NCBI RefSeq assembly: GCF_030140925.1
Contig: NZ_JARBWD010000001.1
Span: forward strand, 992,001 to 1,056,000
DNA: 64,000 bases
Direction: 5' to 3'
DNA from: Parerythrobacter aestuarii
GTDB lineage: Bacteria > Pseudomonadota > Alphaproteobacteria > Sphingomonadales > Sphingomonadaceae
The notes under the pieces were generated by a model. It was not told the DNA's origin, made no database searches, and saw only the letters and a list, made by a program, of their open reading frames with translations. Shown here one piece after another: positions 1-64,000 of this stretch. The translations under genes and the position numbers were made by a program. The number at the start of each line of letters is the position of its first letter. Positions within the stretch are counted from its first letter, which is position 1.

Positions 1-1
1 C

Positions 2-376
2 GAGCTCTACCAGGCCCGGTTCGAGCTCAAGATCGCCGAATGGCGCATCATGGCGGTGCTGGGCGAGGCCGAGGCGCGGACCCAGCGCGAGCTGGCGGCG
101 CTGACACTGATGGACAAGGTCGCCGTCAATCGTGCCTGCAAGGTGCTGGAGGATCGCGGGCTGGTCGGGCGCCAGCCCAATGCGCAGGACGGGCGTTCGC
201 ACCATGTCGCGCTGACCGACGAGGGCCGGGCAATCTACGGCCAGATCATGCCGCTGGCGCGCGATGTCGAGCGGCAATTGCTGGAACCCTTCACGACGAG
301 CGAGCGCGATGTCCTGCGCGACCTGCTCGGCCGCCTGCGCACGGCTGCCGGACAAATAGAAGCGGCGGAAGACTAG
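2..376 (+). CDS. MarR-family transcriptional regulator, 5' end missing
   Basis: The reading frame is open from base 2, so the gene enters the window from the left and its start is not visible. The visible 124 codons show a MarR-type winged helix: a segment reading QRELAALTLMDKVAVNRACK (recognition-helix region), then LEDRGLVGRQPNAQDGRSHHVALTDEGR (the beta wing, with the DxR motif usual in MarR), then a C-terminal dimerisation helix ending in AAED. MarR proteins are dimeric repressors or activators that often answer to phenolic ligands; the target here is unknown. It converges with the tadC gene. Family assignment is firm, specific role is not. Confidence 0.85.
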   Translation, partial: ELYQARFELKIAEWRIMAVLGEAEARTQRELAALTLMDKVAVNRACKVLEDRGLVGRQPNAQDGRSHHVALTDEGRAIYGQIMPLARDVERQLLEPFTTSERDVLRDLLGRLRTAAGQIEAAED

Positions 377-394
377 AAGCCTCCCGCCGCCGAT

Positions 395-410
395 CAGCCC
401 TTTGGGGCTG
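395..410. terminator. Short stem-loop between convergent marR-like gene and tadC
   Basis: CAGCCC and GGGCTG form a perfect 6-bp stem around a TTTG loop, in the 49-bp gap where two converging genes end. There is no run of T on either side, so it is at best a weak intrinsic terminator. Confidence 0.35.
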
Positions 411-425
411 GAGAGTTGGTGATGC

Positions 426-1424
426 CTACATCGAGAAGGCGTCGCTGATCGAACAGGCCGCCGGGCCAAGAATGACGATGAACAGCACCGGCAGGATGAA
501 CAGGATCAGTGGTACGGTCATGATCGCCGGCAGGCGCGCTGCCTTCTCTTCGGCCCGCATCATGCGCTCGTTGCGGAACTCGGCTGACAGCACGCGCAAG
601 GCCGAAGCCAGCGGCGTACCGTAGCGTTCGGTCTGCACCATGGTCGTGACCACGCCTTTGACGGCTTCAAGGTCGACGCGATAAGCGAGGTTGTCGAACG
701 CGAGCTTGCGCTCGGTCAGGAATGACAGCTCGATCGCGGTCAGGGCAAACTCGTCGCCCAGTTCCGGATAGGCGCGACCAAGTTCCTTGGCGACGCGGTT
801 GAACGCGGCGTCGACAGTGAGACCGGCCTCGGCGCAGATCACCAGCAGGTCGAGCGCGTCAGGCAAACCCTTGCGGATTGCGTCCGTGCGCTTCTTGGCG
901 ATGTTCTTGAGGTAGAGCTCGGGACCCTTGTAACCAAGGCCCAGTGCCGCACAGAGCGCGCCGTAGCGCTTCATGCTGCCCCATTGCGGGAAGAAGTCCA
1001 TCCAGTAGACGACCGTGAACACGATCAGGCCCAGCACGATCGGCAGCACAAGACGCGCACCGATGACGTAAACCGCCAGTTCCTTGTTGCGAATGCCGGC
1101 GTGGGCCAGCTTCTGCTGGATGATCTCGATCTGGCTTTGCTGCAGAACCTTCATGTTCTGCAGGGTGTCCTTGACCTTCTCAGTCGATTCCGTCTTGCGG
1201 ACCAGGCTCTGGCGCTTCTTGCCACTGGCCTTGACGATTCCGGCCTTGAGCTCGTCGCGACGCTCGTTGAGAGCCTTGACGCGCTTGGCCATAGGATCCT
1301 TGACCGTCACGGCGGCATAGATCGCCAGCATGACCGCGAGGGCTGCGATCCCGGCCAGGATCGTCCCGGCAAGGATGACATCGACACCAAGGAGCGTCGG
1401 GCCTGCGGGATTTCCGATAAGCAT
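426..1424 (-). CDS. tadC: TadC, inner-membrane platform protein of the Tad pilus
   Basis: This 332-aa protein belongs to the type II secretion F (T2SSF/GspF) family and is the second of two platform proteins that sit in the inner membrane of the Tad (tight adherence, Flp pilus) machine. An N-terminal hydrophobic segment (about residues 10-35) is followed by a charged cytoplasmic stretch, two further membrane segments near residues 120-165, the T2SSF domain (GLPDALDLLVICAEAGLTVD onward) and a C-terminal membrane helix (VPLILFILPVLFIVILGP). I chose the ATG at 1424, because it lies 14 bases beyond the tadB stop and has a GGAGG-type ribosome site; an upstream in-frame start would run into tadB. 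It is the last gene of the leftward Tad operon; no tadD follows. Confidence 0.9.
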   Translation of the reverse strand: MLIGNPAGPTLLGVDVILAGTILAGIAALAVMLAIYAAVTVKDPMAKRVKALNERRDELKAGIVKASGKKRQSLVRKTESTEKVKDTLQNMKVLQQSQIEIIQQKLAHAGIRNKELAVYVIGARLVLPIVLGLIVFTVVYWMDFFPQWGSMKRYGALCAALGLGYKGPELYLKNIAKKRTDAIRKGLPDALDLLVICAEAGLTVDAAFNRVAKELGRAYPELGDEFALTAIELSFLTERKLAFDNLAYRVDLEAVKGVVTTMVQTERYGTPLASALRVLSAEFRNERMMRAEEKAARLPAIMTVPLILFILPVLFIVILGPAACSISDAFSM

Positions 1425-1438
1425 TGTCGTCCTCCCGC

Positions 1439-2410
1439 TCAGATCTCGAAGCTGACCATCTTGGCCATGATGAATGCACCGATGCTCATCCACACCAGCC
1501 CGCCGAGCCCGGTTACGATCAGGCGCTCGTCAGTAAAGAAGCCGCCGATGTAGCTCGGGTTGATCCACCAGATCATCGTGAAAACGATAAAGGGCAGGGC
1601 ACCGACGATGTAGGCAGAGGCTTTCGATTCCGAGCTCATCGCGCGGATCTTGAGCTTCATCTGGCTACGCTTGCGAAGCACTTCCGACAGGTTGGACAGC
1701 GTCTCAGCCAGGTTACCACCGGTTTCGCGCTGGATGGCGAGCGTGATGCAGAAGAAGTTGAACTCCGGAATGCCCAACTTGTCGGCCGTGTTCTGGAGCG
1801 CTTCCTCCATCGATTTACCGATCTTGATGCGCTCGACGATGGCCTTGAATTCCACACCGACCGGGCCGGGAATTTCCTGTGCCACGACCGAAAGGGTTTC
1901 CGTCACCGGGAGACCCGAACGAAGGCCGCGGACAAGCAGTTCGATTGCGTCCGGGAACTTGGCATTGAAGTCGCCCGTCCGCTTCTTGATGAAGTAGCCC
2001 ACCACAAGGTGCGGCAATCCGGCTCCGATCACCAGGCCGACAATAAGCGACAGCAATGCGGCGCCGCTGCGCAGGTAGATGATGATGGCGATCGCCAGCG
2101 CCAAACCCAGCGAGGCATAGAAATACTGGCTGATGGTCCAGCCCTTGCCGGTGCGGTCGAGGCGGATCTCCAGCGCTTCTGCGCGTGATGTCGCGCCGGC
2201 GACCTTTTGCGCCTTTGGCTTGCGAGCCGCGATCGCCTTCTTGAGCTGCGATTCGACTTTGGTGTCGGTGCTTTCGGAATGACGGTAGCGCACGGCATTG
2301 AGGCGCCGCTGGCTTTCCTTCGCAGCCGAAGGGCCGGACAGGGCCGTGTAACCGACCACCATCAGGGCCATCAGGCCGCCTCCAAATAGCAGGAGCTGCA
2401 AAATGCTCAT
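1439..2410 (-). CDS. tadB: TadB, inner-membrane platform protein of the Tad pilus
   Basis: This 323-aa T2SSF-family protein is the partner of TadC in the pilus base. It has an N-terminal membrane anchor (about residues 3-25), a basic linker rich in Lys and Arg, a pair of membrane segments at about 95-140, the T2SSF domain (FPDAIELLVRGLRSGLPVTE..., then QRETGGNLAETLSNLS, the hallmark of the family) and two C-terminal membrane helices. In other Tad loci the cpaF/tadA ATPase gene lies directly upstream; here the gene upstream is cpaE, only 78 bases away. The ATPase that should dock on this protein must be encoded elsewhere, or the system is incomplete. Confidence 0.92.
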   Translation of the reverse strand: MSILQLLLFGGGLMALMVVGYTALSGPSAAKESQRRLNAVRYRHSESTDTKVESQLKKAIAARKPKAQKVAGATSRAEALEIRLDRTGKGWTISQYFYASLGLALAIAIIIYLRSGAALLSLIVGLVIGAGLPHLVVGYFIKKRTGDFNAKFPDAIELLVRGLRSGLPVTETLSVVAQEIPGPVGVEFKAIVERIKIGKSMEEALQNTADKLGIPEFNFFCITLAIQRETGGNLAETLSNLSEVLRKRSQMKLKIRAMSSESKASAYIVGALPFIVFTMIWWINPSYIGGFFTDERLIVTGLGGLVWMSIGAFIMAKMVSFEI

Positions 2411-2450
2411 GCGCTTACTGCCTTTCCCGTACTCACGTCACATTCTGGCG

Positions 2451-2471
2451 GGCGGGGCTGGTTGCCCCGCC
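2451..2471. other. Perfect GC-rich stem-loop between cpaE and tadB
   Basis: GGCGGGGC and GCCCCGCC form a perfect 8-bp stem around a 5-base loop. No T-run follows on the minus strand, so it is not a typical terminator; it could stabilise or process the pilus mRNA, or be a scar at the site where cpaF normally lies. Confidence 0.6.
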
Positions 2472-2488
2472 GCCTTGGTTCTGCAGGC

Positions 2489-3772
2489 CTATTCAGCGGT
2501 TGCTTTCTCGGCTGCAGGACTCTTCTTCTTGAGCAGCGACTTGAAGTCGAAGCTGCCAAGCAGCGACTTCTTCTGCGGTTCGTCGCCATCGCCTTCTTCG
2601 TCACTGACGCCGATGATGCGTTCAGAGAGCTGGCGGATGACCTGGCTCGACTTTGCGCTGGGATTGGCGTCTGCGAAGACCTGGCCCAGCTTGGCTGCAT
2701 TGGCGGCCGACTTCGAATCATAGGGAATCGTGAAGTCGATGCTGCGTTCGATCGAGGCTTCGAAATCAGATTTGCTGATCTCGACGGCACCAGTCTGCAC
2801 CTTGTTGGCGACGATCAACGGCTGCGCATGGGCAGCGTTGGTCTTGAGCCAGGACAGCAGGCGGATCGTGTCGCGCGCCGAAGCGAGCGTCATTTCCGTT
2901 GCCAGCACCACGACGTTCACGTCAGCGAGCAAGTGCGGGAAATTGATCAGCATGTTGCGCGGCAGATCGATGACGGTCATTTCGAACGCCTGGCGGAATT
3001 CTTCCTCCAGCTGCACGAAGGCCGAACCATCGGTCATCAGCGGCGAATTGATCGGGGCCTCCGCCGAGAGGATGGCGAGGTTGTCGTTGGCGCGGATCAT
3101 GGCGCGTTCGATGAACAGACCATCGATACGGCTCGGGTTGTCGATCGCATCGGTCAGCCCGCGACCCGGCTCGAGGTCTAGCGCGAGCGCACCGGTGCCG
3201 AAGTGCACATCGAGATCGAGCAGTGCGGTCGGCATCTTGTGATCGTCGCTGAACAACCATGCGAGGGAGGTCGAAAGCATCGACGCACCCACGCCGCCTC
3301 GCGTGCCGACGACAGCGGTCGAGATGTGGCGTTTGACCGCATCGGGATCAGCGTTCTTCGGCGCAGCGAACACGGCCTGGGCCTGGTTCAACGCGTCGCG
3401 CAGCTGTCCGGCAGAAAGCGGCTTCAGCAGGTAGTCGTGAATGCCGCTCGCGAGCAGGTCGCGATAAAGGCGCACGTCATTGACCTGTCCGATGGCGACC
3501 ACCACCGTACCGGGTTCGCACACCTCGGCGAGGGCGTTGATGTCGTTGAGCGGGTCACCGCTTTCCGACAAATCGACCATCAGGATGTTCGGACTGGCCG
3601 AGACCGACAGGGATTGGACCGCGTTGCGCAGGCCGCCCTTGTTGCACTTTTCCGGCTGCCAGCCCATCTCGATGACCACCGGGCGCAGGATGTCCAGCGC
3701 GGTGTCGTCGCAGATGTAGGCGGCAAAAGGATCACGATTGCCGGGCATACCGGCGTTCCAGGGCGCGTTCAT
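2489..3772 (-). CDS. cpaE: CpaE/TadZ, ParA/MinD-like pilus localisation ATPase
   Basis: This 427-aa protein combines an N-terminal receiver-like domain (about residues 20-130; VDLSESGDPL and YLLKPLSAGQLRDAL resemble the phosphorylation and alpha-5 regions of response regulators) with a MinD/ParA-type ATPase domain (about 150-390; LLDLDVHFGTGALALDLEP, then VIDLPRNM). Family members place the Tad pilus at its site in the cell. The Walker A region reads GTRGGVGASMLST: the deviant motif KGGVGKT has lost both lysines, as in several TadZ proteins that bind ATP weakly. The start ATG overlaps the cpaD stop by one base (TGATG), so the two are coupled. The C-terminal tail is Lys- and Ala-rich. Confidence 0.9.
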   Translation of the reverse strand: MNAPWNAGMPGNRDPFAAYICDDTALDILRPVVIEMGWQPEKCNKGGLRNAVQSLSVSASPNILMVDLSESGDPLNDINALAEVCEPGTVVVAIGQVNDVRLYRDLLASGIHDYLLKPLSAGQLRDALNQAQAVFAAPKNADPDAVKRHISTAVVGTRGGVGASMLSTSLAWLFSDDHKMPTALLDLDVHFGTGALALDLEPGRGLTDAIDNPSRIDGLFIERAMIRANDNLAILSAEAPINSPLMTDGSAFVQLEEEFRQAFEMTVIDLPRNMLINFPHLLADVNVVVLATEMTLASARDTIRLLSWLKTNAAHAQPLIVANKVQTGAVEISKSDFEASIERSIDFTIPYDSKSAANAAKLGQVFADANPSAKSSQVIRQLSERIIGVSDEEGDGDEPQKKSLLGSFDFKSLLKKKSPAAEKATAE

Positions 3773-4425
3773 CAGTTGTTTCCTCCTCCGCCGGTCCCGC
3801 CACCGGGCAGGTTGCCAGTGATGCCTTCAGGGGCCTTTTCACGATATGCTTCAACGGCTTGCGACGAACGTCGAACGTAGGTTTCGCCAGAGCCCTTATC
3901 GCCGTTCACGAGATCTTCCGGATCCGCGACCATCGCCGCGAGGTTGGAGTTGATCGAACAGCCGTATCCGGGCTGGGTACCGTTGGTGAAGTTCATCTCG
4001 GACTGGACCGACCAATCGGGGCAGCCAGGCACCGAAGCGCTCGAACGAGTGATGACCACACGGGCGGAACCCGGCTGGACATAGCCTGAAGTGACCGGTG
4101 CACCGTCGCTGACCAGCAGGCCATAACGGCCCGCCAGTGCTGCAATCGAATCCTTGGTAGCAGAGCTCATCATCGGATCTTCGATCGAGACGCGGTCACC
4201 ATAACGCAGGTCCATCGCTTCGAACCATCCGGCCAGCCGCTGCTGTTCCGGGATGGAAAGGCCACCAGCGCCGGTCTGGACGTCGAGCGTATAGTTGGTG
4301 CGTTCGACCACCGGCTGCTTCGTGCTGTAGAGCGTGGCGTTCTGCGGCATGCCGCCGCAGGCCGCGAGGGCGAAGCTGAGACCAATGGTAAGGGCCCCTG
4401 CGAACTTGGTTTTCTGGGTGCGCAT
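3772..4425 (-). CDS. cpaD: CpaD-family pilus assembly lipoprotein
   Basis: This 217-aa exported protein is a CpaD-family component of the Tad pilus, thought to support the outer-membrane secretin. The N-terminus MRTQKTKFAGALTIGL leads into FALAACGG, a lipoprotein signal with the lipid-acceptor Cys about residue 23. A later segment (DWSVQSEMNFTNGTQPGYGC) fits the CpaD motif WSxxxNFxNxxxPxxGC. The ATG at 4425 is preferred over a GTG at 4443 because AGGAAGG lies about 8 bases upstream of the ATG. The tail is Gly/Asn-rich. It sits between cpaC and cpaE. Confidence 0.88.
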   Translation of the reverse strand: MRTQKTKFAGALTIGLSFALAACGGMPQNATLYSTKQPVVERTNYTLDVQTGAGGLSIPEQQRLAGWFEAMDLRYGDRVSIEDPMMSSATKDSIAALAGRYGLLVSDGAPVTSGYVQPGSARVVITRSSASVPGCPDWSVQSEMNFTNGTQPGYGCSINSNLAAMVADPEDLVNGDKGSGETYVRRSSQAVEAYREKAPEGITGNLPGGGTGGGGNN

Positions 4426-4443
4426 TGCTTTCACCTTCCTCAC

Positions 4444-6000
4444 TTAGAGACTGAAGCCCGGCGTCGCGGCGGCGGTGCGCTCGCTACGCTTGGAGTCACT
4501 GGATTTCTTGTCCGCCTTGCTTTCGGCCTGACGTGGCGAGGTCGGCAGGACAGCGCCCGGCTCGATGCGCGAAACATCGGGCGGCGTGCCATCACGATCG
4601 ACAGCCGAAGGCTTGGGGCGGCCTGCTTCGTAGGTCGCACCGTTTTGCTGGTAGCCGAGCACGCGTCCCACCTCGTTCGGGCTCTGATAGCCGTCAGTCG
4701 GCAGGACGATGTCGTTGGCGTTCACCGGCTTCACGAGATAAGGCGTGACGATGATCACCAGCTCGGTCTCGCCGCGGCGGAACGAGGAAGACCGGAACAG
4801 GTTGCCCAGGATCGGAACGTCGCCAAGGCCCGGGGCCTTGCTGACCGAATTCTGCGCCCGGTTGCTCATCAGGCCGGCAATCATGAAGCTCTGTCCCGAG
4901 CCCAGTTCAACTGTGGTTTCTGCCCGCCGGGTCGTGATGGCAGGGATCAGCTGGTTGGCACTGAAGTCCAGTTCCGACACTTCCGAACGCACGCGCATCG
5001 AAATGCGACCATTGTCCAGGACCACCGGGGCATAGGCTAGGCTGATGCCGTAGGGCTTGAACTGGATAGCAGTCGTGCCGAGGCCAGCCGATTGCTCGTA
5101 GGGGTATTCACCCCCGGCAAGGAATTCGGCCGTTTCGCCCGAAAGGGCGGTCAGGTTGGGCTGCGACAGCGTGGTCAGCAGGCCGGTGTCTTCTGCCAGA
5201 TCGATGGCCGCGCCAATGTCGAGACCAAGGAACTTGGTGAAACCGGAGATCGTGCTGCCCGAAGTCGGGATGGTCGAAACCACCGTCGTTCCGTCCGAGC
5301 CACTGGTAACGCCGGTGAACACTTCGCCGCCGACATTCCACTGCGGAATGGCCGTCCGGGTCGAATTGCCGACACCGCCACGGAAACCGCTCGAGGAGTC
5401 GAAGGTAGCGAGGTTCGCACCGATCACGCGGGCGAAGTTGCGGTTCACTTCAGCAAAGCGGACCTGCAAATTGACCTGCAGCGGCGTCGCCATCTTGAGA
5501 CGGCTGATGACATTGGCGTTGTCGCCGAGGAAAGCCGACACCAGACGTTCGGCTTCCGCCACGTCTTCCGGCGACGAGACCGTGCCGGTCAGCAGCACCG
5601 TATTCGTTCCCATGGTAGCGGTCGCGATTTTCGCTTCCGGCATCGCCAGCGACAGCATCTGGTCGAGGCTGTCGATGTTGGAGCCGACGCGAACATTGGC
5701 AGCCCAGATCACATCGCCCGCCGAGTTGCTGGCATAGATGGTGGTTTCGCCACCGGCCTTGCCGAATACGTAGAGCTGGCGTTGCGACTTGACCTGCACG
5801 TCTGCGATGGCCTCGTTGGCAATGAAGACGTCGGTCATGGAACCGGGAATGCTGATCAGTTCGCCGCGACCGATCGACAGGACCACATCCTGCGACGGCT
5901 TCACGACCGACTGGGCGTTCGCCAGGCTGGCCGGACCAGCTGCCAGCGGCAGCGTGGCAAGGCTCAACATCAGAGCTTTGGCAATCAGGCGACGTTTCAT
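4444..6000 (-). CDS. cpaC: CpaC/RcpA, outer-membrane secretin of the Tad pilus
   Basis: This 518-aa protein forms the outer-membrane channel through which the Flp fibre passes. A Sec signal peptide (about residues 1-30, ending ASLANAQS) is followed by the pilus-specific N-terminal domain (VLSIGRGELISIPGSMTDVFIAN), a BON-like domain (about 120-165) and the secretin domain (about 200-430), with conserved stretches VNLQVRFAEVNR, TLSQPNLTALSGETAEFLAGGE and GSGQSFMIAGLMSNRAQNSVSKAPGLGDVP. The last about 100 residues are a low-complexity polar tail. The ATG at 6000 is chosen because AAGGGG precedes it and the signal peptide begins there; an upstream in-frame ATG would overlap cpaB. Confidence 0.93.
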   Translation of the reverse strand: MKRRLIAKALMLSLATLPLAAGPASLANAQSVVKPSQDVVLSIGRGELISIPGSMTDVFIANEAIADVQVKSQRQLYVFGKAGGETTIYASNSAGDVIWAANVRVGSNIDSLDQMLSLAMPEAKIATATMGTNTVLLTGTVSSPEDVAEAERLVSAFLGDNANVISRLKMATPLQVNLQVRFAEVNRNFARVIGANLATFDSSSGFRGGVGNSTRTAIPQWNVGGEVFTGVTSGSDGTTVVSTIPTSGSTISGFTKFLGLDIGAAIDLAEDTGLLTTLSQPNLTALSGETAEFLAGGEYPYEQSAGLGTTAIQFKPYGISLAYAPVVLDNGRISMRVRSEVSELDFSANQLIPAITTRRAETTVELGSGQSFMIAGLMSNRAQNSVSKAPGLGDVPILGNLFRSSSFRRGETELVIIVTPYLVKPVNANDIVLPTDGYQSPNEVGRVLGYQQNGATYEAGRPKPSAVDRDGTPPDVSRIEPGAVLPTSPRQAESKADKKSSDSKRSERTAAATPGFSL

Positions 6001-6080
6001 GGTGTTGCCCCTTGGCTGTGTGGGTGCCGATTTCGATTGGCGGCGAAGGTGTGCGGTTGTCTGCGTTGTCATGTTTGGCC

Positions 6081-7190
6081 TCACCGGATCATTGCGCCGG
6101 AAGCCGCCGGAACGGTCTTCGCTGCTTCGTCGAGGCCCTGGCGCTGGCCGGACAGGATCCGGCCGGTTGCACCCACTTCGACGTCGGTGGTCTGCTTGCC
6201 ACGGGTGACGCGGACGGTCGGGACCGAGCGTACCACGACCTGGCCATCGATGCCGCCGTTCTTCCGCGCGGTTTCGATGAAGGCTGCAGCAGCTTCCTGG
6301 GCTTTCTCTTCCTTGCTCTTGGGCAGGGACGAATTCTGAAAGCGCGAGACATCGCCGCCGGTGACATAAGAGGTCGGCCCGTCGTTCGGGGCATTCATAG
6401 CCGCCTGCAGGATCTTCTCTTCTTCTTCCGGCGAAGCGCCATCCGGGATCTTGACGTCACCCGAAGCGATAGCCCGTTCGAGTTCGGCCTGGTTGTCGGC
6501 GATCGAGCGAAGCGCAAGGCTAAGCGTGCCGATCGTCTGGGCCACAGCGACCTTCTCTGCGATCTTCGGCGTCACTTCGAGGGTGACGGTGCGGAAAGCG
6601 CGGACGACAGTCTTGCCGTTCTCATTGGTGGTCTGGTCGGTGCGCTGGTCGGTGGCAAGGACGCGCAGGTTGCGCAGGATGGTCTCGGTAGCCTTGAGGC
6701 CGCCTTCATCACCCTTGACCGCCTGGGTCAGCATCAGGTCGACGCGGTCGCCCGGGAACACGAAGCCGGCAACACCGGTGTTGGCGGAAACCGGGACGGT
6801 GATGGCGCGCATGCCCGGGCCGAGAGCCGCAGCGAGGAAGCCGCGGTCGCCGGGGCTCACCAGCGAGCCTTGGGTAACAGGCTCACCGGCCGTCACCTGG
6901 AAGCGCACGACAGTGCCGAGCAGTTGCGTGATGTCGGATTCGCCTTCGATGAAGTAAGCGTCCTGCACCAGCTCTTCCGGCCATTTCTGGAAACCGAGGG
7001 CGTCGGCGGTAATGATGGTACCGACCGGCAGGCTGCGCTGGGCAACCAGTACCTTCGGACCCTGCGGTTCCTGGACCGCGGCTTCCGCCTGCGGCGCAGA
7101 GGCCCCTGCAAACATGCTACGGGCCGCCAAGGCGGTGCCTACCGCAATGATCAGCGCTGCGAGCAGCAGAACCAGTTTCTTCCTGTCCAT
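6081..7190 (-). CDS. cpaB: CpaB/RcpC, periplasmic Tad pilus assembly protein with SAF domain
   Basis: This 369-aa protein has an uncleaved-looking N-terminal anchor (MDRKKLVLLLAALIIAVGTALAA, first 23 residues) and then a SAF domain (about 50-115; VLVAQRSLPVGTIITADAL and GEPVTQGSLV) followed by the RcpC/CpaB domain (MRAITVPVSANTGVAGFVFPGDRVDLML). The family acts in the periplasm with the secretin. I chose the ATG at 7190; a TTG three codons upstream sits too close to the GGGGG ribosome site. The tail (about 280-369) is variable and carries the KEEKAQEAAAAF stretch. Confidence 0.9.
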   Translation of the reverse strand: MDRKKLVLLLAALIIAVGTALAARSMFAGASAPQAEAAVQEPQGPKVLVAQRSLPVGTIITADALGFQKWPEELVQDAYFIEGESDITQLLGTVVRFQVTAGEPVTQGSLVSPGDRGFLAAALGPGMRAITVPVSANTGVAGFVFPGDRVDLMLTQAVKGDEGGLKATETILRNLRVLATDQRTDQTTNENGKTVVRAFRTVTLEVTPKIAEKVAVAQTIGTLSLALRSIADNQAELERAIASGDVKIPDGASPEEEEKILQAAMNAPNDGPTSYVTGGDVSRFQNSSLPKSKEEKAQEAAAAFIETARKNGGIDGQVVVRSVPTVRVTRGKQTTDVEVGATGRILSGQRQGLDEAAKTVPAASGAMIR

Positions 7191-7277
7191 GGCTATCAAG
7201 CCCCCTTCAATCGGTCCCGCAAACAGCGCGGGCAGGTATGGTTGCCGTGGTTACGGCCCCAATGGTTAAAATCGGGT

Positions 7278-7778
7278 TCACCCCGCTGCACCGGTGTGGC
7301 CGAGCGCAGTTGCAGTGAGCGGAAAGTATTCAGTCGAGAGGATCCACAGCCCGGCCGCGGAGATGGCGACGCCATAAGGGATGGCCAGCCGATCCTTTTG
7401 CCGACGCATGAAATGCCACATGCCGAACAACAGGGTCAGCACACCGCCAACCAGCGCCATGATGATCACGAGTTTGAGAAACAGGGCGGGCGCAATCCAC
7501 AAGGCGAGAGCCGTCAGCAACTTGACGTCACCGCCTCCCATCCAGCGCAGCGCAAACAGGCCGGCACAGATGAAGAAGGTTACAACGGCGACTCCGAACT
7601 GCCACGCAACGTCAGGCCACAGGGCCAGGCCGCTGGACCACCAGAATAGCGGAGCAGCCAGCGCAATGCCGGCATTGAGCCAGTTGTCGATCTGGCGGCG
7701 CTTCAAGTCCGTGAACGCGGCAACCAGTAGTGCGATTGCCAAGGCCACGAGCAGCCCGTAGTGGAGATATTCCAGCAT
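7278..7778 (-). CDS. cpaA: CpaA, prepilin peptidase (A24 family) of the Tad pilus
   Basis: This 166-aa membrane protein is an A24 aspartic peptidase that removes the leader from Flp pilin. It has about five to six membrane segments. The two catalytic aspartates can be seen: the first in AAFTDLKRRQIDNWLN (residue about 24) and the second in RWMGGGDVKLLTALALW, the GGGDxK motif of TadV/CpaA enzymes. The ATG at 7778 has AGGGGA about 8 bases upstream. It is the first gene of the leftward operon. No flp pilin gene lies between it and the divergent hydrolase gene, although pilin genes commonly sit at this position. Confidence 0.92.
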   Translation of the reverse strand: MLEYLHYGLLVALAIALLVAAFTDLKRRQIDNWLNAGIALAAPLFWWSSGLALWPDVAWQFGVAVVTFFICAGLFALRWMGGGDVKLLTALALWIAPALFLKLVIIMALVGGVLTLLFGMWHFMRRQKDRLAIPYGVAISAAGLWILSTEYFPLTATALGHTGAAG

Positions 7779-7786
7779 TGATTTCC

Positions 7787-7807
7787 CCTGTGATCCCCCT
7801 TCACAGG
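7787..7807. promoter_or_regulatory. Inverted repeat at the head of the cpa operon
   Basis: CCTGTGA and TCACAGG are perfect inverted arms around 7 bases. The core TGTGA...TCACA resembles a CRP/FNR-type operator with a spacer one base longer than usual. On the minus strand its right arm runs into the cpaA ribosome site, so an RNA hairpin controlling translation is an alternative. Confidence 0.45.
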
Positions 7808-7901
7808 TGCCGGTGCTACAGATCATCACTTACCAAAAAGTAACCAACGCCAGAGGTGCGCCATTAGCCATCCGCACAAATCCGGTTCTAACCCTGATCC
7901 G

Positions 7902-8846
7902 ATGGGCATCGATCGCCGGGCCATACCTGCAGCGGCAAAGGAAGGCTGGTTCCAGCTGCCCGACGGCCACAAGGTCCGCCGGATCGATTGGCCGGGAGGT
8001 GTACCGACTGCTCGCGGATCGATCCTGTTCATGCCCGGGCGCGGCGACAATTATGAGAAATATCTCGAAAGCCTGGAACAATGGCACCGTGCCGGCTGGC
8101 GCGTGACGGCGGCCGACTGGCGCGGGCAAGCCGCGTCAGGGCGGCTCGGCAGTGATGCGGTGACCGGCCATATTGATGATTTCTCGACCTGGATCGACGA
8201 TCTGGCGGCAGTTTGGAGTGCCTGGAAGATCGAGACGCCGGGCCCGCATGTCCTGGCGGGGCATTCGATGGGTGGGCATCTGGTGCTGCGAGCGGTTGCG
8301 GAAAAGAGGGTCGATCCGGACGCGGTGGCCCTGTCAGCCCCGATGTTGGGTTTTGTCGGCAATCTCCCGGTCGGGCTAACGCATGCCGTCGCGCGATTGA
8401 TGACGCGCCTTGGCGACCCCAGGCGACCGGCATGGAAATGGAGCGAGAAACCCGGCGAGGTTCCGGCGGGAAGGCTCAAGTTGCTCACCCATGATGACGC
8501 GCGGTACCAGGACGAGCTTTGGTGGCGACAAGCGCGGCCTGAACTGGTCATGGGACCGGGCAGCTGGGGATGGGTCGAACGTGCCTATGCCTCGATGCGC
8601 GGACTGTTCGCTGCCGGCAAGCTGGAAGCGGTGCAAGTGCCGGTGCTCTTGCTCAGTACAGCGAACGATAAGCTGGTCAGCCACAAGGCCGTGGTGAATG
8701 CCGCCAGCCGCTTGCCGCATGGCGAGTTGGTTGCTTTCGGCAAGGAAGCCCATCACGAAATCCTGCGCGAAATCGACGAGGTTCGCGACCGGGCCATGGG
8801 AGCGATCGCCGAATTCCTTGACCGCACCGCGCCGGCGGAGGTCTGA
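7902..8846 (+). CDS. Alpha/beta hydrolase, lysophospholipase/monoglyceride-lipase type
   Basis: This 314-aa cytoplasmic protein has the alpha/beta-hydrolase fold of the PldB/monoacylglycerol lipase group (Hydrolase_4). Visible landmarks are the oxyanion region ILFMPGRGDNYEKY, the DWRGQAAS turn, the nucleophile elbow AGHSMGGH (Ser near residue 122), the acid region LLLSTANDKLVS, and a C-terminal catalytic His in KEAHHEIL. Substrates in the family are lysophospholipids or monoglycerides; which is used here is unknown. It starts divergently from the cpa operon and is followed after 12 bases by a DAO-type oxidoreductase gene, probably in the same transcript. Confidence 0.85.
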   Translation: MGIDRRAIPAAAKEGWFQLPDGHKVRRIDWPGGVPTARGSILFMPGRGDNYEKYLESLEQWHRAGWRVTAADWRGQAASGRLGSDAVTGHIDDFSTWIDDLAAVWSAWKIETPGPHVLAGHSMGGHLVLRAVAEKRVDPDAVALSAPMLGFVGNLPVGLTHAVARLMTRLGDPRRPAWKWSEKPGEVPAGRLKLLTHDDARYQDELWWRQARPELVMGPGSWGWVERAYASMRGLFAAGKLEAVQVPVLLLSTANDKLVSHKAVVNAASRLPHGELVAFGKEAHHEILREIDEVRDRAMGAIAEFLDRTAPAEV

Positions 8847-8858
8847 CGAGCCAGCGCA

Positions 8859-9953
8859 ATGCCCGATTTCGACATTGCCATCATCGGTGCCGGAATGGCC
8901 GGGGCCAGCCTCGCGGCGGAGTGCGCGCCGTATGCCCGTATCCTGCTGCTCGAAGCAGAGGACATGCCAGGCTACCATACCACCGGTCGTTCCGCTGCGT
9001 TCTGGGAGGAATGCTACGGCGGACCGGAAATCGTTCCGCTAACCCTGGCCTCAGGCCCGTACTTGCGGGAGCACGGTTTCCTCTCTCAACGCGGCGCGCT
9101 TTATGTAGCGCGTCGGGAAGGTGTGGCGGCGCTCGATGCATTCATGAAACGGTTCGGAAATTCCGGCGTGACAATAGAGCGCATCGGTCGCGTCGGGATG
9201 CTGGCGCAGGTGCCCGGACTGCGCGAGGAATGGTGCGAAGCGGTGTGGGAGCCCTATTGCTCGGACATCGATGTGGCAGGGCTGCACCAGCACTATCTCA
9301 GCATGGCGAAACGGCACCGGGTAACGCTCGAATGCCGCGCCAGGGTCGCTGAAATCGTACGTGAAGGAAGCCATTGGCACATTGCGACCGGTGACGGACG
9401 ATCATGGAGGGCGGCGACGATCGCCAACGCTGCCGGTGCCTGGGCAGATCAACTGGCGGAGATGGCCGGTGCTAAGTCGCTGGGTATCCAGCCGTACCGC
9501 CGAACTGTGGCCCAACTGGTGACGGACCCGGCTCCGAAACCTGACCAGCCACTCGTGCTAGACATAGAAGGCCGTTTCTATTTCAAACCGGAATCCGGTC
9601 GGGTCTGGCTGAGTCCCCACGACGAAGTGGCAAGCGAGCCGTGTGATGCGGCCCCGGAAGAGCTGGCGGTCGCCGAAGCGATCGACCGATTCCAGCATGT
9701 GGTCGACTGGAATGTGCGCAAGGTGGAACGCAAGTGGGCGGGCCTGCGCAGTTTCGCGCCCGACCGGCAGCCGATTTATGGCTGGGATCCGGAATGCGAG
9801 GGGTTCTTCTGGTTCGCCGGACAGGGCGGCTTTGGCATCCAGACGGCGCCCGCCGCTGCGAAATTTGGTGCCCAGCTGCTCTTGGGCCTGCCGTGCGACG
9901 ATTTTACATCTTCGCTTGATCAGGCCCTTTATGCCCCACACAGGTTCCGCTAG
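8859..9953 (+). CDS. FAD-dependent oxidoreductase, DAO family
   Basis: This 364-aa protein opens with the dinucleotide-binding motif IAIIGAGMAGASLAAE and continues with LLLEAEDMPGYHTTGRSAAF, a DAO (D-amino acid/glycine oxidase) family N-terminus. A second FAD contact near the C-terminus reads WFAGQGGFGIQTAPAAAKFGA. The length fits single-domain members such as D-amino acid dehydrogenases or sarcosine and glycine oxidases. The substrate cannot be told from the sequence. It is 12 bases downstream of the hydrolase gene and likely co-transcribed with it. Confidence 0.85.
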   Translation: MPDFDIAIIGAGMAGASLAAECAPYARILLLEAEDMPGYHTTGRSAAFWEECYGGPEIVPLTLASGPYLREHGFLSQRGALYVARREGVAALDAFMKRFGNSGVTIERIGRVGMLAQVPGLREEWCEAVWEPYCSDIDVAGLHQHYLSMAKRHRVTLECRARVAEIVREGSHWHIATGDGRSWRAATIANAAGAWADQLAEMAGAKSLGIQPYRRTVAQLVTDPAPKPDQPLVLDIEGRFYFKPESGRVWLSPHDEVASEPCDAAPEELAVAEAIDRFQHVVDWNVRKVERKWAGLRSFAPDRQPIYGWDPECEGFFWFAGQGGFGIQTAPAAAKFGAQLLLGLPCDDFTSSLDQALYAPHRFR

Positions 9954-10018
9954 CGTCGCCCATGACGTCGCGCCCCGTTCGTGGGTGCAGGGTCCCACAA
10001 ACAGACGAGAGGGCGAAG

Positions 10019-10195
10019 ATGGCTCACACTTTTGAGATCTACAAAGACAATGCCGGCGAATTCCGGGTCCGCTTCAAATACAATTCGGAAGTGATGTTCT
10101 CTACCCAGGGCTATTCGCAGAAGTCGAGCGCGCAGAACGCCATCGACTCGATCAAGAAGAACGGCCCGGGTGCCGATGTAGTCGACAACAGCTGA
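10019..10195 (+). CDS. YegP-like DUF1508 small protein
   Basis: This 58-aa protein is one DUF1508 unit: FEIYKDNAGEFRVRFKYNSE, then YSQKSSAQNAIDSIKKN. E. coli YegP carries two such units; the single-unit form is common. The ATG at 10019 is preceded by GAGAGGG. Upstream in-frame codons are Arg/Pro-rich and unlike the family. Function in the cell is not established. It converges on rnhA with an 10-base gap; AACAG/CTGTT at its stop codon could form a small hairpin. Confidence 0.85.
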   Translation: MAHTFEIYKDNAGEFRVRFKYNSEVMFSTQGYSQKSSAQNAIDSIKKNGPGADVVDNS

Positions 10196-10205
10196 GGCTG
10201 TTCAG

Positions 10206-10652
10206 CTAGCCCAGCCGGGCAGCTTGAAGGTCGGCCGCGTCGCTTGCGATGCGGTCGACCCTTTCATTTTCAACATGGCCGTTGTGTCCCCGGACCCAAT
10301 GCCATGTGATCTCGTGGCGCAGTTCGGCCTCGATCAGGTCGTGCCACAGGTCTTCGTTGCGAACCGGCTTCTTGCTGGCATTGACCCAACCGCGCTTCTT
10401 CCAGCCGTGGACCCACTTGGTGATCCCGTCGACGACATATTTGCTGTCGGTGTAGAGGTCGACATTGCACGGCTCGATCAGCGCATTGAGCGCTTCGATT
10501 ACAGCGCGCATTTCCATGCGGTTGTTGGTCGTCTCCGCTTCGCCACCCGAAAGCTCTTTCTCGTGGCGACCCATGCGCAAGATTGCGCCCCAGCCACCGG
10601 GGCCGGGGTTTCCCTTGCAGGCACCATCGGTGAAGATTTCGACCTGTTTCAT
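10206..10652 (-). CDS. rnhA: Ribonuclease HI
   Basis: This 148-aa enzyme cuts the RNA strand of RNA-DNA hybrids. The active-site residues are all visible: Asp in [17 protein letters not shown], Glu in [15 protein letters not shown], Asp in [12 protein letters not shown], and Asp in [12 protein letters not shown], with the basic handle [20 protein letters not shown]. An ATG two codons upstream (10658) is possible, but the second ATG is better placed after AGAGG and gives the usual [10 protein letters not shown] start. It is third in the leftward ispH-thrB-rnhA set, 21 bases or so after thrB, an order conserved in alphaproteobacteria. Confidence 0.95.
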
Positions 10653-10679
10653 GTCCATGCCTCTAGCTTGCCATGCATC

Positions 10680-11651
10680 TCAGGCGAAGGCCTTGTCGCC
10701 CTCTTCGGCGTAAAAGTCCCACCTTCGGACAAAGTCCATCGGGTCCTTGCGGGTGACATGGGCATCGGCCGGGGTGTCGATCCAGTCCTCGGCGCGGCTG
10801 GCAATGAACCGCAGGCAGGCTCCCTGTGCCAGGATCGGCAACGCGGCACGTTCTGCCGCTGAGAGCGGTCGAACCGATTCGTACCCCGCTAGCAACGCGG
10901 TTGCGACATCGGGACGAAATGCCTGCCCGGATGGATCGAAACACCAGGCGGCATGTGTAACCGCCAGATCATACGCCAGCGTATCGTGGCAGGCGAAATA
11001 GAAATCGATCATGCCGGTTACGCGGTCGCCCAGCATCAGTACATTGTCCGGGAAAAGGTCGGAATGAATGATCGCCTCGGGCAAACCTGCGGGCCAAAGT
11101 CCCTGTAATGCAGTGCCCCGGGCGATGGCAGCGAAGACGGCCGGATCGATAAGCGACAAATCCCGCTCTCCGCACCGCTGCAACGTGGCGATATTGTCGG
11201 CAACGCTCAGGTCATTTGCGCGGGTTTGCGAGAACGACTTCGCCGCAATATGCATCTCGGCCAAAGCTGCGCCGACCGCGCGTACCTGCGCTGCGGTTGG
11301 CGAATCAACCGACACGCCGGGCAGATATTCGATCAATGCCACCGCCTTGCCATCGATTTGTCGCCACGATGCGCCGGTGCGATCATGGATCGTTCGGGGC
11401 ACTGGCGCGCCGGCGGATGACAGGTGATCCAGCAGATCGAGGAAGAATGGCAAGTCCGCCAATTCGATCCTTCGCTCGTACATGGTCAGGATGTAGCGGG
11501 CACCCGCGCCATCATTGCCACTGGTCTCGATCAGCCAGTTGGAGTTGGAGACCCCCTCGGCAATTCCCTTGACTGAAACCAGCTCGCCCACGTCGTATTC
11601 CGCGATCAATGCGGCCAGTTCTTCGGAAGACAGGTGAGTGTAGACCGCCAT
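10680..11651 (-). CDS. thrB: Homoserine kinase, APH-fold type
   Basis: This 323-aa enzyme phosphorylates homoserine in threonine synthesis. It is of the ThrB form with a choline kinase/aminoglycoside phosphotransferase fold found in alphaproteobacteria and pseudomonads, not the GHMP type of E. coli. Visible marks: N-terminal MAVYTHLSSEELAALIAEYDVGEL, the nucleotide-binding GVSNSNWLIET, the catalytic loop IIHSDLFPDNVLML (HxDxxxxN) and the metal Asp in GMIDFYFACHDTLAYDL. It lies 10 bases after ispH and just before rnhA. Confidence 0.95.
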   Translation of the reverse strand: MAVYTHLSSEELAALIAEYDVGELVSVKGIAEGVSNSNWLIETSGNDGAGARYILTMYERRIELADLPFFLDLLDHLSSAGAPVPRTIHDRTGASWRQIDGKAVALIEYLPGVSVDSPTAAQVRAVGAALAEMHIAAKSFSQTRANDLSVADNIATLQRCGERDLSLIDPAVFAAIARGTALQGLWPAGLPEAIIHSDLFPDNVLMLGDRVTGMIDFYFACHDTLAYDLAVTHAAWCFDPSGQAFRPDVATALLAGYESVRPLSAAERAALPILAQGACLRFIASRAEDWIDTPADAHVTRKDPMDFVRRWDFYAEEGDKAFA

Positions 11652-11661
11652 CGGCGCAACG

Positions 11662-12636
11662 TCAGTCCATCAGCTGGCGGGGGAGCTTGAACACCATGTT
11701 CTCTTCAGCGGCGGCGATAGTGTCTTCTTCGACAGTGCGCCACTCCGCCAGCTTGTCGACCACTTCGCGCACGAGTTTTTCCGGAGCCGAGGCGCCGGCG
11801 GTGAGGCCGATGGTGCCGACACCGTCGAGCCATGCGGGATCGATCTCATCAGCGCGCTGGATCAGCTTGGCCACAGTTCCGAGACGTTCAGCCACTTCGA
11901 CGAGGCGCAGCGAATTGGAGGAATTGGGTGCACCAATTACCAGAACCAGGTCCGCGCCTGGGGCAATCTGCTTGACAGCGGCTTGCCGATTGGACGTGGC
12001 ATAGCAAATGTCTTCCGCCTTGGGTCCGCGAATATGGGGGAATCGCTCTTCCAGCGCTCCGACGATCTCAGCTGTATCGTCGACCGAGAGTGTCGTCTGA
12101 GTGAGGTAGGCCAGCGGTTCTTCCGTATCGAATGCCAACTTCGCCACGTCCTCGACCGTTTCCACCAGTGTCATTTGACCCGGTTCGACCTGGCCCATGG
12201 TGCCGATGACCTCGGGATGGCCGGCATGGCCCACGAAGATGATGTGCCGCCCTTTTTCGATCTGCCGCTCAGCCTGGCGGTGGACCTTGCTCACCAGCGG
12301 GCAAGTGGCATCGACATAGAGCAGCTCGCGTGCCTGCGCCTCGGCCGGGACCGACTTTGGCACGCCGTGAGCGCTGAAAACCACGGGGACGCCATCGGGC
12401 ACTTCGTCAAGTTCCTCGACGAACACGGCGCCTTTCTCGCGCAGCGATTCGACGACGTAGCGGTTGTGCACGATTTCGTGCCGGACATAGACCGGCGCAC
12501 CGTATTTCTCGATCGCTCGCTCGACAATCTCGATGGCTCGGTCGACACCGGCGCAAAATCCGCGTGGCGCAGCGATGAGAAGGCGCAAACCGGGTTTTGT
12601 CTGCGTCTCGTCGGGGGATGGAAAGGGCGCGTTCAT
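11662..12636 (-). CDS. ispH: 4-hydroxy-3-methylbut-2-enyl diphosphate reductase
   Basis: This 324-aa iron-sulfur enzyme makes IPP and DMAPP in the last step of the MEP isoprenoid pathway. The three cluster cysteines are in [24 protein letters not shown] and [11 protein letters not shown]. Other motifs are [25 protein letters not shown] and [12 protein letters not shown]. The length is that of the family. First of the leftward ispH-thrB-rnhA set; divergent from a lipoprotein gene. Confidence 0.97.
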
Positions 12637-12706
12637 GGTGCGCCCTCTAGCGCTTTCGCAAGACGCCCGCTAGGGCACGCGTGATCGTATGTACGAAGGA
12701 CGGCTC

Positions 12707-13357
12707 ATGACCCCGCATTTCCGCCTGTTTCTCCCGCTTGCTGCATTGGCTGTGCTGGCCGGTTGCAAGAGTGACGGCGAACTTGTTGTTACCGAGGGTG
12801 TCGGCGTTACGGCCACCCGCACTGCCTGCCCGGCCGTGGGCGTGCCTGATTACACCGGCGATATCACTACCTTCCGCTCGCCTACTTCGCGCACCGTAAA
12901 CGATATCGACGTGACCGCTGCGATTACCAATGTACGGTCGACTTGTGACGAAACCGGCGAACGCATCTATTCCAACGTCACGTTCGACGTGCTGGCGAGC
13001 CGCACCGACACGCGCGGTGCCCGCACAGTGCAATTGCCCTATTTCTCGACGGTACTGCGCGGCGGCTCGGCGGTTGTGACCAAGCGGATTGGTACCGTTA
13101 CGCTGACCTTCGCAGATGGCCAATCCCGCGCACAGGCAAGCGCGCAGGCCGGGGCGTTTGTCAACCGGGCGGAAGCGACACTGCCGGCCGATATTCGTGA
13201 CCGCATCACTCGCAAGCGCAAGCCTGGTGATGTCGATGCCGCGCTCGATCCGCTGGCCGATCCTCAGGTTCGTGCAGCGCTCCAGCGCGCCACATTCGAG
13301 CTGCTGGTGGGTTTCCAGCTGAGCGAGAGCCAGCTGGCCTACAACGCGACCCGCTAA
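12707..13357 (+). CDS. Predicted lipoprotein of unknown function
   Basis: This 216-aa protein begins with a lipoprotein signal (MTPHFRLFLPLAALAVLAGC, lipid-acceptor Cys at residue 20). The mature part is rich in beta-forming sequence with one probable disulfide pair (Cys in TRTACPAVG and in VRSTCDET) and a basic segment ITRKRKPGDVDAALDP. I do not recognise a named domain. The ATG at 12707 follows AAGGAC; an ATG 18 bases upstream would lengthen the n-region unusually. It is divergent from ispH and 54 bases upstream of argS. Confidence 0.8.
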   Translation: MTPHFRLFLPLAALAVLAGCKSDGELVVTEGVGVTATRTACPAVGVPDYTGDITTFRSPTSRTVNDIDVTAAITNVRSTCDETGERIYSNVTFDVLASRTDTRGARTVQLPYFSTVLRGGSAVVTKRIGTVTLTFADGQSRAQASAQAGAFVNRAEATLPADIRDRITRKRKPGDVDAALDPLADPQVRAALQRATFELLVGFQLSESQLAYNATR

Positions 13358-13411
13358 CCTCTCTGCATATCGGCTTTGCGCCCGCAGCCGTTTCCGGCTA
13401 ACCGCGCGCGC

Positions 13412-15157
13412 ATGTCCGATATGAACACCCTCCATGCCGCCTTTGCGGCCAAGGTCGACGCAGTCCTGTCAACTCTGGAAGCCGAAGGTGTGCTGCCCGC
13501 CGGGATCGAGCGCAAGAACGTGACGGTAGAGCCGCCACGCGATCCCGGGCATGGCGACCTCGCCACCAATGCCGCCATGGTGCTGGCCAAACAGGCTGCC
13601 ACCAATCCGCGCGCGCTGGCGGAAAAGCTGGTCGAACACCTCGTGCGCGATCCCGACATCACGGCGGCAGAGATTGCCGGGCCGGGTTTCATCAACCTGC
13701 GCCTGTCCGATGCAGCGTGGCTCGGCGAGCTTGAGGCCATCGCGGCGCTGGCCGCCGAATATGGTCGCTCGACCATGGGTGCGGGCAAGCGGGTCAATGT
13801 CGAATATGTCTCCGCCAATCCGACCGGGCCGATGCATATGGGCCATTGCCGCGGCGCGGTGGTGGGTGATGCGCTGGCCAGCCTGCTGGAATTTGCCGGC
13901 CACCCGGTGACGCGGGAATACTATGTCAACGACGCAGGCGGGCAGGTCGACACGCTCGCGCGGTCAGCCCACCTCCGCTATCGCGAGGCGCTCGGTGAAG
14001 ACATCGGCGACATTCCTGAAGGATATTACCCCGGCGACTATCTCAAGCCCGTCGGCCAGGCTGCGGCTGCCGAATTCGGCGACCGCTTCAAGGATGCGCC
14101 CGAAAGCGAATGGCTGGACATCTTCAAGGCTTTCGCGGCCGAGCGGATGATGGACATGATCCGCGCCGACCTGAAGCTCCTCGGCATCAATCATGACGTT
14201 TTCGCTTCCGAAGCCGCGCTGCAGGCTGCTGGAAAGCCTGAAGAAGCCGAAGCCTGGCTGCGTGAACACGACCTTGTCTACGACGGGGTACTCGAACAGC
14301 CCAAGGGCAAGGTTGTCGAGGACTGGGAGCCGGTTGAGCTGCCGCTGTTCCGCTCGACCAAGTTCGGCGACGACCAGGATCGCCCGATCAAGAAGTCCGA
14401 CGGCAAATGGACCTACTTCGGGGCAGATCTCGCCTATCATATGCAGAAGGCCGAGGACGCCGACGCGCTGATCGACATCTGGGGCGCGGATCATGCCGGG
14501 ACCGTCAAGCGGATCAAGGCCGCGGTTGCAGCGCTCTCCGAAGGACAGGGAAAGCCGATTCCGTTCGACGTGAAGCTGGTACAAATGGTGCAACTGATGC
14601 GCGCCGGCGAGCCGGTGAAAATGTCCAAACGCAGCGGCAATTTCATCACCATCGCTGACATGGTGGAAGAGGTAGGCAAGGACGTTGTCCGCTTCACCAT
14701 GCTGACTCGCAAGCCTGAAGCACAGATGGACTTCGACTTTGCGAAAGTCGTCGAGGCATCGAAGGACAACCCGGTATTTTACGTCCAGTATGCCCATGCC
14801 CGGATCCATTCGACCCTGCGCAAGGCGAAAGCGGAGGGGATCGAGCCCTCCGACGCGGCGATCGAGCGGCTGGGCGAGCCCGAACTGGGGCTTGTCAAGC
14901 AGGCGGCGCAGTTCCCGCGGATCGTCGAAGCAGCGGCGGCAGCGCGCGAACCGCATCGGATTGCGTTCTTCCTCTACGACCTCGCGAGCGCATTTCACTC
15001 CTTCTACAACCTCGGGAATGACGATCCCTCGAAGCGCGTCATCCTGGCACAGGATGCGGAGCTTTCTGCGGCAAGGCTTTTCCTTGTCGGCGCAATCGGG
15101 CAAGTTATCCGCAATGGCTTAACCCTGCTGGGGGTCGAGGCCGTGGAGGAGATGTGA
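13412..15157 (+). CDS. argS: Arginyl-tRNA synthetase
   Basis: This 581-aa class I synthetase charges tRNA-Arg. N-terminal additional domain (about 1-105) then the catalytic core with the HIGH motif as ANPTGPMHMGHCRG, the KMSKS-like loop as VKMSKRSGNFITI, and the C-terminal DALR anticodon-binding domain (about 455-581). The ATG at 13412 gives the usual length; a second ATG lies three codons on, and no strong ribosome site precedes either. The SPOR gene follows one base after the stop, an arrangement typical of alphaproteobacteria. Confidence 0.96.
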   Translation: MSDMNTLHAAFAAKVDAVLSTLEAEGVLPAGIERKNVTVEPPRDPGHGDLATNAAMVLAKQAATNPRALAEKLVEHLVRDPDITAAEIAGPGFINLRLSDAAWLGELEAIAALAAEYGRSTMGAGKRVNVEYVSANPTGPMHMGHCRGAVVGDALASLLEFAGHPVTREYYVNDAGGQVDTLARSAHLRYREALGEDIGDIPEGYYPGDYLKPVGQAAAAEFGDRFKDAPESEWLDIFKAFAAERMMDMIRADLKLLGINHDVFASEAALQAAGKPEEAEAWLREHDLVYDGVLEQPKGKVVEDWEPVELPLFRSTKFGDDQDRPIKKSDGKWTYFGADLAYHMQKAEDADALIDIWGADHAGTVKRIKAAVAALSEGQGKPIPFDVKLVQMVQLMRAGEPVKMSKRSGNFITIADMVEEVGKDVVRFTMLTRKPEAQMDFDFAKVVEASKDNPVFYVQYAHARIHSTLRKAKAEGIEPSDAAIERLGEPELGLVKQAAQFPRIVEAAAAAREPHRIAFFLYDLASAFHSFYNLGNDDPSKRVILAQDAELSAARLFLVGAIGQVIRNGLTLLGVEAVEEM

Positions 15158-15158
15158 G

Positions 15159-15857
15159 ATGATGGCGCTTGGCGGCGACGACGAGAACGAATTCGACGCT
15201 CCCGAAGAGGAAGCGTGGGAAGGCGAGGAAGAAGAGCTCGACCTCGACGAAGATGAATCCCTGCCGTGGCTGGAATCGTCAGACTATGAAGAGGACGAAG
15301 GTGTCGACACCGGACGGATTGTCGGCTTTGTCATCCTTTCACTGGTCGCGCTAGGCCTGATTATCGGCCTGTTCTGGTTCTTTACCAATCGCGGCACCGA
15401 TCCCGAGCTCACAGCTGACGGTTCGACCATCGAAGCCCCTGAAGGCGCGGCCAAGGAAGCGCCGGAGGATCCCGGCGGCAAGGTCTTCGACGGGACCGGC
15501 GATGTCGCGCCAGCCGTTGGCGAGGGCCAGACCCGCGAAGGGCGACTTGCCGATGGAGACACGGCACCCAAGCCGAGCGTGGAGACACCGTCTGCGAATA
15601 ACGCCGGTTCCGCCAGCGTACCTGCCGGCACGGCCGTGCAGGTCGGGGCCCTGTCATCAAAGGCCGGGGCCGAGCAGCGCTGGCGCGAACTGGCGCGGCA
15701 GACCGATGCCCTGCAGGGCTTCAAATATCGGATCGAAGAGGCCCGGATCGACAATGGAACGGTCTATCGCCTGCAGGCTATTGCAGGTGACAAGGCCGCG
15801 GCCGATCGCCTGTGCAACGCGCTGAAGGCCGACGGCATCCAGTGCCTGGTGAAATGA
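15159..15857 (+). CDS. SPOR-domain cell-envelope protein
   Basis: This 232-aa protein is bitopic. An acidic cytoplasmic region (about residues 1-50, many Glu and Asp) precedes one membrane helix (IVGFVILSLVALGLIIGLFWFF, about 52-73), a Pro/Ala/Glu-rich periplasmic linker, and a C-terminal SPOR domain (about 158-232; VQVGALSSKAGAEQRWREL ... VYRLQAIAGDKAAADRLCNAL). SPOR domains bind denuded glycan strands at the division septum. It begins one base after argS ends, with GGAGGAG inside the argS end as ribosome site, and leads to nagZ. Confidence 0.9.
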   Translation: MMALGGDDENEFDAPEEEAWEGEEEELDLDEDESLPWLESSDYEEDEGVDTGRIVGFVILSLVALGLIIGLFWFFTNRGTDPELTADGSTIEAPEGAAKEAPEDPGGKVFDGTGDVAPAVGEGQTREGRLADGDTAPKPSVETPSANNAGSASVPAGTAVQVGALSSKAGAEQRWRELARQTDALQGFKYRIEEARIDNGTVYRLQAIAGDKAAADRLCNALKADGIQCLVK

Positions 15858-15922
15858 CCCGTTAAACGCGTGGAAAACTTGGCTTGAATCCATAGTGAAT
15901 TTCCACACTCGGAGGTCCGCTC

Positions 15923-15947
15923 GCCCTTGCGGCAAGCGGGCTTTCTT
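15923..15947 (+). terminator. Candidate terminator between the SPOR gene and nagZ
   Basis: GCCCTTG and CAA-GC-GGGC pair with a 2-base bulge around a CGG loop, followed by CTTTCTT. The stem is interrupted and the T-run is short, so read-through into nagZ is likely. Confidence 0.45.
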
Positions 15948-15964
15948 GCGAATCTCTTCCTCTT

Positions 15965-16981
15965 ATGACGCCCGCAATCTTCGGTATGTCCGGCCTCGCA
16001 TTGACGGCGGACGAGCGTGCCTTCTTCAAGGAGGCCGATCCGGCGGGCTACATCCTGTTCGGACGCAATGTCGAAAGCCGTGCCCAGATGCACGCGCTGA
16101 CCGATGAATTGCGGGCGATCCATGGGCGCGACGAGCTGTTCATCTGTATCGACCAGGAAGGCGGCCGGGTGGCGCGGATGAAGGCACCCGAATGGACGAC
16201 ATTCCCGGCCGGCGAGACATTTGACCGGCTCTATCGCCAGGCACCTGCCAGCGCGATCGAAGCAGCGCGCGTGAACGCGCAGGTACTGGGAATGGAACTG
16301 GCCGAAGTCGGCATCACAGTCGATTGCCACCCGCCGCTCGATGTCCGCCAGCCCGGCGCGCATGACGTGATCGGCGACCGATCACTGGGCAGCGACCCGA
16401 TGCAGGTGGCGGCACTTGGGCGCGCCATCCTCGACGGGCTGGGGCGCGCCGGCGTGCTCGGCTGCATCAAGCACATGCCGGGCCATGGCCGGGCGCAGTG
16501 TGACAGCCACAAGGAAATGCCGACGGTGCATGCTACGGTGGAGGAACTGCAGGTCGACCTCGCTCCGTTCAAGGCGCTTTCGGACACTCCGGTGGGCATG
16601 ACCGGGCACCTGCTGTTCCCGGCCTGGGATAGCAAGAACCCGTCGACACTGTCATCTACCATCATCGGCGACATCATCCGGGGCGAGATCGGGTTCGACG
16701 GGCTGCTGTTGACTGACGATATCGACATGCAGGCGCTTTCCGGCACCATCCCGGAACGGGCCGAGCGAGCCCTCTCCGCGGGATGTGACGTGGTCCTGAA
16801 TTGCTGGGGCACGATGGAGGACATGCAGGGCATCGTCGCGCGCTGCGGCACCATGCGGGCTGAGAGTGTCGCGCGGCTGGAGCGAGCGCTGGCGTCGCGC
16901 AAGGCGGGGCTTGAAGCCGACAAGGCCACCTTGCTGGCGAAGCGCGATGCGCTGTTAAGTGTGGAAGGGGCGGCGGTATGA
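15965..16981 (+). CDS. nagZ: Beta-N-acetylhexosaminidase, GH3
   Basis: This 338-aa cytoplasmic enzyme removes GlcNAc from anhydro-muropeptides during cell-wall recycling. GH3 landmarks: FICIDQEGGRVARMK, the NagZ-type His loop CIKHMPGHGRAQCDSHKEMP (catalytic His and Asp), and the nucleophile region GLLLTDDIDMQAL. The length matches NagZ. Its ATG is the first after the candidate terminator. The scpA start overlaps its stop in ATGA, so the genes are translationally coupled. Confidence 0.95.
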   Translation: MTPAIFGMSGLALTADERAFFKEADPAGYILFGRNVESRAQMHALTDELRAIHGRDELFICIDQEGGRVARMKAPEWTTFPAGETFDRLYRQAPASAIEAARVNAQVLGMELAEVGITVDCHPPLDVRQPGAHDVIGDRSLGSDPMQVAALGRAILDGLGRAGVLGCIKHMPGHGRAQCDSHKEMPTVHATVEELQVDLAPFKALSDTPVGMTGHLLFPAWDSKNPSTLSSTIIGDIIRGEIGFDGLLLTDDIDMQALSGTIPERAERALSAGCDVVLNCWGTMEDMQGIVARCGTMRAESVARLERALASRKAGLEADKATLLAKRDALLSVEGAAV

Positions 16982-17793
16982 CCGACGAAGATGCGCTGAT
17001 CGTGCCGAGTGAGGATGCGCTGACTGACAGCGAGGCTTGGGAAGGCATCGCCGCGCCCGGCAGCAAGGACGAAGGCGCACTCTACCTCGCGCTTGACGGG
17101 TGGGAGGGGCCGCTTGACCTGCTACTCGACCTGGCGCGGCGGCAGAAGGTTGACCTGCGCCAGATTTCGATCCTTGCGCTGGTCGACCAGTATCTCGATT
17201 ATATCGAGCGGGCCGAGGCGCTGAAGCTGGAATTGGCCGCCGATTACCTCGTGATGGCGGCGTGGCTGGCCTATCTCAAGTCGGCGTTGCTGCTGCCGAA
17301 GGAAGAACAGGAGGATCCCAGCCCGGAAGAGCTCGCGCTGCGGCTGCAATTGCGCCTGCAGCGGCTGGGGGCAATGCGCGAATCGGCGGCACGACTGATG
17401 GCGCGCGACCGGATCGGGCGCGACGTGTTCGTGCGCGGTGCGCCCGAGGGACTGCGGATCGACCGCAAGACCCAGTGGCGCGCCGAATGGTACGATATCG
17501 TTCAGGCCTATGGCCAGGTGAAAGCCCGTACGGCGCCGGTCGTCCACATGGTCGCCGAACGCCCGGTTATGACGCTCGACAGCGCGCTGGACCGGGTGTC
17601 CGCCATGCTGGGCGTCACGCTCGACTGGATGACGCTGGAGGAATTCCTGCCGCCGCATGCCGACCCGCAGCTGCGCCGCAGCGCCAAGGCCTCGAGTTTC
17701 GTCGCCGCGCTGGAATTGGCCCGGTTGGGCAAGGCCGAAATTGCACAGGACGAAATCTTCGGCGAGCTTCGCCTCAGGAGAGTTACGGTATGA
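16978..17793 (+). CDS. scpA: Segregation and condensation protein A
   Basis: This 271-aa protein is the kleisin subunit that, with ScpB, joins SMC in the chromosome condensation complex. The family signature is clear: LDGWEGPLDLLLDLARRQKVDLRQISI, then VDQYLDYIERAEALKLELAADYLVMAAWL with KSALLLP, and a C-terminal winged-helix region (RKTQWRAEWYDIV... and SFVAALELARLGKAEIAQDE). The N-terminal about 30 residues are acidic and variable. ATGA overlaps link it to nagZ before and scpB after. Confidence 0.95.
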   Translation: MTDEDALIVPSEDALTDSEAWEGIAAPGSKDEGALYLALDGWEGPLDLLLDLARRQKVDLRQISILALVDQYLDYIERAEALKLELAADYLVMAAWLAYLKSALLLPKEEQEDPSPEELALRLQLRLQRLGAMRESAARLMARDRIGRDVFVRGAPEGLRIDRKTQWRAEWYDIVQAYGQVKARTAPVVHMVAERPVMTLDSALDRVSAMLGVTLDWMTLEEFLPPHADPQLRRSAKASSFVAALELARLGKAEIAQDEIFGELRLRRVTV

Positions 17794-18449
17794 GCGCGCC
17801 CGATGCCTTGCAGCGAGCCATCGAAGCCACGCTGTTTGCCGCCGAAGAGCCCATGAGCGTCGATTCGCTGTGCACGCACCTCGGCGATGCCGAGGCGGGG
17901 GATGTGCGTGAAGCGCTCAAGGCGCTGGAAGAGACCTATTCCGAACGGGGTATCCATCTCGTCGAGCGCTCCAAGCGTTGGCATTTCCAGACTGCGCCGG
18001 ACCTTGCGCATCTGCTGCGGCGTGAAAAGGAGCAGGTGCGCCGCCTTTCGCGCGCAGCGACAGAAGTGCTCGCCATCATCGCCTATCACGAGCCGGTGAG
18101 CCGTGCGGAAATCGAATCGATTCGCGGAGTGCAGACCGCCAAGGGTACGCTAGACGTGCTGATGGAGGCTGGCTGGGTCCGGGTCGCGGGGCGCCGCGAA
18201 GTGCCGGGTCGGCCCGTGATATACGCTACGACACCCGATTTCCTGCAGCATTTCGGCCTTGAGAGCCGAAAGGACCTGCCTGGGCTAGACGAGCTCAAGG
18301 CGGCAGGCCTGCTCGATCCGGTCGACGACGCTTATGATGCCCTCGCCGGCGAGGATCCAAGCGGCGATGGCGAAGCTGATGACGAGAGTGTCGAAGACAC
18401 CGATGAAGGCACTTTCGACACGTTCGAAGACGAGCAAACGCAAGCCTGA
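17790..18449 (+). CDS. scpB: Segregation and condensation protein B
   Basis: This 219-aa protein is the second partner of SMC-ScpA. Two winged helices are visible: ALQRAIEATLFAAEEPMSVDSL ... and TEVLAIIAYHEPVSRAEIESIRGV, followed by GRPVIYATTPDFLQHFGLESRKDLPGLDE. The tail (about 175-219) is strongly acidic, as in many alphaproteobacterial ScpB proteins. The ATG at 17790 overlaps the scpA stop in ATGA. The same frame stays open far upstream inside scpA, but that stretch is Arg/Gly-rich antisense-like sequence and is not part of the gene. Confidence 0.95.
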   Translation: MSAPDALQRAIEATLFAAEEPMSVDSLCTHLGDAEAGDVREALKALEETYSERGIHLVERSKRWHFQTAPDLAHLLRREKEQVRRLSRAATEVLAIIAYHEPVSRAEIESIRGVQTAKGTLDVLMEAGWVRVAGRREVPGRPVIYATTPDFLQHFGLESRKDLPGLDELKAAGLLDPVDDAYDALAGEDPSGDGEADDESVEDTDEGTFDTFEDEQTQA

Positions 18450-18509
18450 CTGGCGCTCTTTGCCGGCAACGCCTATATTCGTTCCAACAGCTACCTAAAG
18501 TGAGGTCCC

Positions 18510-18743
18510 ATGGGACAGATTGGCATTTGGCAGATCCTGATTATCGCGCTGGTTATCCTCGTCCTGTTCGGGCGCGGGCGCATCTCCGAGATGATGGGTG
18601 ATTTCGGCAAGGGTGTGTCGAGCTTCAAGAAGGGGCTGAACGACGACGAGAAGCCTTCGCAGCCTGCCGGCAATCTCGAATCGCCCAAGGTTGACGCGAG
18701 CCCGACGGCCAACGAAACCAAATCCACCGACCAGCAGGGCTGA
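18510..18743 (+). CDS. tatA: Twin-arginine translocase subunit TatA
   Basis: This 77-aa protein forms the pore-like element of the Tat system, which exports folded proteins. It has the short membrane helix IWQILIIALVILVLFGRGRI, with the FG hinge, an amphipathic helix (SEMMGDFGKGVSSFKKGL) and a polar tail. The ribosome site is GAGG, 4-5 bases from ATG. First of tatABC. Confidence 0.95.
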   Translation: MGQIGIWQILIIALVILVLFGRGRISEMMGDFGKGVSSFKKGLNDDEKPSQPAGNLESPKVDASPTANETKSTDQQG

Positions 18744-18764
18744 CGCCCGCAGGAGAGCGCCGCC

Positions 18765-19145
18765 ATGTTCGATATCGGCGCGACCGAACTGCTGGTGATC
18801 GCCATTGTCGCGATCCTGGTGATCGGTCCCAAAGACATGCCGCTGGCCTTGCGCACTGCAGGACGCTGGATTGCGAAGGTACGGCGCGTCTCCAGCCATT
18901 TCCGCAGCGGGCTCGATGCCATGATCCGCGAAGCCGAAATAGAAGAGATGGACAAGAAATGGCGTGAGCGGAACGCTGAAATCATGGCGAAATACCCTGA
19001 CGAGGGAGAGATGGTGCCGATGTCCGAACCAGCACCCGATGCAGCAACCAGCCCGACGGCAGCAGAAGCCAGGGCAGCGCATGCGGAAAGTCGGGGCGAA
19101 GACCCTCCACCCGCAGATCCTGCGTCAAACGAAGCAAAGGATTGA
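18765..19145 (+). CDS. tatB: Twin-arginine translocase subunit TatB
   Basis: This 126-aa protein is part of the TatBC receptor for twin-arginine signal peptides. The N-terminus MFDIGATELLVIAIVAILVI with GPKDMPLALRTAGRW is diagnostic of TatB; an amphipathic helix and an acidic, Ala/Pro-rich tail follow. It sits 21 bases after tatA and 4 bases before tatC. Confidence 0.95.
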   Translation: MFDIGATELLVIAIVAILVIGPKDMPLALRTAGRWIAKVRRVSSHFRSGLDAMIREAEIEEMDKKWRERNAEIMAKYPDEGEMVPMSEPAPDAATSPTAAEARAAHAESRGEDPPPADPASNEAKD

Positions 19146-19149
19146 GGCC

Positions 19150-19965
19150 GTGGCATTCGGCATCAAGGATATCGACGAAACGCAGGCTCCGTTGCTCGAT
19201 CACCTGGTGGAGCTGCGCAGTCGCCTCTTGCGCTCGGTGCTGGCGTTGGCAGTCGCGTTCGGTATCTGCTTCTACTTTGCCGACGAGATTCTCGGTTTCC
19301 TCGTCCGGCCGCTCAATGATGCGTTTCCGGCCGGGCAGGGCAAGCTGATTTTCACCCAGCTCTACGAAGTGTTCTTCGTCGAGCTCAAAGTCGCGCTGTT
19401 CGCAGGCTTTTTCGTCAGCTTCCCGGTCATTGCGAACCAGATGTGGGCGTTCATTGCGCCAGGGCTGTATGCCAAGGAGAAGAAGGCGTTCCTGCCGTTC
19501 CTGATCGCGACGCCGATCCTGTTCACGGCTGGCGGAGCTTTGGCATACTATGTTGTGATGCCAACGGCATTCCGCTGGTTTCTGGGTTTCCAGGGCAATG
19601 TTGGCGGGCTCGACGTAGAAGCCTTGCCCAGCGCGGGCGCCTATCTTGGCCTCGCAATGCAGTTCATCCTGGCTTTCGGGGTGAGCTTCCTGCTGCCGGT
19701 ATTGCTGCTGTTGCTCAACCGGGCAGGCATCGTCAGCCGCGACCAGTTCGCCAGGGCGCGCCGCTATGTGATTGTCGGGGTAGTAGCATTGGCCGCAATC
19801 GTTACGCCGCCCGATCCGGGGTCGCAGCTGATCCTGGCCGCACCGCTATACCTGCTGTTCGAGGGTTCGATGCTGCTGATGTGGTTCAGCGATCGGAAGC
19901 AGGCCGGGGCTCCGGGTTCCGATGCGGCGGAAGAGCAGCCCGCCGACGAGCCTGCAACGCGCTGA
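19150..19965 (+). CDS. tatC: Twin-arginine translocase subunit TatC, GTG start
   Basis: This 271-aa six-helix membrane protein is the core receptor of the Tat system. Family marks: APLLDHLVELRSRLLRSVLA (the conserved HLxELRxR), FTQLYEVFFVELKVALFAGFF, and AFIAPGLYAKEKKAFLPF. The start is read as GTG at 19150: it is 4 bases after the tatB stop, GGATTGAGG precedes it, and no ATG fits the usual N-terminus. The same frame is open upstream across tatB but there it is a shadow. A bidirectional terminator follows at about 20041. Confidence 0.93.
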   Translation: MAFGIKDIDETQAPLLDHLVELRSRLLRSVLALAVAFGICFYFADEILGFLVRPLNDAFPAGQGKLIFTQLYEVFFVELKVALFAGFFVSFPVIANQMWAFIAPGLYAKEKKAFLPFLIATPILFTAGGALAYYVVMPTAFRWFLGFQGNVGGLDVEALPSAGAYLGLAMQFILAFGVSFLLPVLLLLLNRAGIVSRDQFARARRYVIVGVVALAAIVTPPDPGSQLILAAPLYLLFEGSMLLMWFSDRKQAGAPGSDAAEEQPADEPATR

Positions 19966-20040
19966 TTTTCAACCGGGCAAGATTTCGTCGTGCTTGGCCG
20001 GGCAGCTGTTCTTCTGGCTCCGAACCTCGAACAGGCAATA

Positions 20041-20070
20041 AAAAAGCGGGGCACAAGGCCCCGCTCTTTT
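20041..20070. terminator. Bidirectional intrinsic terminator between tatC and the convergent small gene
   Basis: AGCGGGGC and GCCCCGCT form a perfect 8-bp stem with a 5-base loop. A-rich sequence lies on the left and CTTTTATT on the right, so it can end transcription from both sides. Confidence 0.9.
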
Positions 20071-20090
20071 ATTCTGTTTGTCCGTCAGGC

Positions 20091-20306
20091 TTAGCCGCTG
20101 ACAGGGTTGTCGTCGCCGCCAGCAGCAATGATGATGCCGCCGATGAAAGCGAGCGCAGCGAAGATGCCGAGCAGCGTACCGCCGCCACCAGCTTCGCTTT
20201 CGCCTTCGACCGGAGCCGAAAGACGATCAAAATTGGCTTCAGCCACAGCCGGTGCAGCAGCGAGAGAGACGGCAGCAGCAGCAGCCAGAACACCACGGAA
20301 TTTCAT
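20091..20306 (-). CDS. Small exported membrane protein with C-terminal PVSG (paralogue 1)
   Basis: This 71-aa protein has a Sec-type signal peptide (MKFRGVLAAAAAVSLAAAPAVA), a short polar mature part (FDRLSAPVEGESEAGGG), one membrane helix (about residues 43-62) and the end GGDDNPVSG. It matches the gene at 20494-20703 in layout, in the APV.GES segment and in the ending. I do not know its function. Two adjacent ATG codons lie after AAGGAGG; the second (20306) has the better spacing. Its own terminator is the one shared with tatC. Confidence 0.75.
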   Translation of the reverse strand: MKFRGVLAAAAAVSLAAAPAVAEANFDRLSAPVEGESEAGGGGTLLGIFAALAFIGGIIIAAGGDDNPVSG

Positions 20307-20428
20307 CATTGCCCTCCTTGAGGAAGATTCTTGTTGCAAACTTCACGAGCGTAATAGGGAAGCGACGGAGCAAGCGCAACCCCGAAAAACCCTGCAAATC
20401 AACTGCTATTGCAAGCGTGCAACGCCTT

Positions 20429-20466
20429 GAAAGAGAAAGGGCCCGTGGCGCGAACCACAGGCCCTT
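20429..20466 (-). terminator. Strong terminator after the second PVSG gene
   Basis: On the minus strand a 12-bp stem (AAGGGCCTGTGG with CCACGGGCCCTT, one G-U pair) closes a 6-base loop and is followed by TCTCTTT. It lies 28 bases beyond the stop codon of the 20494-20703 gene and separates it from its paralogue. Confidence 0.88.
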
Positions 20467-20493
20467 CTTGATAAGCTTTGCCGGACCGGCCGA

Positions 20494-20703
20494 TCAGCCG
20501 CTTACGGGGTCGTTGTCATCGCTGGCGATGATGATGATCCCGGCGATGATCGCAGCGGCACCGAGGATCAGGAAGATGTCGGACTGCCCCTCTAGCTTGC
20601 TTTCACCGGTCACCGGTGCGGCGTCGCGCAGCGATTCAGCGGCGACAGGTGCGGCAGCGAGGCCGAGAGCAGCGGTCGCCAGAGCGATCTTGCGAAAAAT
20701 CAT
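20494..20703 (-). CDS. Small exported membrane protein with C-terminal PVSG (paralogue 2)
   Basis: This 69-aa protein begins with the signal peptide MIFRKIALATAALGLAAAPVAA, then AESLRDAAPVTGESKLEGQS, one membrane helix (about 46-61) and the end SDDNDPVSG. It is a tandem paralogue of the 20091-20306 gene. The ATG at 20703 has GGAG 7 bases upstream; an earlier in-frame start at 20718 would place the ribosome site inside the gene. Function unknown. The strongly kept ending suggests the C-terminus faces a common partner or is processed. Confidence 0.75.
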   Translation of the reverse strand: MIFRKIALATAALGLAAAPVAAESLRDAAPVTGESKLEGQSDIFLILGAAAIIAGIIIIASDDNDPVSG

Positions 20704-20802
20704 AAAGTAACTCCACATTCTTTTGCTTGAGGTGGTGGGGGGTGCAATTGCTAGATCAATGTGAATTTCGGGTTAAAGTTCCGAATTTCCCGATTTGGCC
20801 GG

Positions 20803-22461
20803 TCAGTCCTGCCCGGCCTGGTAAACCCGCTCACCGGCGATCCAGGTCTCCAGCACCCTCGTGGCGCGCAAGTCGCTGGCGCTGGCAAGCATGGGATCGC
20901 GATCGACAAATATGAAGTCGGCCCGTTCACCGACGACGAGGCGGCCAAACCGACCTTCGGCAAAGCCTGCGTAAGCGGCATCGGCGGTGAATCCGGCCAG
21001 TGCCGCTTCGCGATTGACCCGTTCCTGCGGTAACCAGCCGCCGAACGGCTGACCTTCGGCATCCTCGCGGGTGAAGGCTGTAGCCCATCCGGCGAAGGGA
21101 TCGGGAGATTCGACCGGCGCATCCGACCCGAACGCCAGCGGTGCGCCCGTGGCTGCGATGCTGGACCAGGCGTAAGCGCCACCGAGCCGGTCGGGGCCCA
21201 GCCGGGCTTCGGCCATCAACCGGTCGGAGGTTTGGTGTACCGGCTGCATCGAAGCGATGATGCCATGCTTCCCGAATGCGGCGATGTCGGCGGGGTCGAC
21301 GATCTGGGCATGTTCGATGCGCCAGCGCCTGTCGCCGCCATAGGTTGCGGCGAGCTCGCCGAAAGCTGCCAGCAGCTCTGCATTGGCGGCATCGCCGATG
21401 GCGTGCACCGCTACCTGGAAATTGTCCATCGCCGCGCGGCTGACGAGATTGCGCAGCTGGTCGGGCTTGAGCATCGGCAAGCCGGTGTTGCCGGGGTCGT
21501 CATGATAGGGCTGCTTGAGCCATGCCCCACGCGAGCCAAGCGCGCCGTCGAGATAGAGCTTCACCCCGTTGAGGCGGAGCCGGTCGCCGTAGAGCCACTC
21601 GCTGGGCCCCGGGCCGCCGATCAGTTCCATCGCTTCTATCCCTGCAGCGTAGGACATGATCCGCAGCTTGAGTGTGCCCCGGTCGCCGGCGCGCCGGAAG
21701 GTCTGCCAGTCTTCCAGCGTCGTACCCATGTCAGCGGCGGCGGTGATCCCCATGGCAAGCAGCAAGTCCTGCGCCTTCTGCAAGGCAAGGTCGCGTTCGC
21801 GCGGGCGCGGTTCGGGAACGATCGAATAGACGAGGCTGCTGGCCGCATCGACCAGTACGCCCGACGGCGCGCGGGACCCGGCGAGGCGTTCGATCCGCCC
21901 ACCGCTGGGATCAGCGGTTTGCGCGGATATGCCGGCGCGCTGCATGGCGAGAGTGTTGATCCACGTCGCGTGCCCGTCGACCCGCTCCAGCACCACCGGC
22001 CGGTCACCGACCGCCGCGTCTAGCTCGGCAGCGGTAGGGAACCGGCCAAGGCCCCACAGCTCCTGGTTCCAGCCGCGACCGATGATCCACGCCCGACCGG
22101 GGTTGGCAGCGGCGAAATCGGCGATCGCCTGCTGCGCTTCCGCCAGCGATCGCGTCTGCGACAGATCAAGCGTCAGCGCGCCGAAGCCGATGCCCATGAC
22201 ATGCAGGTGGGCATCGATCAGGCCGGGGATCACCACTCGGCCCTTGCCATCATAGGCATAGTCGGAAGGCGGCAGGTCAGCCCCGCGGTCGAGCACCTGC
22301 AGGATCCTCCCGTCGTCGCTTATCAGCATGGCGGCAAAGCGATCGACCTGGCCCTCTTCGTCGATGCGGATGCCTTCGACATTGTAGACCAGCGAATCGG
22401 CCAGTGCCGGGGTTGCAAGCGACAGCGCGGCCAGCGCGGCGACAATTTTCCTGACAATCAT
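20803..22461 (-). CDS. Exported amidohydrolase, Amidohydro_3/YtcJ type
   Basis: This 552-aa metal-dependent hydrolase has a Sec signal peptide (MIVRKIVAALAALSLATPALA) and the Amidohydro_3 fold. Metal-site motifs: VIPGLIDAHLHVMG near the start, HAIGDAAN and IEHAQIVDP in the middle, and GSDAPVESPDP near the end. The group includes amidohydrolases acting on N-acyl or cyclic amides; the substrate here is unknown. Its ATG overlaps the stop of the upstream 3-hydroxyisobutyrate-dehydrogenase-like gene (ATGA), so the two are made together. Confidence 0.88.
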   Translation of the reverse strand: MIVRKIVAALAALSLATPALADSLVYNVEGIRIDEEGQVDRFAAMLISDDGRILQVLDRGADLPPSDYAYDGKGRVVIPGLIDAHLHVMGIGFGALTLDLSQTRSLAEAQQAIADFAAANPGRAWIIGRGWNQELWGLGRFPTAAELDAAVGDRPVVLERVDGHATWINTLAMQRAGISAQTADPSGGRIERLAGSRAPSGVLVDAASSLVYSIVPEPRPRERDLALQKAQDLLLAMGITAAADMGTTLEDWQTFRRAGDRGTLKLRIMSYAAGIEAMELIGGPGPSEWLYGDRLRLNGVKLYLDGALGSRGAWLKQPYHDDPGNTGLPMLKPDQLRNLVSRAAMDNFQVAVHAIGDAANAELLAAFGELAATYGGDRRWRIEHAQIVDPADIAAFGKHGIIASMQPVHQTSDRLMAEARLGPDRLGGAYAWSSIAATGAPLAFGSDAPVESPDPFAGWATAFTREDAEGQPFGGWLPQERVNREAALAGFTADAAYAGFAEGRFGRLVVGERADFIFVDRDPMLASASDLRATRVLETWIAGERVYQAGQD

Positions 22462-23375
22462 GAAGAGCTCTTCCCCTGTTTCGGGCCCTGCGGAAGACGG
22501 CGGATTAACGCGCTGGTATCCTGCCGCGCACCACCCATGGCCTGCACCTCTGCGTAGAACTGGTCAACCAGCGCAGAGACTGGCGAACTAAGTCCCAGCC
22601 GCCTGGCTTCATCGAGCGCATAGCCGAGGTCCTTTCGCATCCAGTCGATGGCGAAACCGAAATCGAACTCCCCCTGCGCCATGGTGGCCCAGCGATTGTC
22701 CATTTGCCAGCTTTGCGCCGCGCCACCGGAGATCGCATCATAGACCGTTTCCATGTCGAGCCCGGACGCTTGCGACAGTCGTACCGCTTCCGACAGGCCT
22801 GCCAGTACGCCGGCGATGCACATCTGGTTGGCCATCTTGGTGGTCTGGCCCGCGCCTGCCGCGCCGACATGGACAATCCGTGCGGAGAACGCCTGCATCA
22901 CCGGGCGCGCGCGCTCGACGGCGTCCTCGCTGCCACCGCACATCACCGCCAGCGCGCCGTTTTCAGCCCCGGCCTGGCCGCCGGAAACGGGGGCATCGAC
23001 TGCAGCGATTCTGCGTTCGCGTGCTGCCGCATCGACCCGCCGAGCCATATTGGCGGAGACTGTGGTGTGATCGACCAGCAAGCTGCCGGGCGTCATGGCG
23101 GGCAGGGCACCTTCGGACCCGAACAGCACTTGCTCAAGGTCCTCGTCATTGCCGACGCAGGTTAGCACCATGTCCTTGTCAGTCGCAGCTTCGGCAGGGG
23201 TGGAGGCGGTGCTGACAGAAACGCCTTCACCTGCCAGAGCCTTCGCCCACGCCTCGGCCCTGCTTGCCGTGCGATTGTACCCTGTGACCTCATAACCGGC
23301 ACGCGCAAGGTGGCCTGCCATCGGCCCGCCCATCACGCCGAGGCCGATGAAAGCTATTGTCCTGATTTCCGTCAT
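22458..23375 (-). CDS. NAD(P)-dependent beta-hydroxyacid dehydrogenase (HIBADH family)
   Basis: This 305-aa protein belongs to the 3-hydroxyisobutyrate/6-phosphogluconate dehydrogenase superfamily. It has the Rossmann motif AFIGLGVMGGPMAGHLARAG, the substrate-binding segment VDAPVSGGQAGAENGALAVM and the catalytic Lys in AGQTTKMANQM. It may be 3-hydroxyisobutyrate dehydrogenase (valine breakdown) or tartronate semialdehyde reductase; the sequence alone does not separate them. Start at the ATG encoding MTEIRT; the ribosome site is weak. Sequence upstream in the same frame is open but is only the antisense of ilvA. Confidence 0.87.
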   Translation of the reverse strand: MTEIRTIAFIGLGVMGGPMAGHLARAGYEVTGYNRTASRAEAWAKALAGEGVSVSTASTPAEAATDKDMVLTCVGNDEDLEQVLFGSEGALPAMTPGSLLVDHTTVSANMARRVDAAARERRIAAVDAPVSGGQAGAENGALAVMCGGSEDAVERARPVMQAFSARIVHVGAAGAGQTTKMANQMCIAGVLAGLSEAVRLSQASGLDMETVYDAISGGAAQSWQMDNRWATMAQGEFDFGFAIDWMRKDLGYALDEARRLGLSSPVSALVDQFYAEVQAMGGARQDTSALIRRLPQGPKQGKSSS

Positions 23376-23394
23376 GAGGGAGCCGGGTAATGGT

Positions 23395-23416
23395 AATGTT
23401 GGGGCGTGCCAACATT
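23395..23416. promoter_or_regulatory. Perfect inverted repeat in the divergent dehydrogenase/ilvA promoter region
   Basis: AATGTTGG and CCAACATT are exact inverted arms around GGCGTG. The site is 20 bp from the dehydrogenase start and 44 bp from the ilvA start, the right place for an operator acting on both. No T-run follows, so a terminator is unlikely. Confidence 0.55.
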
Positions 23417-23459
23417 CTTTCGAATTGCCTGCCTCCCACATCACCCCTAGGCCCGCAGC

Positions 23460-24716
23460 ATGGCTACGCAGAATGCAGCGGAAACCGGCAGCGACGACCT
23501 GCCTCTCACACTCGAAGACGTGCGCGCCGCAGCGGCCCGCATCGAAGGTTCGGTGGTGCGCACCCCGACCCTGCATTCGATTACGCTGTCGAAGATTACC
23601 GGCGCGGAGATATGGCTGAAGTTCGAAAACCAGCAATTTACCGCTGCTTACAAGGAGCGGGGCGCGCTCAATGCGCTGCTGCACCTGACCGATGAGCAGC
23701 GCCAGCGCGGGGTGATCGCCGCTTCGGCCGGCAACCACAGCCAGGGGCTGAGTTACCACGGGACAAGGCTGGGGGTCCCTGTGACTATCGTCATGCCGCG
23801 CACCACGCCAACTGTGAAAGTGATGCAGACCGAAGCGGTTGGCGGCAAGGTGGTGCTCGAAGGCGAGACCTTTGACGAAGCCAATGCCCACGCACGCAAG
23901 CTGGAGAAAGAGCTGGGGCTTACCTTCATCCATCCGTTTGACGATCCGCTGGTGGCAGCAGGACAGGGCACGGTGGCACTGGAATTGTTCACTGATGTGC
24001 CCGAGCCGCTCGATTGCATCGTCGTGCCGATCGGCGGCGGCGGGCTCATTTCCGGCATGGGCACGGTCGCCAAGGCGCAGGAACCACCAGTTGAAGTGAT
24101 CGGGGTCGAAGCCCGGCTGTTCCCTTCTTCCTACAATGCCTACAAGGGGCTGGAACTGCCGTGTGGTGGCGACACCCTGGCCGAAGGGATCGCGGTCAAG
24201 GAACCGGGCAAGTTCACTCAGCCCGTGATCGACCGGGTGGTCGACGACATCCTGTTGGTGGACGAGCCGAAACTCGAGGAAGCCGTCAGCCTGTTGCTGC
24301 AGATCGAAAAGACTGTCGTTGAAGGGGCTGGTGCGGCGGGCCTTGCGGCTATCCTGGCGCATAAGGACAGGTTCAAGGGCAAGAAGATCGGGCTGGTGCT
24401 GTGCGGCGGCAACATCGACACGCGGTTGCTCGCCAACGTCCTGCTGCGCGATCTCGCGCGGACCGGGCGGCTTGCGCGGTTGAGGATCACCTTGCAGGAT
24501 CGCCCCGGCGCTTTGTTCAAGGTGATGTCGGAGTTCGACGCGCATAACGTCAACATCATCGAGATCTACCATCACCGCATCTTCACCAACCTGCCGGCGA
24601 AGGGCCTGATCACCGATATCGAATGCGAAGCGCGCGATTCGGCGCAGCTCGAACGGCTGGTTTCCGGGCTGCGCGGGAAGGGTTACGAGGTCACTCCGGT
24701 GGAACTGGCCAAGTAA
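23460..24716 (+). CDS. ilvA: Threonine ammonia-lyase with C-terminal ACT domain
   Basis: This 418-aa PLP enzyme deaminates threonine to 2-oxobutyrate, the entry to isoleucine synthesis. The PLP lysine is in FENQQFTAAYKERGALNALL, the cofactor phosphate loop is GGGGLISGMGTVAK, and SAGNHSQGLSYHG is the substrate loop. A single ACT domain occupies about residues 335-418 (ITLQDRPGALFKVMSEFDAHNVNI). It resembles the 400-aa short form that some annotations call TdcB-like; biosynthetic or catabolic use is not decided here. Divergent from the dehydrogenase gene. Confidence 0.92.
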   Translation: MATQNAAETGSDDLPLTLEDVRAAAARIEGSVVRTPTLHSITLSKITGAEIWLKFENQQFTAAYKERGALNALLHLTDEQRQRGVIAASAGNHSQGLSYHGTRLGVPVTIVMPRTTPTVKVMQTEAVGGKVVLEGETFDEANAHARKLEKELGLTFIHPFDDPLVAAGQGTVALELFTDVPEPLDCIVVPIGGGGLISGMGTVAKAQEPPVEVIGVEARLFPSSYNAYKGLELPCGGDTLAEGIAVKEPGKFTQPVIDRVVDDILLVDEPKLEEAVSLLLQIEKTVVEGAGAAGLAAILAHKDRFKGKKIGLVLCGGNIDTRLLANVLLRDLARTGRLARLRITLQDRPGALFKVMSEFDAHNVNIIEIYHHRIFTNLPAKGLITDIECEARDSAQLERLVSGLRGKGYEVTPVELAK

Positions 24717-24782
24717 GGGACAGCTCCCGGCACAATGCTTTCGAAAATTGTGCAAACACTTCAACGGGTAACCGGGTTTTAT

Positions 24783-24800
24783 GGTTAAGGGTCTTTAACC
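24783..24800. promoter_or_regulatory. GGTTAA-N6-TTAACC palindrome upstream of bpt
   Basis: GGTTAA and TTAACC are exact inverted arms around GGGTCT, 66 bp after ilvA and 75 bp before bpt. It could be an operator, or a short terminator hairpin for ilvA, though no T-run follows. It resembles a CtrA site but has 6 rather than 7 bases between the TTAA halves. Confidence 0.35.
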
Positions 24801-24875
24801 CGCCCATCCTGTCGGGCATAAAAAGTCCATCGCAATGGCACGATGCCGTTGCCTGACAGGAGCACTAGAGCCGCC

Positions 24876-25706
24876 GTGACTGCCCCCGTTCGCTTTCCCC
24901 GCTTTTTCGTGACCAGCCCAGCGCCGTGTCCGTATCTGCCGGGCAAGACCGAGCGTAAGGTTTTCACTGAGCTCAAGGGTCCGCACGCCGACCAGTTGAA
25001 CGAAGCGTTGGGCCGGATCGGTTTCCGCCGCAGCCAGACCGTTGCCTATCGCCCCAGCTGCATGGACTGCAATGCGTGCGTGTCCGTGCGCGTTCTGGCT
25101 GAGGAATTCGCCCCGTCCAGCTCGCAGAAGCGAACTCTCAAGCGCAACAGCGACCTGATTCGTATCGAGTGTCGCCCATGGGCCACCTCTGAACAGTTCG
25201 AATTGCTGCGTACCTATCTTGCCTCTCGCCACCCGGAAGGCGGGATGGCGGCGATGGACGAAATGGATTTTGCTGACATGGTCGAGCATACGCCTGTCAC
25301 CAGCACTGTGATCGAATATCGCGAGCCGACCGAAACTGGCGAGCCGGGCAAGCTCGTGGGTGCCTGCCTGACCGATCGCCAGGGCGACGGGCTGTCGATG
25401 ATCTACAGCTTTTACGACCCCACCCACACTGCGCGGGACGGGCTCGGCAACTACATCATCCTAGACCACATCCGGCTGGCAGCAGAAGACAATCTGCCGT
25501 TCGTCTATCTCGGCTATTGGGTCGAAGGCTCGGGCCGGATGAACTACAAGATCCGCTATCGCCCGATCGAAAGGCTCGGCCCCAAGGGATGGGAACGGCT
25601 TTCCCAAGAAGAGCACGACCGCCTCGTCCGACAGGCCGCAACCAAGCGCACCGATGGCGCGCCCGCCAAGATGGAACAGGCGAAGCATTTCAGCACGGCG
25701 GGTTAG
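24876..25706 (+). CDS. bpt: Aspartate/glutamate leucyltransferase (N-degron pathway)
   Basis: This 276-aa enzyme transfers leucine (or arginine in some relatives) from aminoacyl-tRNA to proteins with N-terminal Asp or Glu, marking them for ClpAP/ClpS. It is an ATE1-type protein: [23 protein letters not shown], the Cys pair region [16 protein letters not shown], and the GNAT-like core [23 protein letters not shown] and [21 protein letters not shown] place the start at the GTG encoding the first residue of this segment because homologues begin there; an ATG 33 bases upstream is also possible. Confidence 0.88.
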
Positions 25707-25743
25707 TCAGCACCTGCTTCGACCAGGTCAGGAATGTAGGGAA

Positions 25744-26127
25744 CTAGATTGCAGGGCCGGTGATGCTGAAGTTTGGCGTCTCTGGCAGCAAAACTGCGGG
25801 CACGCCTGCGGCGGCGAGGATCGTTCGCAGCCCGCCCCACAGGGCTCCGGCGACCGCGTTCCAGGCTTTCTCGACTGTGATGACGCTCAACATGGCGATG
25901 GACTTCGCCATGTTTTCTGCGTCGCGCTGCATCCCTTCGAGGAAGAACGCGAACAGATCGTCGTCATCGGTCAGGAAGCCATCGGCGCGTTCCTTCGCCA
26001 GGTGCTCGGCCTGCTTTGCCAGCATGCGGCCTTGCCGTTCGGCAAATTCCGCAATCGTACCGTAGCCGTCGTGTAGTTCGCCGCGCAGCGCGACCAGCAT
26101 GTCGTTGAGAATGTCGGCAGCGTCCAT
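25744..26127 (-). CDS. Conserved-looking protein of unknown function
   Basis: This 127-aa protein is mostly helical by composition: an amphipathic N-terminus (DAADILNDMLVALRGELHDGYGTIAEFAERQGRM), a charged middle with DDDD, and a hydrophobic C-terminal third (VEKAWNAVAGALWGGLRTILAAAGVPAVLLP) that could touch a membrane. No family is recognised. It lies 11 bases downstream of a lipoprotein gene and is probably co-transcribed with it; it converges with bpt. Confidence 0.65.
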   Translation of the reverse strand: MDAADILNDMLVALRGELHDGYGTIAEFAERQGRMLAKQAEHLAKERADGFLTDDDDLFAFFLEGMQRDAENMAKSIAMLSVITVEKAWNAVAGALWGGLRTILAAAGVPAVLLPETPNFSITGPAI

Positions 26128-26138
26128 GGCCTGCTCCT

Positions 26139-26639
26139 TCAGCGCTTGAGCGCGTTTTCGACCGTCAGGGCCTGGTCGATCTGGATATCGTAGCGGTTGC
26201 GAAAGGCGATGACAGCGCCGGGATCAAGCCCTGCCTGGCGATGGAGTGTCCGCATGCGTTTGAGGGTGGCGATCAGCTCTGCCAGGCTGGCTGGCGACGC
26301 ATTGACGCAGCCATTGGGATCGCTTTCGGAATTGCAGAAGTTCCGCACGATAGAAAGCTCCTTGAGGCGGGATGCCATGGGAGGGATATAGCGCGTCGAG
26401 GCGCGCTGCCTGAGGGCATCGAACCTGCCGATCAGCGAGGCGTATCGATACTCCAGCCTGGCAAAATCCTCCTTGGTTGAGCCATCCTCGATCAAGGCGA
26501 ACAGGGTTAGCGCGTCTTCATTCGCCGCAGTGAGATTTTCGACCAGAGACTGGTCATACTGCGGGGCCAGGCTCGCCATGCAGGCAGACAGGAGCAGAGC
26601 GATGACTGCCAGCAGCGCATTGCGCGCAATAACTATCAT
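26139..26639 (-). CDS. Predicted lipoprotein of unknown function
   Basis: This 166-aa protein has the lipoprotein signal MIVIARNALLAVIALLLSAC (Cys at residue 20). The mature part is helical, with RLEYRYASLIGRFDALRQRAS and a Cys pair in NFCNSESDPNGC. No family is recognised. The ATG at 26639 follows GGGAG by 9 bases and starts exactly at the signal peptide, so longer in-frame starts are rejected. It precedes the 25744-26127 gene. Confidence 0.75.
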   Translation of the reverse strand: MIVIARNALLAVIALLLSACMASLAPQYDQSLVENLTAANEDALTLFALIEDGSTKEDFARLEYRYASLIGRFDALRQRASTRYIPPMASRLKELSIVRNFCNSESDPNGCVNASPASLAELIATLKRMRTLHRQAGLDPGAVIAFRNRYDIQIDQALTVENALKR

Positions 26640-26731
26640 TCGGTGATCTCCCATCGGATTCGTAGCACGATTTCGGAGCAGTGTGGCGTGCCTTGGTCGG
26701 GAGTGCAAATCGGGTGGTTGGGCGTCGCAGC

Positions 26732-28168
26732 CTAGCGCTTGCCTTCCAGATGTTGGGCAACCCACCAGGCAACAAAGCTGGAATACGACGGCCACACGCT
26801 AAAGCCGGGCCGTGCTTCCCTGGTTGCGAGAGCTGGATCACCCCAGTCTTCGCGCTGGACCAGGTAAACCCGCTTGTCTTTGATCCACAACACGTACCAG
26901 CCGCCCTGCGGGTCGCGATAATCGGCCTTCTCCTCGCTCTCCACCACGGCAATAAAGTCCGCACTCATGCCGAACTCTTCAGTGAACAGCCCGGTCCACT
27001 TCTTCACGCCACAATAGCGGTCGCCGATGGGATCGCTCAGGAACACATGGGTGCTGTCGTTGAGGATGGCGTCCATGCGGTAGGTCCGCAAGAGATCGAG
27101 CGTTGCCGGATCGGCTTTCCAACCGACTTCCTTCAAGGCCTTGGCCACCTTTCCGCGTTCTTGCGCCGGGCGCGCCGCATCGACCTGCTCGCCTTCCCAC
27201 CAGTCGCGCTGGTCCCTGACATGGGTGTCGATGAATCGCCGGGCCGCCTGCGGATTTTCGATGAGACCGCTCTCTCCATCGGGCACAGGCGGCGGCGCTG
27301 TGATTACACCCAGGTGCCGGTCGGATGCCCGGGTCGTTACCGCATCGCTCCCGGCAGGGCAGGTATTGGGCCAGCTATGCCGGTACGTTCCTTGCCAGCC
27401 GATCCGTTTGAGGACAGCGGCGAAAATGAAGTCGATGACGTAGGCGTTGTACTCTCCATACCCTTCCATTAGCCCTGCATCGGGATTGCGCCTGGCCTTG
27501 CCAAGCCACATCTTTTCATGAGCGGCGAGCATCTCTGCATCCGAGGCAAAACCGCCGGTGAGCGCTTTCACGCAGACCGCATATTCCTCCAGCTTGTATT
27601 TCGGGAAACGGTTCTTCAGCCAGGCGTCCTCCAGCGACTGCCAATGGCTCATGTCGAATGCAAATGTGCCGAGACAGCAGTCGAGCAGGTAGTTTTCGAA
27701 TGCTGGCGAGTAGCCGACATCGACCTGGCTTGTGAGAACCGGGCCCTCCAACCTGGTATCGAGAAGGGCGGCGGCGGTCTTGATCTGGGCTTCGCCAAAA
27801 TTCTTGTATTCTTCCAGCGACCGCCCGTGTTCCTCGCCAGCGGCAACAAATCTTTGATAGCGCTCGAGGGTCATACGCAGATATTTCTCTGCGTTCACAA
27901 GATCCCCCTGTCCCCAATGGAGGTTGGCGATCTTGAAGCAGCGGGCGGGTTGCCGGCTGAGATTACTCAGCGCGAGGTCGGTCTGGCCATCTGCCAGTTG
28001 TTGTTCGACCAGTTCGAGAAAGTTCAGCTTGCTTTGGCGGAAATCCCGCCCCTCGAGCATGTCGTGGTTGATATCGAGCAGGTATTCGATCCGGCTCATC
28101 TTCGCACGTTTCGCTGAAATCCGACCTTCTTTCGTGAAGTAACGCCTGAAGAAACTGGATAGGCCCAT
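26732..28168 (-). CDS. 478-aa protein of unknown function, possibly immunity-like
   Basis: A basic N-terminus (MGLSSFFRRYFTKEGRISAKRAK) leads into a helical, repeat-like half (about residues 25-160; NFLELVEQQLADGQTDLALSNLS and KIANLHWGQGDLVNAEKYLRM look TPR-like). A second region, about 165-265, contains YLLDCCLGTFAFDMSHW and MEGYGEYNAYVIDFIFAAVL, which faintly recalls the DUF1911/PoNi immunity fold. The C-terminal half (about 290-478) is rich in Trp and Asp. There is no signal peptide. No toxin gene is next to it. I cannot assign a function; the immunity idea is inference from a weak pattern. Confidence 0.7.
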   Translation of the reverse strand: MGLSSFFRRYFTKEGRISAKRAKMSRIEYLLDINHDMLEGRDFRQSKLNFLELVEQQLADGQTDLALSNLSRQPARCFKIANLHWGQGDLVNAEKYLRMTLERYQRFVAAGEEHGRSLEEYKNFGEAQIKTAAALLDTRLEGPVLTSQVDVGYSPAFENYLLDCCLGTFAFDMSHWQSLEDAWLKNRFPKYKLEEYAVCVKALTGGFASDAEMLAAHEKMWLGKARRNPDAGLMEGYGEYNAYVIDFIFAAVLKRIGWQGTYRHSWPNTCPAGSDAVTTRASDRHLGVITAPPPVPDGESGLIENPQAARRFIDTHVRDQRDWWEGEQVDAARPAQERGKVAKALKEVGWKADPATLDLLRTYRMDAILNDSTHVFLSDPIGDRYCGVKKWTGLFTEEFGMSADFIAVVESEEKADYRDPQGGWYVLWIKDKRVYLVQREDWGDPALATREARPGFSVWPSYSSFVAWWVAQHLEGKR

Positions 28169-28244
28169 GGGTGTTGGATACTGGCGCTATATTCGATCCG
28201 CAAGTCCTGGTGAAGCGCAGCTCATCAATGCCTTGCACCTGACA

Positions 28245-28275
28245 AGAAAAGGCCGCCCGGTTTCCCGAGCGGCCT
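28245..28275 (-). terminator. Intrinsic terminator of the glnB-glnA unit
   Basis: On the minus strand AGGCCGC and GCGGCCT form a 7-bp stem, extended by three inner pairs after one mismatch, and TTTTCTT follows. It begins 25 bases beyond the glnA stop codon. Confidence 0.88.
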
Positions 28276-28299
28276 CTTGATTGCCGTATTGGCGAGCGC

Positions 28300-29709
28300 T
28301 TACGCGCTGTAATACATGTCGAATTCGACCGGGCCCGGGGTCGTTTCCCAGCGGATCACATCGTCCCATTTCAGTTCCATGTAAGCGTCGATCTGGTCCT
28401 TGGTGAACACATCGCCCTTGAGCAGGAACTCATGGTCGGCAGCCAGCGCTTCGAGCGCTTCGCGCAAGGAGCCGCAGACCGTCGGGACGTCAGCCAGTTC
28501 GGCCGGCGGCAGGTCATACAGGTTCTTGTCCATGGCATCGCCCGGATGAATCTTGTTGGTGATCCCGTCGAGGCCCGCCATCAGCAGCGCCGAATAGGCG
28601 AGGTAAGGGTTCGCCATCGCATCCGGGAAACGGAATTCGACGCGCTTGGCTTTCTCGCCGGCACCATAAGGGATGCGACACGATGCCGAACGGTTGCGAG
28701 CCGAATAGGCCAGCAGCACCGGCGCTTCGTAGCCCGGAACGAGGCGCTTGTAGCTGTTGGTGGTCGGGTTGGTGAAGGCATTGAGTGCCTTCGCGTGCTT
28801 GATGACACCGCCGATGTAATAGAGGCAGTTCTCGCTCAGCCCGGCATATTCATTGCCGGCGAAGGTCGGTTTGCCGCCGTCCCAGATCGACATGTGGGTG
28901 TGCATGCCCGAGCCGTTATCTTCCTTGATCGGCTTGGGCATGAAGGTCGCGGTCTTGCCATAGGCATGGGCAACCTGGTGCACGACATACTTGTAGATCT
29001 GCATGTTGTCGGCGGTTTCGACCAGGGTCGAGAAGGTCAGGCCCAGCTCGTGCTGCGCGGCGGCCACTTCGTGGTGGTGCTTATCGCAATTGAGGCCCAT
29101 CTCGATCATGGTGGCGACCATTTCGCCGCGAATGTCCATCGCGCTGTCGACCGGTGCGACGGGGAAGTAGCCACCCTTGGCGCGCGGACGGTGCGCCATG
29201 TTGCCGGCTTCGTATTCCTTGCCCGAGTTGGTCGGCAGCTCGACATCGTCGATGGCAAAGCCCGAACCGGCGTAGCCGTCTTCGAAGCGGACATCATCGA
29301 ACATGAAGAATTCCGCTTCCGGGCCGACGTAGACAGTGTCGCCGACGCCGGTGGTCTTGAGGTAGGCTTCGGCGCGCTTGGCAGTGGTGCGCGGGTCACG
29401 CGCGTACCAGTCGCCGGTCGAGGGCTCGACGATGTCGCAGAACAGGATCATCATCGGCGTAGCGCTGAACGGATCCATGTAGGCACGGTCGAGGTCGGGC
29501 TTCAGGATCATGTCGGATTCGTTGATGGCCTTCCAGCCTTCGATCGAGGAGCCGTCGAACATGAGACCGTCTTCGAGTTCGTCTTCACCCATGATGCTGG
29601 CGACCATCGAGAGGTGCTGCCACTTGCCCTTGGGGTCAGTGAAACGCAGGTCGACCCATTCGACCTCGTTTTCCTTGATCTGTTTGATGATGTCTTTGGC
29701 CTTGGACAT
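28300..29709 (-). CDS. glnA: Glutamine synthetase, type I
   Basis: This 469-aa enzyme makes glutamine from glutamate and ammonia and is the main entry of ammonium into the cell. Beta-grasp domain at about 15-100 with [13 protein letters not shown]; catalytic domain with [13 protein letters not shown], the ATP loop [16 protein letters not shown] and the NRSASCRIP loop. The adenylylation tyrosine lies in [11 protein letters not shown] (about residue 398), so activity is likely tuned by GlnE. The length is the usual GSI length. It is 52 bases downstream of glnB on the same strand and ends at a clear terminator. Confidence 0.97.
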
Positions 29710-29761
29710 TGGGTCTTCCCTTTACTGGTGATGTCTGGAGAAACGGATTGAGGTGGAAACG

Positions 29762-30124
<363 letters not shown>

Positions 30125-30197
30125 TTACCGACTCGGTGCCGGAGGATTGGTTCCGGGCAACGGCGGTCAGCTGCTTCATAATTCGCCCGCGCACGAT

Positions 30198-30212
30198 CCA
30201 AGAATCGTGCCA
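30198..30212 (-). promoter_or_regulatory. Probable sigma-54 promoter of glnB-glnA
   Basis: The minus strand reads TGGCACG-N4-TTGG, one base off the -24/-12 consensus TGGCACG-N4-TTGC. It faces glnB, with the -12 element about 98 bases before the ATG. A perfect inverted repeat (GCACGAT and ATCGTGC around 6 bases, 30191-30210) overlaps it. This agrees with NtrC control of glnBA known in related bacteria. A short palindrome TTGCC-TAG-GGCAA lies upstream at 30242-30254. Confidence 0.65.
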
Positions 30213-30343
30213 GAATCATGCGCTGCTCGACTTCCGGCCCGTTGCCTAGGGCAAACGCGAGAGTCGGGGAAGCCGCTTCCGCCAAGCGAGGTCAGGCCTG
30301 CTTAATCGGAATCCAACACCTGCCCAATAAATAGGCAGAGTTG

Positions 30344-31279
30344 TCAGATAAGCCTCAAGCCGGTGCACTCCGGCAGGCCGGCCATGATGTTCAGATTTTG
30401 CACTGCGGCACCGCTCGCGCCCTTGCCAAGATTGTCGAGCACGGCGACCAGTCGAGCGTTCCAGCCGCCTTCGTTCCCGAACACATGGAGAGTCATGCTA
30501 TCGCTCGGTTCGGCATTGCGGTGGATCAGCAGCTCGCTGGCAGTATCTCCGCGCGAAACCATGACTATCGAAGAGCCCTCGTAAAATGCCAACAAGGCAT
30601 CGCGCAGCGCGTCGGCATGCGGATCATTGGCCATCGCACCTACGTGCAACGGCACTTCCACCACCATCCCTCGATAGGCCGGGACGACAGAGGGGGCGAA
30701 CAAGACGACGTGATCGAGGCCGGCATGAACCTTCATTTCCGGACCGTGCTTGTGCGCGAGGTTCAGGCCGTAGGTGCGAAAGGCGATATCCGCGCCTTCG
30801 CCTTCGAAGCGTTCGATCAGCGCCTTGCCGCCGCCGGAATACCCGCTCACCGCATTGCAGGTGTAAGGCCAGTCGGCAGGCAGTTGGCCTGCGCGAACGA
30901 GCGGCGCGACGAGCGCGAGGAAGCCGGTGGGATAGCAGCCCGGATTGCTGACAAAGCGTGCGGAGGAGACCGCATCCCGGCCGACCAGCTCGGGAAACCC
31001 GTAGGTCCAGCCATCGGCCACGCGATGCGCGGTCGACGCGTCAATCACCCGTGTCTTGCTGGACGGATCGATCATTGCCACCGCTTCGATAGCAGCGTCA
31101 TCGGGCAAGCACAGGATAGCGAAATCGCTGTCGTTGAGCGCTTCGCGCCGCGCCGCCGGGTCCTTGCGCCGGGCATCGTCGAGCACCACCAGCTCGAACT
31201 CATTGCGATCCGCCAGCCGGTCGCGGATTTCGAGGCCGGTGGTCCCGGCCGCGCCATCGATGAAGACGGTATGGGCCAT
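30344..31279 (-). CDS. argC: N-acetyl-gamma-glutamyl-phosphate reductase, short (type 2) form
   Basis: This 311-aa NADP enzyme carries out the third step of arginine synthesis. It is the short AGPR type 2 form: HTVFIDGAAGTTGLEIRDRL at the start, the catalytic Cys in RFVSNPGCYPTGFLALVAPL, and YSGGGKALIERFEG. Its ATG overlaps the stop of the upstream SH3-type gene by one base (TGATG). The 243-bp gap beyond it holds the glnB promoter and, near the argC end, only an imperfect stem-loop (about 30315-30342) without a T-run. Confidence 0.93.
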   Translation of the reverse strand: MAHTVFIDGAAGTTGLEIRDRLADRNEFELVVLDDARRKDPAARREALNDSDFAILCLPDDAAIEAVAMIDPSSKTRVIDASTAHRVADGWTYGFPELVGRDAVSSARFVSNPGCYPTGFLALVAPLVRAGQLPADWPYTCNAVSGYSGGGKALIERFEGEGADIAFRTYGLNLAHKHGPEMKVHAGLDHVVLFAPSVVPAYRGMVVEVPLHVGAMANDPHADALRDALLAFYEGSSIVMVSRGDTASELLIHRNAEPSDSMTLHVFGNEGGWNARLVAVLDNLGKGASGAAVQNLNIMAGLPECTGLRLI

Positions 31280-31620
31280 CAGAGATCGAAAGCGGAGCGC
31301 TTTACATAGCCGCTCGGACCATCAGGCCCGCAGCTGCCCCAGACCCAGCTGGCCGTCACATCGAGGGCTTCGAACACATCGCCGGTCTCCAGCGTGCGGA
31401 GCACTTCGGACCCCTCATCCTCGGCCAGCAGCAAGGCCACTGGGCCATGCGCAACCGTCATTGCATTGGGCACGACATAGTGCGGCACGAGATAGCGATC
31501 GGCGAGCGCGATATGCGCGACATCGCCGCGGATCGGCAGCGTGCCGGGAGCGGGCCGGTCGACCGGCCCGCTCAGCGACAACTGGCCTTCGGGAATCGGA
31601 TAATGTGCGCCTTCGCTCAC
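31279..31620 (-). CDS. Stand-alone SH3-type domain protein, possible remnant of an NlpC/P60 peptidase
   Basis: This 113-aa protein reads like the N-terminal bacterial SH3 region of sphingomonad C40 (NlpC/P60) peptidases: LPIRGDVAHIALADRYLVPHYVVP, then LRTLETGDVFEALDVTASWVWG and GPSGYVKRSAFDL. The catalytic Cys-His domain that should follow is missing; the protein ends and argC starts in the same TGATG. In related genomes a full NlpC/P60 gene often sits next to a leucyl aminopeptidase gene, as here. It is therefore either a trimmed peptidase or a free adaptor domain. No signal peptide. Confidence 0.75.
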   Translation of the reverse strand: MSEGAHYPIPEGQLSLSGPVDRPAPGTLPIRGDVAHIALADRYLVPHYVVPNAMTVAHGPVALLLAEDEGSEVLRTLETGDVFEALDVTASWVWGSCGPDGPSGYVKRSAFDL

Positions 31621-31702
31621 CGCAGTCGATCAAACCCTGTTTGCGTTCTCAATTTCGCGCTTAGACGCCGCGCCCGCGCCGGGCAAGCGCGCCGCCAAAG
31701 CC

Positions 31703-33088
31703 TTACCCAGCGGTGAAGCGTTCCTGCAACATGCGCCAGCTGGCCCTTAGCCCGTAAGCCTCGCCACCCTTTGGGCGGCCGGGCTTGGCGAAGGGGCGCC
31801 AGGCGAAGGTGTCGAAATGGGCCCAGTCGATATCTTCGCTCACGAAGCGATCGAGAAATAGCCCAGCAACGCTGGCCCCGGCATAGGCATTGCCATGCGC
31901 GTTGTTGAGGTCGGCGATGTCGGATTTGAGCCATTCGCGATAGGCATCGGGAAGCGGCAGGCGCCACGGCTCATCGTCGCAGGCCTTGCCCGCAGCAATC
32001 AGCGCGTCTGCAGTCTCGTCACGGCGGGTCATCAGCGCCGGCAGGTCCGGACCTAGCGCCACGCGTGCTGCACCTGTCAGTGTGGCGAAATCGATGATCA
32101 GCTCTGGTTTTTCCTCGCTCGCCCGGGCCAGCGCATCGCCGAGGATCAAGCGACCCTCGGCGTCGGTGTTACCGATCTCGACCGTCAGCCCCTTGCGTGT
32201 CTTGAGCACGTCGCCGGGGCGGAAGGCATTGCCGGAAATGGCGTTCTCGACTGCGGGAACCAGCAAGTGCAGCCGCACCGGCAAATTGCCGCCCATGACC
32301 AGGTCAGCGAGTGCAATTGCATGCGCCGCGCCGCCCATATCCTTCTTCATCAACTTCATGCCGACAGCCGATTTGATATCGAGGCCGCCGCTGTCGAATG
32401 CCACGCCCTTGCCGACGATGGCGAGGACCGGGTTTTTCTCCTTGCCCCAGGTCAAATGCATGATCCGCGGTGCGTGCTTGCGATCCGCCGCCCGGCCCAC
32501 GGCGTGGACCATCGGATATTCCTTCTCCAGCGTATCGCCCTTGGTCACGCTGAGCTTGGCGCCGTGCTTCTTGGCGAGCTTTTCGATTTCCTCTTCGATC
32601 GCTGCCGGGCCCATGTCCTCGGCCGGGGTGTCGACCATGCGGCGGACAAGGTGCACCGCTTCAGCCTCAGCGACTGCGGAAGCGATAGCCTTGACCTCTT
32701 CGGTCAGCAGCACGCGCGGACCCTGCGCCTTGTCGTCATCCTTGTAGCGGGTGAAACGGTATTGCGCGGTGAGCCAGCCAAGCATGGCTGGGCCGATCTT
32801 GCCGTTCTTCAGCCTGTAGGTGCCCTCGGGAAGCACCTCGGCCAGTTTGGCAAGGCACCAGCTGGAGAGGTCTTCAGGGTTGGCGACACCACCGACTGCA
32901 AACCAGCTGTCGCCATCGGGTACGATGCCGACCTGGTAACCGCCCCCGTCAAATTTCTGCGCCGCGAGCGCCGCACGCTGACCAGCTCCGAGCGATTTGC
33001 TCCAGTCAGTGAAGGTTTTTTCGTTGACCAGTTGGATCGGGACGGCGTCTTGCCCGCGATCGGGCTGGATAAGTTCAGCTTCAGTCAT
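31703..33088 (-). CDS. Leucyl aminopeptidase family protein (M17)
   Basis: This 461-aa cytosolic metallopeptidase removes N-terminal residues from peptides. The M17 signature is complete: GKGVAFDSGGLDIKSA (metal and catalytic Lys region), MKKDMGGAAHAIAL and NTDAEGRLILGDAL. It is somewhat shorter than E. coli PepA and belongs to the alphaproteobacterial branch often annotated simply as leucyl aminopeptidase. First of the leftward pepA-SH3-argC set; divergent from a lipoprotein gene. Confidence 0.93.
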   Translation of the reverse strand: MTEAELIQPDRGQDAVPIQLVNEKTFTDWSKSLGAGQRAALAAQKFDGGGYQVGIVPDGDSWFAVGGVANPEDLSSWCLAKLAEVLPEGTYRLKNGKIGPAMLGWLTAQYRFTRYKDDDKAQGPRVLLTEEVKAIASAVAEAEAVHLVRRMVDTPAEDMGPAAIEEEIEKLAKKHGAKLSVTKGDTLEKEYPMVHAVGRAADRKHAPRIMHLTWGKEKNPVLAIVGKGVAFDSGGLDIKSAVGMKLMKKDMGGAAHAIALADLVMGGNLPVRLHLLVPAVENAISGNAFRPGDVLKTRKGLTVEIGNTDAEGRLILGDALARASEEKPELIIDFATLTGAARVALGPDLPALMTRRDETADALIAAGKACDDEPWRLPLPDAYREWLKSDIADLNNAHGNAYAGASVAGLFLDRFVSEDIDWAHFDTFAWRPFAKPGRPKGGEAYGLRASWRMLQERFTAG

Positions 33089-33154
33089 TTAATGTCCGTT
33101 TTGGTAAGCGCGTTTCAATGGTAATGGGTAGCGCGTGAATAGGAGTCAAACTCG

Positions 33155-33976
33155 ATGATGCGTTTCGCCGTGCTGATTGCGCCTGCCATGGTGCTGGCCG
33201 CATGCGATCTTTCCGGAGAGGCAACCGATGGTGCGGGAAAGGACGATGGGGCTGCGGTTGCCACACCTGCTCCAACCGCTTCGGCCTCGGCCGCGCCTGA
33301 TGCCGAAACGCCGGTCGAAGCCGTCAATATCAGCGAGGAATCAGCGCTCTTCAGCTTCGAATTTGCCTACCCCAAGGAAGTGGCCGCGATCCCGGCACTG
33401 AAAGCTCGGCTTGACAAGGACATGGCGGATGGTCGCGCGGCGCTTGAAAGCCAGGCCCGCCAGGCAAGTGCCGACTCCAAGGAGCAAGGCTTCCCTTACA
33501 ACGCTTATGCCGAGGGGACCGAGTGGCAAGTCGTCGCCAATACACCGCGCTACCTGAGCCTGTCGGCCCAAATCTACAGCTACACCGGTGGTGCGCACCC
33601 GAACCACGGAACCTCCGCGCTGGTTTGGGACCGTGAAAGCAACCGCGCGCTCAAGCCGGTCGATTTCTTCGTATCGCCCGATGCGCTGAACGGGGCAGTA
33701 GAGAAGGCCTATTGCGCCGAGCTCAACAGGCTGCGGGCCGAGCGCAGGGGCGAAGTCGATGGCAGCGGATATTTCAGCGAGTGCCCCGGAGTGGGCGAGC
33801 TGACCGTCCTGCTGGGATCGTCAAACCGCAAGGCATTCAACCGCATCGGCTTTATCGCCGACCCTTACGTCGCCGGCTCCTATGCTGAGGGCGATTATGA
33901 AGTGACCTTGCCGGTGACCAAGGAGATACTCGCCGCAGTGCGCCCTGCCTTTCGCGACGCTTTCGCGGTTCGCTAG
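33155..33976 (+). CDS. Predicted lipoprotein with DUF4163/DUF3298-like domains
   Basis: This 273-aa protein has a lipoprotein signal (MMRFAVLIAPAMVLAAC) and a linker rich in Ala, Pro and Ser. The main part resembles the RsiV/PdaC-type pair DUF4163 (FSFEFAYPKEVAAIPALKARLD ... LSLSAQIYSYTGGAHPNHG) and DUF3298 (ALKPVDFFVSPDALNGAVEKAY onward). The GGAHPNHG segment is the clearest mark. Such domains occur in envelope proteins and anti-sigma factors; the role here is unknown. AGGAG lies 9 bases before the ATG. Divergent from pepA. Confidence 0.8.
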   Translation: MMRFAVLIAPAMVLAACDLSGEATDGAGKDDGAAVATPAPTASASAAPDAETPVEAVNISEESALFSFEFAYPKEVAAIPALKARLDKDMADGRAALESQARQASADSKEQGFPYNAYAEGTEWQVVANTPRYLSLSAQIYSYTGGAHPNHGTSALVWDRESNRALKPVDFFVSPDALNGAVEKAYCAELNRLRAERRGEVDGSGYFSECPGVGELTVLLGSSNRKAFNRIGFIADPYVAGSYAEGDYEVTLPVTKEILAAVRPAFRDAFAVR

Positions 33977-34019
33977 CGCGCACTCGCAATTTCGGCTGCC
34001 AGTCGCTACATACCGGCGC

Positions 34020-34847
34020 ATGAGTGAATACCAGGTCATAACCAGCGACGACGACGTCCAGCGCGACGGCACCATCAAGCTCCACGGCCCCGACGGGTTC
34101 GAGGGCATGCGCAAGGCTGGCCGGCTGGCCGCCGAAATCCTCGACGAAGTGGCCGATTTCGTGAAGCCCGGCGTTACCACCGGCGAGATCGACGATCTCG
34201 TGCGCACCATGACGCTCGATGGCGGCGCGGTACCGGCGACGATGGGCTATCGCGGCTATGCGCACAGCTGCTGCACCTCGATCAACCACGTCATCTGCCA
34301 CGGCATCCCGGGCGACAAGGTGCTGAAGGATGGCGACATCATCAATGTCGACGTGACCCCGCTGCTTGACGGCTGGCATGGCGACACCAGCCGTATGTTC
34401 TTCGCCGGCGAACCGTCGCTGAAGGCGCAGAAGCTTGTCGAAGTGACCTATGAATGCCTGATGCTGGGGATCGAAGCGGCGTCGAAGCCCGGCGCTCGGC
34501 TCGGCGATATTGGAGCCGTGATCGAAGCGCACGCGCGCCAGCACCGCTATGGCGTGGTCCGCGAGTTCTGCGGCCACGGCCTCGGCCGCCTGTTCCACGA
34601 CGCGCCGGAAGTGGTCCACGCTGCGCGGGCGGGGACAGGGCCGGAGCTCAAGCCCGGCATGTTCTTCACCATCGAACCGATGATCAATCTCGGCAAGCCT
34701 TGGGGCAAGGTCCTCAAGGACGGCTGGACCGCAGTTACGCGTGACAAATCGCTAAGCGCGCAGTTCGAACACTCGTTGGGTATTACGGAAGACGGGATCG
34801 AGATCTTTACCGCGAGCCCGACCGGGAAGCACAGGCCGCCGTATTAG
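34020..34847 (+). CDS. map: Methionine aminopeptidase type I
   Basis: This 275-aa metalloenzyme removes the initiator Met. The pita-bread fold metal ligands are visible: Asp in NVDVTPLLDGWHGDTSRMFF (two Asp), His in REFCGHGLGRLFHDAPE, Glu in FTIEPMINLG and Glu in QFEHSLGITEDG. The substrate His is in CTSINHVICHGIP. It has a short N-terminal extension of about 25 residues before the catalytic domain. The GIY-YIG cassette sits directly behind its stop. Confidence 0.97.
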   Translation: MSEYQVITSDDDVQRDGTIKLHGPDGFEGMRKAGRLAAEILDEVADFVKPGVTTGEIDDLVRTMTLDGGAVPATMGYRGYAHSCCTSINHVICHGIPGDKVLKDGDIINVDVTPLLDGWHGDTSRMFFAGEPSLKAQKLVEVTYECLMLGIEAASKPGARLGDIGAVIEAHARQHRYGVVREFCGHGLGRLFHDAPEVVHAARAGTGPELKPGMFFTIEPMINLGKPWGKVLKDGWTAVTRDKSLSAQFEHSLGITEDGIEIFTASPTGKHRPPY

Positions 34848-34864
34848 GCGATTTCCATCAACAC

Positions 34865-34895
34865 CGTCACCCCGGGCTTGACCCGGGGTCCCACT
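34865..34895. repeat. REP-like palindrome, left copy of an inverted pair
   Basis: The core is a perfect 8-bp stem (ACCCCGGG with CCCGGGGT) around the loop CTTGA, with CGTC before and CCCACT after. It matches 29 of 31 bases of the copy at 35218-35248 read in reverse. The two differences are paired: a G-C closing pair here is a C-G pair there. Confidence 0.9.
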
Positions 34896-34912
34896 TCCTT
34901 CTTCCTCGCGCG

Positions 34913-35212
34913 ATGGGCGAAGAAGGCAAAGGCGGTTGGGTCTACATAATGGCCGATGTCTATCGCGGCACCATGTATGTCGGCGTTACAGCGCATCTGT
35001 CGGAGCGGATCACGCAACATCGCGAAGGCAATGGGTCGGATTTCTGCGCCAAATACGGGCTCACGCGCCTCGTTTGGGCAGAGCGCGGGGACGACATTCA
35101 TGCCTGCATTGAGCAAGAGAAGCGCATCAAGAAATGGCGGCGTGAGTGGAAGTTCGAGTTGATCGAACGCGCCAATCCTGAGTGGGAGGATTTGTTCGAT
35201 ACGCTGATCTGA
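34913..35212 (+). CDS. GIY-YIG family nuclease inside a REP-flanked cassette
   Basis: This 99-aa protein is a single GIY-YIG domain of the small UPF0213/YhbQ-like group. Visible: the family motif as GWVYIMADVYRGTMYVGVT (VYI...MYVG), the catalytic Arg in SERITQHREGNGSDFCAKYG, and the metal Glu in ACIEQEKRIKKWRREWK. The last part is WKFELIERANPEWEDL. It starts 17 bases after one REP-like palindrome and ends 5 bases before a second in opposite orientation, giving a compact 384-bp unit. A second ATG lies 12 codons on but would remove the first motif. It may be the enzyme that moves or maintains the palindromes; that is inference. Confidence 0.9.
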   Translation: MGEEGKGGWVYIMADVYRGTMYVGVTAHLSERITQHREGNGSDFCAKYGLTRLVWAERGDDIHACIEQEKRIKKWRREWKFELIERANPEWEDLFDTLI

Positions 35213-35217
35213 AAGGC

Positions 35218-35248
35218 AGTGGGACCCCGGCTCAAGGCCGGGGTGACG
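35218..35248. repeat. REP-like palindrome, right copy of an inverted pair
   Basis: A perfect 8-bp stem (ACCCCGGC with GCCGGGGT) closes the loop TCAAG, with AGTGGG before and GACG after. It is the inverted partner of 34865-34895 and lies 5 bases after the GIY-YIG stop codon and 18 bases before the end of the convergent sat-cysC gene. Confidence 0.9.
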
Positions 35249-35266
35249 TAGGGAACTGGAACTGGC

Positions 35267-36982
35267 CTAAGCCCCCAAATACCCCAGTTTCTCCAGCTTC
35301 AGCAGCACCTGCTGCGCGGCCTGGTCGATGGTGATATCGGTCGTGTCGATCCGCATTTCGGGGTCTTCCGGCTCCTCGTAAGGATCGGAAATGCCGGTGA
35401 ACTCCTTGATCACGCCCGCGCGGGCCTTGGCGTAGAGGCCCTTGCGGTCGCGGGCTTCGCACACTTCCAGCGGAGTGTTGACGTGGATCTCGAGGAATCC
35501 GCCGAGCGGCTCGATCAGTTCGCGGACCACGCGGCGGCTGCCGGAATAGGGTGCGATCGGGGCGCAGATGGCGATGCCGCCATTCTTAGTGATCTCGCTC
35601 GCGACATAGCCGATCCGCTCGATGTTGAGATTGCGGTGCTCCTTGGAGAAGCCGAGCTCGCTGGAGAGGTTCTTGCGCACCACGTCGCCGTCGAGCAGCG
35701 TCACGCGGCGACCACCCATCTCCATCAGCTTGGTCATGACCGCATTTGCGATGGTCGATTTGCCGCTGCCGGAAAAGCCGGTGAAGAACAGCGTGAAACC
35801 CTGTTCGGTGAGCGGAGGATGCCGCTCGCGCAGCACCTTCACGACTTCGGGGAAGCTGAACCAGTCGGGCAGTTCGAGATTGTGCTTTAGCCGCCGCCGC
35901 AGCTCGGTGCCGGAGATGTTGAGCTGGGTCTCATGGCTCTGGACCTCGTCCACCGGTGCATATTGCGCCCGCTCTTGCACATAGACCATCTGCTTGAATG
36001 GCACCAGGCTGATGTCGAGCTCTTCCTGATGCTCGACGAACAGGTCCTGCGCGTCATACGGCCCGTAGAAATCCTCGCCGTTCGAATCCTTGCCCGGCCC
36101 GGCATGGTCGCGCCCGATGATGAAATGCGTGCAGCCGTAATTCTTGCGGATGATGCCGTGCCACACCGCCTCGCGCGGGCCGGCCATGCGCATGGCGAGC
36201 GGCAGGAGCGAGAGCGCGCTGGTCTGGTCAGGGTAATGCGCCATCAGCTTCTCGTAGCAGCGCACGCGGGTGAAATAATCGATGTCGCCCGGCTTGGTCA
36301 GGCCCACCACCGGGTGCAGCAGCAGGTTCGCCTCGGCCTCGCGCGCGGCGCGGAAGGTTAGCTCCTGATGCGCGCGGTGGAGCGGGTTGCGGGTCTGGAA
36401 GGCGACGACCTTGCGCCAGCTCCACTTGGCGAACAGGTCGCGCAATTCCTGCGGACTGTGGCGGTTATGCGTGAAGTCGAAATGGCGCGGGGCCTGCACG
36501 CCTTTCAATTTGCCGCCGAGATAGACCGGGTTCGAATGGTTGAGCAGCCGATCGACTTCGGGATGCTTGTCATCGGTCGTGCCGAGCACGCCTTCGCATT
36601 CGGCACGCTTGTCGGGCGTCCACTTGTCGCTGATGGTCATGGTGGCGACGAGCACGCCTTCGCGGTCACGCAGGGTTATGACATCGCCTTCGCTCACCGT
36701 ATCGGCGAACTCCTGCGTCACATCCATGGTGATCGGGATCGGCCACAGCAGGCCGTTAGCAAGCCGCATGTCTGAGACGACGCTGTCGTAATCGGCCTTG
36801 CCCTGGAAGCCCTCGAGCGGGGAGAAGCCGCCATTGAGGATCAGTTCGATATCACACAGCTGGCGCGGGGTCAGGTCCCAGCTGGGCCAGTCCTTGGACC
36901 TGGCTTTTTCCTCGGCAGCCTCCTCTGCGTTCAAATAGAGGTTCTTCAGCTCGCCGCCGTGCGGTTCCTTCAAGGCTCCCAA
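35267..36982 (-). CDS. Bifunctional sulfate adenylyltransferase/adenylylsulfate kinase
   Basis: This 571-aa protein is a Sat-CysC fusion that turns sulfate into PAPS. The N-terminal ATP sulfurylase (about 1-375) has PUA-like and catalytic parts with VVAFQTRNPLHRAHQELTF and IGRDHAGPGKDSNGEDFYG. The C-terminal APS kinase (about 385-571) has the Walker A GFSGSGKSTIANAV and LLDGDVVRKNLSSELGFSKEHR. I read the start as the TTG at 36982, 7 bases after GGGAG; homologues begin at about this point (ALKEPHGGELKNLYL). The frame is open further upstream into ccmB but that stretch is not conserved-looking. No cysDN or cysH lies in the window. Confidence 0.9.
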   Translation of the reverse strand: MGALKEPHGGELKNLYLNAEEAAEEKARSKDWPSWDLTPRQLCDIELILNGGFSPLEGFQGKADYDSVVSDMRLANGLLWPIPITMDVTQEFADTVSEGDVITLRDREGVLVATMTISDKWTPDKRAECEGVLGTTDDKHPEVDRLLNHSNPVYLGGKLKGVQAPRHFDFTHNRHSPQELRDLFAKWSWRKVVAFQTRNPLHRAHQELTFRAAREAEANLLLHPVVGLTKPGDIDYFTRVRCYEKLMAHYPDQTSALSLLPLAMRMAGPREAVWHGIIRKNYGCTHFIIGRDHAGPGKDSNGEDFYGPYDAQDLFVEHQEELDISLVPFKQMVYVQERAQYAPVDEVQSHETQLNISGTELRRRLKHNLELPDWFSFPEVVKVLRERHPPLTEQGFTLFFTGFSGSGKSTIANAVMTKLMEMGGRRVTLLDGDVVRKNLSSELGFSKEHRNLNIERIGYVASEITKNGGIAICAPIAPYSGSRRVVRELIEPLGGFLEIHVNTPLEVCEARDRKGLYAKARAGVIKEFTGISDPYEEPEDPEMRIDTTDITIDQAAQQVLLKLEKLGYLGA

Positions 36983-37040
36983 GTCGTCTCTCCCGAATCG
37001 ATTTTTGCAAATGTGATCAAAGCATAGATCGGCGTCCGGC

Positions 37041-37700
37041 TCACCCCCCGCGTGCGGCGCGGATCGCGGCACCGGCGGCGAAAGGGGCAATGGCGCAGAG
37101 GGCGAGGCTGATCGCTCCGGCGAGCGCGATGCCGGTGGTGTCGCCCTGCGCCAGGCTGCCCGCGCCGAAGATCAGAATCGGGACCGCCAGCGGCAGCAGC
37201 AACAACCCGCCCAGCGCCGCACCTGCGCGCAAGCTTGCCATCAGGCTGGCAACGATCAGGCCGATACCGGCAAGACCGGGCGTGCCTGCCAGCAGGCCGA
37301 GCAGCACCAGCCGGGTCGTAGCACCGTCCAGCCCCAGCAAAGCGGCAGCGGGGAAGCATGCCAACAGCAAGAGCGGCGCGAAGGCCAGCCAATGCGCTAG
37401 CAGGCGGCTGGCCATGGTCACTTCCTCGGCAATGCCGCGCAGCGCGAACTGGTCGAACACTCCTTGCGTCAGGTCCTCGGTCACCAGCCGGTCGAGCGGC
37501 AGGATCGCGGCGAGCAGGGCAGCGACCCACAACACCCCGCCCCCGGTCCGCGCCAGCAGCGGCGCATCCGGCCCGACTGCGAATGGATAGAGCATCGCCA
37601 CCGCGAGGAAGAACAGCAGCGGCAGGATCGCCCCGCCGCGCGAGCCCCCTGGCAGGAGCAGCGCGAGGTCGCGCCGGAGCAAGCTGCCGAACACGCTCAT
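37041..37700 (-). CDS. ccmB: Heme exporter protein B of the cytochrome c maturation system
   Basis: This 219-aa membrane protein has six hydrophobic segments and is the permease partner of CcmA. The start [19 protein letters not shown], the segment LPLDRLVTEDLTQGVFDQ and the end ALCAIAPFAAGAAIRAARGG fit CcmB. The ATG at 37700 overlaps the ccmA stop in ATGA. The rest of the ccm system is not next to it. Confidence 0.92.
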   Translation of the reverse strand: MSVFGSLLRRDLALLLPGGSRGGAILPLLFFLAVAMLYPFAVGPDAPLLARTGGGVLWVAALLAAILPLDRLVTEDLTQGVFDQFALRGIAEEVTMASRLLAHWLAFAPLLLLACFPAAALLGLDGATTRLVLLGLLAGTPGLAGIGLIVASLMASLRAGAALGGLLLLPLAVPILIFGAGSLAQGDTTGIALAGAISLALCAIAPFAAGAAIRAARGG

Positions 37701-38275
37701 GGGGTGAAGTCCCCGATGGCGAGCGTCTGTGTCGCCACCCCGGTTGGCTGGTGCGACGCGATCACGCAGATGCCGCCGCCGCTGCAATGCAGCTTCACCA
37801 GCACTTCGACCTTCTCGCAGGCTCCACTGTCGAGCCCGTTGAAAGGCTCGTCGAGCAACCAGATTTCGTGGCTCTTGCAGAGCAGTCGGGCGAAGGCGGC
37901 GCGCTTGCGCTGGCCGGTGGAGAGGTAGCGCACCGGAATATCCAGCAGCGGCGCAAGTTCCATCGTCGATAGAGCCAACGACGGGTCGCTGCACCCGTCG
38001 AGCCGTTCCCAGAACTCCAGCGCCTTGCCCAGCGTCCAGTCGGGATCGAGCGCCAGCCGCTCGTCGATCATGGCCATTGCGCCCGCACTTTCGACCGCGC
38101 CTTCGAGTGGGCGCAGAAGGCCGGCCAGGATGCGGATCAGGCTGGACTTGCCGGTGCCGTTGGGGCCGGTCACATGCAACGCAGCGCCTGCCTCCAGCGC
38201 GAAGTTGAGACCGGTGAACAGCAGCCGGTCGCCGCGACGGCAGGCAAGGTTGCGTGCGGCGAGTGTGGCTTGCAT
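37697..38275 (-). CDS. ccmA: Heme exporter ATP-binding protein A of the cytochrome c maturation system
   Basis: This 192-aa ABC ATPase energises release of heme-loaded CcmE. Walker A is [15 protein letters not shown], the signature is [16 protein letters not shown] and Walker B is [13 protein letters not shown], with the switch His in VIASHQP. The ATG encoding [17 protein letters not shown] is chosen; the open frame upstream is Arg/Ser-rich. It is coupled to ccmB and divergent from the pterin dehydratase gene. Confidence 0.94.
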
Positions 38276-38346
38276 GGGCCGAGGCGATAAGCCAAAGCCT
38301 GCTCCATCACAAGTTACCCGCACACGCCCACCGCACGAGGATGCCC

Positions 38347-38652
38347 ATGACCGTCGCCAAGCTGACCGAGGAAGAACGCACAAGCTGGCTCGCCGCGCTC
38401 AAGGGCTGGGAACTGGCCGAGGGCAAGGATGCCATCTTCCGCAGCTTTGCGTTCAAGGATTTCAGCGAAGCCTGGGGCTTCATGAACCGTGTCGCGCTTT
38501 TGGCCGAAAAGCAGGACCATCATCCCGAATGGTTCAACGTCTACAACCGGGTCGAGATCACGCTGACCACGCATGATGCCGATCCCGAGAATGGCGGGGC
38601 GCTGTCGCTGCGCGATGTGACCATGGCCAAAGCGATAAACGCGCTGGTCTAG
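38347..38652 (+). CDS. phhB: Pterin-4a-carbinolamine dehydratase
   Basis: This 101-aa enzyme regenerates the pterin cofactor used by aromatic amino acid hydroxylases. The family motif is clear: [19 protein letters not shown] followed by TLTTHD. The ATG at 38347 ([11 protein letters not shown]) is 6 bases after ACGAGG; an ATG two codons earlier is possible. Its TAG stop shares CTAG with the TAG stop of the convergent esterase gene. No phenylalanine hydroxylase gene is in the window. Confidence 0.93.
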
Positions 38653-39686
38653 CGGTCGAGGTTACCTTCGCGTGGAAGTGGGCCGAGCTCGTATAGCAAG
38701 CAACGGTAATACAGCCCTTCGCGCCCGCGTTCGGCTGCGCCGGGAGTGATGCGCAAGCTGTTGTCGCCGGTGCATTCGGTGTCGAGCAAGGCCTGCTCTT
38801 CCGCTGTACGTTCGGTGATGGGCGGGCCGCCGATCAAGGGATAGGCCTTGTATTCGCGCATTGGCGAGCCGTAGAGCGCGCGCAAGGCGTCGAGTGCCAT
38901 CGGGTGGTACAATGTGCCGTGAGTCTCGCTGTCGCCAGCATCTACGAAAGTCCATTGCAGCCCTGCCGGCGCGCTTGTGCGCAAGGCGTGGATCAGCTGC
39001 TCTGTCCCTTCGCGATGCCAGTCGCCTTCGGAGGCCGACGTCAGATAGAGCCGACGCTTGCCCGGTGGGGGCCTGGCGAAATAGCTCCTCGCTTCTCGTC
39101 CGTATTTCATCTCTTCCCACCACATGGAAGGCGAGATTGCGATGTAGTCGTCGAACAGCGTGGGGTCTTCCAGCAATGTCTCGACCACGAACAGAGCGGC
39201 TAACGATTCGCCCATGACCGTGCCATTGCCCTCGGTACGGAAGCTGGCTTCGATCCTCGGCTTCAACTCTTCGCGCAGGAATCTTCGATAGTCCGTCGAG
39301 CCGCCCGGAACGGCACCGAGCGCTTCTTCATAAGGCTTGTGATCTGCGGCCGAAGGCGCAAAGAAGTGGCGACGATTGACGCTCTGGATGCCAACCAGGA
39401 TGAACGGATCGAACGAGTAGTTCATCTCGCGGCTCTGGACGATTCCGGCGATGTGCTCGAAATCTTGCTCCGGCCCGCCATCGAGCAGGTACAAAACGCG
39501 GAATCGCCTTTCGGGTTCGCTGGCATACTCGACAGGAAGCCTCACGACGAGCTTGCGCTCGCCGTCGAGCACGTTCGACGTGATTGTATAGACCGTGGCA
39601 GGGGAGAAGGGCTCACCCGGTGGAAGTTCCGCCTGGGCAGGGCCAGCCAGCCCCACCAGCAGCATCAGCGCGACCAGCAAACGCAA
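38649..39686 (-). CDS. Exported esterase, esterase-D/IroE-like alpha/beta hydrolase
   Basis: This 345-aa protein begins with a Sec signal ([19 protein letters not shown]) when read from the TTG at 39686, which has GGGAG 9 bases upstream and lies 4 bases after the SDR stop. The fold is the putative-esterase (esterase D/IroE) type: [21 protein letters not shown], the nucleophile in [12 protein letters not shown], and a late His in [17 protein letters not shown]. Substrate unknown; relatives cleave siderophore esters or short acyl esters. It follows the SDR gene in one transcript. Confidence 0.82.
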
Positions 39687-39690
39687 GAGG

Positions 39691-40500
39691 TCAGTCTCCC
39701 AAGAGCTGCATGTTGGCCCGGTCGCGCGACTGCTTGCGCACGCGGCCCGGCATCCAGCGGGCGGCGAACTTGATGCGCTTGGCGGTCTTGCCCACCGGCC
39801 AGTGAAGCTGGTCCTCATGCACTGCGCGCCACGCCGCTTCTGCCACTTTCTCAACCGGGGTAATTTCCAGCCCGGACGCCTGTACCCGGTTGCGGATATG
39901 CTCATTGGTGCCGGCATTGGGCACCATGTCGAGCAGCGGTGTGTCGATGAAGCTGGGCATCAACGAACGGACATTGATGCCGAAGCCGGCCCATTCGCCG
40001 TCGAGGCTCTCGGTGATCCCGCGGACGCCGAACTTGGTAGCGCAATAGACCGAGCCGCCCGGGCTGCCGTAGATGCCCGCTGCGCTGGCGGTGTTGAGCA
40101 GGCAGGAGCCGGGCGCGGTCTTCCTGAGGTGCGGGAAGGCCGCCTGCGCGCCGAACAGCACGCCCTTGAGATTGATGTCGAGGCAGCGGGTGATCTCGTC
40201 CTCACTGTTTTCGACCAGCGAGCCGCCGATGGGGATGCCGGCATTGTTTGCCAGCACATCGATCCTGCCGCCGGCGGCCTGCGAGAACGCCTCCAGAGCT
40301 GCATCCCACGCCGCGCGGTCGCGCACGTCGAGATGGTGGATCGAGCAGTTCTCTGCGCCGATCAGCCGCGCCGTTTCGGCCATGCCGCTGTCGCTGATGT
40401 CGCCCAGGCCGACGAACCAGCCTTCGGCTGCGAATTTCTGCGCGATGGCGCGGCCGATGCCGCTGCCGCCGCCGGTGATGAAGATGCTCTTGCGCGCCAT
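39691..40500 (-). CDS. Short-chain dehydrogenase/reductase
   Basis: This 269-aa SDR has the NAD(P) motif FITGGGSGIGRAIAQKF, the NNAG motif (DVLANNAGIPIGG), the catalytic Ser in LLNTASAAGIYG and the YCATK active site (SVYCATKFGVRG). The acidic residue after beta-2 (GLGDIS) suggests NAD. The substrate is unknown. The ATG at 40500 follows GGGAGAGG; longer in-frame starts lack a ribosome site. Basic C-terminal tail. Followed 4 bases later by the exported esterase. Confidence 0.88.
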   Translation of the reverse strand: MARKSIFITGGGSGIGRAIAQKFAAEGWFVGLGDISDSGMAETARLIGAENCSIHHLDVRDRAAWDAALEAFSQAAGGRIDVLANNAGIPIGGSLVENSEDEITRCLDINLKGVLFGAQAAFPHLRKTAPGSCLLNTASAAGIYGSPGGSVYCATKFGVRGITESLDGEWAGFGINVRSLMPSFIDTPLLDMVPNAGTNEHIRNRVQASGLEITPVEKVAEAAWRAVHEDQLHWPVGKTAKRIKFAARWMPGRVRKQSRDRANMQLLGD

Positions 40501-40563
40501 GGTGTCCTCTCCCGAAAGGTGTCGGGAGGGACTGTGCACCAGAGCGTTGCGGAGTGAAACCCT

Positions 40564-42522
40564 TTATCCAGCCGCTTCGAGCAGGCCTTCCACGAACTCC
40601 GCGCCTTCGGGGATCTGCGCGGTCGATTGTGTCACCGTATCGCCGATCGGCTCGGCCCGCCCGCCAAGGTTGGTGGCGAGGAAATTTTCCGTCACAGCGG
40701 TGAAGGCGATGTTGTTGCTGGGCTTGGCGAAGCCGTGGCCTTCGTCGGGGTAAAGGACATAGGTGACCGGGATCCCGGCGTCCTTCATCGCGCTGACGAT
40801 CTGGTCGCTTTCGGGCTGCTTGACGCGCGGATCGTTGGCGCCTTGCGCGATCAGCAGCGGGCGGACGATCTCGCCGGCCTTGTAGAGCGGGCTCCGCTCC
40901 TTGATCAGCGCCAGGCCTTCCTCGGTGTTCGGATTGCCCATGCGGGTGTGGAACTGCGCCACCATCGGTTCCCAATAGGGCGGGATCGATTCCAGCAGCG
41001 TTTCGAGATTGGACGGACCCACGATATCGACCCCGCAGGCGAACACCTCGGGCGTGAAGGTCAGGCCCGCCAGCGTGGCATAGCCGCCATAGGAGCCGCC
41101 CATGATCGCGATCTTCTCGCGCGGGGTGATCCCGCTTGCGACCGCCCATTCGACCGCATCGATCAGGTCGTCATGCATCTTGCGGCCCCATTCGAGATTG
41201 GCCGCATTGACGAAGGACTTGCCGAAACCGGTCGAGCCACGGAAGTTGACGGAGAGCACAGCATAGCCGCGATTGGCGAGCCACTGGTGGTGACCGTTGT
41301 AGCCATAGCCATCGCGCGCCCACGGCCCGCCATGCACCAGCAGAACCATCGGCACCGGCGCGTCGGGCACGCCGTCGCCATCGCTGTCGCTGCCCGGCGG
41401 CAAGGTGAGATAGGAAGGCAGGGTGAGCCCGTCGCGGCTGGTCAGCTCCAGCGTATGCATCGGCTGCAGCGGCGCGCCTTCAAGCTCGGGGCGGGTGGTG
41501 TAGAGCTTCGTCAGCGTGCCTGCATCGCGATCGTAGAGATAGCTCGCCGCGGGCTTCACCACCGGATCGTTGGCGACGATCCACTTGCGGTCATCGTCGG
41601 TTCGGCTGGATATGCCGAACTCGCCTTCGAGCTCGCCGCGCAGGAAATCGAAGGCGGCCTTGATGTCGGGATCGAGCGCAGTCCATTCGCGCTTGAGATA
41701 GGTCGCGCTCCACGCCAGCACTTCGCCGGTGTCCTTGTGCCTCAGCGTGCCGCCGATATCGGCGCGCGGGTCTTCCGCGACTAGGCGGCTGGTGCCGCTG
41801 TCCCAGTCCATAGCGAACAGCGCGGCGGTATTCCGTCCTTCGCTGTCGAGCCAGTACATGGTCTTGCCGTCGCGGGTGAAGCCCGCGGGGGAGGTGGTCA
41901 GCGCATCGTCGATCCCGGTCGACTTGAAAGCCTCGGCATCGACCGCATTGTCGACAACCTTGAAATAGTCGGTGCCGCCCTCGGCATTGGGCAGGATCGC
42001 CAACCGTAGTTGCAGGTCGTCATCGGCCACGAAGCCGGCGTAGGCATTGTTCTCCAGCACCAGCGTCAGCTCGCCCGTGTTGAGATCGAGCAAATGGACA
42101 TCGTGGAACCGCGGATCGCGGTTGTTGAGGCCTATCAGGATGCGGTCCTTGTAAGTGTCGGACCCGCCAACCAGCATCACGCGTGTCTCCTCGAAGGGAG
42201 TCAGCGTGGTCTCCTTCCCGGTCTCTACATCGATACCGTAGAGCAGGAAGTTCTCGTCGCCACCCTTGTCCTGGATATAGAGCAGGCTGCGGCTGTCGGG
42301 CGCCCACATATAGTCGCGGATCGGGCGTTCCTTATCGTTCGACATCGCGCGCGCCGCGTCGGGATCATTCGCTGGGGCCATCCAGATATTGAGCACACCA
42401 TCGCGCGGCGCGAGCCAGCTCAGCCACTTGCCGTCGGGGCTGATCTGCCCCCCGGCGCGGGTCGGGTTGCCGAACAGGTGCTCGCGCGGGATGAGCGGGA
42501 AGGCTTCGATGCTGGAGGTCAT
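40564..42522 (-). CDS. S9 family serine peptidase (prolyl oligopeptidase type)
   Basis: This 652-aa protein has an N-terminal beta-propeller (about 30-380; repeats such as ISPDGKWLSWLAPRDG and YMWAPDSRSLLYIQDKGG) and a C-terminal alpha/beta-hydrolase domain. The nucleophile is in IMGGSYGGYATLAGLTF; the Asp and His are in LLIAQGANDPRVK and YPDEGHGFAKPSN. It resembles acylaminoacyl or dipeptidyl peptidases. No signal peptide is seen from the ATG at 42522. Upstream in-frame sequence overlaps the glycosylase gene and is rejected. Confidence 0.88.
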   Translation of the reverse strand: MTSSIEAFPLIPREHLFGNPTRAGGQISPDGKWLSWLAPRDGVLNIWMAPANDPDAARAMSNDKERPIRDYMWAPDSRSLLYIQDKGGDENFLLYGIDVETGKETTLTPFEETRVMLVGGSDTYKDRILIGLNNRDPRFHDVHLLDLNTGELTLVLENNAYAGFVADDDLQLRLAILPNAEGGTDYFKVVDNAVDAEAFKSTGIDDALTTSPAGFTRDGKTMYWLDSEGRNTAALFAMDWDSGTSRLVAEDPRADIGGTLRHKDTGEVLAWSATYLKREWTALDPDIKAAFDFLRGELEGEFGISSRTDDDRKWIVANDPVVKPAASYLYDRDAGTLTKLYTTRPELEGAPLQPMHTLELTSRDGLTLPSYLTLPPGSDSDGDGVPDAPVPMVLLVHGGPWARDGYGYNGHHQWLANRGYAVLSVNFRGSTGFGKSFVNAANLEWGRKMHDDLIDAVEWAVASGITPREKIAIMGGSYGGYATLAGLTFTPEVFACGVDIVGPSNLETLLESIPPYWEPMVAQFHTRMGNPNTEEGLALIKERSPLYKAGEIVRPLLIAQGANDPRVKQPESDQIVSAMKDAGIPVTYVLYPDEGHGFAKPSNNIAFTAVTENFLATNLGGRAEPIGDTVTQSTAQIPEGAEFVEGLLEAAG

Positions 42523-42547
42523 GCAGGGTCCGTTTTTGGATGGAAGT

Positions 42548-43198
42548 TCAGATCGCTTCCATATTGTAGGTATGCCAAGCGAAGATTGCGACCGCCCCGC
42601 GATGCGGTCGCCAGGCCTCTGCGACTTCGCGCACCAGCTTCTCCTTGGGCATTTCATCGTGCCCCAGCAGGCGGCCGACGGCCTTCTGCACGGCCAGGTC
42701 ACCCGCTGGCCAGATGTCCGGACGGCCTTCTGCGAACAGCAGATAGATTTCGGCAGACCACCGACCGATGCCCTTGATGCGGGTCAGGTGTTCGATGGCT
42801 TCCTCGTCGTCGGAGGGAAGGCCCTCGAAATCGAGCTCGCCGCTTTCGACCAGTTCGCACAGCGAGCGGGCATAGCCCTGCTTCTGTCGCGACAGGCCGC
42901 AGGCGCGCAGCGTGTCGAAGTCGCGCTTCAGCAGGCAGGAAGGCGTGAAATCCTCGCCCAGTTCCGCCTCCAGCTTGTTCCACATCGATGTTGCCGCAGC
43001 GACGGAGACCTGCTGGCCGACGATGGTGCGCAGCAGGGTCTTGTAGCCGGTCGGGCGGATGCGCGGTTCGGGATAGCCCGCGATCTTGAGCGCATCGCCG
43101 ATGCGCGGCTCGCGGGTCGCGATCTCATCCAGTCCGTCGCGGATCTGTGGTGCGGTCAGTCCCAATTGGAAACCCTCTCTTGCGTTCACGGGTTGCAC
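42548..43198 (-). CDS. DNA-3-methyladenine glycosylase, AlkA type (HhH-GPD)
   Basis: This 216-aa protein is a helix-hairpin-helix base-excision glycosylase. The HhH is [19 protein letters not shown] and the catalytic Asp is in [15 protein letters not shown], the GPD motif of AlkA-type enzymes. The first part has [20 protein letters not shown]. It removes alkylated bases. There is no Cys4 iron-sulfur loop, which argues against Nth and MutY. Divergent from the ferredoxin gene. Confidence 0.92.
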
Positions 43199-43254
43199 CG
43201 CTTAGCAGCGCGGGCAAAGGGCCGATAGGCCGATCAATCGATACGGAGTTAGCA

Positions 43255-43572
43255 ATGCCAAAACTGGTAGTGGTCAATCGTGATGGAGACGAAAGCACCA
43301 TCGAGGTCGAAGATGGCCTGACCGTGATGGAAGCCATCCGCGACAATGGTTTCGACGAACTGCTGGCCCTGTGCGGTGGCTGTTGCTCGTGTGCGACCTG
43401 CCATGTCCATGTCGATCCCGCATCGATGGACAAACTTCCGACCATGAGCGAGGACGAGGACGACCTGCTCGAATCCTCCGACCATCGCGAAGCCAATTCA
43501 CGCCTGTCGTGCCAGATTCCGTTCACTGCCGATCTCGACGGGCTGAAGGTTACTATCGCCCCTGAAGATTGA
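43255..43572 (+). CDS. 2Fe-2S ferredoxin, adrenodoxin/FdVI type
   Basis: This 105-aa electron carrier has the ligand pattern Cys40, Cys46, Cys49 and Cys86 ([15 protein letters not shown] and RLSCQIPF). An extra Cys43 and Cys44 lie inside the loop. The sequence [11 protein letters not shown] is the acidic interaction helix of the vertebrate-type group, which serves P450s or cluster assembly. The ATG at 43255 follows GGAG by 7 bases; longer in-frame starts overlap the glycosylase promoter. Confidence 0.93.
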
Positions 43573-43614
43573 TCTATCTTGGCGCAGGTGGGGGGAGCGC
43601 CTAACTCGCTTTCC

Positions 43615-44628
43615 ATGATTGCACCTGCGCCGCACAATGACACCATCTCCCTTATCGGCAACACTCCGCTGGTCCGGCTCGCCGGGCCCAGCGCGGCTGC
43701 CGGTTGCGACATTTTCGGCAAGTGCGAATTTGCCAACCCTGGCGCTTCGGTGAAGGACCGGGCGGCGCTGTGGATCATCCGCGATGCGGAGGAGAAAGGC
43801 GAGCTCAAGCCTGGCGGGACGGTGGTTGAAGGGACCGCTGGCAACACCGGTATCGGCATCGCGCTGGTTGCCAATGCCCGTGGCTACAAGACCATCATCG
43901 TCATGCCCGACAACCAGTCCAAGGAAAAGATGGACACGCTGCGGGCGCTGGGTGCCGAGCTGGTGCTGGTGCCGCCGACCAAATTCGCCGACTGCAACCA
44001 CTTCGTGCACACTTCGCGCCGGCTGGCAGAGGAGACCGAAGGCGCGATCTGGGCCAACCAGTTCGACAACACCGCCAACCGCAAGGCGCATATCGAAGGC
44101 ACTGCGCCTGAAATGTGGGATCAGCTGGAGGGCCGGATCGACGGCTTCACCTGCGCCGCAGGGACCGGCGGCACTATTGCCGGGGTCGGTATGGGGCTCA
44201 AGGAATTCGACGAGAACGTGCGTATAGCGCTGACCGATCCGCACGGTGCGGCGCTCTACAATTACTACGCCAATGGCGAGTTGAAGGCCGAAGGATCGTC
44301 GGTCGCGGAGGGCATCGGGCAGGGCCGCATTACCGGCAACCTCGAAGGCGCGCCGATCGATACCCAGTTCCGCATCTCCGACGAGGAGGGCCTGGAATGG
44401 GTCGCACGACTGCTGCGCGAGGAAGGGCTGTGTCTTGGTCTTTCCAGTGGCATCAACGTCGCCGGTGCAGTGGCGCTTGGCCAGCAGCTGGTGGCCGAAG
44501 GACGCAAGGATGCCCGGGTGGCGACGATCCTGTGCGACACCGGTTTCCGCTATCTGTCTTCGCTCTATAGCGCCGAGTGGTTGCGCTCGAAGGACCTGCC
44601 AGTTTTCGACTGGCTCGAGCAGGCCTGA
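43615..44628 (+). CDS. cysK: Cysteine synthase A-like PLP enzyme
   Basis: This 337-aa beta-family PLP enzyme makes cysteine from O-acetylserine and sulfide. Features: SLIGNTPLVRLAG, the PLP lysine in FANPGASVKDRAALWI, the substrate loop VEGTAGNTGIG, and the phosphate loop CAAGTGGTIAGVG. It is longer than E. coli CysK because of inserts around 190-250; a cystathionine-synthase-like use is not excluded. I use the ATG at 43615; a TTG 36 bases upstream is also in frame. It follows the ferredoxin gene on the same strand. Confidence 0.88.
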   Translation: MIAPAPHNDTISLIGNTPLVRLAGPSAAAGCDIFGKCEFANPGASVKDRAALWIIRDAEEKGELKPGGTVVEGTAGNTGIGIALVANARGYKTIIVMPDNQSKEKMDTLRALGAELVLVPPTKFADCNHFVHTSRRLAEETEGAIWANQFDNTANRKAHIEGTAPEMWDQLEGRIDGFTCAAGTGGTIAGVGMGLKEFDENVRIALTDPHGAALYNYYANGELKAEGSSVAEGIGQGRITGNLEGAPIDTQFRISDEEGLEWVARLLREEGLCLGLSSGINVAGAVALGQQLVAEGRKDARVATILCDTGFRYLSSLYSAEWLRSKDLPVFDWLEQA

Positions 44629-44640
44629 TTGAGCGCCCCA

Positions 44641-45045
44641 ATGTCCCGGTTGTTTGACGTTCAGCGCAGCCGGGTTATGGTCAGGATCATGGACCTGTTA
44701 GGCCAATCAATACGCCCCGCTGCGGACAGCGAAGCTGCCCTGCCTCATACCCCGCGTGAAGGTGAAACCTTTCACCGTCTCCAGGTCGGCCTGATCGGGC
44801 TTGGGGCCATGGTGCTGCTGGTGGGCGTCGCCAACATGATCATGGATCGGGCGCAGGAAGTCGAAGATACAACTGTGCCGGAAGCAGCGCCGACGGTTGA
44901 GCCTTCGCCGACGCCGACTCAGAACAAGGCACTGGAGAATGCAGGCGTGGTGCCCGACCTGCCGTCGGATGTAGTCGAGGAGCCAGTGCCGCAAGGTCCG
45001 GTCCTGCCGGAGCAAGGCGAAGGTGCCGAGCCGCAGGGACAGTAA
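44641..45045 (+). CDS. Single-pass membrane protein of unknown function
   Basis: The 134-aa reading has one membrane helix (VGLIGLGAMVLLVGVANMIM) after about 55 cytoplasmic residues and then an acidic, Pro/Glu-rich periplasmic tail (DTTVPEAAPTVEPSPTPTQ...). No domain is recognised. The start is unsure: ATG at 44641 or 44689, or a TTG at 44629, are all open. Its end overlaps the next lipoprotein gene by 23 bases, so the two are likely co-expressed. Confidence 0.65.
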   Translation: MSRLFDVQRSRVMVRIMDLLGQSIRPAADSEAALPHTPREGETFHRLQVGLIGLGAMVLLVGVANMIMDRAQEVEDTTVPEAAPTVEPSPTPTQNKALENAGVVPDLPSDVVEEPVPQGPVLPEQGEGAEPQGQ

Positions 45046-45799
45046 CAGCCGATGGCCGTTTGCGCTGGTTGCGGCCTTGCTGGCCGTGGCCGGATGCAGT
45101 GATCCCCAACCGGCGCAATCTGTCGACAAGCCGAAGTTGGGCCTCCTCACCAGCCTGCCGATCCTCTGGTCGGGCAGCGATGCCTTCGCTGCGCTGGCCA
45201 CCGGTGACGACAACGCCGCACACTGGATGGTCGGCACGATTGAACGAGACTATGTCCTCGATCCGCTCGACACACTGACGGACGAGAGTCTCGCGCCAAT
45301 CGACTTGCTGGTGTTGGCGCAACCACGCATATTGACCCCGCAAGAGAACGTAGCGCTGGACGACTGGGTGCGCGGTGGAGGCCACATACTGATATTTGCC
45401 GATCCCCAGCTCGCTGGCGACAGTGACTTTCCACTTGGCGATCCGCGCCGTCCACTGGACACCGCCCTGTTGAGTCCGATCCTCGATCGATGGGGGCTTG
45501 TCCTCGTACACGATCTCGACCGCGAAACTGTCCGCACTGTGACGCTGGGTGATGCGGACATGGCGGTCGTTGCCGCAGGAAAGTTCGAAACCAGCGTTGC
45601 CGAGGGTGCGGCTTGCGCCACCCGGTTTGAGCAAATCCTGGCTGAATGCATGGTTGGCGAGGGGCGCGCGGTTCTATTGGCCGACGCCACGCTGGTAGAG
45701 GACCGGGTTGGCGGGCCGGGCTCCCCTGCGGCGCTGAGGGCGTTGTTGGGGATGGCGCGGGAAGAGGTCCGGGAAAATGCGGGAGAGACTCGGAAATGA
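45023..45799 (+). CDS. Predicted lipoprotein, GldG/DUF4350-like
   Basis: This 258-aa protein, read from a GTG start with AAGGCGAAG upstream, carries a lipoprotein signal (RWPFALVAALLAVAGC). The mature part resembles the GATase-1-like fold of GldG/ABC_transp_aux and DUF4350 proteins: LLTSLPILWSGSDAF, then PIDLLVLAQPRILTPQENVALDDWVRGGGHILIFADP. Such proteins usually serve an ABC transporter, but no transporter gene is beside it. It is the last gene before the dcw cluster. Function is uncertain. Confidence 0.72.
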   Translation: MPSRRDSNSRWPFALVAALLAVAGCSDPQPAQSVDKPKLGLLTSLPILWSGSDAFAALATGDDNAAHWMVGTIERDYVLDPLDTLTDESLAPIDLLVLAQPRILTPQENVALDDWVRGGGHILIFADPQLAGDSDFPLGDPRRPLDTALLSPILDRWGLVLVHDLDRETVRTVTLGDADMAVVAAGKFETSVAEGAACATRFEQILAECMVGEGRAVLLADATLVEDRVGGPGSPAALRALLGMAREEVRENAGETRK

Positions 45800-45810
45800 G
45801 TGGCCCAGTC

Positions 45811-45838
45811 GGGGATTCGGGCGGATTTTCAGGGGATT
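45811..45838 (+). promoter_or_regulatory. First GGGGATT box array upstream of mraZ
   Basis: GGGGATT (45811), GCGGATT (45821) and GGGGATT (45832) repeat at 10 and 11 bp on the plus strand, starting 12 bases after the end of the lipoprotein gene. The spacing and the GGGA core resemble MraZ-binding repeats (TGGGN with 5-bp spacers in E. coli). The outer two boxes run into GATTC, a GANTC methylation site. Confidence 0.45.
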
Positions 45839-45856
45839 CCTCCCCATTGCTGCACA

Positions 45857-45865
45857 TTTTCCACA
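45857..45865 (+). promoter_or_regulatory. DnaA-box-like site in the mraZ upstream region
   Basis: TTTTCCACA fits the relaxed DnaA consensus TTWTNCACA. A single relaxed match can occur by chance. Confidence 0.3.
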
Positions 45866-45898
45866 AGGATTGCGAAACTGCTTGAGTTCAAATCATAA

Positions 45899-45917
45899 GG
45901 TAAATCAAATATTTACC
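45899..45917. promoter_or_regulatory. AT-rich inverted repeat in the mraZ promoter region
   Basis: GGTAAAT and ATTTACC are exact inverted arms around CAAAT. It is the most AT-rich part of the 322-bp gap between 45799 and 46122 and lies 4 bp before the second box array, so it may be a promoter-proximal operator. Confidence 0.45.
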
Positions 45918-45921
45918 ACAT

Positions 45922-45957
45922 AATCCCTTAAAATCCCGAGATTTCCCCTTTAATCCC
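45922..45957 (-). promoter_or_regulatory. Four-box array at exact 10-bp period upstream of mraZ
   Basis: On the plus strand AATCCC (45922), AATCCC (45932), TTTCCC (45942) and AATCCC (45952) recur every 10 bp; read on the minus strand the boxes are GGGATT, GGGATT, GGGAAA and GGGATT. The exact helical phasing and the GGGA core match the known design of MraZ operators. This is the strongest regulatory pattern in the gap. Confidence 0.6.
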
Positions 45958-46031
45958 GGGTCTGCCCGCGTTAAGACCATCCTCCATCGGACAAGCTGAT
46001 TTGTCGCACACCCCCTGTGGAGAGGGGTGGG

Positions 46032-46053
46032 CCGCTCGCACCTGCGCGGGCGG
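46032..46053 (+). other. Stem-loop in the mraZ leader
   Basis: CCGCTCGC pairs with GCGGGCGG (one T-G pair) around ACCTGC. It lies about 70 bp before the mraZ start, with no T-run. It may shape the leader of the dcw transcript. Confidence 0.45.
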
Positions 46054-46105
46054 AGACGGAGAAGTCGTGTCCTTCATCGAGGCGCTCAAAGCGGGCCACT
46101 TGATA

Positions 46106-46125
46106 CGGGGATTGGCGGGGAGTGG
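46106..46125 (+). promoter_or_regulatory. Two GGGGA boxes spaced 10 bp over the mraZ start
   Basis: CGGGGATTGG is followed directly by CGGGGAGTGG (8 of 10 bases equal). The second unit contains the GTG start of mraZ, and the GGGG runs also serve as ribosome site. MraZ binding here would block its own translation start or late promoter; this is inference. Confidence 0.4.
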
Positions 46126-46613
46126 AACAGGGTTTCGAAGGCTTTAGCGGACAGGCCTATTCGCCGGCAGGCGACAAGGGCCGTTTCGTGCTGCCTCCAC
46201 TGTTCCGCAAGGCCGTGAAGGAAAGTTCCGGCTCACGCACTCTGTGCCTGACCAAGCACGATCGCTGGCCCTGCCTTGTCGGCTTCGGGCTGTCGCGCAA
46301 GGCGGAATTCGAAAGGCAACTCGACCGTGAGGAAGAGATGGCCTTCAAGTTCGGTCGCGAGTTCGATCGTGAAACCCGCGCCTCGCAGCTCAACGGTTTT
46401 GCCGAACTTCCTTTCGACGACAGCGGGCGTTTCGTCATGCCCGAATTCCTGCGCGACCTCGGCGATGTTGGCGATGGACTCTACTTCCAGGGTGGCGGTC
46501 GCTTCTTCACGATCTGGAACCCCGACCAGATCGCCACCATGGGCGACGACTGGGCGGCTGCCAAAGCTGCCTGCAAGGCGCTTGTCGCCGAATCCAGGGC
46601 GAAGAAGAAGTGA
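46122..46613 (+). CDS. mraZ: Transcriptional regulator MraZ, GTG start
   Basis: This 163-aa protein is the first gene of the division and cell-wall cluster. It has two AbrB-like SpoVT/MraZ halves: [20 protein letters not shown] with [15 protein letters not shown], and [20 protein letters not shown] with [15 protein letters not shown]. Family members form rings and bind repeats upstream of their own gene. The GTG at 46122 is the only start that keeps the full first half. Its stop overlaps the rsmH start (GTGA). Confidence 0.93.
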
Positions 46614-47554
46614 GCGGCGCCCCCCATGTCCCTGTCCTCCTCGACGAGGTAATAGCTGCGCTGGACCCGCAACCGGGCGATATCGTGGTCGATGCCACTT
46701 TCGGGGCCGGGGGCTATACCCGCGCGCTGCTCGACCGTGGAGCCATTGTCCATGCGTTTGATCGCGACCCCGATGCGATTGCAGCGGGAAGCGCCTGGCC
46801 GGAATGTTCCGAACATCCACCGCGACTTGTCCTGCATCCCCGACGCTTCTCGGAAATGGTTGCTGCGTTGGCGGAGGCTGGGATCGGTCAGGTCGATGGC
46901 GTAGCGATGGATATCGGCGTTTCTTCCATGCAGCTCGACCAGGCTGAGCGGGGTTTTGCCTTCTCCGCCGATGGTCCGCTCGACATGCGCATGAGCCAGT
47001 CTGGCATGTCGGCGGCAGACTTCGTCAACGCGGCTGACGCCGAAGAGATTGCCGATGTGCTTTACGCCTATGGCGAAGAGCGCCAGTCACGCCGGGTGGC
47101 ACGAGCCATCGTAGCCGCGCGCCCGCTGGCAACGACCGACGACCTTGCCCGGGTCGTACGCAAGGCGCTGGGCTACAAGCCGCACGACAAGAAGGACCCC
47201 GCGACCCGTAGCTTCCAGGCCATTCGTATCCATGTGAACGGCGAGCTCGACGAGCTTGAGCAAGGCCTCGACGCTGCCGAACGCATCCTCAAGAGCGGCG
47301 GCAGGCTGGCCGTCGTTTCCTTCCACTCGCTGGAAGATCGTATCGTGAAGCGCTTTCTCCAGGGCGCTTCCGGAAAGGCCGGCGGTACGTCCCGCCATCT
47401 TCCCCAGACCAAGGGGCCGCCGGCCATTTTTTCCGACATTTCCAAGGCGATCCGCCCGTCAGAAGCCGAGATCGCCCGCAACCCGCGCGCCCGCTCGTCG
47501 ACGCTTCGCCATGCCGTCCGCACCGATGCGCCCGCGCGCAAGGAGGCCGCGTGA
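46610..47554 (+). CDS. rsmH: 16S rRNA (cytosine-1402-N4)-methyltransferase
   Basis: This 314-aa SAM-dependent enzyme (formerly MraW) methylates C1402 in the ribosomal P site. Signs: [68 protein letters not shown], and [19 protein letters not shown] with [14 protein letters not shown]. It starts at a GTG inside the mraZ stop region. The ftsL ATG shares a base with its stop (TGATG). Confidence 0.96.
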
Positions 47555-48102
47555 TGATCGGGGGTAGCCGGTTGAGGCAGGCCGGCTGGGCGATGGCGCT
47601 CGGCATCGTCTTCACGCTGTTCGTGGCACTGACATTCCGCGTCCATGCTGTGAAGAGCGAAGTCGTGCGGGCCGAGCGGCAGATCATTGCGCTCAAACAG
47701 GAAACCATGCGCCTCGAAACCGAGTTCGAAACGCGCGCTAACCAGCAGCAGCTGGCCAACTGGAACGCGGTCGATTTCGGCTATGTCGCACCGACTGCCG
47801 GGCAGTATCTTGAAAACGAGCGTCAATTGGCCAGCCTGGCGCAGCCGTTGGCTCCAGGGGCACCGGACCCTATTCGAGTTGCCCGGGCTCCGCAGGCCGG
47901 GGAAATACCGGAAATGGTTTCTCCATTGACCGGCAAGCCGGTGGAGACACTCCCCGCATCCTACCAGCCGAAGAAGCCCACCGGGCGCGAGCAGCGATCA
48001 GCAGAGGATGATCGTCCTTCGCTGGCGGAGCGACTGGGCATGACAGCGGAACTTGCACCAGGTCAGCCTGGTTTTGGCCAGAACCCCAAGGTGGCTGAAT
48101 GA
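47554..48102 (+). CDS. ftsL: Cell division protein FtsL-like
   Basis: This 182-aa bitopic protein lies in the FtsL position between rsmH and ftsI. One membrane helix (AGWAMALGIVFTLFVALTFRV, about 10-30) is followed by a coiled-coil-like leucine-rich stretch (VRAERQIIALKQETMRLETEFETRANQQQLANW) that would pair with FtsB, and a long Pro-rich tail. The tail is longer than in gammaproteobacterial FtsL. Identity rests on position, size and layout because FtsL sequences diverge. The ATG has AGGAGG 7 bases upstream. Confidence 0.82.
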   Translation: MIGGSRLRQAGWAMALGIVFTLFVALTFRVHAVKSEVVRAERQIIALKQETMRLETEFETRANQQQLANWNAVDFGYVAPTAGQYLENERQLASLAQPLAPGAPDPIRVARAPQAGEIPEMVSPLTGKPVETLPASYQPKKPTGREQRSAEDDRPSLAERLGMTAELAPGQPGFGQNPKVAE

Positions 48103-49817
48103 CTTCGCTGACTGTCAGCACCGCCATATCTTCCGGGCGTGTGCGGCTCGTTTCGGATCGGCAGGAAGCATTGCTGGTGGCGCGCATTCGCGTGCTTCTG
48201 GTGGCGGCAGGATTTGCCTTGCTGGCGCTGATCGCGATCCTGCGGATCGTTTTCCTCGGCATTGGCGGTGGCACCACCGGCCCTGCCACGCTGGAGGAGG
48301 CCCTGCTGCCGCCACGCGGCGAAATCAGCGACCGCAATGGCATCGCGCTGGCCCGCAACTATCCGGCTCGGGCACTGTGGTTCAATCCGACTGCGCTGGG
48401 CGAAGGTGGGCCGCCGTTGATCAAGACACCGGAATCGCTTGTGGCCGAATTGAAGGCCATCTTCCCCGATCTCGACGAAGCGCGGGTCCTCTCAATGCTG
48501 GCCTCGGGCAAAGGCGGCTATTTGCGCCGCCGGGTGCTGCCGGAAGAGGCCAACCGCGTGTTCGAGCTGGGCGAAGTCGCGCTCGAGCTGCCGCAGGAAA
48601 ACGACCGCCACTATCCGCAAGGGACAATGGCGGCCCATATCCTCGGTTTCGTCGCGTCCGACGGCAAGGGCCGGGTTGGCATGGAACAGGTACTCAACGA
48701 GCGTTTGTCGGACCCCGCACTGCGCGGCGAGCCCGTCCAGCTCAGTATCGACATGCGGGTGCAGGGTGCGTTGGAAGACGAACTGCGGCGCGGCATGCTC
48801 TCTGTAAATGCCATGGGCGCCGCGGGAATCGTGCTCGATGTCGATACCGGCGAAGTGATGGCGCTGGCCTCATTGCCTGAATTCGATCCAAACCGGATCG
48901 ATGCCCAGGGCGAGAAATACATGTTCAACCGAGTGACCAACCAGGTCTATGAGCTCGGTTCGACCTTCAAGCCGTTGACAGTGGCAGCCGCCATCGATGC
49001 CGGTATCGTGCGCGATTTCGGCAAACGCTATGACGCCAGCCCGGTGGAGATCGCCGGTTTCACCATCAAGGACAGCCACGACCTCGGGGCCAGCCTCAAT
49101 ATCGCCGAGACCCTGATCCATTCTTCCAACACAGTCTCGGCTCGTGTCGCCGACGAACTGGGTGGCGATCGGCTGCGCCAGACCTTCATCGACCTCGGCA
49201 TGAACCAGCGCCCGGAAATCGAATTGCCTGCCCGCGGTTTCCCGATCTGGCACGACAAATGGTCGCGCATCAAGACCATGAACGTCGGCTTCGGGCATGG
49301 GATTGCGGTCACCCCGTTGCACCTGGCCAGCGCTTATGCAGCGATGGTCAACGGCGGCATCTATCGTCCGGCAACGATGCACAAGATCGAACCCGGCATG
49401 GCACCCAAGGGCCGGCGTGTGTTCAAGGCTTCGACCTCGTCGCGCATGCGCCAGCTGCTGCGGATGATTGCAGTCTACGGCACTGGCAAGAATGCCAACG
49501 CAGCTGGTTATCGCGTCGGCGGCAAAACCGGCTCGGCCGAAAAGCCTGGCAAGGGCGGCTACCGCAAGAAGAGCCTGGTTTCGACCTTCGCCGCGGTCTT
49601 CCCGATGGATCGTCCGCGCTATGTCGTTATTGCCATGCTGGATGAACCGAAGGGCACTACCGCCAGCTCATTTCAGCGGACTGCGGCGTGGAATGCGGCA
49701 CCGATAGTGGGACGGCTGGTGCCGCGGATCGGGCCGATGCTGGGTGTGCGGCCCGACATGACCCGCGACGTCGACATCTCTGACCTCAAACCGCTGATCC
49801 CCGGAGGTTCGGAGTGA
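48099..49817 (+). CDS. ftsI: Peptidoglycan DD-transpeptidase FtsI (PBP3)
   Basis: This 572-aa class B penicillin-binding protein cross-links septal peptidoglycan. A membrane anchor (about 28-52) precedes the pedestal domain (PPRGEISDRNGIALA) and the transpeptidase domain, with the active-site motifs STFK (288-291), SSN (342-344) and KTG (476-478). The GMEQVLNERL segment is typical of FtsI. ATGA overlap with ftsL and GTGA overlap with murE. Confidence 0.96.
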   Translation: MTSLTVSTAISSGRVRLVSDRQEALLVARIRVLLVAAGFALLALIAILRIVFLGIGGGTTGPATLEEALLPPRGEISDRNGIALARNYPARALWFNPTALGEGGPPLIKTPESLVAELKAIFPDLDEARVLSMLASGKGGYLRRRVLPEEANRVFELGEVALELPQENDRHYPQGTMAAHILGFVASDGKGRVGMEQVLNERLSDPALRGEPVQLSIDMRVQGALEDELRRGMLSVNAMGAAGIVLDVDTGEVMALASLPEFDPNRIDAQGEKYMFNRVTNQVYELGSTFKPLTVAAAIDAGIVRDFGKRYDASPVEIAGFTIKDSHDLGASLNIAETLIHSSNTVSARVADELGGDRLRQTFIDLGMNQRPEIELPARGFPIWHDKWSRIKTMNVGFGHGIAVTPLHLASAYAAMVNGGIYRPATMHKIEPGMAPKGRRVFKASTSSRMRQLLRMIAVYGTGKNANAAGYRVGGKTGSAEKPGKGGYRKKSLVSTFAAVFPMDRPRYVVIAMLDEPKGTTASSFQRTAAWNAAPIVGRLVPRIGPMLGVRPDMTRDVDISDLKPLIPGGSE

Positions 49818-51286
49818 AGTTGAACAAGCTGGCGGAAGGCGCTTCGATCATAGTGCCGGAAGATGCCGATCTGACTGTGACGGGCTTCGCTATCGACCAC
49901 CGCAAGGTAGCGCCGGGGACCGTGTTTGGTGCGTTCCAGGGTGCGAAATTCAACGCGGAGGACTTCATCCCTCAAGCGATCGAGGCCGGAGCCATTGCTG
50001 TCGTCGCCCGCCCAGAGGCAAAGGTCCAAGGCGCGATCCACATTGCCGATGCCAACCCACGCCGGGCCTTTGCCTTGCTGGCAGCGCAGTACTTTACACC
50101 TGTCCCCTCAACTATCGTCGCAGTTACGGGGACCAACGGCAAGACCTCGACGGTCGAGATGACCCGCCAATTGTGGCGTATGGCCGGTGAACGGGCAGCC
50201 AGCATTGGCACCTTGGGCGTGACGACGCCGGACGAAAGCGTCTCTACCGGGCTGACAACCCCGGACATTGTGACATTCCTCAGCAATATGAGCGGATTGG
50301 CGCGAGAAGGCGTCACCCATGTTGCCTATGAGGCTTCGAGTCACGGCCTCTCGCAATATCGCAACGAGGGACTGCCTGTAACCGCTGCTGCATTCACCAA
50401 TTTCAGCCGTGATCACCTCGACTATCACGGCACCATGGAAGAGTATTTCGAGGCCAAGATGCGGCTGTTCGACGAGGTTGTCGATGCCGGCGGAACGGCC
50501 GTGGTCTGGACGGGCAATAGCGAGTGGACCGCCCGGGCCATCGAACGCGCGCAGGCTCGCGGCCTGCGGGTGTTCACGGTGGGCGAGCAGGGCGAAGACA
50601 TTCGCTTGCTCGCCCGTACCCCTACGCAATTGGGGCAGGATCTGGAGATCGAGCACGGCGGCACCATGCGCGAGCTGCGCCTGCCGCTGATCGGCGAATA
50701 CCAGGTTGCCAACGCTTTGACGGCGGTCGGTTTGGCCCTGGCGACGGGCACCGATGCCAGCATGGTGTGGGACGGTGTCGCGCGGCTGCAGCCGGTGCGT
50801 GGGCGGCTTGAGCGCGCGGTGATCACCCAATCCGGGGCACCGGTCTATGTCGATTATGCCCACACGCCCGATGCTCTGGAAGCGGCCATTGAAGCGCTGC
50901 GCCCGCATGTAAAGGGGCGCCTTATCACTGTGTTCGGGGCCGGCGGCGACCGCGATACCGGCAAGCGCGGCCCAATGGGCGAAGTCGCCAGCCGGGCTTC
51001 GGACATCGCTATCGTCACCGACGACAACCCGCGGGGAGAAGATCCGGCGGCGATCCGTGCAGCAGTCATAGCGGGCGCAACGGGCGAGATGCGCGAAATC
51101 GGGGACAGGCGCGCGGCGATATCCGCAGCCATCGCACTGGCGGAGGCCGACGACATCGTCCTCATCGCCGGTAAAGGCCACGAACAAGGCCAGATAATCG
51201 GGTCGGGAGAGTCCATGAAAGTACTGCCATTCGACGATGTCACGGTTGCGCGCGAATGCGCTGCCGGGCAGGGAGGCGCGGCATGA
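49814..51286 (+). CDS. murE: UDP-MurNAc-L-Ala-D-Glu:meso-diaminopimelate ligase
   Basis: This 490-aa Mur ligase adds the third residue of the stem peptide. The ATP loop is VAVTGTNGKTSTVEMTRQLW, the carbamylated-Lys region follows in the central domain, and DDNPRGEDP is the DNPR motif that marks meso-diaminopimelate specificity. GTG start inside the ftsI stop (GTGA); ATGA overlap with murF. Confidence 0.97.
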   Translation: MKLNKLAEGASIIVPEDADLTVTGFAIDHRKVAPGTVFGAFQGAKFNAEDFIPQAIEAGAIAVVARPEAKVQGAIHIADANPRRAFALLAAQYFTPVPSTIVAVTGTNGKTSTVEMTRQLWRMAGERAASIGTLGVTTPDESVSTGLTTPDIVTFLSNMSGLAREGVTHVAYEASSHGLSQYRNEGLPVTAAAFTNFSRDHLDYHGTMEEYFEAKMRLFDEVVDAGGTAVVWTGNSEWTARAIERAQARGLRVFTVGEQGEDIRLLARTPTQLGQDLEIEHGGTMRELRLPLIGEYQVANALTAVGLALATGTDASMVWDGVARLQPVRGRLERAVITQSGAPVYVDYAHTPDALEAAIEALRPHVKGRLITVFGAGGDRDTGKRGPMGEVASRASDIAIVTDDNPRGEDPAAIRAAVIAGATGEMREIGDRRAAISAAIALAEADDIVLIAGKGHEQGQIIGSGESMKVLPFDDVTVARECAAGQGGAA

Positions 51287-52749
51287 TCGCCCCCGCATTC
51301 GCGTCAAAAGCTATCCTTTCCTGGCCGCGCACGAAGCGCGATGCGCTCCCGCTTGCGCTTTGGACCGCGCAGGAGATTGCCGCGGCCACCGGCGGCGTGG
51401 CGAGCGGCGATTTCCAATGTGCCAATGTCGAGATGGACAGCCGCGATGTCCGCCCCGGCGACCTGTTCGTTGCGCTCAAGGGCGAAGCGATGGACGGGCA
51501 CAGGTTCGTAGAAAAGGCCTTTGCCGCTGGAGCCCCTGCAGCGCTGGTTGATCGCCCGGTCGATGGCCCGCATGTGCTGGTCAAAGACACGACCGAGGCG
51601 CTCCACGCGTTGGCACACGCAGCTCGCGAACGCGCTGATGCGGTGCGGATCGGGGTCACCGGCTCAGTCGGCAAGACCGGGGTCAAGGAAGCGATCTTTG
51701 CCGCCTTGGAACGCTCCAGCCGCGGGCAGGCGCATCGCAGCGTGCGCAGTTACAACAACCATGTCGGCGTCCCGCTCAGCCTCGCGCGGATGCCCGCGCG
51801 CAGCACCTATGGCGTGTTCGAGATGGGCATGAATAACGCGGGTGAGATCAGTGTGCTGACTGAGCATGTCCGCCCGCATGTAGCGGTGATTACTACGATC
51901 GCCCCGGCGCACATCGAGAACCTCGGTTCGATCGAGGCCATCGCCGATGCCAAGGCGGAAATCTTCGCTGCGCTGGAACCCGGTGGTGCTGCTGTCATCC
52001 CGGCCGACAGCCCGCAATACGGCCAGTTGCTGGCGGCGGCAGAGGCGAAGGGGGCACGGGTCCTCTCGTTCGGGCGCTCGCCCGAGGCCAATGTCCGCCT
52101 GCTCGATGCCATTCCCGCCGCCAATGGCGGTTCGCTGGTCACGGCGCAGATCGCCGACAGACGGCTGTGCTACACCGTCGCCGAGCCGGGCGAGCACTGG
52201 GTTTCCAACTCGCTGGCGGTCCTCGGCGCAGTCTATGCCGCCGGGGGCGACCTCGGCGCGGCAGGCCTGGCGCTGGCTGAACTCGGCGGGCTGAAAGGTC
52301 GCGGCGCCCGCCACCAGATCAGCGCGGCTGGAGGGAAGGCGCTGCTGATAGACGAAAGCTACAACGCCAACCCGGCCAGCATGCGCGCTACCTTGCGCCA
52401 GTTGGGACACACGCCTTCCACGCGCCGCATCGTGGTGCTCGGCAGCATGAAGGAACTGGGCGATTTCGGGCCTGATTTCCACGCACAACTGGCTGAACCG
52501 ATCCTCGAGGCGCAGGTCGACCATGCGGTGCTGGTCGGCGAGGAGATGCTGGCCCTTGCGCGGCACTTGGGGAAACAGGGTGAGGCCATGCTTGGCAAGG
52601 GGCTTTCCTTCGCCCATTGCGATGGGCCTGCCGAGGCGATCGCGGCGCTGCAGGAATACGGGCTCGCAGCCGGTGACGCGATCCTGGTCAAGGGCTCCAA
52701 TTCGGTCGGGCTCGGCAAGCTGGTGGACCATTTCACCAGTCGGGTTTGA
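51283..52749 (+). CDS. murF: UDP-MurNAc-tripeptide:D-Ala-D-Ala ligase
   Basis: This 488-aa Mur ligase adds D-Ala-D-Ala to complete the UDP-MurNAc-pentapeptide. VEMDSRDVRPGDLFVALKG is the N-terminal uracil site, VTGSVGKTGVKEAI is the ATP loop (with GVK in place of the usual STT), and VFEMGMNNAGEISVL and DESYNANPASMRATL are typical of MurF. The ATG lies inside the murE stop; longer frames upstream are within murE. The first about 30 residues are an extra extension before LWTAQEIAAATGG. Confidence 0.95.
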   Translation: MIAPAFASKAILSWPRTKRDALPLALWTAQEIAAATGGVASGDFQCANVEMDSRDVRPGDLFVALKGEAMDGHRFVEKAFAAGAPAALVDRPVDGPHVLVKDTTEALHALAHAARERADAVRIGVTGSVGKTGVKEAIFAALERSSRGQAHRSVRSYNNHVGVPLSLARMPARSTYGVFEMGMNNAGEISVLTEHVRPHVAVITTIAPAHIENLGSIEAIADAKAEIFAALEPGGAAVIPADSPQYGQLLAAAEAKGARVLSFGRSPEANVRLLDAIPAANGGSLVTAQIADRRLCYTVAEPGEHWVSNSLAVLGAVYAAGGDLGAAGLALAELGGLKGRGARHQISAAGGKALLIDESYNANPASMRATLRQLGHTPSTRRIVVLGSMKELGDFGPDFHAQLAEPILEAQVDHAVLVGEEMLALARHLGKQGEAMLGKGLSFAHCDGPAEAIAALQEYGLAAGDAILVKGSNSVGLGKLVDHFTSRV

Positions 52750-52770
52750 ACTGGGGGCCGGGAAGACCGA

Positions 52771-53841
52771 ATGCTCTATCTGATTGCCGAGTGGCTGGGT
52801 TTCGAAGGGGTCTTCAACCTCATCCGCTACCAGACCTTCCGGGCCGGGGCGACGCTGATGACTGCGCTTGTCATCGGGCTCATCATCGGGCCGCGCTTCA
52901 TCAACATGCTGCGCGTGCGGCAGGGCAAGGGCCAGCCGATCCGCGAAGACGGGCCGCAGAGCCATCTTGCCAAGCGCGGCACGCCGACCATGGGCGGGCT
53001 GATGATCCTCGTCTCGCTGACGCTGTCTTTGCTGTTGTGGATGGACCTGAGGAACCCGTTCGTATGGGCCTGCATAGCGGTGACCATCGGTTTCGGCGTG
53101 ATCGGCTTCCTCGACGACTATGACAAGGTTTCCAAGGCCAGCCACAAAGGGCTGTCAGGCAAGGTCCGCCTGCTGCTGGAATTCGTGGTGGCGGGGATCG
53201 CCAGCTATATCATCGTCAGCCAGATCAACACCTGGCTCTATGTCCCCTTCGTCTCCGACCAGGCGATCCCGCTGGGGCCGTTCTACTATGTCTTCGCCGC
53301 TGTCGTGATCGTGGGCTTCGGCAATGCCGTGAACCTGACCGACGGGCTCGACGGACTGGCGATCATGCCGGTCATCATCGCCGCCGGGACCTTCGCCATC
53401 ATCGCCTATCTCGCGGGCCGGGCGGACTTCTCGGCCTATCTCGGCATCCCGCATGTCCCGGGCGCAGGCGAGCTGGCGATCTTCTGCGCCGCGATCATGG
53501 GCGGCGGACTCGCCTTCCTGTGGTTCAACGCGCCGCCGGCCGCGGTGTTCATGGGCGACACCGGCTCGCTGGCGCTGGGCGGGGCCCTGGGCGCGATAGC
53601 GGTCGCCAGCCATCACGAGATCGTGCTGCTGATCGTCGGCGGACTGTTCGTGGCCGAAACCGCCAGCGTCATCATCCAGGTGTTCTGGTTCAAGCGCACC
53701 GGCAAGCGGATCTTCCGCATGGCTCCCATCCACCACCACTTCGAACAGCTGGGCTGGAGCGAGAGCAAGGTCGTGATCCGGTTCTGGATCATCTCCATGG
53801 TGCTGGCGCTGATGGGCCTCGCGACGCTGAAGCTGCGATGA
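52771..53841 (+). CDS. mraY: Phospho-MurNAc-pentapeptide translocase
   Basis: This 356-aa membrane enzyme makes lipid I. It has about ten membrane helices and the MraY family marks: [21 protein letters not shown], the Asp pair in [27 protein letters not shown] and the C-terminal [20 protein letters not shown] 21-base gap after murF is one of the few non-overlaps of the cluster. ATGA overlap with murD. Confidence 0.98.
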
Positions 53842-55199
53842 TCACCTGCTCCGCCTGGTCCGGCAAGAAATTTGCCGTCCTTGGCCTCGCCCGTTCCGGC
53901 CAGGCCACGGTCGAGGCGCTGCTGGCGAGCGGTGCCGAGGTTATGGTGTGGGACCGGCAGGAAGAACCGCGCCTCGCCTTCGAAGGCCGCGCCCGCATTG
54001 GCGACCCGATGGCGGAGGACCTGACTGGGTTCGCCGGGATCGTGGTGTCGCCCGGCGTTCCGCTGAACACCCACCCTATCGTCCAGCGCGCCGAGAAATT
54101 CGGCGTCCCAATCATCGGCGATATCGAACTGTTCGCGCAGGCCCGTGCCGAGCTGCCGCGGCACAAAGTCGTCGGCATCACCGGCACCAACGGCAAGAGC
54201 ACCACCACCGCGCTGGTCCACCATATCCTCAAGATCGCTGGTGTCCCGACTACGCTCGGCGGCAATATCGGCCTGCCGATCCTTGGGCAGGAACCGCTCC
54301 CAGAGGGCGGGGTCTATGTGCTGGAGCTGTCGAGCTACCAGATCGACCTGACCCAGAGCCTCGATTGCGATGTGGCGGTGTTGCTGAATATCACGCCGGA
54401 TCACCTGGATCGGTATGACAACTTCGAGGCCTATGCGGCGTCCAAGAACCGCCTGCTGGAGATGCAGACTGGCGATCACTATGCGCTCATCAATTGGAAA
54501 GCTTTTGAAGGTGGCCTGATCCACCCGGGCAAGGCCGGTTTCAACGGTATCGTTCCGGCGAGCGAAGCTGGGCAAGCTCACTGGCCCTCGCTGCAAGGGC
54601 CACATAATGCCGAAAATGCCGGTGCCGCCATGGCAGCCTGTGCATGGCTCGGCTTGTCCGTACACCAGATTGAAGCTGGCCTGCGCACCTTCACCGGTCT
54701 CCCCCACCGCATGGAACGGGTCACCACCCACAATGGCGTGCTGTTCATCAACGACAGCAAGGCCACCAACCCTGACAGTACCGCCCCGGCGCTCGCGGCG
54801 TTCCCGCCTGAAGCGGGTGGCCCGCGCATCCACTGGATCGTCGGTGGGCTGCCCAAGGAAGATGGGCTGGGTGCGACAGAGGCCTATCTCGCCAATGTCA
54901 AACGCGCCTACGCCATCGGTGAAGCCGGGCCGCGCTTTGCCGAACTGCTCGAAGGCCGCGTGCCGGTAGACCGCAGCGAAATGATCTGCGCCGCCGTGCG
55001 CCGCGCGATGCGAGATGCTGTGCCCGGCGATGTGATCCTGCTCTCGCCTGCCTGCGCCAGCTTCGACCAGTTCAAGGATTTCGAGCGCCGCGGCGAGCAT
55101 TTCCGCCAGATCGTCGCCGCGTTGACCGGTGAGGATGTCGAGGCCGAAAGCGAGCCTACGATTGATCACGCCAAGGATCACGGGGGCAAGGCGGCATGA
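53838..55199 (+). CDS. murD: UDP-MurNAc-L-alanine:D-glutamate ligase
   Basis: This 453-aa Mur ligase adds D-Glu. [23 protein letters not shown] is the N-terminal nucleotide fold, [21 protein letters not shown] the ATP loop, and [22 protein letters not shown] and [17 protein letters not shown] further landmarks. The ATG lies inside the mraY stop. A His/Asp-rich short tail follows the last domain. ATGA overlap with ftsW. Confidence 0.96.
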
Positions 55200-56434
55200 G
55201 CAGTTTCCCCTCCGCAGGCCAGCCCTACGTTCCCGGCGTCGGTGAGCGCATGGCGCATGTCACGCACCAGCGGGGTTCCAAATCGTCCGAGCTCAAGATC
55301 TGGTGGCGCGAAGTCGACCGGGTCCTGCTGGCGCTGATCTTCGCGCTGATGCTGATCGGCACGGCGGCGGTCGCGGCAGGCTCGCCTGCCAGCGCGCGGC
55401 GATTGTCGACTGCGACCGATAAGCTGCCCGATCTCTATTTCTACTGGGCGCACCTGCGTTGGCAGGTGGTCGGGATTGCGGTGATGCTGGGCGCTTCCGC
55501 GCTCAGCCGCGACAACGCCCGCCGTCTCGGGATCGTGCTTGCCGCTGCCATGTTGGGGGCGCTGATGCTGGTGCCGCTGATCGGCTACGAAGTGAACGGT
55601 GCCAAGCGCTGGATCCGGTTCGGCCTGGGCTTCCAGCCGAGCGAGTTCCTCAAGCCCGGTTTTGCCATTGCCATGGCCTGGATCCTGTCTTGGCGGCTCA
55701 AGGATCCGCACTTGCCGGTGCTGGCAATCGTGACCGGGCTGATGGGCTTGATCGCCTTGCTGCTGATGCTGCAGCCGAACCTCGGGGCCACGATCCTGTT
55801 CGGCGGGGTGTGGTTCGTGCTGGTGATGCTGTCGGGCGTCTCGATGAAGAAGATCGGCGGGATCATCGCCGCAGGAGTGGCGGCGCTGACAGCAGCCTAT
55901 TTCTTCTACGACAATGCCCGCTATCGCATTGACGCCTTCCTCGGCGGGGGGACCGAATTCGACCAGGTCGACCTTGCGCAGAAGACCCTGCTGGGCGGCG
56001 GCTGGACCGGCACCGGTTTCTGGCTGGGCCTCAAGAAGATGAGCCTGCCCGAAGCGCATACAGACTATGTCTTCTCCGTCATCGGCGAGGAATTCGGGTT
56101 GCTGGTATGTGCCATCGTAGTGATCCTCTATCTCGCCATCGTCGCCCGCGTGCTGGTGCGGCTGGCGGATGAAGAAAACCTGTTCGCGCTGCTGGCGGCG
56201 GCCGGGCTGACCGCGCAGATCGGCGGGCAGGCCTTCATCAACATCCTCGTCAACCTGCAGCTGTTCCCGTCGAAAGGCATGACTTTGCCGCTGGTCAGCT
56301 ATGGCGGCAGCTCGACGATTGCCGTATGCCTTGCCGTCGGGTTGCTGTTGGCGTTGACCCGCCGCAACCCGTTCCTGACGCGCGAAACCCCCGGCCTCCG
56401 CGCGCTGCTGACAGACAAGGAGAAAGGCGCATGA
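55196..56434 (+). CDS. ftsW: Peptidoglycan glycosyltransferase FtsW
   Basis: This 412-aa SEDS protein polymerises septal glycan strands together with FtsI. About ten membrane helices; conserved parts include NGAKRWIRFGLGFQPSEFLKP, LLLMLQPNLGATILF, PEAHTDYVFSVIGEEFGL and LPLVSYGGSSTIAVCLAVG. A cytoplasmic N-terminus of about 45 residues precedes helix 1. ATGA overlaps on both sides. Confidence 0.96.
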   Translation: MSSFPSAGQPYVPGVGERMAHVTHQRGSKSSELKIWWREVDRVLLALIFALMLIGTAAVAAGSPASARRLSTATDKLPDLYFYWAHLRWQVVGIAVMLGASALSRDNARRLGIVLAAAMLGALMLVPLIGYEVNGAKRWIRFGLGFQPSEFLKPGFAIAMAWILSWRLKDPHLPVLAIVTGLMGLIALLLMLQPNLGATILFGGVWFVLVMLSGVSMKKIGGIIAAGVAALTAAYFFYDNARYRIDAFLGGGTEFDQVDLAQKTLLGGGWTGTGFWLGLKKMSLPEAHTDYVFSVIGEEFGLLVCAIVVILYLAIVARVLVRLADEENLFALLAAAGLTAQIGGQAFINILVNLQLFPSKGMTLPLVSYGGSSTIAVCLAVGLLLALTRRNPFLTRETPGLRALLTDKEKGA

Positions 56435-57702
56435 CCGGCGCCAACAGGCACTATGTCCTCGCTGCAGGCGGAACGGGCGGGCACATGTTGCCCGCTTTTG
56501 CGCTCGCTGCGGAGCTCGAGCGGCGCGGCCACCACGTTGCGCTGATGACCGACGAACGCGGGGCGAAGATCCCCGGCAAGCCCGACTTCCTGCCTGCGCA
56601 TATCCTGCCCGCCGGGCGCTTCGGCAAGAACCCGCTGCGCTGGTTTGGCGGTGTGCGCGCCGTGTTGCGCGGGCGCGATATGGCCAAGCGTCTGTTCGAA
56701 ACATTCGAGCCAAGCGCTGTCGTAGGCTTCGGCGGCTACCCGGCGTTTCCGACCATGCTGGCCGCAACCGGCGAAGGTATCCCGACCGTGATCCACGAGC
56801 AGAACGCTGTGCTGGGCCGGGTCAATCGCTTCTTGGCCGGGCGGGTCAATGCCATTGCTACGGCTTACCCCGAGATCAAGCGACTCGATGCCAAGCATGC
56901 CGAAAAGGTGCACCTGGTCGGCAATCCGGTCCGTGCGCAAGTCCTGACCCTTCGGGACGAGCCGTTTCCGGCGTTTACTGAGGACGGCTTGCTCAAGGTG
57001 CTTGTTACCGGTGGCAGTCAGGGCGCGCGTATCCTCAGCGATGTCATCCCCGATGCTCTCTCGATGCTGCAGCCGGCCTTGCGGCAGCGGCTGCAAGTCA
57101 CGCAGCAATGCCGACCAGAAGATGTCGAACGCGTGCGTGGGCGGTATGCCAGCCATGACATCCCCGCCGAACTGGCTACCTATTTCGACGATATGGCGGA
57201 GCGGCTGGCGGACGCACATCTCTTTATCGGCAGGGCGGGTGCCTCCACGATTGCCGAGCTGACAGCTGTTGGACGCCCGGCCATCCTCATTCCGCTGCCG
57301 ATCGCGACAGACGACCATCAAGCCTACAATACCGAAGAGATGGTCAAGGCAGGCGGCGCGAGGATGATCCGGCAGCCAATGTCCACGCTCAAGGACACAT
57401 CTTCAATGGGCGAGGAAGGTGATTCCATTCGCTGGAAGCAGTCGGATGTTCAAGCCAAGATGGCGAAGGACATTGCGCGGCAAATCCAGGCGATGGCCCA
57501 GCGTCCGGAAACGCTTGCCACCGCCGCCCATGCGGCGTGGAATTGCGGCCGGCCCAAGGCTGTGAAGGACCTTGCCGACCTCGTCGAGAGCTTTGGCGGG
57601 GCGGAAATGATGGATGTGATCAAGGTGACGGGCGATAGCCCGCGTGCCTCCTCGCAAACCGCCGCTGCCACCCGCAATGCTGCGCGGGAGAGCGCCGAAT
57701 GA
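56431..57702 (+). CDS. murG: UDP-GlcNAc:lipid I GlcNAc transferase MurG, with an insert
   Basis: This 423-aa GT28 enzyme makes lipid II on the inner membrane face. N-terminal [21 protein letters not shown] and [18 protein letters not shown] bind lipid I; C-terminal [39 protein letters not shown] and [13 protein letters not shown] bind UDP-GlcNAc. It is longer than usual: a polar stretch of roughly 20-25 residues (about 316-340, starting [15 protein letters not shown]) breaks the usual join between the RMIRQ region and the [10 protein letters not shown] helix, and there is a tail of about 35 residues. ATGA overlaps on both sides. Confidence 0.95.
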
Positions 57703-59120
57703 AAGGCGTCGGCACCGATATCGGGACGATCCATTTCGTCGGCATCGGCGGGATCGGCATGTCCGGCATTGCCGAGGTAATGCACAACCTCGGCTACAGC
57801 GTGCAGGGCAGCGATCTCAGTGAAAGCGCCAGTGTCGAGCGGCTCAAGGCGCGCGGGATCGAAGTCATGATCGGTCATGCGCCGGAGAATGTCGAGAACG
57901 CTGCCGTAGTTGTGACCTCGACCGCGGTGAAACGCACCAACCCCGAAGTCGCAGCCGCGCTCGAAGCGCGCATCCCGGTCGTGCGCCGCGCGGAAATGCT
58001 GGCCGAGCTGATGCGGCTCAAGAGCACCGTGGCGGTCGCCGGCACGCATGGCAAGACCACCACCACCAGCATGATCGCCGCACTGCTCGATGCCGGCAAT
58101 GTCGACCCGACCGTGATCAACGGCGGGATCATCGAACAATATGGTTCCAACGCCCGGTTGGGTGACAGCGACTGGATGGTGGTCGAGGCGGACGAAAGCG
58201 ACGGCAGCTTCCTGCGGCTCGACGGGACCATTGCCGTCGTCACCAATATCGATCCCGAGCATCTCGACCACTATGGCGATTTCGACGGTGTAAAACGGGC
58301 CTTCGTCGAGTTCATCCATAACGTGCCGTTCTATGGTGCGGCGATCCTGTGCGTCGATCATCCCGAAGTGCAATCGGTGATCGGGCAGGTCCGCGATCGC
58401 AAAGTCGTGACCTATGGCTTCTCGCTGCAAGCCGACATTTGCGGGGTGAACATCCGCCCAGAAGGCGGCGGTAACGTGTTCGACGTCATCGTGCGCCAGC
58501 GCGGCGAGGAAGACCGCCGGATCGCCGACGTCCACTTGCCGATGCCCGGTCGCCACAATGTCCAGAATGCGCTCGCCGCAATTGCCGTGGCGATCGAGAT
58601 GGGCTGCTCCGACGATGTCATCCAGAGCGGCTTCGGCAGTTTCGGCGGCGTCCGGCGTCGCTTTACCAAGGTTGGCGAAGTCGATGGGGTGACGATCATC
58701 GACGACTACGGCCACCACCCGGTCGAAATCACTGCCGTCCTGGGCGCAGCGCGCGAAGCCGCGTCCTCAAGTGGTGGAGGCCGCGTCATCGCCGTCGCCC
58801 AGCCGCACCGGTACACCCGCCTGCGCGACCTGATGGAAGAGTTCCAGACCTGCTTCAACGAGGCCGACAGCGTCTATGTCACTCCGGTCTATGCCGCGGG
58901 TGAGGACCCGATCGAAGGCGTCAGCGCGGAATCGCTTGTCGAAGGGCTGAAACTGCGCGGTCATCGGCACGCATCGACCATTGCCGACGAAGACGAGCTG
59001 GCGAAGGTGCTTGCCGGCGAGATCGCGCCGGGTGACCTCGTCGTCTGCCTCGGCGCGGGCGACATCACCAAGTGGGCTGCGGGCCTCGCCGATGCCATCC
59101 GGCTGGAGCGCACCGTATGA
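57699..59120 (+). CDS. murC: UDP-MurNAc:L-alanine ligase
   Basis: This 473-aa Mur ligase adds the first stem residue. [22 protein letters not shown] opens the protein, [21 protein letters not shown] is the ATP loop, and [25 protein letters not shown] and [12 protein letters not shown] are typical of MurC. ATGA overlaps with murG and murB. Confidence 0.98.
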
Positions 59121-60088
59121 CGATGCACCAGCCCGATGATTGGGCCATGCACGATACCGGTTCCGCCCCGACTGCCGAGGTCGAGGAAACGATGAACGCG
59201 CCCGTCGCCATCGAAGGATTGCGCGGGCGGCTGACCCGCGAAGCGTCGCTGGCCAAGCTCGTGTGGTTCAAGGCCGGGGGCAATGCCGACTGGCTGTTCG
59301 AGCCGGCCGACCTCGACGATCTCAAGACCTTCCTCAATCGGCTCAATGGCGAATTGCCGGTGATGGCACTTGGCCTCGGCTCCAACATGATCATTCGCGA
59401 TGGCGGCGTTCCGGGCGTCGTCATCAAGCTCGGCAAGGCCTTCGCAAAGGTCGAGCCGCATGACGATCACACGGTCACCTGCGGAGCGGCGGCGCATGGC
59501 GTGCTGGTTGCTTCGACCGCGCGTGACGCCGGGATCGCGGGGCTCGAATTCATGCGCGGTATCCCCGGCACCATCGGCGGTTTCGTGCGCATGAATGCCG
59601 GGGCCTATGGCCGCGAGATGGCCGATGTGCTGATCGATTGCCAGGTCGTGCTGCCTGAAGGCGACCTCGTGACGTTGCCGGTGGCCGACCTGCAATACAC
59701 CTATCGCCACTCAGCCTTGCCCGAAGGTGCTGCGGTCGTCTCCGCCCGGCTGCAGGGCGAGCCGGGCGATCCGGCGGTGATCGGGGCCGAGATGGAGCGC
59801 ATCGCGAAGGCGCGCGAGGATTCGCAGCCGGTCCGGACCAAGACCGGAGGGTCGACCTTCAAGAACCCACCCGGGCACAAGGCCTGGGAACTGGTCGATG
59901 CAGCCGGCTGTCGCAGCCTGCGCATCGGCGGCGCGCAGGTGAGCGAGAAGCACACCAATTTCCTCATCAATGTCGACAACGCCACCAGCGCCGATATCGA
60001 GGCGCTGGGCGAAGAGGTCATGCGCCGTGTGTACCAGAACTCCGGGATCAGGCTGGAATGGGAAATCCAGCGGGTGGGGCGGCCATGA
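59117..60088 (+). CDS. murB: UDP-N-acetylenolpyruvoylglucosamine reductase
   Basis: This 323-aa FAD enzyme makes UDP-MurNAc. It is of type II/I short form with [63 protein letters not shown], and the catalytic Ser in [19 protein letters not shown]. About 30 polar residues precede the family start; an internal ATG near [10 protein letters not shown] is an alternative start. The ATG at 59117 lies in the murC stop. ATGA overlap with ddl. Confidence 0.95.
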
Positions 60089-61023
60089 GCCTCCCCAAAC
60101 TCCATGTCGCTGTCCTGATGGGCGGCTGGGCCAATGAGCGCTCGGTCTCTCTGATGAGCGGTGAAGGCGTCGCCAAGGCGCTGGAGGCGCGGGGCCACCG
60201 CGTGACCCGGATCGATATGGACCGGCAGGTCGCCGCCCGCATCGCCGAGACCGAGCCCGATGTCGTGTTCAACGCGCTCCACGGCGTGCCGGGTGAGGAT
60301 GGCACGGTGCAGGGCATGCTCGACCTAATGGGCATTCCTTATACCCACTCCGGCCTCGCAACCTCCGTGATCGCCATCGACAAGGAACTGACCAAGCAGG
60401 CGCTGGTGCCGCATGGCATTCCGATGCCGGGAGGCCGGATCGTCAGGAGCGAGGAGCTCTACGAGAAGGATCCGCTCGCGCGGCCTTATGTGCTCAAGCC
60501 GGTCAATGAAGGCTCCTCGGTCGGCGTTGCCATCGTCACCGACGAAAGCAACTACGGCAACCCGATCCGCCGCGATGCGGTGGGGCCGTGGCAGGAGTTC
60601 GAGAGCCTGCTGGCCGAGCCCTTCATCCGCGGTCGCGAGCTGACCACGGCGGTGGTCGGCGGAAAAGCGCTGGCAGTTACCGAGCTCAAGCCGAAGAGCG
60701 GCTTCTACGATTTCGACGCCAAATATACCGACGGGATGACCGAGCACGTCTGCCCCGCCGATATCCCGCCCGAGATCGAAGCGTTGTGCAAGAAATACGC
60801 GCTCGAAGCCCACCGCGTGCTTGGCTGCAGGGGCACCAGCCGGACCGATTACCGCTGGGATGATGAACTGGGCGAAGACGGGCTGTTCGTGCTCGAGACC
60901 AACACCCAGCCGGGGATGACTCCGCTCAGCCTCGTTCCGGAGCAAGCGAAGTTCGTCGGGATGAGCTATGAAGACCTGGTCGAGGCGATTATCGCTGATG
61001 CGCTCGACCATTTTGCGCAATAG
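60085..61023 (+). CDS. ddl: D-alanine--D-alanine ligase
   Basis: This 312-aa ATP-grasp enzyme makes the D-Ala-D-Ala dipeptide used by MurF. VLMGGWANERSVSLMSGEGVA is the N-terminal loop, FNALHGVPGEDGTVQGML the substrate region, VLKPVNEGSSVGVAIV the ATP-grasp lid and LFVLETNTQPGMTPLSL the metal site. Coupled to murB (ATGA); 13 bases before ftsQ. Confidence 0.97.
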   Translation: MSLPKLHVAVLMGGWANERSVSLMSGEGVAKALEARGHRVTRIDMDRQVAARIAETEPDVVFNALHGVPGEDGTVQGMLDLMGIPYTHSGLATSVIAIDKELTKQALVPHGIPMPGGRIVRSEELYEKDPLARPYVLKPVNEGSSVGVAIVTDESNYGNPIRRDAVGPWQEFESLLAEPFIRGRELTTAVVGGKALAVTELKPKSGFYDFDAKYTDGMTEHVCPADIPPEIEALCKKYALEAHRVLGCRGTSRTDYRWDDELGEDGLFVLETNTQPGMTPLSLVPEQAKFVGMSYEDLVEAIIADALDHFAQ

Positions 61024-61036
61024 TCGGGAGGCAGCG

Positions 61037-61948
61037 ATGGCGACTAAAGTCAGGCGCAAGGGGCAGGGAGTCCGCCGCTCGGCTGCAGCACAGAACCGTG
61101 CGGCCAGGGCACGGCAGGTGCGCAACCAGGGCAAGGGCATGCTCGATGGCGCAATGGCGTTGCTGCCCTTTACCGACGAGCAACTGCACCGGATCTTCCT
61201 CGCCATCATCCTTGGCGGGGCTGTCGCGCTGGCGTGGTTTGTTGCCAGCCTTGCAGGGCTTCCCGCCATGGCGCGCGCACAGATCGCAGAAGTCGCCTCC
61301 GATGCCGGGTTCGAAGTCCGCCGCGTGCGGGTTAGCGGGGTCGACCGGATGAACGAACTCAAGGTATACGAGGCCGCCTATGGCCAGCGCGATACTCCCA
61401 TGCCGCTGGTCGATCTGGAGGCTCTGCGCGAAGAGCTGGTGGCGATGGACTGGGTCAAGGATGCCCGCGTTTCGCGCCAGCTGCCGGAAACGCTGGTCAT
61501 CGATATCGTCGAGCGCACCCCGCATGCGGTGCTGGTCCAGCCCGGAAGGCTAGTGCTGATCGATGCTACCGGTGTCGCGCTGGAGCCGATTTCCGAAGCC
61601 AATGCAAAGGGCATGCTGCGCGTGGCCGGGCCGGGTGCGTCGAAACAGGTTACTGCGCTGGGCGAATTGCTCGAAGCGGCCCCTGCGCTCAAACCCCAGG
61701 TCACTGCCGCCGAGTGGGTCGGCAATCGCCGCTGGAACCTTACCTTCACCACCGAACAGGTGCTGGCCCTGCCGCAGGGCGAAGACGAAGCGGCGACTGC
61801 CCTGATCAACTTTGCCCGGCTCGACGGCCAGAACCGCCTGCTCGGCGGCAAGGTCGCGACCTTCGACATGCGGGTACCGGAGCGGGTCTACATGCGCATC
61901 CCGGGCCGCTCGCAGCAGGTCCTCAATAGCGAAGGGAGCGCCAACTGA
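61037..61948 (+). CDS. ftsQ: Cell division protein FtsQ
   Basis: This 303-aa bitopic divisome protein has a very basic cytoplasmic N-terminus (about 1-35, many Arg and Lys), one membrane helix (RIFLAIILGGAVALAWFVASLAG), a POTRA domain (FEVRRVRVSGVDRMNELKVYEAA) and the FtsQ beta domain (MDWVKDARVSRQLPETLVIDIVE ... LVLIDATGVAL). GGGAGG precedes the ATG. The ftsA ATG overlaps its stop (TGATG). Confidence 0.94.
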   Translation: MATKVRRKGQGVRRSAAAQNRAARARQVRNQGKGMLDGAMALLPFTDEQLHRIFLAIILGGAVALAWFVASLAGLPAMARAQIAEVASDAGFEVRRVRVSGVDRMNELKVYEAAYGQRDTPMPLVDLEALREELVAMDWVKDARVSRQLPETLVIDIVERTPHAVLVQPGRLVLIDATGVALEPISEANAKGMLRVAGPGASKQVTALGELLEAAPALKPQVTAAEWVGNRRWNLTFTTEQVLALPQGEDEAATALINFARLDGQNRLLGGKVATFDMRVPERVYMRIPGRSQQVLNSEGSAN

Positions 61949-63201
61949 TGGGCCTCCCGCGCATCGCCAAGGTCTATGGCGCCGTCAATATCGGCAGCTT
62001 TCGCATCAGCGCCATGATCATGGGGCTGTCGGAAACCGGCGAGCTGGTCGTGCTTGGGTCAGGCCACCGCCAGTCGCAGGGGGTCCATCGCGGCTACATT
62101 ACCGACATGGCCGCGGCGACCTATGCCATTCGCAACGCTGTCGAGCGGGCGGAGGAGAACGCCGGTACGCGCGTGCAGAGCGTGTGGGTCGGATGTTCGG
62201 GGGCTGGTCTTACCAGCCGGATCGCAAAGGTCGAAGTCCCGATCGGAGGGCGGCAGATCGAAGAAGAGGATATCGAACACCTGCTGGTCGCCGCGCGCGA
62301 CAATATCGAGCCCGACGGCCGCATGGTGCTTCATGCCCAACCTGCTCATTACACACTCGACGGTGCGCACGGCGTGGCCAATCCCAAAGGCCTGCATGCC
62401 GAACGGCTGGGCGTCGATATCCATGTCATGCTGGCCGATGGCGCGCCGGTGCGGAACCTCAAGGACGCGGTCGAGCGCGCGCATCTCTCCGTCGAAGCTG
62501 TCGTGGCATCGCCGATCGCGGCAGGCCTTGCCTGTCTGAGCCCGGAAGAACGGGAACTGGGCACCGCGTTGATCGAATTGGGTGGTGAAGTAACCAATGT
62601 TAGCGTGTTCAAAGGGGGCATGCTGTCAGGGCTCGTGGCGATCCAGATGGGTGCGAGCGACATTACTGACGCAATAGCGGGCGCTTTCGGTATCCGCCGA
62701 TTCCAGGCTGAGCGGCTCAAATGCCTTGCAGGTTCGGCCATTGCCAGTCCGACGGACCACCGCGAAATGGTGCCAGTCGATGCCCCCGGCGAGGGCGTGA
62801 GCGAGGATCACAAGATCAATCGGGCGGAGCTTGTTTCCGTCATTACCGAGCAGCTGGGCCTGCTCACCGACAAGGTCGGCAAGGCGCTCAAGACGCTCGA
62901 TTTCGCGGGTGCGCGCGGACAGGTCGTGATTTCCGGCGGTGGTGCGCAACTGGCTGGAATTGCTGAATATATGCAAGGTGCCCTAGGTCGCCCGGTGCGG
63001 GTGGGGAAGCCTCCGGAACTGCGCGGATTGCCCGATTCCATGCGCAATTCCGGCTTCGCCACACTGGCCGGACTGTGCATTTACGCAGCGGACGATCCTG
63101 TCGACATTCGCGTCGTCGGCAGCCGCTATCAGGAAACTGTATCACCGGTGGGTTTCGGCCTTGTCAGCCGGGTGTGGCGCGCGGCGCGGGAATATTTTTA
63201 A
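61948..63201 (+). CDS. ftsA: Cell division protein FtsA
   Basis: This 417-aa actin-like protein anchors FtsZ to the membrane. AAVNIGSFRISAMIMGLSETGEL is the phosphate-1 region, the SHS2-like 1C domain follows (VWVGCSGAGLTSRIAKVEVPI), ALIELGGEVTNVSVFKGGML is phosphate-2 and GQVVISGGGAQLAGIAEYMQ the adenosine motif. The C-terminal amphipathic helix is SRVWRAAREYF. Coupled to ftsQ; a 153-bp gap separates it from ftsZ. Confidence 0.96.
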   Translation: MGLPRIAKVYGAVNIGSFRISAMIMGLSETGELVVLGSGHRQSQGVHRGYITDMAAATYAIRNAVERAEENAGTRVQSVWVGCSGAGLTSRIAKVEVPIGGRQIEEEDIEHLLVAARDNIEPDGRMVLHAQPAHYTLDGAHGVANPKGLHAERLGVDIHVMLADGAPVRNLKDAVERAHLSVEAVVASPIAAGLACLSPEERELGTALIELGGEVTNVSVFKGGMLSGLVAIQMGASDITDAIAGAFGIRRFQAERLKCLAGSAIASPTDHREMVPVDAPGEGVSEDHKINRAELVSVITEQLGLLTDKVGKALKTLDFAGARGQVVISGGGAQLAGIAEYMQGALGRPVRVGKPPELRGLPDSMRNSGFATLAGLCIYAADDPVDIRVVGSRYQETVSPVGFGLVSRVWRAAREYF

Positions 63202-63255
63202 GGAATGACCGCGAATATGCGGTGCGAAGGTGTAGGTCGGTTACGGGGAAACCAC

Positions 63256-63264
63256 TGTGGATAA
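63256..63264 (-). promoter_or_regulatory. Perfect DnaA box in the ftsZ leader
   Basis: TGTGGATAA is the reverse complement of TTATCCACA, the consensus DnaA site. It lies 55 bp after ftsA and about 90 bp before ftsZ. It may tie ftsZ expression to DnaA level. Confidence 0.5.
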
Positions 63265-63296
63265 GGGTGGAAAACCCGATTCAAGCGGGATTCGCT

Positions 63297-63325
63297 TTGT
63301 GTCAGACTGCATACCAGAGTATTTT
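63297..63325 (+). promoter_or_regulatory. Candidate ftsZ promoter
   Basis: TTGTGT and TATTTT are spaced by 17 bp, 30 bp before the ftsZ ATG. Just upstream are two GATTC (GANTC) sites at 63278 and 63289. The -10 fits the consensus in four of six bases, so this is a suggestion. Confidence 0.4.
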
Positions 63326-63354
63326 TGGCCGTCAGGCCTTTGGAGAAAAGCGAC

Positions 63355-64000
63355 ATGAGCATCAATATCGGCCCCGCGGCAAGCGACGACCTGCGGCCAC
63401 GCATCACCGTGATCGGTGTTGGCGGTGCCGGCGGCAATGCCATCGCCAACATGATCGATGCCCAGATCGAGGGGGTCGAGTTCATCGTCGCCAATACCGA
63501 TGCGCAAGCGCTCAACACTTCGGCGGCCGAGACACGCATCCAGCTGGGCCCTGACATCACTGGCGGTCTCGGCGCGGGCGCTCGTCCGGAAGTGGGCAAG
63601 GCCGCTGCGGAAGAAACCGTGGCTGAGCTCGAAGATGCGCTTGATGGTGTCAATATGTGCTTCATCGCCGCCGGCATGGGTGGGGGTACCGGTACTGGCG
63701 CTGCTCCAGTTATCGCCGAGGCGGCGCGTCGCAAGGGTGTGCTTACCGTAGGTGTCGTGACCAAGCCGTTCCTGTTCGAAGGCACGCGCCGCATGCGCGC
63801 GGCGGAGTCCGGGATCGAAGAACTGCAGAAGCATGTCGATACATTGATCGTCATCCCGAACCAGAACCTGTTCCTGGTCGCCAAGGCGGAAACGACTTTC
63901 AAGGAAGCGTTCCAGCTGGCCGACGAAGTGCTGCAGCAGGGCGTACGCTCGATCACCGACCTGATGGTGATGCCGGGTCTCATCAACCTCGACTTTGCCG
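63355..64000 (+). CDS. ftsZ: Cell division protein FtsZ, 3' end beyond the window
   Basis: The first 215 codons of the tubulin-like GTPase that forms the division ring. [20 protein letters not shown] opens the GTPase domain, [10 protein letters not shown] follows, and the tubulin signature is [22 protein letters not shown]. The T6/T7 region ([14 protein letters not shown]) is present. The gene runs off the right edge. GGAG lies 11 bases before the ATG. It has its own leader of 153 bp, unlike most genes of the cluster. Confidence 0.97.

Follow-up and report, generated by a model that had tools for sequence, protein, structure and literature searches.

The stretch of DNA analysed here, a 64-kb window of the Parerythrobacter aestuarii genome, contains at 34865-35248 a compact cassette in which a 99-codon GIY-YIG nuclease gene stands between a CGTC-tagged palindrome and the same palindrome inverted. 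As judged from the open reading frames, its neighbours are map (+ strand, 34020-34847) and a sat-cysC-like gene (- strand, 35267-37090). The parts of the cassette are:

34865-34895, + strand: upstream CGTC-tagged REP, made of the CGTC tag, an 8-bp stem, a CTTGA loop and a tail; the tag points outward and the element folds as a hairpin
34896-34900, + strand: inner extension of the inverted repeat, upstream arm, giving an arm of 36 nt in total
34913-35212, + strand: GIY-YIG nuclease gene, 99 aa, identified by its open reading frame and a PF01541 match
35213-35217, - strand: inner extension of the inverted repeat, downstream arm, placed by the inverted-repeat alignment
35218-35248, - strand: downstream CGTC-tagged REP, inverted, with the CTTGA loop kept and stem pair 12:18 reading C:G, not G:C

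The original prediction held that two inverted 31-base elements hug this gene and agree at 29 of 31 bases with a compensated stem pair, and the letters bear this out in full. The upstream element lies 17 bases before the ATG and the downstream element 5 bases after the stop. Their two differences are at positions 12 (G/C) and 18 (C/G), which pair with each other, so that a G:C pair in one element is a C:G pair in the other and the 8-bp stem is kept. The inverted repeat extends beyond the elements to 36 nt (34865-34900 and 35213-35248; 92% complementary), and the cassette thus carries terminal inverted repeats in the manner of an insertion sequence or MITE. Its inverted-repeat score is 28.5, compared with maxima of 15.0 and 15.5 in 389 and 534 control windows. 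Two regular expressions for these REP types find no further hairpin in the 64 kb; one extra match, at 16501, has no matching stem.

The 99-residue product matches PF01541 at 44.3 bits (cut-off 22.6). In a 37-row alignment Y11, Y22, G24, R32, H36, E69 and N88 are conserved; R32, H36, E69 and N88 do not vary at all and Y11 hardly does, and we take these last five to be the catalytic residues, Glu69 being the catalytic glutamate. An AlphaFold model (mean pLDDT 92.9, pTM 0.84) puts Glu69 and residue 74 on one helix (62-74), residue 76 in the turn that follows and residue 82 on a second helix (77-87). At these three positions, which we treat as specificity positions, the window enzyme has K74, R76 and E82. 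The nearest solved sequences in a PDB profile search are the UPF0213 proteins 1zg2 and 1ywl, and Foldseek ranks 1zg2 first at only E 8.6e-3, followed by Slx1 and UvrC. With the UPF0213-like proteins the enzyme shares a single-domain fold of about 90-100 aa, but the REP-flanked group differs from them in carrying variable residues at 74, 76 and 82. The host genome has five GIY-YIG matches, one of them UvrC-sized, and each of the remaining four genes is bracketed by a different palindrome type. A Y1 transposase (PF01797) gave no match in the genus of the window (G000-G004), and on this ground we rejected a RAYT as the mobilising enzyme there; 9 of 40 relatives do have such a match.

The palindrome resembles the CGTC REPs described by Di Nocera et al. 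(2013) (PMC3733652). According to that paper, these have a CGTC tag, an 8-bp stem and a 4- or 5-nt loop, form outward-facing (HH) dimers, are intergenic, often at gene 3' ends, and are thought to be transcribed. They are present in five phyla and include dRS3 of Neisseria, counted as CGTC-1, and RPE-4 and RPE-6 of Rickettsia conorii. They are apparently without a dedicated transposase, and the term GIY-YIG does not occur in the text (PMC3733652). In family 2 the short unpaired tail is mostly CCA and the first two stem positions are almost invariably A and T (PMC3733652). The window REP matches the layout of this family (CGTC tag at one end, 8-bp stem, 5-nt loop) and departs from its norm in that the stem starts A-C, not A-T, and the tail reads CC and then C. 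The REPs with a 4-nt loop, which we call B-type, have the layout of family 1.

A search of the host genome for the core pattern with at most two mismatches gives 8 matches, and the reversed control pattern gives none. Two of the 8 are the cassette itself. The genome-wide search suggested along with the original prediction thus finds the core pattern beyond the cassette in 6 copies, and all 6 lie in inverted, outward-tagged pairs, the dimer arrangement of family 2. Eight copies are few for a REP family and fall short of the high copy number of CGTC REPs. Five dispersed pairs measure 86-93 bp (L005 was left out), and the inner ends of two pairs (L004 and L007) resemble those of the cassette. From this layout and these similar inner ends, the cassette looks like a REP pair with a gene in the middle. 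One pair of the host genome (L006, at C1:2319797) is mixed, one half being a window-type REP and the other a B-type REP with a 4-nt loop, so two enzyme types may share one pair.

How general this arrangement is can be seen from 69 small GIY-YIG genes in 40 related genomes (the host genome included; UvrC-sized matches and 9 short fragments left out). For each gene we aligned the upstream flank to the reverse complement of the downstream flank, with a score of 16 as threshold, and scored 534 control windows of the same geometry from the same loci. Inverted palindromes bracket 56 of the 69 genes and none of the 534 control windows, and the majority of these palindromes are REPs with the CGTC tag. 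Among the 13 genes below threshold, inspection by eye finds REPs on both sides in 7, on one side in 1 and on neither in 5; two of these five (L022, L023) are orthologs of each other and branch apart on a long branch of the protein tree. When the palindromes are sorted by hand into types and laid on the tree of the 69 proteins, the type changes 19 times; shuffling gives a mean of 44.7 and in 200 rounds never comes down to 19. One could suppose that REPs simply gather around small dispensable genes between operons, with no recognition involved, and it fits this supposition that CGTC REPs are intergenic and often sit beside gene ends (PMC3733652); the count of 56 of 69 against 0 of 534 in the same loci speaks against it.

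In a wider scan of species genomes we found at least 573 relatives, of which the best 80 were scored, without control windows. Of these 80, 55 reach the threshold, with representatives in Nitrospirota, Chloroflexi, Omnitrophota, Delta- and Gammaproteobacteria and one candidate phylum; two Planctomycetes loci among the 80 fall below it. Viral contigs with both flanks reach it in 11 of 16 cases (again without control windows), and in phage records there were distant matches only, in 5. Over all scored loci the threshold is reached in 184 of 239 (56/69, 66/96 and 62/74). Two Neisseria gonorrhoeae records (listed as plasmids, 2.17 Mb long) have a GIY-YIG gene inside an array of dRS3-type repeats. 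Between these two loci (L296 and L306) the gene differs by 5 bases near its start, and the surrounding array differs too.

Two further observations concern the cassettes in this collection. A second GIY-YIG subfamily (...YYTGHTDDLE...GWSRAKK; L014-L016, L024, L026, L027, L044, L046, L048, L054 and L072) pairs with a palindrome that has no CGTC tag, CCGTTCG..GAGCTTGTCGAAGG.., and in L024, L026, L027 and L046 the frame of the GIY-YIG domain stays open across the downstream palindrome and reaches the following gene; fusion proteins may thus be encoded. In two pairs of same-locus cassettes (L075/L076 and L024/L027) the cassette lies in opposite orientation relative to its neighbours, as if flipped between its inverted REPs.

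If an enzyme recognises the palindromes around it, changes in one should be matched by changes in the other, and among the 4-nt-loop REPs the identity of residue 74, five residues after Glu69, goes with that of stem pair 10:19. In the discovery set K74 occurs with C:G in 58 of 59 loci, E74 with G:C in 11 of 13, D74 with G:C in the single case and A74 with A:T in 5 of 5. Further loci, a count that includes two off-centre copies (L272 and L273, both dropped from the pooled set), give A74 with A:T in 16 of 16 and S, T or G74 with A:T in 3 of 3. In these loci K or R74 combined with K76 goes with T:A, a class defined only after they had been examined. The pooled set holds the 111 of 220 offered loci that were located and had a B-type REP as well as the motif; L139 (identical in sequence to L020), L236-L239 and L252 (already included) were left out. 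Here the code fits 102 of the 105 loci for which it makes a prediction, the misses being L179, L199 and L215. N74 has no clear preferred base, and L051, which lies outside the regular expression, has K74 and K76 yet C:G.

A stricter test comes from a rule of four classes (K- with C:G, acid with G:C, KK with T:A and small with A:T) that was fixed in writing before 80 new regions were fetched. We located 74 of them; 40 had a B-type REP and 38 a prediction. The pair is as predicted in 33 of these 38 loci, while shuffling gives a mean of 12.4 and a maximum of 24 in 100,000 trials. By class the rule succeeds in 11 of 15 (K-), 2 of 2 (acid), 4 of 4 (KK) and 16 of 17 (small), and it misses L316, L318, L374, L379 and L387. 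The nearest identity of the fresh proteins to the earlier set has a median of 66% and a maximum of 88%.

Shared ancestry bears on how such a covariation is read. When the motif columns are removed before the tree is built, the palindrome pair undergoes 16 changes, compared with a shuffled mean of 39.0 and a lowest value of 33 in 200 shuffles. The best tree offers 15 independent contrasting pairs, of which 13 follow the code, though the protein trees are weakly resolved and only 1, 1 and 3 contrasting pairs stand on well-supported branches. Orthologous cassettes at the sucD-sucA junction offer a direct comparison: in G000, G001 and G019 the enzymes read K-K-W and the palindromes C:G, and in G004 the enzyme reads K-A-W and all three palindromes there have A:T. 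The G019 enzyme also has K76, for which the later rule predicts T:A, so G019 counts as an exception. The chemistry of the code is plausible, with Lys or Arg going with G, Glu or Asp with C and a small residue with T.

The stem code at pair 10 is not seen in the 5-nt-loop class to which the window belongs, and the code that carries over to this class is one for the loop. In an unbiased scan covering 152 B-type loci and 979 residue-by-position tests, the top rank after correction goes to residue 82 with the last loop base, followed by residue 74 and then residue 76, each with pair 10:19; by raw score residue 74 with pair 10:19 leads. The fourth strongest covariation joins residue 52 (window numbering) to stem pair 7:22, a possible third contact. 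R or K82 goes with G and E or Q82 with A as the last loop base in 89 of 93 earlier loci and in 27 of 28 later ones, although the rule was derived from the pooled scan that included the later loci, so this second count is not independent. Among REPs with the 5-nt loop, N or T82 occurs with CTTGT in 10 of 11 cases. For E, D, A or Q82 the loop is CTTGA in 27 of 27, three of these being near-identical orthologs from Sphingobium and one (L290) a hairpin that is doubtful. The window itself has E82 and CTTGA loops on both sides. Stem and loop are separable: L266 and L270 combine a CTGAA stem with E82 and CTTGA, and L075 and L076 a CCGGA stem with N82 and CTTGT. Of the two codes, only this one holds in both REP classes.

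On these comparisons of sequence, we consider it very likely that the GIY-YIG nuclease specifically recognises its own REPs. Neither the matching of types nor the residue-base code has a passive explanation, and a chance gathering of REPs around dispensable genes is thereby contradicted, unless the covariation is an artefact of shared ancestry; we regard such a passive association as highly improbable.

We then ask whether REP numbers across genomes follow the enzyme. Five genomes with an A74 enzyme have 72, 56, 4, 6 and 30 A:T REPs, and seven with K74 but without A74 have 0-3 (exact p=0.0013). Genomes with an A-type cassette have more A-type copies, and this remains so inside the family (p=0.011). 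For the B-type the excess in genomes with a cassette is seen over all 40 genomes (p=0.0041) but not inside the family (p=0.29), where the sum of A and B copies likewise shows no difference (p=0.14); all these copy-number p-values ignore kinship. We set copy number aside as a proof of pairing, the B-type correlation vanishing within the family. The original prediction had also suggested asking if genomes with many copies always carry the enzyme, and they do not: without an intact matching enzyme there are 164, 58 and 26 A:T REPs in G014, G013 and G021, and 178, 136 and 75 C:G REPs in G005, G015 and G032. Either REP populations outlive their enzyme, or another route exists. In G013 a GIY-YIG fragment beside A:T-type REPs (C73:3226-3463; 58 such REPs in the genome) is likely a dead cassette.

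Single loci show the cassette present in some strains and absent in others. At a Sphingobium junction between fnrL and a response regulator, TomMM7A, TomMM15, TomTYG46 and TomTYG73 have a window-type cassette, and TomTYG64 and TomTYG74 (two changes) have no gene and one palindrome tagged at both ends. TomTYG72 has no palindrome of the cassette type, and the divergent TomTYG65 has another, untagged one. The single palindrome consists of the left arm of the upstream REP and the loop and right arm of the downstream REP, joined through a shared 8-base stretch. Judged from its letters it may be either what a deletion left behind or a state that preceded the cassette, and slippage could also produce it, without the nuclease. 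At sucD-sucA the cassette is found in 4 of 30 genomes read and a gene-less REP pair in two (G013 and G015). A clean insertion site was considered there and rejected: the intergenic letters of occupied and empty genomes do not align, so there is no exact target. Neither a target-site duplication nor a clean empty site turned up, and the gene-less Sphingobium alleles keep a palindrome. An empty map/sat-cysC site, which had been expected in relatives, was not found in the 5 relatives' or paralogous loci checked (L084-L086, L107 and L108; 20 other matches were left out), since map is absent within the fetched flanks beside their sat-cysC or cysC-like match; the gene-less allele is that of the related Sphingobium cassette only.

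GIY-YIG is the fold of homing endonucleases of the I-TevI type, and the gene might be a selfish endonuclease of this kind that targets REP pairs, the REPs being spread by something else and the gene settling between them. The shared catalytic fold makes selfish spread by DNA cutting conceivable, such an enzyme would also account for the recognition code, and the gene-less pairs of G013 and G015 sit at the very junction where other genomes have the cassette. However, the gene is a free-standing intergenic reading frame, with no intron or intein, no interrupted recognition site and no additional DNA-binding domain in its 99 aa. Both REPs are intact around it, so insertion would leave the site unprotected, and such an enzyme would cut all over a genome carrying dozens of REPs. 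CGTC REPs are not known to have another enzyme (PMC3733652), and the genus has no Y1 match. We think this explanation rather unlikely.

Several cassettes are old and occupy the same position in different genera (sucD-sucA in the four genomes, and one locus common to six C-type cassettes), and the enzyme may now be largely domesticated. Carried further, the same fixed places could mean that the enzyme is a host nuclease acting on REP hairpins, as DNA or RNA, in repair, transcript processing or self-regulation, and never moved REPs, which would suit elements thought to be transcribed near gene 3' ends (PMC3733652). A nuclease of this sort would hardly explain why the dispersed REP population follows its stem preference, why one genome (G004) has as many as eight small GIY-YIG genes or why presence varies between close strains, and we judge it unlikely.

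The reading we prefer, to which we give a probability of roughly 0.72, is that a REP family occurs in the window cassette in its enzyme-bearing form, with a GIY-YIG nuclease that recognises its own REPs and plays a role like that of a RAYT. Mobilising or rearranging these REPs is probably the work of this nuclease, now or in the past. Residues 74 and 76 would read the stem base pair and residue 82 the last loop base; the enzyme would nick or cut at REPs, probably as hairpins folded on single-stranded DNA, and host repair or re-joining could then copy, move, invert or delete the DNA between two outward-tagged REPs. On this view the cassette would be the autonomous element, and the dispersed inverted pairs of about 86-93 bp, having no gene, would be its non-autonomous counterparts, comparable to MITEs or REPINs. 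That a GIY-YIG enzyme takes the RAYT part had been proposed from the window alone; the specific pairing of nuclease and palindrome stands, through bracketing, type matching, covariation and a gene-less allele, while the cutting and moving of REPs is something we infer.

As in REP/RAYT systems (REPtrons, REPIN-RAYT), a single enzyme gene has inverted REPs of the host genome's own family on either side, one genome has several enzyme-REP pairs, inverted pairs without a gene are dispersed, and REPs are able to outlive their enzyme. The difference is that a RAYT is an HUH tyrosine (Y1) transposase working with GTAG REPs, whereas here an unrelated GIY-YIG nuclease goes with CGTC REPs. The window REP shares with the CGTC REPs of PMC3733652 the tag, the 8-bp stem, the 5-nt loop and the HH dimers; those were described without a dedicated transposase, and the covariation seen here with a GIY-YIG nuclease suggests that it is their missing enzyme. 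Among the papers listed in searches of an open-literature collection, none links GIY-YIG enzymes with CGTC REPs by title and abstract (PMC12306157, PMC9465073 and PMC10928387 included, in their accessible parts); subscription papers and preprints lay outside this scope, so an earlier report is possible.

We lean, a little beyond even odds, towards a wider conclusion: small GIY-YIG nucleases would be what drives CGTC REPs, including neisserial dRS3 and perhaps the Rickettsia RPE elements, as a class of mobile DNA. This would be a second and unrelated invention of the REP-RAYT kind, with a code by which residues 74/76 set one pair of the stem and residue 82 one base of the loop. CGTC REPs were left without a known enzyme in 2013 (PMC3733652), and with a specific partner the question of their origin can be put to a direct test. 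The residue-base code would be an unusual natural case of protein-DNA recognition in a 99-aa nuclease, and it names the exact mutants. It also predicts which enzyme belongs to which repeat family in a genome, dRS3 of Neisseria included.
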